DNA of 48,642 nt. Origin: Desulfobacterales bacterium GWB2_56_26 (GTDB lineage Bacteria > Desulfobacterota > Desulfobulbia > Desulfobulbales > Desulfocapsaceae). A program made the position numbers and the translations under genes. The stretch spans positions 17,037 to 65,678 of the forward strand of contig MGTI01000071.1 in the NCBI GenBank assembly GCA_001799365.1, written 5' to 3'. The notes beneath the pieces were generated by a model. That model ran no database searches, was not told the origin of the DNA, and saw only the letters and a program-made list of their open reading frames with translations. Shown here in pieces: positions 1 through 48,642 of this stretch (its first letter is position 1; the number at the start of each line of letters is the position of its first letter).

Positions 1-2
1 AC

Positions 3-758
3 CTCCTGTCCATGGTGTCGGCGATCTGGTCGATGGGGCTGGACGATTGCCGGGACTTCCCTCTCTCCCTCTTTGTCCGGTTCTTCGACAACCACGGCCT
101 GCTTGACCTGACCGACCGCCCTCAGTGGCGCACCATCGCGGGAGGCTCGAGCAGCTACATCGGACCGCTCACCCGCGGCTTTGCCGAGCGGATCCGCCTC
201 AACACGCCCGTGACCGGCGTCCTGCGCCGGGGCGAGGGGCTGCTGGTGCAGACCGCGGGCGGCCGGGAACGTTTCGACGAGGTGATCATGGCCTGCCATG
301 GCGATCAGGCCCTTCGCCTGCTGGCCGAACCGACCCCGGAGGAAGAGGAGGTGCTCGGCGCCTTCCGTTTTGCCGACAACCAGGTGGTGCTCCACACCGA
401 CATCTCCCATCTGCCGGGAAGCAGGCGAGCCTGGGCCAGCTGGAATTACCGGATGGTCGACAGCGCCAGAACACACACCGTCCTCACCTACAACATGAAT
501 ATCCTCCAGCGACTCGACAAACGGCACACCTATCTGGTCACCCTCAACCAGGAGATTGACGAAAAACATGTGCTGGCCAGGTTCACCTACAGCCATCCCG
601 TGTACAGCCTGGCGGCAATTGCAGCCCAGCAGCGGTGGTCGACGGTCTCCGGGAGGTTTGGCGTCCATTTCTGCGGCGCCTACTGGCGCAACGGTTTCCA
701 CGAAGACGGCGTGGTCAGCGCTCTGCGGGTGATCGACACGATTGAGGCAAGGCCATGA
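3..758 (+). CDS. FAD-dependent amine oxidase / NAD(P)-binding flavoprotein, 5'-truncated by window edge
   Basis: Frame is open to the window start; C-terminal amine-oxidase-like sequence (GGSSSYIGPLT..., FCGAYWRNGFHEDGVVSALRVID). Stop overlaps the next ATG (ATGA). Confidence 0.85.
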   Translation, partial: LLSMVSAIWSMGLDDCRDFPLSLFVRFFDNHGLLDLTDRPQWRTIAGGSSSYIGPLTRGFAERIRLNTPVTGVLRRGEGLLVQTAGGRERFDEVIMACHGDQALRLLAEPTPEEEEVLGAFRFADNQVVLHTDISHLPGSRRAWASWNYRMVDSARTHTVLTYNMNILQRLDKRHTYLVTLNQEIDEKHVLARFTYSHPVYSLAAIAAQQRWSTVSGRFGVHFCGAYWRNGFHEDGVVSALRVIDTIEARP

Positions 759-1498
759 ATTCGGCACTGTACGTGGGCAGGATCGGGCATCGGCGGTTCA
801 TCCCCAGGGGGCATGGTTTCGCCTACAATTTCTTCATGTGGTATCTCGATCTGGACGAAATCGACCGCCTGCCGGCGCTCTCCCCCTGGTTCTCCACGAC
901 AGGGGCGGCCTTCAGCCGCTTTCACCGCCCCGACTACTACGGCGATCCGAAAGTCCCTCTTGCGACGGCAATTAGCGGCCGCATGGCCGAGCTGACCGGC
1001 GTGGCGGTGGAGGGCAGGGTCTGCGGGCTGCTCAACCTGCGGACGCTCGGCCTCTACTTCAGCCCGGTGAACTTTTATTACGGCTTTGACCGTGAGAACC
1101 GTTGCAGCCACTTCCTGGCGGAGGTGTCGAACATCCCCTGGAACGAACGGCACCAGTACGCCCATCTTCTGACGGGAGGAACATGCGAAACGCTGTACCA
1201 CAGCCAGAAAGCCTTTCGCGTCTCGCCCTTCAACCCCCTCGATCAGCAGTACCGGTGGCGGCTCATCGTGCCGGGCGAGACGGTTGGGGTCGGCCTTGAA
1301 GTCCACGACCCGCGGGGGCATATCTTCACGGCGGAACTGAACCTCTCCCGCCGCCCGCTGACCGCCCGCGAGATAGGCAAACAGCTGCTGAAGAAACCGG
1401 CGATGACCGCCTTTATCGTGGCGGGCATTTACTGGCAGGCCATGAAACTCTACCTCAAAGGCATACCGTATGTCCCTTACGTCAAGGAGGCCATATGA
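755..1498 (+). CDS. DUF1365 domain protein
   Basis: 247 aa; MNSALYVGRIGHRRFIPRGHGFAYNFFMWYLDLDEI and NPVNFYYGF-like motifs typical of DUF1365; overlaps both neighbours by 4 bp. Confidence 0.88.
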   Translation: MNSALYVGRIGHRRFIPRGHGFAYNFFMWYLDLDEIDRLPALSPWFSTTGAAFSRFHRPDYYGDPKVPLATAISGRMAELTGVAVEGRVCGLLNLRTLGLYFSPVNFYYGFDRENRCSHFLAEVSNIPWNERHQYAHLLTGGTCETLYHSQKAFRVSPFNPLDQQYRWRLIVPGETVGVGLEVHDPRGHIFTAELNLSRRPLTAREIGKQLLKKPAMTAFIVAGIYWQAMKLYLKGIPYVPYVKEAI

Positions 1499-2754
1499 AC
1501 ACCGCGACCACCACCCACACCTGTACTCCTGCCGCCCTCCCGGTTTCGATTGTCGATCGGCTGGCGAGAAAGGCCGTCCTGCATGTGCTTGGCAGTATCC
1601 GCCACGGCCGGCTGATCGTCGAAGAGGACGACGGCCACTGTTACTCTTTCGGCGATAACCACAGTCCGCTGCAGGCGCGGCTGCGCATCCATGCCCCGCA
1701 GGCGTACCGCAGGATCCTCTTCGGCGGCTCCATCGGCGCAGGCGAAGCCTATATCGAGCAGCTCTGGGATGCCGACGACCTGACGGCTTTGATCCAGGTG
1801 ATGGCGGCCAACCTGGCGGTCGTGAATTCCATGGAGAAGGGCCTCGCCCTGCTGCAGAGACCGTGGCAGAGGCTCGGCCACCTGCTCCGGCGCAACAGCA
1901 GAAGCAGGTCGAAGAAGAACATCCTGTCCCACTACGACCTCGGCAACGAGATGTACGCCGCTTTCCTCGACCCGACCATGATGTATTCCTCGGCCATCTT
2001 TCCTCATCCCGAGGCGAGTCTTGAGGAGGCGTCACAGCATAAACTTGAGGTAATCTGCAAAAAGCTCGATCTGCAGCCCACCGACCATGTGCTCGAGATC
2101 GGCAGCGGCTGGGGCGGCTTCGCCATCTATGCCGCCGGCCGCTACGGCTGCCGGGTGACGACAACCACCATCTCGGACGCCCAGTACCGTGAGGCTAAGC
2201 GGCGGATCGAGGCGGCAGGGCTCGGCGACAGGGTCACCCTGCTGCAGACCGATTATCGCGACCTGCAGGGCCGTTACGACAAGCTGGTGTCGATCGAGAT
2301 GATCGAGGCGGTGGGGCATGCCTTCCTGCCCTCGTTCTTTGCCAAGTGCGGGTCGCTGTTGCACGAGAACGGCAGGATGCTGCTTCAGGCGATCACTATC
2401 AGGGATCAGCAGTATCGGTCGTACGTCGGGAACGTCGATTTCATCCAGAAACATATCTTTCCCGGCGGATGTCTGCCGTCCAACAGCAGGATGGCCGATC
2501 TCCTCGCCGAAAAAACGGATATGGTGATTCGTCATATCGAGGATTTCGGCCTTGATTATGCAAAAACGATCGGTGAGTGGAAGAGACGCTTCAACGCCGC
2601 CTTCGCCGAGTTGAAAGTCCGGGGATACGACGAGAGATTCCGGCGGCTGTGGAACTTTTACTTCTCCTACTGCGAGGGCGGCTTTCTCGAGAGGTCGATC
2701 AGCGTGGTCCAGCTGGTTGCCGAACGTCCGAAAGCTTCAAGGTGCACGCCATGA
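1495..2754 (+). CDS. Cyclopropane-fatty-acyl-phospholipid synthase family SAM-dependent methyltransferase
   Basis: 419 aa; HYDLGNEMYAAFLDPTMMYSSAIF, VLEIGSGWGGFAIYAA, SIEMIEAVGH, YCEGGFLERSISVVQLV motifs. Confidence 0.93.
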   Translation: MNTATTTHTCTPAALPVSIVDRLARKAVLHVLGSIRHGRLIVEEDDGHCYSFGDNHSPLQARLRIHAPQAYRRILFGGSIGAGEAYIEQLWDADDLTALIQVMAANLAVVNSMEKGLALLQRPWQRLGHLLRRNSRSRSKKNILSHYDLGNEMYAAFLDPTMMYSSAIFPHPEASLEEASQHKLEVICKKLDLQPTDHVLEIGSGWGGFAIYAAGRYGCRVTTTTISDAQYREAKRRIEAAGLGDRVTLLQTDYRDLQGRYDKLVSIEMIEAVGHAFLPSFFAKCGSLLHENGRMLLQAITIRDQQYRSYVGNVDFIQKHIFPGGCLPSNSRMADLLAEKTDMVIRHIEDFGLDYAKTIGEWKRRFNAAFAELKVRGYDERFRRLWNFYFSYCEGGFLERSISVVQLVAERPKASRCTP

Positions 2755-3275
2755 GCCTGCTGCTGAACATCGTCATCTATCAGACGATCTGGTTTCTCTG
2801 CGTGCTTTTCGGCAACCTCGGGGCCCTCCTCAGCCTGCCCCTCCTGGCTCTGCATTTCGCCCTCTCGGACAAGAAGGCGGCCGATGCGAGGATGATGGTG
2901 ATTCTCGGCACCCTGGGCTTGATTATCGACGGCAGCCTGCGGGCCGCAGGGGTTCTTGCCCTGAGCAGCTGGGGCTGGCCGATCCCCCTCTGGCTGGCGA
3001 CGATCTGGCTCGGGCTCGCCACCCTTCCCCATCACAGCCTGTGGTGGATGCGATCCCGCCTGTTCGTCAACATCCTCTTCGGCGCGCTTGGCGGGCCCCT
3101 GGCCTACTGGGGCGGCATGCAACTCGGCGCGGCCTCCTTTCCGCTGTCGCTGGAATATTCGCTGCTCGTCCTGGCGGCGGTCTGGGCGGTCGTCTGGCCG
3201 CTGGTCATGTTTCTCGCGGGACGCAAGGAATCGGAGCCTGACACTCTCCTTGACAGGCCGGGCAACATACAATAA
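2751..3275 (+). CDS. DUF2878 family small membrane protein
   Basis: Start at ATG 2751 (ATGA overlap with the CFA gene) rather than the longer ORF from 2577; hydrophobic protein, LTxLWxG/ATLPHHSLWWM pattern. Confidence 0.8.
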   Translation: MSLLLNIVIYQTIWFLCVLFGNLGALLSLPLLALHFALSDKKAADARMMVILGTLGLIIDGSLRAAGVLALSSWGWPIPLWLATIWLGLATLPHHSLWWMRSRLFVNILFGALGGPLAYWGGMQLGAASFPLSLEYSLLVLAAVWAVVWPLVMFLAGRKESEPDTLLDRPGNIQ

Positions 3276-3299
3276 AAAAGTCAGGAGGAATGACATCCA

Positions 3300-4175
3300 A
3301 TGCATGGAGACAACGAAATGTCGCGTGAAGACCTGTACAGAGTGGTGGTGGATTCCCTGTCGGCCCATGTGGCGATTCTCGACGAGCAGGGGGTGATCCT
3401 CGAGACCAATGATGCCTGGCAGAAATACGCCAGGAAGAACGGAATGAAGGACGGCTACGACTGCGTTGGCCTCAACTATTTCGCGATCTGCCAGGCGGCA
3501 AGCCTCGATCCGGAGGACGATGCCGGCCGGGTGGCCCATGGCATCAGGCAGGTCATGCAGGGCGAGCTGGACGAATATCTCCACCAGTATCCCTGCCACT
3601 CCCCCGATGAGAAACGCTGGTATGCCGTGCGGGTGGTGCCTTACAGGGACAAGCAGGTCCACCGGGTGATCGTCACCCATGAGAACATCACGCCGATTAT
3701 GCTGGTCCAAGAGGAGCTGGTCCGCAAGGAGGAGGAAATCCGCAGCCAGGCCGAGCGGCTCGAGGAGACCAACATCGCCCTGAAGGTGTTGCTGAGGCAG
3801 AGGGACGAAGATAAAAGCCGCATCGAAGAGACCATCTATACCAATGTCGACCGCCTCGTGCTTCCGTATGTCGAGCGGTTGAAACAGAGCCGGCTGTCGC
3901 CTGCCCAGCATACGTTGGTCGAAATCATAGACACCAACCTTCGAGAGATCACAGCACCCTTTCTCCATTCCCTCAGCAACCTTAAAGTGATCCTCACCCC
4001 GCAGGAAATCGAAGTCGCCGGGATGGTGCGAAGCGGCCGCTCAAGCAAGGAAATCGCGGAAGTGCTCAACCTGTCGGTGAGCGGCGTCGATTTCCATCGC
4101 AAGAGTCTCCGCCGCAAACTCGGCCTTACCAACGACTCAACCAACCTGCGCTCCTACCTCCTTTCGCTGGACTGA
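3300..4175 (+). CDS. PAS domain-containing LuxR-family transcriptional regulator
   Basis: N-terminal PAS (VAILDEQGVILETNDAWQKYARKNG), C-terminal GerE/LuxR HTH (LTPQEIEVAGMVRSGRSSKEIAEVLNLSVSGVDFHRKSLRRKLGL). Confidence 0.88.
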   Translation: MHGDNEMSREDLYRVVVDSLSAHVAILDEQGVILETNDAWQKYARKNGMKDGYDCVGLNYFAICQAASLDPEDDAGRVAHGIRQVMQGELDEYLHQYPCHSPDEKRWYAVRVVPYRDKQVHRVIVTHENITPIMLVQEELVRKEEEIRSQAERLEETNIALKVLLRQRDEDKSRIEETIYTNVDRLVLPYVERLKQSRLSPAQHTLVEIIDTNLREITAPFLHSLSNLKVILTPQEIEVAGMVRSGRSSKEIAEVLNLSVSGVDFHRKSLRRKLGLTNDSTNLRSYLLSLD

Positions 4176-4493
4176 TCCAGCTGCATCCCGTGCTCTACTT
4201 AAGCTGCACTTCTCTCAGAAGGCATGACAATTGATATAGATGCTCTCCAGCTCAATCTGGTCATGGAGACTGGGGACGTCTTCTCCTCTCCTTTTCACAG
4301 GAGTGCAGGGGAATATGGAAGAAAGAAGAGCGGATTAATGTCATGGCAGTTTTAACTACCATTATACTATTACATTTCACCAATTGAAGCTGCTCAATCC
4401 ATACCTATAGTACAGGCATAGGGAGCAGGAAAGAAGTAACTGTCTCTCCAATGACAGCAACAATAAAAAAAACCTTCAGAAGCGAGGTGTGAT

Positions 4494-4664
4494 ATGAAAG
4501 GTGATTTCAGTTCCTTGATATGGGTCAATGATAAGGAAGGGCATGAATATGTATGCACCATCGGCGGCAACAGCGACGAGAAACGGGACTACGACTCGCT
4601 GAACGAGAGCGAGAGGGCGACCTGTATGAATACCAACAATTTTATCGGCACGGACCGCTGGTAA
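4494..4664 (+). CDS. Small conserved-looking hypothetical protein (56 aa), absent from ORF track
   Basis: ATG 4494 to TAA 4662-4664: MKGDFSSLIWVNDKEGHEYVCTIGGNSDEKRDYDSLNESERATCMNTNNFIGTDRW; SD-like GAGGTG 8 nt upstream; strong intrinsic terminator downstream. Confidence 0.72.
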   Translation: MKGDFSSLIWVNDKEGHEYVCTIGGNSDEKRDYDSLNESERATCMNTNNFIGTDRW

Positions 4665-4702
4665 CCCATCCCCCACGCTTCACAATGTGTGTGATGGCTT
4701 CG

Positions 4703-4738
4703 AGCCCCCGATCCTGGTATCGGGGGCTTTGGCGTTTG
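4703..4738 (+). terminator. Rho-independent terminator
   Basis: Perfect 10-bp stem agcccccgat-cctggt-atcgggggct followed by ttggcgttt. Confidence 0.8.
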
Positions 4739-4822
4739 TATTTCCGGAAATGCCTTCCTTTCTTCTGAGTTGTCATGCCGCGTGCACACCCCTGGAATGG
4801 GGTGTAACAGCTGGGGATTCGC

Positions 4823-4889
4823 CATCGGTATCGATATCGGTACAGAATTGAAAAAATGGTTCGATCCCGATCCCGATCCCCGATCCCGC
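4823..4889. repeat. Short degenerate GATCCC / GATATCGGTA-type repeat patch between convergent genes
   Basis: catcggtatcgatatcggtac ... cgatcccgatcccgatccccgatcccg: four near-tandem gatccc units. Confidence 0.6.
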
Positions 4890-4908
4890 GCGGGAAGAAT
4901 AAGTATCC

Positions 4909-5427
4909 TCAAGGAAACAGCAACTTGTCCGGGTCAAAGCCCTGCTTCTCGACATCCTGCAGGATCCCTGCGAGAACTTCGGGATGCATCGAAGGGGTGC
5001 GGCTGAGTATCCAGAGATATTTCCTGTTGGGGGTTCCAATCACGGCGTATTCGTACTCCTCTCCCACGTCCATGATCCAGTAGTCTCCCCGGAAAGGCCA
5101 GAAAAATGATACTTTGAGACGGGCGTTGCCGGGGCCAACCACCCAAGCTCGGCCCCTGGCTTCACGCAGGCGGCCATCCTGCTCGTCCCGACAACTGTTC
5201 AAGATATCTACATCGCCATCCGTGCGGGCTTTGTACATGGCTGTGCTGTCCAGGCAGCCTTCCTGGAACGAGTTCGGGTAACGGCCGATCTCGTACCACA
5301 GACCAAGATAACGATCGAGGTCGACATGGGCGACGGTCACGAGCGATGGGGTTTCCGGGGCACCCCCATGTTGGGAGAAACTGCACGAAGTGAGAAGGAC
5401 GATGAGAGCGGCAGTAGCTATTTTCAT
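4909..5427 (-). CDS. blc: Lipocalin family lipoprotein (Blc-like)
   Basis: LLTSC lipobox; VDLDRYLGLWYEIGRYPNSFQEGC, YAVIGTPNRKYLWILSRTPSM are Blc lipocalin signatures. Confidence 0.92.
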   Translation of the reverse strand: MKIATAALIVLLTSCSFSQHGGAPETPSLVTVAHVDLDRYLGLWYEIGRYPNSFQEGCLDSTAMYKARTDGDVDILNSCRDEQDGRLREARGRAWVVGPGNARLKVSFFWPFRGDYWIMDVGEEYEYAVIGTPNRKYLWILSRTPSMHPEVLAGILQDVEKQGFDPDKLLFP

Positions 5428-5500
5428 ATAAATCTCCGATGCAACCCGCTTGGTTTTTGTCTGCTATGCGTGTATGAGGCACGGCCAGAGCAAGATGAGA

Positions 5501-5965
5501 TCATGAAGAAAAATCAAATTGCTTGACTTCCTGAAAGTGGGTTACCAAGTAAATCTGTGTAATCGACACCTCGAACAACGCGCAACCCGGCGCGGCTAAG
5601 AATTCAGTAAGGTGCGGGTGTCTGGCCAAGTAGAGGTTCTGCCCTTCAGCACGAGCAAATCCCGTCGTTTCCCTGGCGGTGCCGAGGATCGTTGCCGCGG
5701 CGGCATTGGTGAAATCTGCCACCTGATTGCTTCTGTTGTCCAGGAGCAGGGATACCTGGGGATTGTGTGCGAGATTCTGCCATTTCCTGGTGGCGCGGGA
5801 GGTGGCGAAATACAGGTTGCGCAAGTCGAGGGAGAAGGCAACTGCCACTAGATTGGTATACGGCGCAGAGCCGGCGGCAGTGGCAAGTACGGCGAGCGGC
5901 TGGCTGTGGCAGAGTTCTTTCAAGCTATTCGGCAGGTTGGCGAAAGTGGTCATAGTCTGTTGCAT
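5501..5965 (-). CDS. Pyridoxamine 5'-phosphate oxidase family (FMN-binding split barrel) protein
   Basis: 154 aa; LAVLATAAGSAPYTNLVAVAFSLDLRNLYFATSRATRKWQNLAHNPQVSLLLDNR. Confidence 0.85.
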   Translation of the reverse strand: MQQTMTTFANLPNSLKELCHSQPLAVLATAAGSAPYTNLVAVAFSLDLRNLYFATSRATRKWQNLAHNPQVSLLLDNRSNQVADFTNAAAATILGTARETTGFARAEGQNLYLARHPHLTEFLAAPGCALFEVSITQIYLVTHFQEVKQFDFSS

Positions 5966-6233
5966 ACCTCTCTGAGCTGGGTTGTCGGAATTTGGTACCG
6001 AGGCACATGAGCCATAATGTGTGGGAGAAGCGGGGGTGAAACAAACGATATCGGCTTTATGGTATCAGGATATACCGTGAATGCAACTTCTGGTCGGAAG
6101 GTGAAAGCGCCGCCATTATCTGAGCCGTTTGAGGTCACGCTCTGTCGTCTGCTATGCTTATTGAATGCCATTCGGCGAAATGAAGGAAGCTGCGGCGATA
6201 CGCTTGACGGTAATTAAAACAAGTGGGGGATAA

Positions 6234-6710
6234 ATGGTACAATATCTACGCACGATCATACAAATAAGCTGTCTATCGAGCATCCTTGCGGCGTGTACCG
6301 GGGAAAGGCCAGACAACCTCGGGGTGCATGGCACCCGGTTGAAAACCTGTCCAGACTCACCCAATTGCGTGTCGAGTCAGGCTGTAGACGTCGGGCACCG
6401 CATAGCACCGCTCGAATTCACCAGCGATCCCGGTCAGGCCTTCGCCCGGCTGAAGCAAATGCTTGCTCGTCGCAATGATACCACAATCATTGAAGAACGA
6501 CTCGGTTACCTGCGCGTTGAATTCCACACCATCCTGTTTGTCGATGATGGCGAGTTCCTGCTGGATGATCAGCGGCGGCTGATTCACACTCGCTCCGCCT
6601 CCCGCCTCGGATACTCGGACCTGGGTAAGAACCGCAAGCGGATGGAGGAAATCCGGCGACAGTTCGTGGTAAAAACTGCATCGACTACCAGTGCAGAGGG
6701 GAAATTTTAG
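6234..6710 (+). CDS. DUF1499 domain lipoprotein
   Basis: SILAAC lipobox; LKTCPDSPNCVSSQA, FVDDGEFLLDDQRRLIHTRSASRLGYSDLGKNRKRMEEIR typical of DUF1499. Confidence 0.88.
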   Translation: MVQYLRTIIQISCLSSILAACTGERPDNLGVHGTRLKTCPDSPNCVSSQAVDVGHRIAPLEFTSDPGQAFARLKQMLARRNDTTIIEERLGYLRVEFHTILFVDDGEFLLDDQRRLIHTRSASRLGYSDLGKNRKRMEEIRRQFVVKTASTTSAEGKF

Positions 6711-6818
6711 CCCGTGTTCGACAGTCATAAGCAGACACTACAGCGAAATTTTGCATTTACGGGTACGGGGACAAACCGGAAAATGGCGTAGTGCCTAGGG
6801 ACTCAGGCTCTCGTTTGA

Positions 6819-7178
6819 ACGCTTAATGGTAGAGTTGACGGCAATGCCGAGGAGGCTTTTCTGGACAACCTTAATTTTCTTCCTTGCTCAGCCCGAAGTT
6901 TTAAAGAGACGGTCGTTGACGCCGAACAGGAACTGGCCAGTCACCAGGTGCTCAGTCTCTGGTGCGACAGCAGCGGCGGGCAGGCCTGCGATGTCAAGGA
7001 CTTCGACGACCCGGCCGGGGCGGTGCTGCGGGACGTGCGGATCTTACCGTTCTCCGGCGGTGAGAGTCCGGATGCGGTATTCCAGAGCGCCTGCGGCCTG
7101 GGCGGCGCCAGCGGCTTTTCAGCGATCTATCCCAGTTGCATTACTGAATCCGTGTTTGGTAAAGGTCAGCTGAAGTGA
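6819..7178 (+). pseudogene. Unrecognised ORF remnant without a clear start
   Basis: Open frame continues upstream of the GTG at 6948 to a stop at 6816 with no ATG: ...FKETVVDAEQELASHQVLSLWCDSSGGQACDVKDFDDPAGAVLRDV...; looks like part of a longer protein. Confidence 0.35.
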
Positions 7179-7289
7179 AATAGTTTCAACTTGATCTGAC
7201 ACCAATTTAAATGCTGCCCCTTTCTAAGCCCGGGAGGTACAAGCGAATCCTTCCCCACCAGCCGCGTCTGCCCTGTCGTGCGCTGCTTT

Positions 7290-9449
7290 TTACGCACTCT
7301 CTCCACCGATGGGCAGCAGAATAATGAAGGTCGAGCCCTTGCCCGGCTCACTTTCAACACGTATTTCTCCCTGATGATTCTGAACAATACCATGGCAGAT
7401 AGATAAGCCAAGGCCTGTTCCCTTTACCTCTGATTTTGTTGTATAAAATGGCTGGAAGATCTGAGTAAACTTATCAGTAGCGATACCTATGCCGTTGTCT
7501 TTTATTGCAACAGCTACTTTATTATCTTCATGGTAGGTGCTTATGGTGATCACTCCATTATTTCCGTGGCATGCATCCGCCGCATTTTGAAAAAGGTTGA
7601 GGAGAACCTGTTTGATCTGATCGGGAATCGCGAAGATCTGCGGCAATCCTGTTGTATAGTTGACTACCGTTGAAATTCCTTTACGCTTCAAGTCGCTTTT
7701 GCTCAACAAGATCAAAGAGTCAATAGTCGCATGCACATCCATGAACACTTTCCTGCCTGAAGAAGGGCGATTAAAATCTTGAAGGCTACGAATGAGATTT
7801 TTCATTCGCTCACTTTCACTCAAGACCAAGTCCAGAAAGACCCGGTCCTGTTCCTCCAGTACCAATGTTTTTTTAAATCCTCTGAGAATAGTCATAACGC
7901 TCTGAAGAGGGTTGTTGAATTCATGGGCGATAGAGGCGGACAGTCTGCCTATAGCCGAGAGTTTTTCAACATGCAGGACCTGCTTTTGCGATTCCTGCAA
8001 CTCTCGGGTCCGTTTCTCAACTCTTCGTTCCAGTTCTTCATTCAGCGCCCGAAGCTGTTCTTCAACCTGCTTACGTGTGGTGACGTCGGTTGCCACTCCA
8101 ACGACTCGTTCCATTTTGCTTGCGGCGTCAAAAGTGGCCTGTCCGATTTCCTCCAGCACCACTACGGTGCCGTCGCTACGTATAACCCGGTATTCGGTTG
8201 TGTAGGCATTGGCGGCAGGTGTCAGCTCGTGGATCATCTGCACAAACCGCGCGCGGTCGTCCGGGTGGACCATCTGAAAATGTCCCTTGCCTGTATCATT
8301 GAGAACTTCATCTCCTGAGATTAGGATTGTGGCACAGCTATCGGAGCGGACAACTTGGTCAGTAGCCGGTTGCCATTCAAAGGTAAAGGAACGGCTGACC
8401 AGCAGGGCCTGCTGCAGCCTCTCCTCGCTAACGCGCAACGCTTTTTCAGTACGCCTGCGTTCGATAACCTCTCTTGCAAGAGCCTCATTTGAACTAACCA
8501 TTTCGGCTGTACGCATACAGACCCGCTCTTCGAGTTCTTCTCCAGCCCGGAGCAGGGCCACATTGGTCTCAGCCAACTCTCGAGTGCGCTGATTGACCAA
8601 TCGCTTCAGGATTACCAGCATACCCACCGAAGTCAAAACAAGAGCAAATATGATGATTACAGCAGGGAAAAAATACTTCGCAATTTTTCGCCAAGGATCT
8701 TCAGCATCTAGCCACTTCTGGTAAATTCGCTCGTACTCGCCATTCAACTTGATGATGTGGAGGCCCTGGTTCAGTTTTTCCAACAATTCGGCATCTCCTT
8801 TTTTTACGGCAAAGGAAAAGGTTCTTTTGTAATCCGGAATGGGAGGCCCTACGGTTAGCCCGTTGATTTTGTGTTCCTTGATTGCAAGAGTACCGATGAG
8901 TTTGGAGCAGAGAAATGCATCATGTTTGCCAGAGGAAACGAGCCTGAGCCCCTCCGGAATTGTATCCACCAGGATTAATTTTCCTTCGAATTTGTTCTCC
9001 AGAAGGGCGTGGTGGGCGTAATCTGACCGCATGACCACTATCTCTCTATCATTGGCCGAAGCGAGGTCCTTCAGAATCGGCTTCCCATTTCTGACAAAGA
9101 AGGCATCAAAGGTCTCAGTATGTGGAAAGCTAAAATCGACCAGGTGAGTTCGCTCAGGGAGCTTCGCCACGACGGGTAGAACGTCTATTCGCCCATCAAC
9201 CAAGCGGTTCCAAACATAATCCCATGAGCCGGTGGAGATTTTGACGCGCAACCCCATTGTGTCGGCAACCGCCCTGATCAAGTCCACTGAAAATCCCGTC
9301 GCTTGGCCTTGACTGTCAACCGTCGCATAAGGAGGAAATTCCAGTTCGCTACCTACAAGGATTTCCGATGCCCCCTGGGCACGGCAGACTCGGGAAGTCC
9401 AGGTGGCAAGTGCAATGACAATAAAAAGGATAAGAAAACCTCGATTCAC
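7290..9449 (-). CDS. Sensor histidine kinase with N-terminal periplasmic solute-binding (SBP_bac_3) domain, TM, PAS, HisKA and HATPase domains
   Basis: Signal peptide, EILVGSELEFPPYATVDSQGQATGFSVDLIRAVADTMG, TM ~FPAVIIIFALVLTSVGMLVIL, PAS, IGRLSASIAHEFNNPLQSV (H box), DNGIGI and GTGLGLSICHGIVQNHQG (N/G boxes). Confidence 0.94.
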   Translation of the reverse strand: MNRGFLILFIVIALATWTSRVCRAQGASEILVGSELEFPPYATVDSQGQATGFSVDLIRAVADTMGLRVKISTGSWDYVWNRLVDGRIDVLPVVAKLPERTHLVDFSFPHTETFDAFFVRNGKPILKDLASANDREIVVMRSDYAHHALLENKFEGKLILVDTIPEGLRLVSSGKHDAFLCSKLIGTLAIKEHKINGLTVGPPIPDYKRTFSFAVKKGDAELLEKLNQGLHIIKLNGEYERIYQKWLDAEDPWRKIAKYFFPAVIIIFALVLTSVGMLVILKRLVNQRTRELAETNVALLRAGEELEERVCMRTAEMVSSNEALAREVIERRRTEKALRVSEERLQQALLVSRSFTFEWQPATDQVVRSDSCATILISGDEVLNDTGKGHFQMVHPDDRARFVQMIHELTPAANAYTTEYRVIRSDGTVVVLEEIGQATFDAASKMERVVGVATDVTTRKQVEEQLRALNEELERRVEKRTRELQESQKQVLHVEKLSAIGRLSASIAHEFNNPLQSVMTILRGFKKTLVLEEQDRVFLDLVLSESERMKNLIRSLQDFNRPSSGRKVFMDVHATIDSLILLSKSDLKRKGISTVVNYTTGLPQIFAIPDQIKQVLLNLFQNAADACHGNNGVITISTYHEDNKVAVAIKDNGIGIATDKFTQIFQPFYTTKSEVKGTGLGLSICHGIVQNHQGEIRVESEPGKGSTFIILLPIGGESA

Positions 9450-9814
9450 ACGGCACCTCTCTAATTTTGTTCCTATATTGCCACTTGATCAAATAATCAA
9501 AGTACTCGCCCAGTGAGGACAATGCTATCCTATCAACACCAGTGAGAATGATCAAAGCTTTCCTTGCACCTGCCAATGCACATCTACAGTTACCAGACAT
9601 ATTTGCCAAACTTGATATTACTGTCCATTGCCGACTGACCTCCTCGGGGCTTCGCTGCCTAAAAGAGACATAGAAACTCCGTGCTTGCCTGAGGGCAACT
9701 CCTCTTTGGATGGATCATGTAAGTGCACCCGGCCGTCGCTGAATGTTGTGTTAAATCTTGAAAGGCTGTAATTTCCTTCGGAAGAATCGAAAAATAGGAA
9801 TCCGGAGGAAGAAG

Positions 9815-10227
9815 ATGATGAAGCTCGCGCAGGTATCTATATTTTTTTATCGGCCAGCGGTCGCTTGCTGAATCGGCGGCGCATCTTTGTGTACTTTTGT
9901 CCTTACCCCCATCATTTTCAAATCATACGATCGGGATACGGCGGGAGGTATTGTCGGAACTCTTTTTCCGGGATATTCCCAATGGGGGGTGTTTTGCGGC
10001 GTGATCGCCCTCGCCGCCATTTTCATGTCGGCAACTATCAAGCGCAGGAAAATTGCCACGAGCATCATCGCAGCTATGCTTGTCATCTCCTCGATCCAAA
10101 CCTTGGTCATTGAACCGAAGGCTGCCGCGCTGAAAAAGCAGATACCATCAGAAAAGTGCACGCCACATCGGCCGGGTTAAACTTTGCGGTAATCGGTGGC
10201 GGCCTCGTTTTGCTTGCCCTTCTGTAG
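9815..10227 (+). pseudogene. Decayed DUF4149-like membrane protein gene (multiple frameshifts)
   Basis: ATGATGAAGCTCGCGCAGG with SD ggagga; the reading frame must shift at least twice to join MMKLAQV / IFLSASGRLL / IGGASLCTFVLTPIIFKSYDRDTAGGIVGTLFPGYSQWGVFCGVIALAAIFMS / LNFAVIGGGLVLLALL*. Confidence 0.6.
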
Positions 10228-10494
10228 GCTTTGTTGGAGGAAATATCCGGAAAACCTGCGATCTTCTGGCAGGACATGGGTTCCGTTCTGCGGCTTTTTA
10301 TTGAATAAGGATTGTCAATGTCACGGAATTGCGCGTTTCTGACCCTGAAGACCGTACCGGCTTTTACATCTACGACCATCTGCTGTTTGAACCGCTGGCA
10401 AAACTGGGCTGGTCGGCTGTGGAGATTCGATCCTCTGGCGCTGATCAACAAGTGGCGTTCTTTGACCGAAAGGATAATTAAATTACTTCAAACA

Positions 10495-10818
10495 GATACC
10501 AGTGCGAGGGTGGTTGCCAATCCAGAACCCTTGCCCATTGAGCAGGCCTTTAATATAGCAGACTCCTTTGATGATTTCGGGATCGAGGTAAAGGGTTTTA
10601 TCCTCAATAAGGTATTACCGGCAGAGCTTTGCCAGAACCATCCATTCTGGCAGGCAAAATATATTGCTCAGCAGAAATGTCGTGAAATGCATCATAAAGC
10701 CAACATTCGCCCGTTAAAGGAAATTCCGGAATTGATCCGTGATATGCAGATTGACGGTTTTCTGCAAGAAGTCGCTGGTCTTCTCCACAAGACTGATAAT
10801 AAAAATGACCAGCACTAA
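10495..10818 (+). pseudogene. C-terminal fragment of an ArsA-like anion-transporting ATPase
   Basis: VVANPEPLPIEQAFNIADSFDDFGIEVKGFILNKVLPAELCQNHPFWQAKYIAQQKC resembles the ArsA/Get3 C-terminal region; P-loop part is missing and the ORF start is unrelated out-of-frame sequence. Confidence 0.55.
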
Positions 10819-10876
10819 ACAGTAGTCACATCAGTGATAGGATCATGCTCGAATGAGAGATGCGTGAAGGGTAGAG

Positions 10877-11062
10877 ATGGAACAGATAGAAAAGGTCGTG
10901 ACGCAAGCGCATTGCCTGTTCGGTGAACCATCAATATTTGAGGTATTCGATTTACCGAGCCACCAGGAAGTCATCCAAAAGCTCACCGAATTCTACGGGC
11001 CGGTAGATGTTGGGAAGGTGGAGCGATATATCGATATCCTGGATCAGCTGAGATTCCTGTAA
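10877..11062 (+). CDS. Hypothetical 61-aa protein
   Basis: MEQIEKVVTQAHCLFGEPSIFEVFDLPSHQEVIQKLTEFYGPVDVGKVERYIDILDQLRFL; complete ORF but in a decayed region. Confidence 0.35.
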   Translation: MEQIEKVVTQAHCLFGEPSIFEVFDLPSHQEVIQKLTEFYGPVDVGKVERYIDILDQLRFL

Positions 11063-11096
11063 CAACAGCAGCCCACAAATCAGCGACAACACGACC

Positions 11097-11610
11097 ATGC
11101 AAACAAACCATATCAAAAACATTGCCATTGTCGGCGCCGGGGCCATGGGGGCGGCTTATGCGGCCATGTTTGCCGATACCGGAGCTTTCTCTCCTTTTTT
11201 CCTTGCCAACGGTGAGCGGTACCGCAGATTTATGGAGAAACCGTTGCGGGTCAACGGGAAAACCTATTCCATTCCAGTCATGCCATTGACCGGTCCGGAG
11301 ACCACCATCCTGTCGGTGATGAACGGCCTGGAAAGTGAAGAGATGGCGCGGCCTGCGGTATCGGAAAAATTAGTCTATGCGATTGCGGTGGGCATCGATG
11401 CGGTACGGGAGGGGGATATTTTTACCTATGCTCGGCCCGGCCGGATCATCTTCGGAGAAGGGACACATAAGGCAGTATCCGGTCGCGTCGTCCGCCTGCG
11501 CGAGGCGCTGAGCCGGGCAGCGATCCCCCATGAAGTACCCGCGGATATGATGCGGATCATGTGGTGAAACATTTATGATCAATGTCGGTATTTGAAGTGC
11601 AAGGCCAAGT
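11097..11610 (+). pseudogene. Ketopantoate reductase (PanE/ApbA family) pseudogene
   Basis: NIAIVGAGAMGAAYAAMFADTG and TTILSVMNGLESEE...YAIAVGIDAVREGDIFTYARPGRIIFGE are family sequence; the region usually between them appears deleted, the frame stops at MRIMW*, and FMINVGI continues in another frame. Confidence 0.72.
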
Positions 11611-11743
11611 TCCCCACCTTCAAGAAATGGTATGCAACGCTGAGTCAAGGGAAACGGGGATCGGTTGCTTACAGAGAATTTTCGGAAATGATGCTGCGGA
11701 AATCATCTCAGGCCATCAAGCAGGCGCAGATATCCCAGCGGAT

Positions 11744-12034
11744 TCAGAATGAATTAGGTCCACGGGTCATATCCGTCGATTTTCCCGGCTGATCGTCGCT
11801 ATGAACCTGTGTCGGTTTTTGTGGGGATTCACGATCCCTTTGATTGTCGAATCGAGGGGAAACCCCGAACTCCTGCTGGATTGACTGTTGCTGCTCGAAC
11901 TGCTGTTGATCTGTCCTCTCAGGCCGTTCCCGCTGCAATGTTTGATCCTGTGATTGGAGCTGCCCCATGTTTTGACATGCCATGAGCAACCCGCTTGAAA
12001 GAACTATCAAGGAAATAATCAGCTTCTTCATCAT
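11744..12034 (-). CDS. Small Gln-rich lipoprotein of unknown function
   Basis: MMKKLIISLIVLSSGLLMAC signal peptide with lipobox; mature part is low-complexity hydrophilic (QQQFEQQQSIQQEFG); preceded by a c-di-GMP-I riboswitch. Confidence 0.75.
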   Translation of the reverse strand: MMKKLIISLIVLSSGLLMACQNMGQLQSQDQTLQRERPERTDQQQFEQQQSIQQEFGVSPRFDNQRDRESPQKPTQVHSDDQPGKSTDMTRGPNSF

Positions 12035-12063
12035 GTTAAGGGGACGGTCTGTATCGGCAATAA

Positions 12064-12164
12064 AAGAAATGAGGTAACCCTGCTACCTTGTCACAACTTT
12101 TTTAGGGCTGCGATTTAGGCCAGTGGCTTTGCGTCCCCATCTTTCGATCAGGTTTGCTTTTCCC
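12064..12164 (-). ncRNA. Cyclic-di-GMP-I (GEMM-I) riboswitch aptamer
   Basis: Minus-strand sequence AGCAAACCTGATCGAAAGATGGGGACGCAAAGCCACTGGCCTAAATCGCAGCCCTAAAAAAGTTGTGACAAGGTAGCAGGGTTACC contains the GCAAACC, cGAAAg tetraloop, GGGACGCAAAGCC, GCCTAAA receptor and GGTAGC-GGGTTACC elements of the class; a P1 pairing (gggaaaag/catttctt) is possible. Confidence 0.92.
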
Positions 12165-12256
12165 TGTTCAATACAGTGTGCATCATCAACGAAGAGGTCA
12201 ATGGAACGCCCCCCACGAATTCGGTAGCTCTCAATAATGGACTATCTCGGGTAACG

Positions 12257-12360
12257 ATGCTGAGTAAAATCATCTCAGGTTACCAAACAGGCGCAGACAT
12301 CGCCGCCATCGATGCCGCTATAGCAATTGGCTTTCCCTGTGGCGGTGTGCCGAAGGGAGA
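12257..12360 (+). pseudogene. N-terminal fragment of a putative molybdenum carrier (YpsA/LOG-like) protein
   Basis: MLSKIISGYQTGADIAAIDAAIAIGFPCGGVPKG resembles the family N-terminus (KIISGGQTGADRAALDFAI..G.P.GG..PKG); homology ends abruptly just before the tRNA terminator. Confidence 0.6.
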
Positions 12361-12398
12361 CCACACAAAGAACAGGATGTGGACAAATGTGAACAAAA

Positions 12399-12437
12399 AA
12401 CAAACGGGGAATTGCAAAATTTTCCTTTGCAACTCCC
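12399..12437 (-). terminator. Rho-independent terminator downstream of tRNA-Arg
   Basis: Minus strand gggagttgcaaa-ggaaaat-tttgcaattccc (one G-U pair) followed by cgtttgttttttg. Confidence 0.75.
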
Positions 12438-12446
12438 GGTTTTTAT

Positions 12447-12522
12447 TGGTACCCTCGGCGCGAATCGAACGCGCGACACCAGGATTAGGAATCCTGTGCT
12501 CTATCCCCTGAGCTACGAGGGC
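12447..12522 (-). tRNA. tRNA-Arg (anticodon CCT), CCA encoded
   Basis: Minus strand GCCCTCGTAGCTCAGGGGATAGAGCACAGGATTCCTAATCCTGGTGTCGCGCGTTCGATTCGCGCCGAGGGTACCA folds as a cloverleaf; loop TTCCTAA. Confidence 0.96.
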
Positions 12523-12624
12523 AATTTGATTTAATCAGGCGCAATAATACTCAAGTTTTTTCAAAGCGCAATAAATTTTCATCGTTCGGCGGAACGTCGT
12601 TTTTAGAGAAATTTGCTTTATTTT

Positions 12625-13908
12625 TTACGACTCTTCGTCATTCAGCAGCGATTCACCGTCGTCGACGGTTTTACCGGGATAGTGTTCTTCGGCGATGCCG
12701 CTGTCGATAACGCAGTTTCTGCCGATCCGCTGTTCTGCCGGGACGTTTGCGCCTTTGCCGATAAGCGTTATGCCGGTATAAAGGTGACTGGGCTTGAGGC
12801 GATTGGCGATGGTATAATTCTGGCCGAAGCCGATTACCGCCTTCTCGCCGACCACCACCCGCTTGTCCAGGATCGCCAGGTCGACCGTCGCGCCTTTCTC
12901 GATGATGCAGTCCTGGAAGATAATGGAATCCTTGACCACGGCGCCTTCTTCGACGACTACCCCGGGGGAAAGCAGCGAATTGATGACGGTCCCTTTGATG
13001 ACGCTGCCGGCGGAGACCATGCAGTGCTGCAGGTGGCAACCCTCGACAAAGCGGGCCGGAGCCCGGTCGGCCGGACGGCCGTCGGCTTCGATATTGGTCC
13101 TGATCTGCCACTTTTGCGGTGAGATGCCGCTGTCTTTCTTCAGGACATCCATATTAGCTTCCCAGTACGCCGGAATGGTCCCGACATCGCGCCAATAACC
13201 GTAGAAGGGATAGGCAAAGACATCATCTTCGGCCAGCGCCCGCGGCAGGATATCGATGCCGAAATCGTTTTCCTCCCGGTCGCGGGAAAGCGTGTCGATC
13301 AGGTAGTTATAGTCAAAGACATAGATCCCCATCGAGGCCAGATTGGTCTTCGGCTCCTTTGGTTTTTCCTCCCAGCCGATGATCCTGTCGTGCTTATCGA
13401 CGATACCGGCGCCAAACTGGTACATCTGGTTTTTCGGCACGACCATCATCGCCACGGTCATATCGGCTTTCTTGGCCCGATGAAAGCCGATCATGGCGTC
13501 GAAATCCATATGGTAAATATGGTCTCCGGACAGAATCACCACCTCCTCGGCGGGATTGGCCCGGAGGAAATCGAAATTCCGTCGTACCGCATCGGCGGTA
13601 CCCCGATACCAGTCGGACTCTCTTTCCCCAGTGCGCGGCGGCAGAATGCTCACGCCCCGGCTTCGTCCGGTAAAATCCCAGGCCTCGCCCATCCCGAGAT
13701 GACTCATGAGCGAGAGCGGCTTGTATTGGGTTAGGACGCCGACCTTTTTCAGCCCGGAATTCATCACATTACTGAGGCTGAAGTCGATGATCCGGTAAAT
13801 CCCGCCGAAGGGCACGGCCGGCTTGGCGCGCTTCTGCACCAGGATGTTGAGGCGGCTGCCGACGCCGCCGGCCAGGATCAGCACCAGCGCTTCTTTTGCT
13901 CTCTTCAT
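12625..13908 (-). CDS. glgC: Glucose-1-phosphate adenylyltransferase
   Basis: LAGGVGSRLNILVQKRAKPAVPFGG, DWYRGTADAVRRN, SGDHIYHMD, EEKPKEP, C-terminal left-handed beta-helix. Confidence 0.94.
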   Translation of the reverse strand: MKRAKEALVLILAGGVGSRLNILVQKRAKPAVPFGGIYRIIDFSLSNVMNSGLKKVGVLTQYKPLSLMSHLGMGEAWDFTGRSRGVSILPPRTGERESDWYRGTADAVRRNFDFLRANPAEEVVILSGDHIYHMDFDAMIGFHRAKKADMTVAMMVVPKNQMYQFGAGIVDKHDRIIGWEEKPKEPKTNLASMGIYVFDYNYLIDTLSRDREENDFGIDILPRALAEDDVFAYPFYGYWRDVGTIPAYWEANMDVLKKDSGISPQKWQIRTNIEADGRPADRAPARFVEGCHLQHCMVSAGSVIKGTVINSLLSPGVVVEEGAVVKDSIIFQDCIIEKGATVDLAILDKRVVVGEKAVIGFGQNYTIANRLKPSHLYTGITLIGKGANVPAEQRIGRNCVIDSGIAEEHYPGKTVDDGESLLNDEES

Positions 13909-15158
13909 CGCAGCACCTCCCCTTTTTTGACTTGAGCGGGCCAGATCGTCCCCGCCAGCCGGGGATAAATGGTCGCCCCCTCGCCGATCACGGTGTTGTC
14001 CGGGATGACATTGTTCCAGCCGATGACGGTAACACCCGTCCCTGGCCCGCAGACTTCGGGTCCAACGACGGCATTCATGCCGAAAGAATTGTTCACATCG
14101 GCCACCACTTTGTTGAGCCGGCAGTTCTCTCCGACAATGTTGCTGAAAAAGAGGATGGAGTTTTCGACCACCGCGCCTTTTCGGACATGGACGCCCGGAA
14201 AGAGGATCGAATTGCGCACCGTTCCGCCGATTTTGCAGCCGTTGTAGACCAGGCTGTTATGGACGACGGCATTGTTGCCCATGACAACCGGTTCGTTGTC
14301 CCTGATATTCCGGTGGTCGAGGTTGGTCCGGAACACCCATTTCTCGAGATCGACTTTCGGTGAGGGGCCAAGGAGGTCCATGTTCGACTGCCAGTATTCG
14401 TCGATAGTCCTGGTGTAGCCCCAATAGCCTGAGAATTTGTAGCCATAGATGCGATATTTCTGCTTGAGCAGCATCGGAATGATATCCTTGCCGAAGTGGT
14501 AGGAATCGCCTTTCTGGTTTTCCGCCAGGGCATAGAACAGCACCTCGGGCTTGAAGCAGAGAATGGTCATGGAGGCCCACTCCGATTGGGCCTTGGCAGG
14601 TTTTTCCCAGTAGTCGACCACTCGGCCGCCCCGGTCGCCGTCTTCCTCATCAAGAGCTCCGACACCGAACCTGGACGCCTCGGCTAACGGCACCCGGGTG
14701 AAGGCCACGGTCACATCGGCATTTTTTTCGGTATGATAGGCGATCATCTCCTGATAATCCATCTTATAGATATGATCGCCGGACAGAATCAGGATCTCTT
14801 CCGGGCTGTAATACTGTATGTAGTCAAGATTCTTGTAGATGGCATCCGCCGGTCCGCGGTACCAGTCGGTCGCCTCGGAGCCGATAAACGGCGGCAGGAC
14901 GGAAATATGCCGATACCGTCCGATCATGTCCCAGGCGGCGCCGTTGCCGATATGATTGATGAGGGAATAACTCCGGTACTGACTGAGGATGGCCACCTGT
15001 TCGATGCCGGAATTCATCAGGTTGCTCAGGGAAAAATCGATAACCCGACCAACACCGCCGAACGGAACCGCCGATTTAGGGCGATAATACGTCAGGACAT
15101 TCAGCTCGTCGACTCGTCCGCCCGCCAGGATCATGGCAAGCGTGGTTGGTTTCAACAT
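13905..15158 (-). CDS. Glucose-1-phosphate adenylyltransferase family paralogue (divergent N-terminal motif)
   Basis: AGGRVDELNVLTYYRPKSAVPFGGVGRVIDFSLSN, DWYRGPADAIYKN, SGDHIYKMDY; 4-bp ATGA overlap with glgC. Confidence 0.88.
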   Translation of the reverse strand: MLKPTTLAMILAGGRVDELNVLTYYRPKSAVPFGGVGRVIDFSLSNLMNSGIEQVAILSQYRSYSLINHIGNGAAWDMIGRYRHISVLPPFIGSEATDWYRGPADAIYKNLDYIQYYSPEEILILSGDHIYKMDYQEMIAYHTEKNADVTVAFTRVPLAEASRFGVGALDEEDGDRGGRVVDYWEKPAKAQSEWASMTILCFKPEVLFYALAENQKGDSYHFGKDIIPMLLKQKYRIYGYKFSGYWGYTRTIDEYWQSNMDLLGPSPKVDLEKWVFRTNLDHRNIRDNEPVVMGNNAVVHNSLVYNGCKIGGTVRNSILFPGVHVRKGAVVENSILFFSNIVGENCRLNKVVADVNNSFGMNAVVGPEVCGPGTGVTVIGWNNVIPDNTVIGEGATIYPRLAGTIWPAQVKKGEVLR

Positions 15159-15367
15159 AGGGTTTCCTCGCCAAGAAAATGCTCATAGAAGAGCGCCTTA
15201 AGATTGTTATCTTGTAGGCACACTCACCTGATATCATTCTCATATGGTAAAGGATGTCAGCCCCATGCGCAACAGTGGAGAGGCGAAAACAGTTAAATAA
15301 ATGAATCCGACACAAGGGAGGATAAGTACCTTCGCGGAATTCCCTTCTAAAAGGAATTTCTCAGGCA

Positions 15368-16387
15368 CTAAAAATGATGGACAACAAGCCGCTTCAGCGA
15401 TTCCGAGGTGAATTCCTTTTCACCGAGCTGAAGATTCTTGAGGGGTATCTCGGCCCGCGCCGCCCCTTTGTGCCCGCCTGCCGATCCCAGGGAGCCGAAG
15501 ATCCGCTCGGCGAGTTTGCCGGCGCTCTTGCGATACCCGTCGCAGCGGAAGATCACCACCAGCTTTTCGCCGTGGATCCCCGACACGAACACCCAGTCGA
15601 TCTCGCCCACATGATTGAGAAAATCGGCAACAATCACCAGGACATCAGGACTTCGCACCCGGCCCAGATGGACATAGTAGCGCCCCTTGGAATACTTCAG
15701 ATCGGCCAGGGCTGTGGCGAAATAGCGTAATTCCGAGCGCCGCAGGTCGGTCAATTCGAATTTCCTGACCAGATCCCGGTTGGCGATATTGAAGAGATAC
15801 CGGAAAGAAATACCATCGGCCAGGACCGATTTCTGCTCGAAATCCTGGGTGTCGACCTTGATGCCATAAAACAGGGCCGTGGCCAGGGCGACGGAAGGCT
15901 TTAGACCGGCCGCCCGCAGATACTCGACCACCATCGACGACGTTGCCCCGTATTCCGGCCTTATATCGACGAACTCCACGTTGCTGATGTAGCCCACCGG
16001 GTGATGATCGATGATGGCGTGGAGCTTGATTTTCTCAAAACAGGGCAAATGATCGGGCTGGGAATCGACCATCACCCGCTTGCTGTAGTTTTCAAGCTTG
16101 ACATCTTTCAATCGCAGCAGGGGGATCTTCAGCCGATCGACCATCGCCAGGTTGTTGAGGCGTCTGATCTCATTGGGATGGGCGATCGTAACATTCTTGA
16201 CCTTGTAGCGTAAAAGCCTTTTTACCGCCAAGGCACTTGCCAAGGCATCGGGATCGGCGTTGATAATGACCAGAACGGTATCTTCTTTTTCAAATATGCT
16301 CAAGAACGCACTCAAGCGATTTTTTGCCGTGTTCTTGAGTGGTTGACTACAGGGAAGAGGATCTATTTTCTTTTGCTTGTGCGCCAT
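15368..16387 (-). CDS. DHH family phosphoesterase (NrnA/RecJ-like)
   Basis: VLVIINADPDALASALAVKRLL, VDSQPDHLP, AIIDHHPVGY, GGHKGAARAEI; likely start at the internal MAHKQKK, not the longer ORF at 16519. Confidence 0.88.
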   Translation of the reverse strand: MAHKQKKIDPLPCSQPLKNTAKNRLSAFLSIFEKEDTVLVIINADPDALASALAVKRLLRYKVKNVTIAHPNEIRRLNNLAMVDRLKIPLLRLKDVKLENYSKRVMVDSQPDHLPCFEKIKLHAIIDHHPVGYISNVEFVDIRPEYGATSSMVVEYLRAAGLKPSVALATALFYGIKVDTQDFEQKSVLADGISFRYLFNIANRDLVRKFELTDLRRSELRYFATALADLKYSKGRYYVHLGRVRSPDVLVIVADFLNHVGEIDWVFVSGIHGEKLVVIFRCDGYRKSAGKLAERIFGSLGSAGGHKGAARAEIPLKNLQLGEKEFTSESLKRLVVHHF

Positions 16388-16848
16388 TACGGTAACTGTG
16401 GTAAGGGGAATAAGAACTGGAAGTGAAACCGTTCGCCGGGCGTTTCCGCCGACACTTCCGGTCAGGCCTCCCGTTGCACCAATCGACTCGCCATCGCTCC
16501 ATTCCCAGGAACTTTGCACGATGTCGATATATCCCGAAAACCCGCCACCTCCAGTAAAAGTCGGTTCTGTCTTTTTACCCCGGGCATCTCTTAAACAGAA
16601 CAGTACAATGCCTCCAGGGCCGTAATAATCAAGATAGTCCCGGGCCCTGAAAACGCCATGGTAACTTTCGAATATACCACAACGATTAGACGCTTTGCAA
16701 GCTCTTGAAAATTTACCGATTCTCGTGCGGAGTCTTGACGGCGGTAACCGATAATGTTACCTACTGATGATCCTTGCCGCAAACGCATTGCCACGGTCTT
16801 TCCAGCCTTCAAACTCAGCAAAAAGCAATTGTCTCCATAGAGGTCTGT

Positions 16849-17937
16849 TTGAATCTGCTCAATCGTTATCTGCTCAGCCAATTTATCAAATATTTCTTCA
16901 CCGTCAACAGCGGCTTTGTTGCAATTTATCTGCTCGTCGACTTCTTCGAGAAATACGATGACTTCATGAACGCCGGCAAGTCCACCCGGCTTGCGCTCGA
17001 GTACTTTCTGCTCACCATTCCCTTCATTGTCGATCAGCTGGGACCGGTTTTTATCCTCTTGGCCGGCGTTATCAGTCTGGGAATACTGAACCATTCCAAC
17101 GAACTGACCGCGCTGAAGGCCGGCGGCGTCCCCTTGCGGCTGATCATTCGACCGTTTTTTATCGGCGCGATCGTCTTTACCATGCTCTTTATGGTCTCGG
17201 CGCAGATGCTGCTGCCGATCACCGTCGCCAAGACCAACAACATCTGGTTCGAACAGCTCAAGGGCAAAGTCCCTTTGGGCATCGTGCGGAACGGCCGCTA
17301 TTACTACAAAGGCCAGGAAGGCTTCTATTCCTTCACCTGGCCCGACCCTAAGCGACTAATTTTTAAGGATCTTTCTTATTCGCGCTGGGATAAAAACAAC
17401 AACATCGAATCGTTGATCACGGCCAAATTCGCCGACTGGAACGACGGGAAAAACAACTGGATCCTGAAACACGGGCAGATCCAGCAGCAACAGGACACCC
17501 TGAATTACACCATCACCAACTTCAAGATAAGAGAAGTGATGTTGCCGGAACATCCTGAAGATTTTCTGGTTCCCGCCAACAAGGAAGCGGAACAATCGCT
17601 GACTGCCCTGTACCAGGAAATCGGCCGGACGGAAGTGGAGCATGAAGCCCAGGCGGCCTGGACCAATTTTCTCGGCAGGATCTCTTATATCCTGCTGGGC
17701 ATTCCCCTGCTGCTGCTCGGACTTCCCATCCTGCTCTACTCTTACCACAAGTGGGGCAGGGATCTGTCGGTAGCTATTCCGGCCAGTTGCGGGCTCGCCT
17801 TTTTGGCCTGGGGCATGTGGGGCGCCCTGCAGTCGCTGGCAAAAGCCGGCTATGTCGCCCCGATTGCAGCGGCGGTGAGCATCCACATCACTTTCTCGAT
17901 TTTGGGCATCCTCCTGCTCATCAAAAACGATCGATAG
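16849..17937 (+). CDS. lptG: LPS export ABC transporter permease LptG (YjgP/YjgQ family)
   Basis: LLNRYLLSQFIKYFFTVNSGFVAIYLLVDFFEKYDDF, NELTALKAGGVPL, GIPLLLLG...; start uncertain (possible TTG 16849; track ORF starts 16774). Confidence 0.85.
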   Translation: MNLLNRYLLSQFIKYFFTVNSGFVAIYLLVDFFEKYDDFMNAGKSTRLALEYFLLTIPFIVDQLGPVFILLAGVISLGILNHSNELTALKAGGVPLRLIIRPFFIGAIVFTMLFMVSAQMLLPITVAKTNNIWFEQLKGKVPLGIVRNGRYYYKGQEGFYSFTWPDPKRLIFKDLSYSRWDKNNNIESLITAKFADWNDGKNNWILKHGQIQQQQDTLNYTITNFKIREVMLPEHPEDFLVPANKEAEQSLTALYQEIGRTEVEHEAQAAWTNFLGRISYILLGIPLLLLGLPILLYSYHKWGRDLSVAIPASCGLAFLAWGMWGALQSLAKAGYVAPIAAAVSIHITFSILGILLLIKNDR

Positions 17938-17946
17938 CGGAAAAGT

Positions 17947-17985
17947 AAAAAGGCCGCGCGGAGCAAGCTCCGTCCGGCCTTTTCA
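17947..17985. terminator. Bidirectional Rho-independent terminator between convergent lptG and fkp genes
   Basis: aaaaggccgcgcggagcaagctccgtccggcctttt inverted repeat with A/T flanks. Confidence 0.85.
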
Positions 17986-18019
17986 CTCATCCTTTCGCCA
18001 TTGTCTCCAGGCGAAGGCA

Positions 18020-18709
18020 TTATTCGGCTATGGACAGCAGCTCCACATCGAACACGAGTACCGAATTGGGTTCGATCATCGGTGCCGCGCCATTTTCACC
18101 ATAGGCCAATTCCGGCGGGATAACGATGTGCAGTTTCGACCCGACGTTCATGAGCTGCAGGGCCTCGCTCCATCCCTTGATCACCTGCTCAACCTGGAAT
18201 TCGGCGGGCTGGCCATGTTTGGCGGTACTGTCGAATTCGGTGCCGTTTATCAACTTGCCGGTGTACTCGACTTTGACGGTGTCGCTGGCCTGTGCCTTTT
18301 TGCCTTGGCCCTCTTTGACAACTTCATACTGCAAGCCGCTAGGGGTCACCGTGACACCTTTTTTCTTTTTGTTCTCCGCAAGATATGTATCGCCTGCCGT
18401 CTTGTTGGCGGCCTTCATCTCTTCCATCTTGACCATCTGGCGTGCCTGCATCTTGGCCGCGAACTCCTTCTTCACGGTGAGCATCTCCTCAGCGGTCAGA
18501 ACCGGAGTCGCGCCTTTATAAGCATCCTCGATACCGGTGATGAAAGACTCTTTCTTGATATCGCCGCCGGCGCCTTTAAAGTAATTCCCCACCTCGTAGC
18601 CCATGCTGTAGCTGATCTTATCCTCAAAGGTCTCGAGAGGTGCGGACATCGACAAATTCGGCAGAACCAGGCAAAGCCCAAAGGCTGCCGCAACATATAA
18701 CTTTTTCAT
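18020..18709 (-). CDS. FKBP-type peptidyl-prolyl cis-trans isomerase (FkpA/Mip-like)
   Basis: Signal peptide, Mip-type N-terminal domain, VKVEYTGKLINGTEFDSTAKHGQPAEFQVEQVIKGWSEALQLM...PPELAYGE. Confidence 0.95.
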   Translation of the reverse strand: MKKLYVAAAFGLCLVLPNLSMSAPLETFEDKISYSMGYEVGNYFKGAGGDIKKESFITGIEDAYKGATPVLTAEEMLTVKKEFAAKMQARQMVKMEEMKAANKTAGDTYLAENKKKKGVTVTPSGLQYEVVKEGQGKKAQASDTVKVEYTGKLINGTEFDSTAKHGQPAEFQVEQVIKGWSEALQLMNVGSKLHIVIPPELAYGENGAAPMIEPNSVLVFDVELLSIAE

Positions 18710-18750
18710 TTTTAAAAACTCCTGATTAAGGTTAGTGGAAGGTGCAGTTG

Positions 18751-19260
18751 TTACGACAGAAGCGTCGCATAGAAAGTAATGACAGGTAGTATACAGTATA
18801 TCAACCCGTAGGAGAGTACCACCAGGGTTATGCCTTTATTGTTCCGGTTAAGGTTGAAATCCGAACGAAGCCGGGGAAAACGCTGCAAGAGTGACCTCAC
18901 CTGATGGTGTTTTTTGTGAAAGTGTTCACCGGCAATATAGTCCCTGATTGTTCCGCTGTTTTTCAGATGGTCGAGGGTCTTGCGGCATTCCTCCCGGATA
19001 ACCCCGCCCTTGCCGCTCGAACCGTACCCGTGGATGATGGTTATAACTGCTATCTTGTTGCGTATCGCGTCATCGATAACCTCAGTCAACCGGTGCAGGG
19101 CCAGATCGACGGTCGGCCGGCCCGCTTCAAGGTTGACGGTTTTCTGCAGGAATGGTCGTATTTCCGGCAACTCGGGTTCCGCCCTTTTTGTTCCGCAGAA
19201 GGGACATCGCCCGCCTGCGGCTTCCCGTTCATTCCCACAGACCTCACAGACCGTGATCAT
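18751..19260 (-). CDS. Smr-domain protein with N-terminal zinc ribbon and hydrophobic C-terminus
   Basis: CEVCGNEREAAGGRCPFCGTKR; Smr core ITIIHGYGSSGKGGVIREECRKTL; C-terminal GITLVVLSYGLIYCILPVITFYATLLS. Confidence 0.8.
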   Translation of the reverse strand: MITVCEVCGNEREAAGGRCPFCGTKRAEPELPEIRPFLQKTVNLEAGRPTVDLALHRLTEVIDDAIRNKIAVITIIHGYGSSGKGGVIREECRKTLDHLKNSGTIRDYIAGEHFHKKHHQVRSLLQRFPRLRSDFNLNRNNKGITLVVLSYGLIYCILPVITFYATLLS

Positions 19261-19293
19261 GGTGGTTCATCTCCTCCCGTGCGGCGAAAGGAG

Positions 19294-21489
19294 CTAGAGC
19301 CTCCTTACCGTGATAACCGCAGGCAGCTGGCGCAGGTGCTGCATCAGGGTGTTCAGGTGCTCGAGATGGCCGACTTCGAGCGAGATGGTCATCTCGGCCA
19401 GATCCGCCGGGGTGGTATGCGCGGCTATATCGACAATATTGGCATTGTCGAGACTGATGGCCCCACTGATCTCGGCAAAGATGCCGCGTTTATTTTCCGC
19501 ACTGATATGAATCCCCACCTTATAGGATTTTTCGGCGATACCGGTCCAGGACACGTCAAGCCACCGCTTGGGATCGGAGCTGAGCAGATTGACGCAATCC
19601 GCCTTGTGAACGGACACCCCGCGGCCCATGGTAATGAAGCCGACGATCGGATCGCCTGGGAGCGGCTGGCAGCATTGACTGATCTTGACCAGCATGCCGT
19701 CGATGCCGTCGATCTTGATACCGGCCTTGCCCTCACCGTCGTCGCTTACGTGCTGCTGGCTGACCATGAGGCTGGCCAGCTCTTCGGGCGGCAATTCGAT
19801 ATTCTGCTCGGTATCCTTGCGCAGTTCGGCCGGCTCAAGCACCTTGATCAGGTGCTGGGGGGTGATCACCCCGCTGCCCACCTTGACCAGCAGATCGTCG
19901 AGGGAATTGCACCGCAACTGCTTGAGCATCAGGCGGATATGGCCGCTTTTGATGATCTTTTTCAGGGAAGTATCGTACTTGCGGATCTCACGCTCGCAGA
20001 TCTCCCGCCCGAGTTTGAGCGCCTTCTCCTTTTCTTCCCGTCTCAGCCAGGAACGGATCCTGGTCCTCGCCCGGCTGGTTTTGACCAGATCGAGCCAGCC
20101 CCGCCGCGGAACCTGGGTGGGCGAGGTGACGATCTCGACGATATCGCCGTTCTGCAGCTGGTATTTGAGCGGCACCTGGCGGCCGTTGACCTTCGCGCCG
20201 ACACAGCGATCGCCGACCTGGGTATGGATGGCGTAGGCAAAATCGATGGGGCAGCTGCCTTTCGGGAACTCCTTCACCTCCCCGGTGGGCGTCAGGGCAA
20301 AAACCTCCGGATCGTAGAGCTCGCCGATCAGGCTGTCGAGGAACTCGCGGGGATCTTCGACCTCCTGGAGTGAGGCGACCAGCTTCTTCAGTTCGCGGAA
20401 GAGCCGTGCGTCGTTCTTGTTGATCCTCTGGCCTTCCTTGTAAGCCCAGTGCGCCGCAACACCCTCCTGAGCGACCCGGTCCATCTCATCCGTGCGGATC
20501 TGGATCTCGATGAAATGATCGCGGGGCCCGATCACGGTGGTGTGCATCGACTGGTAGTTGTTGGCCTTTGGAACGGAGATGAAATCCTTGATGCGGCCGG
20601 GCACCGGAGCCCACTCGCCATGGATGATGCCGAGGGCCTCATAACATTCGTTGACCGTGCCCACGATGATCCGGAAGGCTACCTTGTCGTAAACCCGCTC
20701 CAGGGGAATATTCTGGGCAATCAGCTTCTTATAGATGGAGTAGAGGTGCTTCGGCCGGCCGATGATGCGAATCGGCTTGACGCCGCTCTCGCCGAGTTTC
20801 CCATAGAGGATCTTGATCACCTCGTCGACATACTTCTGTCGTTGGTCCAGAGAACTCTCAAGCTTATGGGCCAGATCGTAGTGCTCCTCCGGATGGAGGA
20901 ACTTGAAGGCGTGGTCTTCGAGTTCCCTCTTCAACCAATCGATACCGAGCCGGCTGGCAAGAGGGGCGTAGACATCCATGGTCTCCCGAGCGATATCGAG
21001 CTGCCGCTCCCGGTCAACCATATCGAGCAGAAACATATCGAGCAGCCGGTCGACCAGCTTTACCAACAAAACCCGGATATCGGAGGCGATGGCCAGCAGC
21101 ATCTTCCGCAGGTTTTCCGCCTGGCTCGCCAGCTTGCTGTTGTACTGAACCTGGGTGATGCGGGTCGATCCCTCGACAATCTTCGCGACATCCTCACCGA
21201 ATTTTTCCGCGAGTTCCTCGACGCTCACCCCTTCCTTCAGGACGCCGTGCAAAAGTCCCGCGAGGATCGTGTCGAGATCCAGATGCATGGAGGCCAGCAT
21301 CGAGGCCACCTCCAGCAGGTGGATGATGTACAGCTCGCCGGAGAAATGCCGACTTCCCTTATGCACGCGGGTGATGATCGCCCAGGCCTCGTCTATACGA
21401 GACAGGTCGACACCCTGCAGATAATTGGCGGCCAGGATTTTTAGGCCGTTAGGATTGATTGTTGCTTCGTTTGCCATCTTTGCCGACAT
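19294..21489 (-). CDS. RelA/SpoT family (p)ppGpp synthetase
   Basis: 731 aa; HD-like N-terminus, synthetase RIKDFISVPKANNYQSMHTTV, IEIQIRT, TGS (VFALTPTGEVKEFPKGSCPIDFAYAIHT), C-terminal ACT. Confidence 0.95.
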   Translation of the reverse strand: MSAKMANEATINPNGLKILAANYLQGVDLSRIDEAWAIITRVHKGSRHFSGELYIIHLLEVASMLASMHLDLDTILAGLLHGVLKEGVSVEELAEKFGEDVAKIVEGSTRITQVQYNSKLASQAENLRKMLLAIASDIRVLLVKLVDRLLDMFLLDMVDRERQLDIARETMDVYAPLASRLGIDWLKRELEDHAFKFLHPEEHYDLAHKLESSLDQRQKYVDEVIKILYGKLGESGVKPIRIIGRPKHLYSIYKKLIAQNIPLERVYDKVAFRIIVGTVNECYEALGIIHGEWAPVPGRIKDFISVPKANNYQSMHTTVIGPRDHFIEIQIRTDEMDRVAQEGVAAHWAYKEGQRINKNDARLFRELKKLVASLQEVEDPREFLDSLIGELYDPEVFALTPTGEVKEFPKGSCPIDFAYAIHTQVGDRCVGAKVNGRQVPLKYQLQNGDIVEIVTSPTQVPRRGWLDLVKTSRARTRIRSWLRREEKEKALKLGREICEREIRKYDTSLKKIIKSGHIRLMLKQLRCNSLDDLLVKVGSGVITPQHLIKVLEPAELRKDTEQNIELPPEELASLMVSQQHVSDDGEGKAGIKIDGIDGMLVKISQCCQPLPGDPIVGFITMGRGVSVHKADCVNLLSSDPKRWLDVSWTGIAEKSYKVGIHISAENKRGIFAEISGAISLDNANIVDIAAHTTPADLAEMTISLEVGHLEHLNTLMQHLRQLPAVITVRRL

Positions 21490-21497
21490 TGCCGGTT

Positions 21498-23213
21498 CTA
21501 CTTTTTCATGAGCTCAGCGAGAAGCTTCTCACGCAAGACGGAAACCGCCTCTTCCGGGGTCATTTCCTCGGTTGCCCCGTCTCTGCGGCTACGTACTTCC
21601 ACTTTGCCGCTCTTTGCGAAACTATTGCCGACCGTCAGCCGGTAAGGGATGCCGAGCAGGTCGGCGTCCTTGAACTTCAGGCCCGGCCGTTCGTCCCGGT
21701 CGTCGAGGATCACTTCCAGTCCCGCCGCCTGCAGGTCGCGATAGACCTTCTCGGCCGCGGCGGAAATCGCTTCATCCTTCACTCCGAGATTGAGGACGAT
21801 GACCGTATAGGGTGCCAGCGGTATGGGAAAGATGATGCCATTGTCGTCATGGTTCTGTTCGATTGCCGCCGCCACCACTCGGCTCACGCCGATGCCGTAG
21901 CAACCCATGACAAAATGTTTCTCCTGGCCATCGCTGTCCTGGAAGGTGGCGTTCATCGACTGGGAGTAGCCGGTGCCCAATTTGAAGACATGGCCGACTT
22001 CGATGCCTTCGGTGAGTTTCAGTTGGCCGCCGCATGCCGGACAGGGGTCGCCTGGGGTGATCTGACGCAGGTCGGCCACCGCCTCGGCCTGAAAATCGCG
22101 GCCAAAGTTGACATTCTTCAAGTGGTAGTTCTTCTCATTGCCGCCGACATAAAAATTGCGCATGGCCGCCACTTCCTGATCGGCGACCACCCGGACTCTT
22201 ATCCCCACTGGTCCGAGATAGCCGGTCGGCACGCCGGTGGCCTTGAACACCTCCTCATCGCCCGCCATTTCCACGTCGGCCACGCCCAGGAGGTTCTTCA
22301 ATTTGACCTCTTCCACTTCCCGGTCGCCGCGGACCAGCACCGCGACCGGCTGACCATCGGCTTTGAAAACGAGGGTCTTGACCAGCAGGGAGGGCTCGAT
22401 ACCCAAAAATTCGCAGACCGCTTCCACCTTGCGCTTGCCGGGGGTCTCCACCTTCTCCATCTCCGCGAGAGGCTCGGTTGAGGTTTCAGGCGTAAGCTTC
22501 ACCACCGCCTTTTCCATATTGGCGGCGTACTCGCAGTCCTTACAGATTACAATGGTATCTTCACCGGTTTTGGCAAGGACCATGAACTCGTGGGAGAAGC
22601 TGCCGCCGATGGCCCCCGAGTCCGCCTGCACCGCCCGGAAATCAAGACCGCAACGGGAGAATATGCGTTTATAGGCCTCATACATCTTCATGTAGGAAAC
22701 TTCCGCCGCCTCGTCGCTCACGTCGAAAGAATACGCATCCTTCATGATGAATTCCCGGCCCCGCATAAGACCGAATCGCGGCCGGATCTCGTCGCGGAAC
22801 TTGGTCTGGATCTGATAGAGATTGACCGGCAGATCGCGGTAGGAATGCAGTTCCTTACGGGCGATATCGGTAATGACCTCCTCATGGGTGGGTCCAAGGC
22901 AGGACTCCCGGTCGTGCCGGTCATGGAAGCGGAGCAGTTCCGGTCCGTATTTTTCGTACCTGCCGGTCTCCTTCCACAGATCGGCGGGCTGCACCATGGG
23001 CATCAGCAGTTCCTGGGCACCGGCCCGGTTCATCTCCTCGCGGACGATGTTCTCGACTTTGCGGATCGCCGCAAGCCCGAAGGGCAGATAGGTATAGATG
23101 CCGGCGGTGAGCTTGCGCATGAACCCGGCCCGCAGCATGAGGACGTGGCTGACCACTTCGGCTTCGGCAGGGCTTTCCTTGAGGGTCGGCAAGAGTAACT
23201 GAGAATAACGCAT
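21498..23213 (-). CDS. proS: Prolyl-tRNA synthetase
   Basis: [46 protein letters not shown]..., class II aaRS motifs ([22 protein letters not shown]); start at the internal MRYSQ. Confidence 0.97.
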
Positions 23214-23348
23214 AGTGTTTCTTTTTCCGTTCTGATTGAATTCTAGATGATCGTCCATACCGGCCCGACGGCCCGGAAGTTTAGGCGCCGTTATGAAATA
23301 ACCAGGCCATTTCCACCGGTTTCGCTGCGGTTCTTAGACCGGTTCCGA

Positions 23349-23377
23349 GCATTACCTTGGCCATGTTATTTTGACAA
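23349..23377 (-). promoter_or_regulatory. Candidate sigma70 promoter upstream of proS
   Basis: Minus strand TTGTCA-N17-TAATGC in the ispG-proS intergenic region. Confidence 0.45.
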
Positions 23378-23381
23378 CGGC

Positions 23382-24488
23382 TTACTCGCTTCTTTTAGCA
23401 GAATTTCGCTCTTTTTGCCCTTCTTCTTCCATCTTTTTCAGCTCTGTCATGAAAACTTCCATGAGCTCTTCCTCCTTCACTTTCTTCCAGATTTCCCCTT
23501 TCTTGAAGATAATCCCCACCCCCTTGCCGCCGGCGACGCCGATATCGGCCTGTTTTGCCTCGCCGGGGCCGTTGACCGGGCAACCCATGACCGCCACCTT
23601 CAGGGGACTTTTCATGGTCTGCACGAACCGTTCGACCTCTTCAGCAAGACCAAACAGGTCGATTCGGGTGCGGCCGCAGGTCGGGCAGGAGATGAGTTCC
23701 GGCCCGCGCTCACGGATCTTCAGGGACCGCAGGAGTTCAAACCCGACCCGTACCTCTTCCACCGGATCCCGGGTAAGTGAAATGCGAAAGGTATCGCCGA
23801 TGCCCTCGCTGAGCAATATCCCCAGGGCGACACTCGACTTGACCGTGCCGGCGATAAGGCCCCCCGCCTCCGTCACCCCCAGATGCAGGGGATAATCGGT
23901 CACGGTGGATAACTTCCGGTAGCCCTGGACGGTAGTGAGCACATCGGCCGACTTGATCGAGATCTTCATCTCATAAAAACCTTGTTTTTCCAGCAGCCGG
24001 ACATTGCGCAGGGCGCTTTCTATGAGTGCGTCGGTATTGTCTGGCGTCGGATAGCCGTAGCTTTTCAGGAGATCCTTTTCGATGGAGCCGCTGTTGACCC
24101 CGACGCGGATCGGCACCTTATGGAGCTTTGCCGCGGCGACAACCCGGGCGATCTTCGCTTCTCCGCCGAGATTGCCGGGATTGATCCGGATGCCGTCGGC
24201 CCCGTGCTCCATGGCGACGACGGCCAGCCGGGAATCGAAGTGGATATCGGCGATAAGGGGGATGGCAATTTTATCCTGGATCTCCCGGATCGCTTCGGCA
24301 GCGGGGGTATCCGGCACCGCTACCCTGACAATTTCGCATCCAGCCGCCGTGAGTCGCTCTATCTGGCCGACGGTCGCCGCCACATCCTGAGTATCGGTGT
24401 TGGTCATCGACTGCACCAGGATCGGGCTGTCGCCGCCCAGGGCGACCCCGCCGATCTTGATCTGTCGCGTCTTGCGTCTAACAATCAT
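23382..24488 (-). CDS. ispG: 4-hydroxy-3-methylbut-2-enyl-diphosphate synthase (flavodoxin)
   Basis: IGGVALGGDSPILVQSMTNTDTQDV, RINPGNLGG, VGVNSGSIEKDLL, SCPTCGRT, MGCPVNGPGEAKQADIGVAGG. Confidence 0.97.
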   Translation of the reverse strand: MIVRRKTRQIKIGGVALGGDSPILVQSMTNTDTQDVAATVGQIERLTAAGCEIVRVAVPDTPAAEAIREIQDKIAIPLIADIHFDSRLAVVAMEHGADGIRINPGNLGGEAKIARVVAAAKLHKVPIRVGVNSGSIEKDLLKSYGYPTPDNTDALIESALRNVRLLEKQGFYEMKISIKSADVLTTVQGYRKLSTVTDYPLHLGVTEAGGLIAGTVKSSVALGILLSEGIGDTFRISLTRDPVEEVRVGFELLRSLKIRERGPELISCPTCGRTRIDLFGLAEEVERFVQTMKSPLKVAVMGCPVNGPGEAKQADIGVAGGKGVGIIFKKGEIWKKVKEEELMEVFMTELKKMEEEGQKERNSAKRSE

Positions 24489-25227
24489 CTCTTTCCTGCC
24501 CCTGCGCCATACTCTTTTTCTTCAAGAGATTCAGTTCGGCATCCGAACTCCTGATATAGGTCGGAACGCCTTCCGCCAGATCGAGGAGTTCACCCCGAAC
24601 CAGTTTTTCCCCGGCCAGGAGGCCTAAGGACGAGGCCGAAGGCTCGTGAAGCTGGGCCGGAGCAAGCACAACCCGCTCGCCCAGAAGGGTCCGAAAAAGC
24701 TCGCCGTAGACCAGCGCCCCGTCACCCACCATAATCACCGGCTCCGTCACCTGCGCCGCCAGCTCCTGCGGCTGGAGAACGGCCTGCTCACTCACCCTCT
24801 CGATCAGCCCGTCGTCGCCCAGCCGGTAAAAGGCGGCGTAGACTTCCTTCTTCCTGGCATCCAGCACTGCGCAGATGAGCTTGTCGCTCACACATTTACT
24901 GGCCAGGGCGTCCAAGGTGGAAATGCCGATCAGAACCTTTCCGGCGGCTGCCGCCAGGCCTTTGGCTGTAGCCATGCCGATGCGCAGCCCGGTAAAACTG
25001 CCCGGGCCGAGGGAGATCGCGATGCCGTCGATATCCTGCCAGGTGCGTACCGTCTCTACCATCAGCAGATCGATGACCGAAAGGAGTCGCCTGGAATGGG
25101 TCACCTTGCCGGTCAGGCTGAAGGCCGCCACCACCCTGCCATCCTGGCGGGTGCCAAGGGTCAGGGCCACAGAACTGCACGGAGTCGCCGTATCGATCGA
25201 TAAAATGAGCGGGGACTTGCGATCCAT
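24478..25227 (-). CDS. tsaB: tRNA threonylcarbamoyladenosine biosynthesis protein TsaB
   Basis: LSIDTATPCSSVAL, GIAISLGPGSFTGLRIGMATAKGLA; DARKKEVYAAFY. Confidence 0.95.
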   Translation of the reverse strand: MDRKSPLILSIDTATPCSSVALTLGTRQDGRVVAAFSLTGKVTHSRRLLSVIDLLMVETVRTWQDIDGIAISLGPGSFTGLRIGMATAKGLAAAAGKVLIGISTLDALASKCVSDKLICAVLDARKKEVYAAFYRLGDDGLIERVSEQAVLQPQELAAQVTEPVIMVGDGALVYGELFRTLLGERVVLAPAQLHEPSASSLGLLAGEKLVRGELLDLAEGVPTYIRSSDAELNLLKKKSMAQGQERDDC

Positions 25228-26300
25228 CAATTGAACAGCCTGACGATATCGTTGTAGAAGACAAAGATCATAAGCGTTCCCAACAGACCGATGCCTACCT
25301 GCTGGGCGATAATCTGCGCCCGTTCGTTCAAAGGCTTGCGCCGCAGCCCTTCGAGGGTGAGAAAGACCAGATGGCCGCCGTCCAGGACCGGAATCGGCAG
25401 AAGATTGAGAATTCCCAGATTGACGCTCAAAAGCGACATGAAATAGATCAGGTTCAGCCAGCCGGCCTTCATCTGCTCGCCTGCGATCTGGGCAATGAGA
25501 ATAGGGCCGCCGATCTCGGACGCCGGCACCACCTGCTGGATGATTTTCACAAAGCCCGTGGCCGTGAGGTCGATATACATCCAGGTCTGCAGAAAAGCAT
25601 TTTCCAGGGATGCCAGGAGACCGCTCGGTTCCCAGGTCACATCGTCGGCCTTCATGATCCCTATCATATAGCGTTGTTCGACTTCTTCGCCGAAAACATT
25701 TTTTACGGCATCGATGGAGGGCTTCACTGTCATAGTAAGTTGCTCGCCGCCTCGCTGCACGACTATCGACAGGGGACTGCCGGTGCTGTCCTTCACAGCC
25801 GTCAGCACATCCTGCCAGGCCAAGGTTTCCTTGTCATTGATCCGCAGGATCTCATCACCTTTCTCCAACCCGGCCTGGGCCGCAGGCGAATTCTCATTCA
25901 CTTTGCCGATACGGGTGGTATCGACGGGGGTGGGAATGCCGACAATGAAAAAAACAAAAAAGAACAGCACGACGGCAAACAGCAGATTGAAGACCGGACC
26001 CGCAAGAACGATACAGAATCGCTGCCACACCGGTTTATGGGCAAAAGAAACCTTTTTGTCTGCCTCGGATACTTGCTGTTCATCGGGATTTTCGCCGAAC
26101 ATTTTAACGAAGCCACCGAGCGGAAAGGCGGAGATGACGTATTCGGTCTCGCCCACTACCTTGCCCGCCACTCTGGGTCCGAAGCCGAGCGAAAACTTCA
26201 AGACCTTAACGCCAAAGAGCTTGGCGAAGAGGAAATGGCCGAACTCATGAACAAAAATAAGCAGGCCAAGCACCAGGATAAACGAAAAGAGTGTATTCAT
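25227..26300 (-). CDS. rseP: RIP zinc metalloprotease RseP
   Basis: LLIFVHEFGHFLFAKLFGVKV, PDZ domain, LNLLPIPVLDGGHL. Confidence 0.96.
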   Translation of the reverse strand: MNTLFSFILVLGLLIFVHEFGHFLFAKLFGVKVLKFSLGFGPRVAGKVVGETEYVISAFPLGGFVKMFGENPDEQQVSEADKKVSFAHKPVWQRFCIVLAGPVFNLLFAVVLFFFVFFIVGIPTPVDTTRIGKVNENSPAAQAGLEKGDEILRINDKETLAWQDVLTAVKDSTGSPLSIVVQRGGEQLTMTVKPSIDAVKNVFGEEVEQRYMIGIMKADDVTWEPSGLLASLENAFLQTWMYIDLTATGFVKIIQQVVPASEIGGPILIAQIAGEQMKAGWLNLIYFMSLLSVNLGILNLLPIPVLDGGHLVFLTLEGLRRKPLNERAQIIAQQVGIGLLGTLMIFVFYNDIVRLFN

Positions 26301-26360
26301 AGCGAAGAAATAGATGCGGAGAAGCGGCTTCTCCGAGAAAACAATTATTGGAATAATTTC

Positions 26361-27521
26361 CTAAAGACCGTTCATAATCAATGCGTCGGCTGCTTTTCTG
26401 GCAGCTGCATCCGCCCGTAAGATATCTTCAAGGCATGCGTCACTTCCTTGCTCTATAATATCCATTGTTCTGGCCACTGTCTCAGCTATTTGTGAGAAAC
26501 TGATGCGTGATTGGAGAAAAGCGGCGACAGCGACCTCGTTGGCACCATTGAGCACAGCCGGCGCAACCCCGCCGCGGCGAAGCGCCGTAAAGGCTAAGCG
26601 CAGAGCTGGAAAACAATGGTAGTCGGGCTCTTGAAATTCAAGACTTGCGCACTGCGACAGCTGCAGGGACTGCAACTGGAGAGGAAGTCTTTCCGGATAG
26701 GACAGCGCGTAGGCTATGGGAATCCGCATATCGGGAATCCCCAGCTGCGCAAGGACGGAACCATCCTGATACTCCACCAGCGAGTGAACGATCGACTGCG
26801 GGTGGACGACGACTTCGATAGCCTCGGCGGCAACATCGAACAGCCATCTCGCCTCGATGACTTCCAAGCCCTTGTTCATGAGAGTGGCCGAATCGATCGA
26901 AATCTTCTGCCCCATCGACCAGTTTGGGTGCTTCAGCGCCTGCTCTCTGGTTACCCGGAGGAGCTGGTCCACCTTCATGCCGCGAAATGGCCCTCCGGAG
27001 GCAGTCAGGATAATCTTCTTGAGATCTTTTTTCCGCCCGGCTTCCAGTGCCTGAAAAATTGCGGAGTGCTCGGAATCGATCGGCAACAGGCGAACCCCCT
27101 TCTCCCGCACCGCAGCCATGACAATCCTGCCCGCCATCACAAGTGTCTCCTTGTTGGCAAGCCCGATATCCTTACCCGCCTCGATGGCGGCAAGAGTCGG
27201 CAGAAGTCCCGCCGCGCCAACCACTGCCGTGACAGTCATCACCGCTGCCGGAAAAGACGCCACCGCTTTATTGCCCTCAACACCGAAGACGATTCTCGCC
27301 CTGAATTCATGCGGCACCAGCAGCGTGAGCTCCTGCGCCCGCTGTTCATCGATAACGGAGATGAGTTTCGGCCGAAATTCCCTTACCTGCTGCGCCAGAA
27401 GCGAAACATTGGTGCCGGCAGCCATGGCGACTATCCTGTAACGCTCCGGAAACTGTCTTACAACCTCAAGGACATTGACACCGATTGAACCGGTAGAACC
27501 GAGCAAGGCGATACATTTCAT
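26361..27521 (-). CDS. dxr: 1-deoxy-D-xylulose-5-phosphate reductoisomerase
   Basis: [77 protein letters not shown]. Confidence 0.97.
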
Positions 27522-28321
27522 AGAAAAGCCGGCAAGAGGAGAAGATAATAGAGAACCGGTCCGACGAAAAGGAGGGAATCGACACGGTCGAGGATACCGC
27601 CATGACCGGCCAGCAGCGTCCCGGAGTCCTTGGTTCCCGTGCCCCGTTTGACGATTGATTCCGTGAGATCGCCTAAAATGCCCATTATCGACAGCAGAAA
27701 TGCGGAAAGAAGAAGAAAGGCCCAGCTGAAGGAGGGCTGAAGGAGAAGGGCGAAACCGGCGGCCGCGGCCATACCGGCCACAATTCCGCCGACGGCTCCC
27801 TCGATTGTCTTATTGGGACTGACATTCGGGCAGAGCTTGTTCCTGCCGATGGACCGGCCGACGAAATAGGCGCCGGTATCGGAACAGGCGGTAATGGCGG
27901 TCCCGATCACCAGCCAGCTGCTGCCATCGGGAACAAACCGCAGGAGGACTATATGGGCACCGAGAAAACCGACGTACAGCAAGCCGAAAACCAGCCGGCA
28001 AAACAACGGGTAGCTCTCCGGAATACTACGATAACGATAGAGGAAATAGCAGGTCAGCGTAAGAAAGGAGAATAGCAGGGCCGGCGGCAGAACATGCAAC
28101 TCGGGGTGCAGACAGATGATGGCGACCGGTGCGGCGAGGCTTATATTGAGAAACCAGCGCTCGCAGAAATGCACGGTGCGTTCATCGGCCATCTTCAGGT
28201 ATTCATCGGCGGCCAAAAGGACGATCAAGACAGATACAAGACAAAAGAACAGCGCCGACCCCTTCAGCAAAAGCAGGAGCCAGAAACCAGCAATCAGAAT
28301 CCCGGGAACAACTCGTTTCAT
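27518..28321 (-). CDS. cdsA: Phosphatidate cytidylyltransferase
   Basis: [51 protein letters not shown]; start at MKRVVPG. Confidence 0.95.
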
Positions 28322-29067
28322 GTCTTTGAGTGCAGCTGTTCGCCGATGCGACCGAATCGTCGCTCCCGCGCCTGATAATCTTGAAGAGCCTGCAGGAATA
28401 TCTCTCTCCGGAAATCCGGCCACATGATCTCGGTAAAATATATCTCGGCATAAGACAGCTGCCAGAGCAGAAAATTGGATAACCTCGCTTCCCCGCCGGT
28501 TCTGATGAGAAGATCGGGGTCGGGCATGGCAGCGGTGTCGAGGTGTTCCGTGATGGTCTCTTCGGATATCGCCTCGACATCCAGATGACCGTCCCGGCAC
28601 GATCCGCCTATCTTTTTCACAGCCCTGACCAGTTCATCCCGCCCTCCGTAACTGAGCGCCAGATTCAAGGTGAGTTGTGAATTGCCCGCGGTTGCTTCAA
28701 TGGAATTGACAAGAACTTCACGAACCGATTCAGGCAGCCGCTGACGATTACCGATTGACATCAATCTGATGTCATTTTTCTGCATCCGGGGAAGTTCGGC
28801 TTCGAGATACCTTTTCAGAATCGACATTAAGCCGGTTACTTCCTGAGCCGGTCTCTGCCAATTTTCCGATGAAAAGGCGTAGAGGGTAAGATAGCGTATG
28901 CCGATTTCGCGGCAACTTTCGACAATATCGCGGACGGAATCGGCTCCGACTTTATGTCCGTATAACCGTGGCTTTTTTCTACTCTTGGCCCACCTGCCAT
29001 TACCGTCCATGATTATGGCAACGTGACGAGGGAGACGTGTAACATCAATATTGGTGGTGCCGGCCAT
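28318..29067 (-). CDS. uppS: Isoprenyl transferase (undecaprenyl diphosphate synthase)
   Basis: PRHVAIIMDGNGRWAKSRKKPRLYGHKVGA, LYAFSSENWQRP, RTGGEARLSNFLLWQLSYAEIYFTEIMWPDF. Confidence 0.97.
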   Translation of the reverse strand: MAGTTNIDVTRLPRHVAIIMDGNGRWAKSRKKPRLYGHKVGADSVRDIVESCREIGIRYLTLYAFSSENWQRPAQEVTGLMSILKRYLEAELPRMQKNDIRLMSIGNRQRLPESVREVLVNSIEATAGNSQLTLNLALSYGGRDELVRAVKKIGGSCRDGHLDVEAISEETITEHLDTAAMPDPDLLIRTGGEARLSNFLLWQLSYAEIYFTEIMWPDFRREIFLQALQDYQARERRFGRIGEQLHSKT

Positions 29068-29123
29068 AGGTAATCCGTGGTAATCAAAACCGCTGCAAAA
29101 GAAAGGTGGAGAAGGCGAAAAAC

Positions 29124-29678
29124 TTATACTTCCATCACCTCTTTCTCTTTCGAGGCAGTAGCTTCATCTATTTTTTTGATATACATGTCGGTCTCGCTCT
29201 GCGCTTCTTCTTGCAGCTTAAACAATTCATCTTCGGAGATTTCTTTATCTTTTTTCTGCTTTTTCAGAACCTCGATGGCATCGCGACGGATATTACGGAT
29301 TGCCACCCGGAACTCCTCGCCGATCTTTTTCACCGACTTCACCAGGTCTTTCCGTCGTTCCTCGGTCAACTGAGGAATATTAAGCCGAACTATCTTGCCG
29401 TCGCTGATGGGATTGAGCCCGATATCCGATTTGAGTATGGCTTTTTCTATTGCGGGCAACATTTGCGGATCCCACGGCTGAATGGCAATAAGCCTGCTCT
29501 CCGGAATCGTCAGTGTTCCGACCTGGTTCAAGGGCATTGAGCTGCCGTAGGCGTTGACATGGATTCCGTCGAGAATCGACAAAGAGGCTCTGCCCGTCCG
29601 AATCTTTGCCAATTCCTTTTTAAAGGACTCGACGCTCTTCTCCATCTTTTCAGACATTTCGAAAATCACTTCGCTCAT
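29124..29678 (-). CDS. frr: Ribosome recycling factor
   Basis: RTGRASLSILDGIHVNAYGSSMPLNQVGTLTIPESRLIAIQPWD; start at MSEVIFEM. Confidence 0.97.
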   Translation of the reverse strand: MSEVIFEMSEKMEKSVESFKKELAKIRTGRASLSILDGIHVNAYGSSMPLNQVGTLTIPESRLIAIQPWDPQMLPAIEKAILKSDIGLNPISDGKIVRLNIPQLTEERRKDLVKSVKKIGEEFRVAIRNIRRDAIEVLKKQKKDKEISEDELFKLQEEAQSETDMYIKKIDEATASKEKEVMEV

Positions 29679-29801
29679 GGTATCACCTCTTATATTTGCT
29701 CTCTCTCGGTCCAAGGGCCATCGTGGAGGAAGCGGCAGTTGCCTCGCCTCATCTGGCTCAGAGTTCCATTCCGATCTCAGGCCAAATATAGGTCGAGCTT
29801 C

Positions 29802-30521
29802 TCAATCGGCAATCAGTGTGCCAACTTTCTCCCCCATAGCGGCACGTTTGATATTGCCCGCAACACCCATGTCGAGAACCATAATAGGAAGATGATCCTC
29901 TTTGGCCAGAGCAATTCCCGCAGCATCCATCACCCGCAGCCCCTTCTGCAGGACTTGGTCGTAAGTGAGATAATCAAACTTAACCGCACTTTTGTCAAAA
30001 ACAGGGTCGCGGTCGTATACGCCATCCACCTTGGTGGCCTTAATTACGAGATCTGCATCGATTTCCAAGGCTCTCAGAACACCGGCGGAATCGGTAGTGA
30101 AATAAGGATTTCCGGTACCCGCGGCAAAAATAACGACTCGCCCTTTTTCCAGATGGCGAGTCGCTCTTCGACGAATATAGGGCTCGGAGACAGATTGCAT
30201 CGGGATAGCCGACATAACCCGGGTGATGACGCCAATACGCTCCAGGGCATCCTGCATGGCAAGACTGTTCATGACTGTGGCAAGCATACCCATGTTGTCG
30301 GCGGTCGTCCTGTCCATGCCTTTGCTGGCCCCGGCAACACCCCTGAAGATGTTGCCGGCACCGATGACAAGCCCCAATTCCGCACCAGCCAAAACCACTT
30401 CCTTGACTTCTGTCGCAACAAACTCGAGAACCTTGGTATTGATCCCATAGGAATCGCCGCCCATGAGCGCTTCACCGCTGAGTTTCAATACCATTCTCTT
30501 GTACTTTAACTTTTCAGTCAT
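29802..30521 (-). CDS. pyrH: UMP kinase
   Basis: [42 protein letters not shown]; start at MTEKLKYK. Confidence 0.97.
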
Positions 30522-30600
30522 TGTCGTGTCCTCAACAGAAGGATTAGAAATCCAGGCCATCCTCATCTCAGACGGTCTGTTCAACGCATGCCAGTATTAC

Positions 30601-31197
30601 TTATTCGGCACCGACCTGGAATCTGGCGAATTTCTTGACCGAAATGTTCTCTCCCATCTTTCCGACCAGTTCGTTCAGCAGATCCTGTATGGAAAGGTCT
30701 GGATTCTTCACGAACTTCTGTTCAAGCAGGGCGACTTCCGCAAGAAACTTCTCAATCTTACCGTTTACCATTTTCTCAACGATGGCCTCAGGCTTCCCTG
30801 AATCCAAGGCCTGTTGCACGAAGATGTCTTTCTCGCGGGCTATAACATTTGCCGGCACCTCATCCCTGCTTATGGAAATTGGATTGGCCGCAGCAATATG
30901 CATCGCCAGGTCTTTCGCGAATTCCCTGAAATCGTCATTCTTGGCGACAAAATCCGTCTCGCAACCAAGCTCAACCATGACACCAAGCTTGCCGCCGGCA
31001 TGGATGTAAGTAGCAACGACGCCTTCGCTTGTCGCCCGATTTGCTCTTTTGGCGGCTACGGCCAGACCCTTCTGTCGCAACAGATCTACCGCCTTTTCCA
31101 TATCGCCACCAGTACTTTCGAGGGCTTTCTTGCAATCCATCATGCCAGCTTGCGTTTTATCCCTCAGATCTTTTACCATCTTCGTCGTAATAGCCAT
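30601..31197 (-). CDS. tsf: Elongation factor Ts
   Basis: LRDKTQAGMMDCKKALESTGGDMEKAVDLLRQKG, VELGCETDFVAKN. Confidence 0.97.
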   Translation of the reverse strand: MAITTKMVKDLRDKTQAGMMDCKKALESTGGDMEKAVDLLRQKGLAVAAKRANRATSEGVVATYIHAGGKLGVMVELGCETDFVAKNDDFREFAKDLAMHIAAANPISISRDEVPANVIAREKDIFVQQALDSGKPEAIVEKMVNGKIEKFLAEVALLEQKFVKNPDLSIQDLLNELVGKMGENISVKKFARFQVGAE

Positions 31198-31281
31198 GGT
31201 AAATCTCCTTATCTTTATTAATTTTAAATAGTTGCTGAAAGGAATACTGCCGTCGCTAAAAAGCTGCTTGTTGGTTTTACA

Positions 31282-31320
31282 TATGAAAAAGGGGCGGTCT
31301 CACGACAGCCCCTTTTCATA
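31282..31320 (-). terminator. Terminator/attenuator hairpin between rpsB and tsf
   Basis: tatgaaaaaggggc ... gccccttttcata inverted repeat followed on the minus strand by T-rich sequence. Confidence 0.75.
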
Positions 31321-31365
31321 ACACAGCACATCCTTCCGGAGCTAACTCAGCCTAGCTCTGGCATC

Positions 31366-32142
31366 TTACGCATCCGTCTCAGCTGCTTCGTTGTCCATTT
31401 CACTTCCGGCATCTCCCATAGCTGCCGCAACAGCCTCTTCGGAGGCCTCTTCTCCATCACGCATAGCTTGGCCGGCGAGCACAGCCTCGGCAATATGGTG
31501 ACTGATGAGACGTATCGAACGAATCGCATCGTCATTGCCCGGAATGATAAAATCAATTCCTTCCGGACTGCAGTTTGTATCGGTTACCGCTACAACCGGT
31601 ATTCCAAGTTTGACCGCCTCATTAACGGCAATGTCTTCCTTTCGCGGATCTATAATGAAAATTGAGGTTGGTAGATTACGCATATCTTTGATTCCGCCAA
31701 CATTCCGCTCAAGCTTGATACGCTCCTTCTCCATTAAGAGCACTTCCTTTTTCGGGAAGCGGTTGATTGAGCCATCTGCCTGCATCGATTCGATTGACTT
31801 CAACCGATCGATGCTGTTCTTGATTGTCTGAAAGTTGGTCAGCATCCCACCCAACCAGCGGTGATCAACGTAAAACATCCCGCAACGTTTTGCTTCCTCT
31901 TGTATTATATCCTGGGCCTGTCGTTTTGTGCCGACAAAGAGAATCGTCCCGCCCCGTTTCACTTCTTCTGTTATAAACTCACAGGCTTTCTCGAACAGCT
32001 TTTTGGTGATGTCCAGGTTGATAATATAGATCCCATTACGCGGCCCGTAAATATACTGTTTCATCTTGGGATTCCATCGCCTGGTCTGATGGCCGAAATG
32101 AACACCGGCCTGCAGCATATCTTTTACCGTAACATTTGACAT
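31366..32142 (-). CDS. rpsB: 30S ribosomal protein S2
   Basis: [35 protein letters not shown]..., [15 protein letters not shown]. Confidence 0.98.
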
Positions 32143-32362
32143 TTAAGTTTCTCCTTCTGGTTTTTCCGCCATCTTCATGATCGATCCAACATCCAAAGTG
32201 TTGTACGACACCAGTTGAACGCGAAGATGTGTGTATTTGGTTCAACGAACCTGTAGTTGATTCAACGAACCTCTTGGTCTAACATACAAAAAGAACAATC
32301 TGACTTCATACCATGAGTTGCGCCTCTTTGCAAGCCATGGATAGAAGCCTTACCCGAATATT

Positions 32363-33124
32363 TCATTTTCTCACCAGAGAACTCTTTCCAGTGAGGACAA
32401 GCTTCAGCCACTCCAAGCCAAACTTCAACAGTTCGCTGTCGTCGGCATCGATTCGGCGGCGCTGAGCCTTTTCAAGCGAAAATTGCTGGAGTATCTTCCT
32501 GGCCTCGACAAGTTGTCTGAAGCCATCGATGTTATAACAAACAAGGAAGGAAAGCCGTTGCTTTTCACCGGCCACCCCTTCTCCCTTCCAAGGGTTCTTG
32601 GCAAAAAGAGTATCGAGTTCCGCCCAGTAATCATTGAAGACATTGTATTCAGATACTCTTTGATTGCGTATCCAGCTTTTCGCCCCAAATTTCTTATCTT
32701 CCTTATGCCCGAAACAATAGGCATGATCGGTCAAAAAATAATATTCTTCAGGGATTTTCTGAGCATTGCTCCGGTCGACTGCACGTTCAAGAGGATATGT
32801 TCTGCAAGCGGAAGGTCGATCTTCATACACCGAACAACCGCTTGTTTGAAGAAATGGACAGGCCTTTTCTTCATCTTCCGTCAACCGCAGTTTAACTGTA
32901 GGGAAAAAAGGATTTTCGCCTTTGTGCAGTTGGGTATATAGCCGCAGAAATTCGGCCGAAGCTATCCCCAGATTAATTTTTAATCTTATGATATCATATG
33001 GATAAAGAGTAAGATCGACATTCCTGCAGCACTTGGTAAAGCAGGCGACCCCCGGGTGGCAATCGAATGGGAATTCCTTGTCGCCGAGCGGCACCATATT
33101 TTCGGGAAATTCCTTGTTGTTCAT
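32363..33124 (-). CDS. YkgJ family cysteine cluster protein
   Basis: DCHPGVACFTKCCRNVDLTLYPYDIIRLK, CPFLQTSGCSVYEDRPSACRTYPL; start placed at MNNKEF because the longer ORF runs through the upstream terminator. Confidence 0.88.
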   Translation of the reverse strand: MNNKEFPENMVPLGDKEFPFDCHPGVACFTKCCRNVDLTLYPYDIIRLKINLGIASAEFLRLYTQLHKGENPFFPTVKLRLTEDEEKACPFLQTSGCSVYEDRPSACRTYPLERAVDRSNAQKIPEEYYFLTDHAYCFGHKEDKKFGAKSWIRNQRVSEYNVFNDYWAELDTLFAKNPWKGEGVAGEKQRLSFLVCYNIDGFRQLVEARKILQQFSLEKAQRRRIDADDSELLKFGLEWLKLVLTGKSSLVRK

Positions 33125-33159
33125 GTTCCGCTGATCCTCGGGCACAATCATAATTTTCA

Positions 33160-33199
33160 AAAAAAAAGCTGGCTTGGAACAATGTTCCAGCCAGCTTTC
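33160..33199 (-). terminator. Rho-independent terminator downstream of rplQ
   Basis: Minus strand aagctggctggaac-att-gttccaagccagctt followed by a run of about nine T. Confidence 0.9.
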
Positions 33200-33219
33200 A
33201 TTTTCATCTACAAACACTG

Positions 33220-33609
33220 TTAGCTTTCAGTTTGGGGGACCTGAATAACCTCTTCGTAACCGACCAGTTCGATAATCGCCATGCTCGCTGCATCGCCTTT
33301 CCGCACTCCGGTTTGCAGGATTCTGGTATATCCGCCATTACGCTCAAGGAACTTCTCTTTAATATCAGTGAACAACTTCTCTACGACGGACTTGCTGCGG
33401 ATGAAGGACAGTGCCTGTCTTCTGGCGTGCAGATCACCTTTCTTTGCAAGAGTTATCAGTTTTTCGGCAATTGGCCGAACTTCCTTGGCTTTTTCCGTGG
33501 TGGTGACTATTCTCTCGTGTTCGAATAGCGAAGTAACCATGTTCCTGAACATCGCCATTCTGTGAGAACTGGTACGTCCTAATCTTTTACCGGCTTTTCT
33601 ATGTCTCAT
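33220..33609 (-). CDS. rplQ: 50S ribosomal protein L17
   Basis: [37 protein letters not shown]. Confidence 0.98.
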
Positions 33610-33681
33610 TTCTAACCTCAGCTTCTGGACAATATCAGAATTGAAATCTATCAGTTAATTAATTTTTCAGTTTTTCCTGCT

Positions 33682-34728
33682 TCAGGCCTTACCTTCTTCC
33701 TTGTCTCCGCGGAGGTTCGGTGGAACCCAGTTTTCAAATTTCATCCCGAGAGTAAGATCCATTTCAGCAAGGAGAGCTTTTATTTCATTGAGAGACTTGC
33801 GGCCGAAGTTTTTGGTCTTCAGCATCTCCTGGTCGGTTTTCTGGGCCAGGTCTCCGATATAGTTTATATCGGCATTCTTCAAACAATTTGCCGATCGAAC
33901 CGAAAGTTCGAGGTCCTCTACAGGCTTATCCAGATAGGGATTGAGAGGTTCGGAATCCTTGATGGAGTCGGTAAGAATCTCGGGCTCGGCATCTTCTTCA
34001 TCAAAGTTGATAAAAATGGTCATCTGATCCTTGAGAATCTTGGCGGCATAAGCCAGTGCGTTCTCAGGTCTAAGGCTGCCATCCGTCTCGATCTCAATGG
34101 TCAATTTGTCGTAGTCCGTTTGCTGGCCGACACGTGCCTGTGAAACGACATATTGGATCTTTTTAATCGGTGTGAAAATAGCATCGATCGGAATCTGGCC
34201 GATGGAAAGGTTCTCCTTATCCATCTTCTCGGCCGGTTGATACCCCTTTCCCCACTCTACAGTCATTTCAGCGTGGAAATTAATCGGTCCGGTCAGAGTG
34301 CAGATGATCTGATCCTCGTTCATCACTTCAACATACGCCGATTCTGTGATATCACCTGCTGTTACAATGCCGGGACCGACCTTGTCGATAACCACCTTTT
34401 GCGAGTCGGGAGTATAAAGCTTAAGCCGTACCAGCTTGAGATTGAGAATTATTTCACTCACGTCCTCCAGAATATCCTTCATGGAGGTGAACTCGTGCAG
34501 TGCGCCTTCAATCTTTACCGTGGTAATAGCTGCACCCTGGATGGAAGAGAGAAGAATCCGCCTCAGGGAATTGCCTATGGTCGTAGCGTAACCTCTTTCG
34601 AGAGGCTGGCAAATGAACTTCCCATACGTATCAGAATGCTTTTCTTTATCAACTTCCAACTTTTCTGGTTTGATCAGCTCATTCCAGTTACGGTGAAACG
34701 GTATTTTTTCGTCAGCAGCTTGAGTCAT
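33682..34728 (-). CDS. rpoA: DNA-directed RNA polymerase subunit alpha
   Basis: [31 protein letters not shown]-terminal [20 protein letters not shown]. Confidence 0.98.
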
Positions 34729-34849
34729 ATTTTCCTTCTCTGCGATTCCCATCTTTGTAGTCGTGGCCTAAACACCTTACTACAAAGCGAAAACTCGCAT
34801 AAGCTTCAGGATGAACAACGATTGTTTTTATCTTTTGCCCAGCCCAATC

Positions 34850-35479
34850 TTACTTCGAGTAGAGTTCGACGATAAGTCTCTCTTGAATTGGCATGGTGAT
34901 CTCTTCCCTGTTCGGAAGAGCTTTTATCGTTGCCTTGTAGTTGTCTTTATCCAGTTCAATCCAGCTTGGCATCCCTCGTCTTACAACAGCTTCAACGTTC
35001 TCATTGATCAGCGCGTTGGCTCGACTCTTTTCTTTCAAGGTAACAATATCTCCAACCGAGACAAGGAAAGATGGAATGTTTACCTTGCGCCCGTTTACCA
35101 GAATATGGTTGTGCCGAACAAGTTGTCGTGCCTGGTTTCTGGAAGAAGCAAATCCTATCCGAAAGACGGTATTATCCAGACGACGCTCCAGCATAACCAG
35201 TAGATTTTCGCCGGTGACTCCCTTTTGCTGCTCCGCCTTTTCAAAGAATAGCCGGAACTGCTTTTCGAGCATACCGTACATGCTCTTAACCTTCTGTTTT
35301 TCTCGCAATTGAATTGCGTAGTCGGACTGCTTTTTAAATCTTGCCTGGCCATGTTGTCCAGGACCGAATGCACGTCTCTCGAAGGAACATTTGTCGGAAA
35401 AACAACGATCGCCTTTGTGATAGAGCTTTAAATTCTCTCTTCTGCAACTACGACATACTGCATCTATATCTCTAGCCAA
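34850..35479 (-). CDS. rpsD: 30S ribosomal protein S4
   Basis: S4 N-terminal domain and S4 RNA-binding motif ([37 protein letters not shown]). Confidence 0.98.
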
Positions 35480-35525
35480 TTTCGGCCTCCATTCGAATAG
35501 TTTGGGTCAGGTCCATCTTCAGCTA

Positions 35526-35906
35526 TTACACACGACGACGTTTCGGTGGTTTGCACCCGTTGTGTGGAACAGGGGTAACATCATAAATACGACTTACCTC
35601 CAAACCTGTGGTAATCAAAGCACGCAACGCAGCTTCTCTTCCAGGTCCCGGCCCCTTGACCTTAACTTCGACCTTACGCATTCCTATATCGGTAGCCTTT
35701 TTCGCTGCGTCGGTAAGAGCATTCTGCGCAGCAAAGGGTGTCGATTTACGGGATCCTTTGAATCCAAGCACCCCGGCACTGCACCAACTGACCACGTTTC
35801 CCTGCTTATCGGAAATAGTAACGATAGTATTATTAAAGGTCGAATATATAAAGACAATGCCTTCCGGAATATTCTTTTTTACCTTTCTCTTTTTTACAAC
35901 AGCCAT
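35526..35906 (-). CDS. rpsK: 30S ribosomal protein S11
   Basis: [42 protein letters not shown]. Confidence 0.98.
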
Positions 35907-35930
35907 AACTTACACCTGTGTTGAGTTCAA

Positions 35931-36296
35931 TTATTTCCGACGTGCGGCGCCCTTCCGAGGTCCTTTTCGCGTGCGTGCATTTGTTTTGGTATTTTGCCCG
36001 CGACAGGGTAACCCCATACGATGGCGTCTGCCTCGATAACATCCAAGATCGGTAAGTCTCTTGATGTCCATTGAGACTTCTCTCCGACGATCGCCTTCAA
36101 CAACATATTCATCCTCGATGACCTTACGGATGCGGTTGACATCATCACCGTCAAGATCGTCGCTGTTCATTGTATATGGCAGATCCACTTTATCGAGAAT
36201 CTTGCGTGCGGAAGTTAAACCGATGCCGTGTATGTAAGTTAACGCACGGTCCATATGTTTGTTTTTCGGAAGGTCAATTCCTGCTATACGTGCCAA
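35931..36296 (-). CDS. rpsM: 30S ribosomal protein S13
   Basis: [26 protein letters not shown]..., [31 protein letters not shown]. Confidence 0.98.
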
Positions 36297-36344
36297 GGTA
36301 TATCTCCTTAGAAGAAGTAGGTAATTATAATTGGCAAAATCAAA

Positions 36345-36458
36345 TTATCCCTGCCTCTGTTTATGTTTCTTAACTTTACAGGATACGCGAACAATACCGT
36401 TGCGTTTAAAGATCTTACAGTCACTGCATATTTTCTTTATCGATGCGCGTACTTTCAT
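36345..36458 (-). CDS. rpmJ: 50S ribosomal protein L36 (C+ zinc form), absent from ORF track
   Basis: Minus strand [37 protein letters not shown] (37 aa) between infA and rpsM. Confidence 0.97.
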
Positions 36459-36472
36459 AATCAACGAACTCT

Positions 36473-36709
36473 CTATTTTTTCTTTTTGGCGTTCTTTGCC
36501 CGAAACGTGACTCTGCCCCTGTTCAAATCATATGGAGAGAGTTCTATGGTAACCCTGTCTCCAGGCAGTATTTTAATAAAATGCATTCGCATTTTCCCTG
36601 AGATGTGGGCCAGCACCTTATGACCGTTGTCTAGCTCTACCCGAAACATCGCATTCGGTAACGGTTCAATAATAGTACCTTCTACTTCTATGGCTTCTTC
36701 TTTTGACAT
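36473..36709 (-). CDS. infA: Translation initiation factor IF-1
   Basis: [47 protein letters not shown]. Confidence 0.97.
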
Positions 36710-36797
36710 GGAGTATCCTGAAAAATCAAAGTTTCAGTTAAAAACGGAACAGTATAGTACAACTTCATCAAAAAGAGAAGCTGTTTTTTTGATACCG

Positions 36798-37592
36798 CTA
36801 ATTTTCACGAGAGCTCAAAACCATCGGACCCATCTCGGTTATAGCAACCGAATGTTCGAAATGAGCCGAAGGTTTTTTGTCATTCGTAATAACAGTCCAA
36901 CCGTCTCTCAACACTTTAACTTTATGTGTACCCATGTTCACCATAGGTTCAATGGCCAAAACCATACCAGGTAACAGCCTGGATGTTCTCTCCCCTTGGT
37001 AGAAATTTGGAATTTCCGGTGCTTCATGTAGAGATGAACCGATTCCATGGCCAACAAATTGTTTGACCACGGAAAAACCGTTTTCCTCTACATGCGCCTG
37101 AATTGCCTTGGAGATGTCTGCGACTCGATTTCCAACAATCGCCTGTGCAATCCCCTTCTCAAGTGATTCTTTTGTCACAATAAGCAGCCTTGCCACATCT
37201 TCTTTAACTCCCCCGACCGGAAGAGTAACGGCAGAGTCACCAAAAAAACCACGAAAAAGCACCCCAAAATCTATCGATACGATATCCCCTTTCTTGAGCT
37301 TTCTTTTTCGAGAAGGAATACCGTGTACAACTTCTTCATTGATCGATACGCAAAGACTCCCTGGAAATCCCCTATATCCTTTGAAAGCAGGTATCGCCTT
37401 CATTTTTAGACATTTATCTTCAGCAACCCGGTCCAGATCCCAAGTAGTGATCCCTGCTTCGATAATTGTTTGCAGCATCGATAAAGTTTCTGCAACAATT
37501 TGATTGGCCTCTCTCATCAAGAGGATTTCGTCTGCAGTTTTTATAATAATATTTCTGCTGCGAGGTTCGTCTGTTGAAGCAGTCACAATCAC
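36798..37592 (-). CDS. map: Type I methionyl aminopeptidase
   Basis: CVSINEEVVHGIPS, VSIDFGVLFRGFFGDSAVT, VGHGIGSSLHEAPEIPNF. Confidence 0.97.
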   Translation of the reverse strand: MIVTASTDEPRSRNIIIKTADEILLMREANQIVAETLSMLQTIIEAGITTWDLDRVAEDKCLKMKAIPAFKGYRGFPGSLCVSINEEVVHGIPSRKRKLKKGDIVSIDFGVLFRGFFGDSAVTLPVGGVKEDVARLLIVTKESLEKGIAQAIVGNRVADISKAIQAHVEENGFSVVKQFVGHGIGSSLHEAPEIPNFYQGERTSRLLPGMVLAIEPMVNMGTHKVKVLRDGWTVITNDKKPSAHFEHSVAITEMGPMVLSSREN

Positions 37593-38893
37593 CTACGGCC
37601 TTTAATTCTGCCCTGTTTCATAAACCCTTCATAATTCCTCATATGCAGATGCGATTCAATCTGCGCGATAGTGTCTATGCCGACACCGACTACAATGAGC
37701 AGCGCTGTTCCACCGAAATAGAAGGGAATGTTAAATTGAGAGATAAGTACTGTCGGCAGCACACAGACCGTGCTGAGGTATATAGCCCCGACAACTGTTA
37801 ACCTCGTTAAAACTTTATCAATAAACTCAGCTGTCTTTTTACCGGGTCTGATTCCTGGAATAAATCCGCCGTGTTTTTTTAGATTTTCGGCAACGTCATC
37901 CGGCTTAAAAGTGACTGCCGTGTAAAAAAAACAGAAGAAAACGATCATTGCCACATAGCATATATAATAGTATACGGTCCCGGGATTCATCGCAGCCGAT
38001 GCTTTCTGTACCCAGTCAATCTGGATAAAACTTCCAATGGTGGCCGGAAACATCATTATCGATGAAGCGAAAATCGGTGGAATTACTCCGGATATATTTA
38101 TTTTCAGTGGCAAATGCGAACTCTGTCCACCATACACTCTTCGGCCGACTACTCGTTTGGCGTACTGTATCGGAATACGGCGCTGCGAGGTCTCACAGAA
38201 TACAATAACTCCGACCACCGCAAACATGAACAGTACAAGAAACGGAACAAAGAACAGTGCGATCTCTCCAGCCTTGATCAATTGAATGGAGTTGACGATA
38301 GCAGCCGGTCCTCTTGCAACAATTCCGGCAAAGATGATTAGTGAGATGCCGTTGCCTATTCCTCGTTCCGTCATCTGTTCCCCAAGCCACATAATGAAGG
38401 CAGTGCCTGAGGTGAGGGTCAACATGGTCAGGAGTTTAAACTGCAACCCGGGATCAAGGACAATCGCCTCTCCACCAGGCCCTGTCATTCCCTCCAATCC
38501 CGCCGCGATGAATGTCCCCTGAATGACACTGAGGAATACTGTGCCGTATCGCGTATATTGAGTGATTTTACGCTGCCCGGATTGACCTTCCTTTTTCAAC
38601 GCCTCGAGCTGAGGAATAACGACCGTCAACAGCTGGATTATGATCGAGGCGCTGATGTAGGGCATTATTCCCAATGCAAAGATCGAGAAATTTTCCAGAG
38701 CACCACCGGAGAACATGTTAAACATGCCGAACAGGGTGCTGGCATTTTGGCTGAAGAATGCAGACAATGCTTCGCCGTTGATTCCAGGGGTCGGAATCTG
38801 AACTCCTATCCTGTATACTGCGAGCATTATAAGCGTAAACAACACACGCCGACGCAACTCAGGAATATTTGCAGCATTCTGCAATCCACTCAT
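37589..38893 (-). CDS. secY: Preprotein translocase subunit SecY
   Basis: MSGLQNAANIPELRRRVLFTLIMLAVYRIGVQIPTPGI..., RGIGNGISLIIFAGI. Confidence 0.98.
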   Translation of the reverse strand: MSGLQNAANIPELRRRVLFTLIMLAVYRIGVQIPTPGINGEALSAFFSQNASTLFGMFNMFSGGALENFSIFALGIMPYISASIIIQLLTVVIPQLEALKKEGQSGQRKITQYTRYGTVFLSVIQGTFIAAGLEGMTGPGGEAIVLDPGLQFKLLTMLTLTSGTAFIMWLGEQMTERGIGNGISLIIFAGIVARGPAAIVNSIQLIKAGEIALFFVPFLVLFMFAVVGVIVFCETSQRRIPIQYAKRVVGRRVYGGQSSHLPLKINISGVIPPIFASSIMMFPATIGSFIQIDWVQKASAAMNPGTVYYYICYVAMIVFFCFFYTAVTFKPDDVAENLKKHGGFIPGIRPGKKTAEFIDKVLTRLTVVGAIYLSTVCVLPTVLISQFNIPFYFGGTALLIVVGVGIDTIAQIESHLHMRNYEGFMKQGRIKGRR

Positions 38894-38954
38894 TATGTTA
38901 CCTATATGCGATTCTACTGAAATTCCACTTCAGATAAACTTTTGACCAACCTGC

Positions 38955-39407
38955 TTAAGCCTCTACAGGCTTTTCGATAACAACAGAACCGCCGGCCGCT
39001 TCAATTTTGCTCTTTGCCGAAGCGCTGATCTTGTCTACCTGCACTTTAATCGCCTTTGTTATCTCGCCGTTCGCCAGCACTTTAACGGCCATTCCCTTTT
39101 TTACGATCCGTGCCGCAATCAGTACTTCAACAGTAATAACGTCGGCAACCATCTCATTCAGCTGAGAAAGTGAAACCAGAGCATACTCTTTCTTAAAAAC
39201 ATTGGTAAAGCCACGTTTTGGGATACGCCTTTGCAAGGGCATCTGACCACCCTCGAATCCCGGTTTGACACCTGAGCCAGATCGAGCTTTAAACCCTTTG
39301 TGACCCCGCCCGGCTGTTTTTCCGTGTCCACTTCCGGGACCACGCCCAACTCGTTTTCTTTGTTTGGTGGATCCTGCCTGGGGAGCGAGTTTTGCTAAGC
39401 TTAACAT
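38955..39407 (-). CDS. rplO: 50S ribosomal protein L15
   Basis: KRVGRGPGSGHGKTAGRGHKGFKARSG. Confidence 0.98.
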   Translation of the reverse strand: MLSLAKLAPQAGSTKQRKRVGRGPGSGHGKTAGRGHKGFKARSGSGVKPGFEGGQMPLQRRIPKRGFTNVFKKEYALVSLSQLNEMVADVITVEVLIAARIVKKGMAVKVLANGEITKAIKVQVDKISASAKSKIEAAGGSVVIEKPVEA

Positions 39408-39408
39408 T

Positions 39409-39591
39409 CTATCTCTCCTCTATACGTACAAGATGCGATACTTTTCTGATCATACCTCTGAGCTCGGGAGTATCTTTTCTTGTCACTGTCTTGTTCATTT
39501 TAGTAAGTCCCAACCCTATCAAAGTAGCATTAACCCTTTTGGTGCTGCCGATGCCGCTTTTCACCAGAGTTACAGTAACTGTCTCAGACAT
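39409..39591 (-). CDS. rpmD: 50S ribosomal protein L30
   Basis: VTLVKSGIGSTKRVNATLIGLGLTKMNKTV. Confidence 0.97.
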   Translation of the reverse strand: MSETVTVTLVKSGIGSTKRVNATLIGLGLTKMNKTVTRKDTPELRGMIRKVSHLVRIEER

Positions 39592-39655
39592 TTGACTACC
39601 TTCTTTTCAAATATTGACTTGGAAGTGTTCCTCTTTGGAAAACACTCCGGTGTAA

Positions 39656-40168
39656 TTAAGCGCTTAGCTCCTCTAAGGATTTGCCGCGCAACTCTGCTAT
39701 ATTTCGGGCAGAACGTAAATCTTTTAATCCAGCCAGAGTGGCTTTGACCATGTTATGGGGATTGTGCGAGCCAAGACACTTGGTAAGTATATTTGAAACA
39801 CCTGCAGCTTCGAGGACCGCTCGTACAGGACCACCGGCAATAAGTCCGGTGCCTGCCGATGCAGGTTTCAATAAGACCTTACCCGCTCCGAATTTGCCGA
39901 CAATCTGATGAGGAATGGAAGTCTCGGTGAGAGCGATGGAACACATACTTTTCCGAGCCTGTTCAACTCCCTTCCGAATCGCCTCAGGAACCTGATTGGC
40001 CTTTCCGAGGCCATATCCGACCTTTCCCTTACCGTCACCTACAACGACAATCGCACTGAAGCTGAACCGCCGTCCGCCCTTAACAACCTTCGCTACACGA
40101 TTAATAAATACAATCTTCTCTATAAGCTCCTCAGTAGCCACACTTTTGGAACGTTTGAAATCAGACAA
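39656..40168 (-). CDS. rpsE: 30S ribosomal protein S5
   Basis: [40 protein letters not shown]. Confidence 0.98.
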
Positions 40169-40192
40169 GGGACACCCCCGTAAAATTAGTGA

Positions 40193-40558
40193 TTAAAATT
40201 CCAGGCCACCTTCCCGAGCTCCCTCGGAAAGTGATTTCACCCTGCCGTGATACACTGCACCGCCGCGATCAAAGGTAACTTTCATAATGCCTGATGCTTT
40301 TGCCCGTGTCGCGAGTACCTGGCCAACCTTTTTTGCAGCCGCAGTTTTACCCTTTTCTTCACCCAAGTTGAATTCCTTATCGATGGTGGACATTGACACA
40401 AGGGTACGCCCTGCTGCATCATCGATCAACTGCGCGTAAATATGTTTATTGCTTTTAAAGACCCTCAGTCTCGGCCTTTCGCTCGTACCAGAGATTTTCT
40501 TTCTGATACGCTGTATGCGCTTGGCCCTCGCTGTAATCTTGGGGTTCGTCTTAGCCAT
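40193..40558 (-). CDS. rplR: 50S ribosomal protein L18
   Basis: [31 protein letters not shown]. Confidence 0.98.
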
Positions 40559-40602
40559 TGCTATACACCATGTAAAAATTAGCGACCGCAGAGGTCAATA
40601 TT

Positions 40603-41142
40603 TTATTTTGTTCCTGACTTGCCGACTTTCTTAATTATTACTTCGTTATCGTATCGAATGCCTTTGCCTTTATAGGGTTCAGGCTTTCTTATCTGCCTAA
40701 TTTTTGAGGCAGTAAGTCCAAGCAGTTCCTTATCGATTGATTCGAGAACGATTTTGGTATTTCCTTCAACAGTTGCTTTAACTTCATTTGGGAGCATAAA
40801 ATCTTTGGGATCAGAAAACCCGACATTGAGCGTGAGTACTGAACCGCTGACACTTGCCTTGTAGCCTACTCCCTCAATAATGAGGACTTTTTTAAAACCA
40901 TCGGCAACTCCAGTGATCATATTGTTAATAAGAGTACGAGTCAGGCCACGAAATGCATTGACCTTCGTATTCTCTACTCTATTACTAACACTGATCACGT
41001 TATCCTGGACTGTAACTTCTATATCCGAGATTATATTGCGTTTCAAAGTTCCCTTTGTACCGGTTACGGTTATAAGCTGATCCTGCAGATCGACTTTAAC
41101 TCCGACAGGCACAGGGATTGGTTGCTTACCAATTCGAGACAT
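40603..41142 (-). CDS. rplF: 50S ribosomal protein L6
   Basis: MSRIGKQPIPVPVGVKVDLQDQLITVTGTKGTL; PEPYKGKGIRY. Confidence 0.98.
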   Translation of the reverse strand: MSRIGKQPIPVPVGVKVDLQDQLITVTGTKGTLKRNIISDIEVTVQDNVISVSNRVENTKVNAFRGLTRTLINNMITGVADGFKKVLIIEGVGYKASVSGSVLTLNVGFSDPKDFMLPNEVKATVEGNTKIVLESIDKELLGLTASKIRQIRKPEPYKGKGIRYDNEVIIKKVGKSGTK

Positions 41143-41166
41143 AATTTCCTCCGTTATTCGCAGGGT

Positions 41167-41565
41167 CTACCAGACCTCGCAAATTATCTCCCCACCAGAA
41201 TTAAGAGCTCTAGCAGTCTTATCTGTCACAATGCCCTTGGATGTGGAGATAATTGCGATCCCAAACCCACCCAATACTCTTGGTATTTCATTTACCTTGG
41301 CATATTTTCGCAACCCCGGTTTACTTACTCTCTTAAGGCCGGTGATAACAGTCTCTCTGTTGGGACCATACTTAAGATCAACTTTCAGTATGTCCTGAAC
41401 ATCGTCGCCGATTACGTGATAGTCACGAATATATCCTTCTTCCTTCAGTACCTTCGCCACTCCAACTTTGACAGTGGATGAAGGCATTTGGACAGAATCA
41501 AACTTTACCATTACTGCGTTTCTTAACCTGGTCAGCATATCTGCCAGGGGATCGCTCATAGACAT
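41167..41565 (-). CDS. rpsH: 30S ribosomal protein S8
   Basis: [44 protein letters not shown]. Confidence 0.97.
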
Positions 41566-41624
41566 AGCGAACACTCCTTATTTTCAAATTGTTACCTAAA
41601 TCTGACAGAGATAGAGATGGACTT

Positions 41625-41822
41625 CTACCAACTGGATTTGGTGACACCAGTTATTTCTCCGCTGGATGCAAGTTTGCGGAAGCAAATTCTGCAAACACCG
41701 AATTTCCTGATAAATGCCCTGGGACGTCCGCAAAGAGGGCATCTGTTATACTTCCGCGCAGAAAATTTTGCTTTTCTTTGTGCCTTTGCAATTATGGATT
41801 TCTTAGCCAAACCGACCTCCAA
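41625..41822 (-). CDS. rpsZ: 30S ribosomal protein S14 type Z (zinc-binding)
   Basis: [61 protein letters not shown]. Confidence 0.96.
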
Positions 41823-41854
41823 ATACTAACTTTTAAGGATCTTCGAACGATCAA

Positions 41855-42394
41855 TTATTTTTTAAATGGTAAACCAAGCATTCTGAGCAAAGAGGCACTC
41901 TCCACATCAGTTTTCGCGGTTGTTACAATAGTAATGTTCAACCCTTTGATTTTATCAATTTTGTCGTAATCTATTTCAGGGAAGATTATTTCTTCCTGAA
42001 TTCCCATCGAGTAATTTCCTCTCCCGTCAAACCCTTTAGGAGACAAGCCTCGGAAATCGCGAACACGCGGCAGGGCAACATTTACCAGTTTACTAAAAAA
42101 ATCATACATCTTGTCGCCACGAAGGGTAACACAACAGCCGATAGGCATGCCAACCCGCAACTTGAAGGTGGCTATAGATTTTTTGGCCTTGGTAACTATC
42201 GCCTTCTGGCCGGCGATTCTCGTCAGCTCTTCAGCAGCACCCTCTACTATCTTCGGATTCTGCACCGCCTCACCGAGGCCCATGTTCAAAACAATTTTTT
42301 TTATCTGAGGAATTTCCATGACATTTTTATAGCCGAATTCCTCTCTGAGTGCAGGAACACACTCATTAATGTATATATCTCTCAGCGCACCCAT
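41855..42394 (-). CDS. rplE: 50S ribosomal protein L5
   Basis: [61 protein letters not shown]. Confidence 0.98.
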
Positions 42395-42421
42395 GTATGA
42401 CTCCTAGCGTATCCTTTTTGA

Positions 42422-42757
42422 CTATGCTTTGCTTTCGATGGACTCACCGCAGCTCTTGCAGTAGCGGATTTTTTTCCCATCGTCGAGAATTTTCTTGCCG
42501 ATGCGACCGGTTTTGGTGCACTCAGGACAGATTAGCTGCAGATTGGAAACATGGATCGGAGATTCCTTTTCAACAATCTGACCCTGCTGGTTCATCTCTC
42601 TTGGCTTGGTATGCCGCTTGATCATGTTGATCCGCTCAACCACAGCCTTGTCCTTATCTATCAGAACCCGGAGAACCTTTCCAACTCTGCCTTTATCTTT
42701 GCCGGCAATTACCTCAACCTGATCATTTTTCTTCAGGTATGTTTTCCCCTGTCTCAT
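42422..42757 (-). CDS. rplX: 50S ribosomal protein L24
   Basis: [24 protein letters not shown]; start MRQGKTY. Confidence 0.97.
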
Positions 42758-42809
42758 TGTTGTACCTTTATTCAATCAGTGTATCTATACCCCATGCAGA
42801 CACGGGTCG

Positions 42810-43178
42810 TTAAAGTGCTTCTGGGGCCAGAGAAATAATTTTCATGAATCCTTGATTCCTTAACTCACGAGCAACCGGACCAAAGATACGTGTGCCGACC
42901 GGTTCGCCGGATGACGCCAACATTACTGCGGCGTTATCATCGAATTTCACCCAGGTATCGTCCATCCTTTTCATTTCTCGCTTCGTTCGGACGATAACGG
43001 CTTTCATGACGTCGCCCTTTTTGACCTTAGCGTTCGGTATGGCCTCTTTGACCGTAACGACAATTACATCGCCGATGGTTGCATAACGTTTTCCGGTCCC
43101 GCCAAGAACTCTGATGCAAAGCACTTTTTTGGCCCCGGAATTGTCAGCAACGTTGAGTACTGTTTCTGTCTGTATCAT
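42810..43178 (-). CDS. rplN: 50S ribosomal protein L14
   Basis: [37 protein letters not shown]. Confidence 0.98.
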
Positions 43179-43241
43179 AATTTCACCTGATATCTCATCT
43201 GATTAGCCGCTATTAGCACAGCCATCCAGCTTCTGCCAGTA

Positions 43242-43502
43242 TCACACTGCCTGTTCCAGTATGGTTTTCACCCGCCATCTTTTTCTTTTGCTCAATGGAC
43301 GGCATTCTTCAATGAGAACAATGTCTCCAATATTGCAGCTATTGTCCGGATCATCAGCGAGATACTTAACGCTGGTTTTCATGAATTTCCCATAGAGCTT
43401 GTGACGAACTTTACGTTCAACCCGAACGACAACACTTTTTTCCATTCTGTTGCTGACGACAGAACCAGTTCTTGTCTTTCTCGATTTTTTTAATTCACTC
43501 AT
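43242..43502 (-). CDS. rpsQ: 30S ribosomal protein S17
   Basis: KTRTGSVVSNRMEKSVVVRVERKVRHKLYGKFMKTSVKYLADD. Confidence 0.97.
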   Translation of the reverse strand: MSELKKSRKTRTGSVVSNRMEKSVVVRVERKVRHKLYGKFMKTSVKYLADDPDNSCNIGDIVLIEECRPLSKRKRWRVKTILEQAV

Positions 43503-43564
43503 AATTAGTCAATTTGTAGGTGTTTTTAGAACCTGACCATCTATTCAATTGTCAATACCGGTCA

Positions 43565-43753
43565 TCAGTTGATGGATTGCCTTTTTATGGTCTCGATTCT
43601 AGCAATATCTTTTTTAATTTTCTTCAGTTTGGATGTATCTTCAAGAGGTCTGATACGATGCTGAAAAGAAAGATTTCCCAACTCCTCGCGCAGATCCTTG
43701 AGATTTTTGGCGAGTTCTTCAGCAGTCATTTTGCGGAGTTCTACCGATTTCAT
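43565..43753 (-). CDS. rpmC: 50S ribosomal protein L29
   Basis: [50 protein letters not shown]. Confidence 0.97.
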
Positions 43754-44166
43754 AACGTATTCTCCTTCGTGACAACTTTTGTAGAAAAAGGCAGCTTGTT
43801 CCCAGCCAGCTCCAGGGCCTTGATTGCAACATCCTCGCTCACTCCGGAAATCTCATAGAGAATACGACCTGGTTTGATGACGGCAACCCAGGATTCAGGG
43901 CTGCCCTTGCCTTTCCCCATACGCGTTTCGGCGGCCTTCTTAGTAAGAGGCTTGTCTGGAAAAACTCTGATCCATACCTTTCCGCCACGCTTCATAGTTC
44001 GATTGATAGTAATACGTGCTGCTTCAATCTGCTGTGCACTCATTTTCCCGCACACAGTTGCTTTAAGAGCAAATTCGCCAAAAGCAAGAGAGGATCCGCT
44101 GCTGGCCACACCTCGTGACCTGCCCTTAAAAACCTTTCTATGTTTGACCTTTTTCGGACTTAACAT
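43750..44166 (-). CDS. rplP: 50S ribosomal protein L16
   Basis: [36 protein letters not shown]. Confidence 0.98.
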
Positions 44167-44206
44167 CTTCTACTCCAAAATTGAAAAGGATTTCATACCA
44201 TGTTGT

Positions 44207-44857
44207 TTACTGAACGGCACCGCTATCTTTGCCGCTCAAAACCTCACCATTGAATATCCAGACTTTAACGCCGATGATTCCATATGTGGTGAGAGCTTCG
44301 GCAAGTGCGTAATCAACGTCGGCGCGCAAGGTGTGAAGAGGTACCCGGCCCTCGCGTACCCACTCGCAACGAGACATTTCAGCGCCGCCGAGTCTTCCCG
44401 AACAGGAAATTTTTATCCCCTGCACGCCGAATCGCAATGCTGAACTCACAGCCTTTTTCATGGCACGACGGAAAGCTACCCGCCGAACCAGCTGTTGCGC
44501 TATATTTTCTGCAACAAGCTGAGCATCCGCCTCCGGCCTTCTCACTTCCTGGATGTCAAGAGTAACCTTCCGGGATATAAAGCCTTCTATCTCTTTTTTG
44601 AGCACTTCTATTTCGGCGCCTTTCTTGCCGATAACAATTCCAGGTCGTGCGGTAAACAGCTTGATCCGAACCTGATCTCCGGTTCGCTCAATGTTTACTT
44701 TTGACAGACCAGCGTGCTGTAGACGCTTTTTGAGGAATTTTTTAATTTTCTGATCTTCTATCAGATAAGTTGAATAATCCTTATCTGCATACCAGATCGA
44801 ATCCCATGTCCGGGTAATGTTCAGTCTCAGTCCTTGTGGATTAACCTTCTGCCCCAA
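44207..44857 (-). CDS. rpsC: 30S ribosomal protein S3
   Basis: [28 protein letters not shown] domain [13 protein letters not shown]. Confidence 0.98.
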
Positions 44858-44933
44858 AACAGTCCTCCAACAAATATATTGTTCAATTAAGTGTTAAAAG
44901 TAAGTACAGCACCATCAATGCTTCGCCATCTCT

Positions 44934-45266
44934 TTAGTTCTCGTCGAGAACAACGGTAATGTGGCTTGTCCTTTTAATGATGCCTGTAGCTCTGCCCTGT
45001 GCTCTTGGACTAATCCTTTTCAGGGAAGGTCCGCCATCGATGATTATCTTTTTTACATAAAGATTATCTACATCCGCCTTGTCATCCTGTGTGGCATTTG
45101 CCAGGGCAGATTCAATAACCTTTTTAATTATTCCAGCACCCTTTTTCGGCATGAAACGAAGAGTTGTGAGAGCCTGATCAACCCCCATCCCCCTAACCAC
45201 ATCGGCTACGAGTCTCGCCTTTTGTGCTGATATCCTGATATATTTTCCTACGGCTTTTGCTTCCAT
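44934..45266 (-). CDS. rplV: 50S ribosomal protein L22
   Basis: YIRISAQKARLVADVVRGMGVDQALTTLRFMPKKGAGIIKKVIESALANA. Confidence 0.98.
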   Translation of the reverse strand: MEAKAVGKYIRISAQKARLVADVVRGMGVDQALTTLRFMPKKGAGIIKKVIESALANATQDDKADVDNLYVKKIIIDGGPSLKRISPRAQGRATGIIKRTSHITVVLDEN

Positions 45267-45317
45267 AGTTTGTACCCCTGGTGAGTGTCCTGCCAGAAAC
45301 CTTCGGGTGGTTTCAAT

Positions 45318-45593
45318 TTATTTTTTACCTTTTTTATCAGCAGCATGGCCATAGAAGGTCCTCGTCGGAGAAAACTCTCCGAGCTTATGACCGACCATAT
45401 TTTCTGTAACAAAGACCGGAATAAACTTTTTCCCGTTGTGCACAGCAAAGGTGAGCCCAACCATCTCCGGGCTGATATCGGAGCGCCTTGACCATGTCTT
45501 TATTACCTTCCGCGAACCGCTCTCTGCAGCATCAAACACTTTCTTAAGCAAATGATCGTCGATGAAAGGACCTTTTTTTACTGAGCGTGCCAT
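45318..45593 (-). CDS. rpsS: 30S ribosomal protein S19
   Basis: [48 protein letters not shown]. Confidence 0.98.
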
Positions 45594-45605
45594 ATGTAAC
45601 TCCTC

Positions 45606-46427
45606 TTATGATCTCTTCTTGACAATCATATTGTCAGAAGACTTCTTTTTCCTGGTCTTGAAGCCTTTTGAAGGAATACCCCAAGGGCTGCATGGATGTC
45701 TGCCGCCTGAACTCTTGCCTTCACCTCCGCCCATCGGATGATCAACGGGATTCATTGCAACTCCACGAACATGGGGCCGATTTCCCATCCACCGGTTCCT
45801 TCCTGCTTTGCCGAGTTTCTGGCTCTCGTGCTCACGATTCCCCACCTGCCCTATGCAGGCCCGACAGTTGCTGTTGAATTTTCGAACCTCTCCAGATGGC
45901 AGACGAACGAGTACATAGCCACCTTCTTTGGCCATAAGCTGTGCTCCGACACCGGCGCTGCGTACCAGTTGCGCACCCTTGCCTATTTTCATTTCAATGT
46001 TGTGAATGACAGTACCGAGAGGAATGTTGATAAGCGGCAGGCAGTTGCCTGGTTGAATATCCACATTGTCTCCAGCAACAACGGTATCGCCGACCGATAT
46101 TCCATCAGGAGACAGAATATATCTCTTCTCACCATCAACATAACTCAGTAAGGCTATGTTGGCGGAGCGGTTTGGATCATACTCGATAGCAACAACCTTC
46201 GCGCCGATATCGGTTTTATTTCTTTTAAAATCTATTATTCGGTATTTACGTTTATGACCACCACCTATATGTCGGGCAGTTACTCGTCCGTAATTGTTTC
46301 TTCCGCCGGTTTTGGTCAGACTGCATATGAGACTTTTTTCAGGCTGCTTCTTTGCCAGATCCGGACTTTTTGCCGACACGTGTTGGCGCTTACCAGCTGA
46401 TGTCGGTTTGTATACTTTAATAGCCAT
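45606..46427 (-). CDS. rplB: 50S ribosomal protein L2
   Basis: [55 protein letters not shown]. Confidence 0.98.
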
Positions 46428-46490
46428 GATTTCCCAATCGCTCCATCAATGTTAGATTAGATAGAATCATTCAGTTAGAAGATGTTAATT

Positions 46491-46778
46491 TTACAGTTCT
46501 TCTGCAAAATTGATTTTTCCTTCCGACAAGGTTACATAGGCCTTTTTCCAGTCACTGGTAAAGCCAACAGTTTTTCCAACCCTTTTCTTCTTTCCGTGAA
46601 TTTTAGCGGTCTTAACATCCTGAACCTTGACATGGAACATGGTTTCAACCGCTCTCTTAATTTCTATCTTATTCGCCTTGGGATGAACCTTGAAAACGAC
46701 TTTTTCGGCCTGTTCCTGCATCAAGGCAGCTTTTTCGGTGAGGCAAGGCCCCTGTAATACTTCGTATATGTTTTTCAT
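46491..46778 (-). CDS. rplW: 50S ribosomal protein L23
   Basis: MKNIYEVLQGPCLTEKAALMQEQ...KVVFKVHPKANKIEIKRAVETMFHVKV. Confidence 0.97.
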   Translation of the reverse strand: MKNIYEVLQGPCLTEKAALMQEQAEKVVFKVHPKANKIEIKRAVETMFHVKVQDVKTAKIHGKKKRVGKTVGFTSDWKKAYVTLSEGKINFAEEL

Positions 46779-47398
46779 GCCGTTAACCTCTTTTCAAGGC
46801 TTTCAATAACCGGTTGGACCAGAATCAACTTCTTGTGCAGGAGGATATCGTATACATTCAGTCCTTCAGTTGAAAGTATCTTATATCCATTGACGTTGCT
46901 GGAAGACTTCGCCAGGTTCTCGGTGGCGTTGTTAGTCACGATAAGCCCGTTATCCACATCGAGGACATTCATAACCCCGATAAAGTCCTTAGTCTTAATC
47001 CGTTCCAACGTGAAGTCATCGACGACAATCAAATTGCCTTCCTGGAATCTGGCGCTGAGCGCCATTGCTACAGCCTGCTGCTTGACCTTACGATTAAGCT
47101 TAAAGCTGTAATCCCTTGGTTTCGGGCCGAAAATCACACCGCCTCCTCGCCAGATCGGAGAGGTTCTGCTACCTGCTCTTGCTCTGCCGGTACCTTTCTG
47201 ACGCCAAGGTTTTCTACCTCCACCACTGACTTCAACACGAGTCTTCGTGCAGGCGTTTCCTGAACGACGGGCTGCACGCTGCATACGTACAACTTCATGC
47301 AGAATGTGCTCTTTGACTTCACGATTGAACACGTCATCATTCAATTCGATTTCGCCAACACGCTCATTCTTGATGTTAACAATATTTACAGTAGACAT
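46775..47398 (-). CDS. rplD: 50S ribosomal protein L4
   Basis: GGRKPWRQKGTGRARAGSRTSPIWRGGGVIFGPKPRDYSFKLNRK. Confidence 0.98.
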   Translation of the reverse strand: MSTVNIVNIKNERVGEIELNDDVFNREVKEHILHEVVRMQRAARRSGNACTKTRVEVSGGGRKPWRQKGTGRARAGSRTSPIWRGGGVIFGPKPRDYSFKLNRKVKQQAVAMALSARFQEGNLIVVDDFTLERIKTKDFIGVMNVLDVDNGLIVTNNATENLAKSSSNVNGYKILSTEGLNVYDILLHKKLILVQPVIESLEKRLTA

Positions 47399-47431
47399 AA
47401 TTATCTCCTCGAACCTGTTGAGATCCCGATT

Positions 47432-48064
47432 TTAATATTTTGCGTAAATCTTTAACAGGCCGTTTTTCGCTCCAGGCAGTGGTCCTTTCAAAAGAACGAC
47501 GTTTTCTTCGCTACGAACGTCAACTACCATCACGTTCTTTCTCAGAACGCTGTCATTGCCCATACGTCCGGGTAGTTTTTTCCCTTTGATAACCCTTGAC
47601 GGATAAGCACTACACCCTATGGAACCAGGTGCCCGGTGGAACATTGAGCCGTGTCCGGAGCCACCGCCACTGAAACCATGGCGCTTGATAACTCCTTGAA
47701 ATCCTCGACCTTTGCTTGTTCCCTGTACATCGACTTTGTCGCCAATCTTGATAACCGAGTCGATAGAGATGTCTTGTCCGACTGCATAAACAGAGGGATC
47801 GTTAACCCGAAACTCACGGACAAAGTAGAATCCTTTCGAGTCAGATTTCTGAAAATGCCCGGCCAGAGGTTTATTCACTCTCAGGGCCTTCTTTTCGGCA
47901 AAACCCACTTGGATAGCGCTGTATCCATCCGTAGCTTCAGTTTTGATCTGGAGAACTCTGCAAGGACCGGCTTCAATAACTGTAACTGGAATAGCTTGAC
48001 CCAATTCACTGTAGACGCGGGTCATTCCAATTTTCTTCCCTAATATACCCATTGACTTTGGCAT
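47432..48064 (-). CDS. rplC: 50S ribosomal protein L3
   Basis: MGILGKKIGMTRVYSELGQAIPVTVIEAGPC..., FQGVIKRHGFSGGGSGHGSMFHRAPGSIG; start approximate. Confidence 0.97.
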   Translation of the reverse strand: MPKSMGILGKKIGMTRVYSELGQAIPVTVIEAGPCRVLQIKTEATDGYSAIQVGFAEKKALRVNKPLAGHFQKSDSKGFYFVREFRVNDPSVYAVGQDISIDSVIKIGDKVDVQGTSKGRGFQGVIKRHGFSGGGSGHGSMFHRAPGSIGCSAYPSRVIKGKKLPGRMGNDSVLRKNVMVVDVRSEENVVLLKGPLPGAKNGLLKIYAKY

Positions 48065-48105
48065 AGCTTTACCCAACGCTTCAATTTACTTTTAGGTAGT
48101 GCCGG

Positions 48106-48420
48106 TTATGGCAGCTTAATTTCGACATCGACGCCGGCGGACAACTCAAGTTTCATCAACAAATCTATAGTTTGCTGAGTCGGCTCGAGAATGTCGAGGA
48201 GACGGCGATGGGTCCGCATTTCAAAATGTTCTCGAGATTTCTTATCTACGTGCGGTGAACGAAGAACACAAAACTTGTTTATCGTCGTAGGCAGAGGAAT
48301 AGGACCGGCCACTGCAGATCCGGTTCTCCTCGCAGTATCGACTATCTCGGTAGTTGATTGATCAAGCAGCTTATGATCGTAAGCTTTCAGACGTATACGT
48401 ATTTTTTCTGTAGGTATCAT
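48106..48420 (-). CDS. rpsJ: 30S ribosomal protein S10
   Basis: [40 protein letters not shown]. Confidence 0.98.
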
Positions 48421-48429
48421 CACACACCT

Positions 48430-48642
48430 TTAGGCAATAATTTCACTCACAACACCGGCACCTACAGTACGCCCACCTTCACGGATGGCGAAACGCAGGC
48501 CGACATCGGCAGCAATCGGAGTAATCAGCTCGACCATAGCACTGATATTGTCGCCCGGCATAACCATCTCAACACCTTCTTCAAGGCTCACGACACCGGT
48601 TACGTCAGTGGTCCGGAAATAGAACTGCGGCCGATAACCGTT
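48430..48642 (-). CDS. tuf: Elongation factor Tu, C-terminal part (truncated by window edge)
   Basis: Minus strand encodes ...[63 protein letters not shown]. Confidence 0.97.

Follow-up and report, generated by a model that had tools for sequence, protein, structure and literature searches.

Riboswitch aptamers are nearly always interpreted as gene leaders. The locus described here, within a window of 48,642 nt (the whole stretch of DNA that was analysed), raises the question of whether this view holds for a GEMM-I aptamer that ends 35–37 nt before the start codon of a small lipoprotein gene. A sequence-only reading had described the pair as a riboswitch controlling the lipoprotein, retained by selection in a decaying region. 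From contig identity we infer that the host is a Desulfobulbales MAG of the genus of Desulfobulbaceae bacterium BRH_c16a. The features discussed below are listed in Table 1.

Table 1 Features of the GEMM-I element and its surroundings (window coordinates)
Feature	Position	Strand	Evidence or detail
cpYpsA-like 5′ remnant, first copy of the direct repeat (83%) on either side of the RNA–lipoprotein segment	11700..11739	+	repeat search
Gln-rich lipoprotein ORF, 96 aa	11744..12034	-	homologue L005 in BRH_c16a; no Pfam match above cut-off
Terminator-like element	12062..12088	-	terminator scan; hairpin AGGUAGC-AGG-GUUACCU 12088-12072, then U tract UUUCUUUU 12069-12062
GEMM-I (RF01051) aptamer	12070..12168	-	cmscan 64.5 bits; pair counts, 8 homologues; position-20 mapping, published numbering
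Aptamer P1	GGG 12164-12162 with CUC 12073-12071	-	
Aptamer landmarks	A12158; C12074	-	equivalents of Vc2 G20 and of C92
Proposed RNA promoter	12173..12201	-	-35 TTGACC 12201-12196, 17-nt spacer, -10-like CACTGT 12178-12173
cpYpsA (PF12694) remnant, copy 2	12176..12379	+	Pfam 28.4 bits (cut-off 26.2), covering only positions 1-36 of the profile
Copy-2 repeat within the cpYpsA remnant	12267-12306		repeat search
tRNA gene, anticodon read CCU (Arg)	12450..12522	-	cmscan RF00005, 63.5 bits

Aptamer fold and position 20

The minus-strand sequence quoted from 12164 lies where it was reported, and cmscan with Rfam 15 confirmed the GEMM-I assignment. The RF01051 match spans the full model (1-87) at 64.5 bits (E 1.9e-10), above the gathering threshold of 35 below which the sequence-only reading would have given up its own call. 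Covariation gave the same membership: pair counts over eight copies of the subclass described below found 96.4% of cells paired and 7 aptamer base pairs changed on both sides, with slid controls reaching at most 45%. The distal stem CGCAGC/GUUGUG was found as described and shows covariation in relatives, and the weak P1 can be drawn as a 3-bp GGG/CUC helix. The window copy keeps every position that is invariant in the subclass, and its P3 is perfect.

The aptamer had also been credited with the canonical c-di-GMP base G, an assignment that we revise. The base used, G12157, is the first paired G of a two-base helix. Position 20 in GEMM-I is the base preceding the two paired bases before AAACC, which is A12158, one base 5′ of G12157; in cmscan it aligns with position 11 of the Rfam model, where a conserved capital G is not matched by the window. 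The published numbering (PMC6274999, PMC9262584 and PMC6456294) maps position 20 to A12158 and so rules out the canonical call. In the structure of the cGAMP riboswitch, A14, the base that sets selectivity, immediately precedes C15, the first P2 base (PMC6274999), and PMC9262584 equates Cd1 G11 with Vc2 G20 and terms it a selectivity factor. GC/CGC versus CC/CGG covariation between the GEMM-I groups of relatives supports the same assignment. Because position 20 is A and not G, the window copy falls outside the canonical c-di-GMP-selective GEMM-Ia type; it has the A20 that marks cGAMP-selective GEMM-Ib.

An A at position 20 is the variant associated with cGAMP or promiscuous binding, and an A20G change in Gmet_0970 was reported to convert it from cGAMP to c-di-GMP (PMC6456294). 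In the present aptamer A20 suggests cGAMP or relaxed specificity, and by itself is no proof of cGAMP binding. The marker of Hypr GGDEF enzymes is Ser at PleD D344 (PMC7288161). Our search for cGAMP synthases covered GGDEF proteins; with an exact pattern allowing S, T, R, C or W, it found 0 Hypr domains against 35 with canonical Asp in five carriers, and every readable GGDEF domain keeps Asp in the host genome, which is ~89% complete. The presence of A20 in genomes with no visible Hypr cyclase calls into question a simple rule equating A20 with cGAMP.

A recurring unit with a predicted promoter and a U tract

Starting from the aptamer fold, A20, the conserved position of the promoter, the U tract, the sharp limits of conservation and the fact that nine of ten loci have no convincing associated gene, we think it probable, though well short of secure, that the window element belongs to a small family of RNA genes that are self-contained, each with its own promoter and terminator. 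A sigma70-like promoter would drive a transcript of ~105 nt, essentially the GEMM-I aptamer alone with A20. The host genome (G000) has three RF01051 copies, and one of these, adjoining mraZ on contig C80, closely resembles the window element. Scanning 84,980 species genomes with a sequence pattern yielded 50 stretches that form two groups. Most are translational riboswitches, in which GGCAAACC precedes an anti-SD (for example GCACCTCC) and, further downstream, GGAGGTGC-ATG; the minority (U-class) has AAAAGCAAAC, a U tract 1-5 nt past the aptamer and no gene immediately after it. A covariance model, R1, built on eight minority copies gave 120-134 bits for five Desulfobulbales copies (the window copy, at 120 bits, lies near the others) and ≤91 for all else in 258 genomes of the class. 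Two more samples added G413 and, in G965 (a genome carrying the LH_M58 sequence), a second copy. The subclass then comprises ten loci in eight Desulfobacterota genomes: G000 and LH_M58 with two each, and BRH_c16a, G015, G089 (whose sequence is that of Desulfobulbus sp. Tol-SR), SURF_4, Nau_4 and G413. An identical Tol-SR stretch in a Mageeibacillus-labelled MAG, which is probably mis-binned, was left uncounted. Since there are only ten loci and several are close kin, locus counts are not independent; some MAG contigs are also short, and that of SURF_4 begins within the element. Both points count against a stand-alone RNA.

In the pattern-scan set, A20 goes together with the U tract: A is found in 8/8 U-class members and G in 40/42 readable others (Fisher p 8e-8, a value that ignores phylogeny). 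The two further copies, L192 and L206, also carry A20. The promoter layout divides the same set, as a -35 box TTGA[CT][AC] starts 43-44 nt before GCAAAC in 7/7 U-class members with upstream DNA and in 0/43 other GEMM-I, and L192 and L206 keep this layout. The -10 of the window copy is weak, with a 2/6 match to TATAAT at spacer 17, which is why a consensus scanner left this promoter uncalled and which we count against the stand-alone reading. When the five Desulfobulbales copies are aligned outward from the aptamer, the 40 nt on its upstream side show pairwise identities of 0.55-0.66 and the first 10 nt on its downstream side 0.66; beyond these, identity drops to ~0.2-0.37. Conservation thus begins at the -35 box and breaks off sharply at the U tract, which argues for the footprint of a small RNA gene and not a coding-region leader.

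At the 3′ end, the sequence-only reading had seen no terminator hairpin before the start codon. A terminator-like hairpin, AGGTAGCAGGGTTACCT-CATTTCTTTT, and its tail do lie upstream of that codon; the hairpin is the aptamer's own 3′ end, the P3 3′ strand refolded. We rejected it as a trait specific to the subclass, as the pairing is equally present in other GEMM-I, including the translational class. In all ten loci a U tract lies within 1-5 nt of the aptamer end, and it is longer and uninterrupted in most but interrupted in the window. Three folds, the aptamer, the P3 3′-strand hairpin and an extended P3, lie within a few kcal/mol of one another, and fold energies fail to separate terminating from non-terminating folds, a further point against a stand-alone RNA. 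Each competing fold sets a helix a few bases from the U tract, which would suit termination with or without bound ligand, and the tract may stop transcription whichever near-equal fold forms.

The same features invite another explanation, in which a terminator-type ON switch has been exapted in the window. The ligand-free 3′ strand would form a terminator (12088-12072 plus U tract), and ligand would let P3 win and allow read-through into the lipoprotein gene. This would fit the near-equal terminator and P3 folds of the window copy (-26.6 and -26.4 kcal/mol) and its interrupted U tract, and there is a precedent in the Geobacter GEMM-I of pilM, a transcriptional ON switch (PMC9262584). We nevertheless regard it as unlikely: the sister loci carry the same RNA with no gene to switch, the hairpin pairing is shared with the translational class, and the lipoprotein gene lacks both a Shine–Dalgarno sequence and the C-terminal tail of its relative.

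No convincing gene stands directly behind the aptamer in the nine other loci (the C80 paralogue and eight elsewhere), and outside the window no convincing same-strand gene was found nearer than ~170 nt. The next gene is convergent in several sister loci. Flanking genes vary by locus (GSDH/mraZ, 4-alpha-glucanotransferase/DUF6901, ArsR-like/sensor kinase and others), and no single gene family is conserved behind the aptamer, the ten loci having differing or no downstream genes. At C80, a TTG-start frame of ~120 aa overlaps the aptamer end or lies a few nt from it. This counts against a stand-alone RNA, but we judged the frame spurious because it runs through a terminator-like hairpin, GATCGACC...GGTCGATC-TTTTT. 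A second terminator-like hairpin stands ~25 nt beyond the C80 paralogue.

The survey also turned up other GEMM-I arrangements. A20 occurs in a few GEMM-I beyond the U-tract subclass (L168, L170, L173 and L198) and so is not exclusive to it. Tandem aptamers with A20 and no U tract are present at L091 (1..2700) and L137 (3500..3900), the latter followed by a short excisionase-like helix-turn-helix ORF. A third GEMM-I group has G at position 20 and GATTGCCAGATA or similar at its end (L001, at G000:C8:40-127, L039, L057, L073 and L076); it sits 70-80 nt upstream of a conserved ~330-aa protein, which at L001 has no Pfam match. Some relatives are rich in GEMM-I, with 24 copies in G042 and 15 in G008, where those inspected are mostly of the terminator type. 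In Candidatus Jettenia ecosi (L103, 5431-5827), two near-identical GEMM-I lie 344 bp apart, each with its own downstream SD. Carriage by phages or plasmids gained no support: viral contigs gave no match to the element, and the one plasmid match was of 45 nt, to the aptamer core, in a Cohnella plasmid.

The lipoprotein gene and the tRNA-Arg site

The ORF downstream of the aptamer was described correctly: it is intact, with a good lipobox (LMAC) and a Gln-rich mature part. Its start codon has no visible Shine–Dalgarno sequence, and Pfam offers only a sub-threshold match to DUF6491. Among 93 family genomes there is one convincing homologue, L005 of BRH_c16a (192 aa, Ka/Ks 0.41); weaker candidates were discounted for low scores and, in some, stops. 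The homologue has a GGAGG SD before its start, adjoins a DUF1499-like gene and lacks the lipobox Cys, reading MAGQ where the window has MACQ. The homologue does not stand behind a GEMM-I element: the 3.2-kb BRH_c16a locus contains none, even at E 5, and no degraded copy was found upstream of the gene. Upstream of the window ATG there is no resemblance to the homologue, and the window ORF stops shortly past the conserved DMTR/DRTR motif and has no counterpart of the Gly-rich C-terminal tail of the homologue. The window ORF is probably a gene copy that is both shortened and displaced and lacks an SD. Compared with BRH_c16a, the window carries its DUF1499 region (4906-6664) in inverted orientation and 5 kb away, which indicates that the window region has been rearranged; two genomes give no direction of change.

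These observations bear on the proposal that a c-di-GMP riboswitch controls translation of the lipoprotein. An above-threshold aptamer does precede an intact ORF with a good lipobox, and in relatives ordinary GEMM-I are found ahead of genes for secreted proteins or lipoproteins, with an anti-SD/SD pair in many cases. However, the window has no SD to sequester and lacks the translational-class anti-SD motif CACCTCC...GGAGGTG, the homologous gene has no GEMM-I, the nine sister copies have no such gene, and position 20 is A. We consider this proposal very unlikely.

Evidence for an integration site comes from the neighbouring tRNA-Arg gene. The element is missing from the orthologous site of two relatives, BRH_c16a and G005, and similarity to both ends at the 3′ end of this tRNA (window 12441-12443). 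In BRH_c16a, a tyrosine integrase adjoins the same tRNA, and the tRNA 3′ half and downstream sequence are copied ~106 kb away, a pattern that an island inserted at the tRNA would produce. A candidate integrative island of ~106 kb, with the integrase and the tRNA 3′ copy at its ends, is probable there (L215, L213; G003:C24:108000-216400). No att repeat of the tRNA was found within the window. A truncated ketopantoate reductase (ApbA) fragment at window 11097-11567 (+) adds to the debris near the element. On the tRNA-Arg evidence, we read the supposed decaying region as an integration hot spot and the RNA–lipoprotein pairing, which was seen once, as a local arrangement; retention of the pair by selection is not supported.

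In such a site, the aptamer and lipoprotein gene might both be debris, the RNA being a decaying, non-functional copy. Two cpYpsA fragments flank the pair, the -10 is weak, the U tract is interrupted, the SD is missing and the orthologous site in BRH_c16a and G005 is empty of the element. All subclass-invariant positions are kept, however, along with the perfect P3 and an R1 score close to that of the other copies, and we hold decay to be decidedly unlikely. On the stand-alone reading, the window copy would be an example that happens to lie before a shortened lipoprotein gene in a tRNA-Arg hot spot. Because the U tract here is interrupted, this gene may receive read-through, and lipoprotein control by that route is possible as a secondary effect. 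What stands of the sequence-only reading is the above-threshold aptamer, its stems and the ORF; the selectivity base and the absence of a terminator do not, the argument from selection is not supported, the lack of a visible SD had been missed, and control of the lipoprotein has become a weak claim.

Comparison with known GEMM-I RNAs

The RNA may be transcribed and bind a cyclic dinucleotide, whether c-di-GMP, cGAMP or both, and could then soak up ligand, the sponge role suggested for merRNA, or act in trans as a small RNA that depends on ligand. Compared with the c-di-GMP-I riboswitches of RF01051, the fold, tetraloop, core motifs and score are alike, and P3, the junction and the ligand-pairing C are retained. 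The differences are an A in place of G at the selectivity position, a predicted promoter and a U tract that flank the aptamer directly, and the lack of a constant partner gene.

Relative to the Geobacter GEMM-Ib cGAMP riboswitches (Gmet_0970/pilM and GSU1761), the two-base helix is GC/GC here, whereas that of the Geobacter structure is CU/GG, in keeping with the published numbering. The shared feature is the A at the position where A20G switches Gmet_0970 to c-di-GMP (PMC6456294). Unlike in those systems, no Hypr GGDEF was found in five carriers and no cytochrome or pilus gene lies downstream.

A GEMM-I RNA that stands alone and has A20 in its pocket would come closest in layout to merRNA of Bdellovibrio bacteriovorus, a 445-nt RNA with massive attack-phase expression that was reported as unconserved beyond Bdellovibrio (PMC3627812). 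Both would be GEMM-I aptamers in non-coding RNAs with no conserved downstream ORF, and the present RNA is predicted, from conservation only, to have its own promoter and end; it would be ~105 nt long and is found in Desulfobacterota, in contrast to the 445 nt of the Bdellovibrio RNA. We tentatively propose, as something slightly short of an even prospect, that these loci represent another lineage of GEMM-I RNAs that stand alone, distinct from merRNA and patchy in Desulfobacterota, with A20, its own promoter and a self-terminating transcript of ~105 nt that would serve as a trans-acting sponge or ligand-gated small RNA. In the literature searched, merRNA is the clearest GEMM-I exception to the gene-leader view, and a promoter–aptamer–terminator unit recurring elsewhere would offer an independent test of whether such RNAs serve cells as sinks for second messengers or as regulators in trans.
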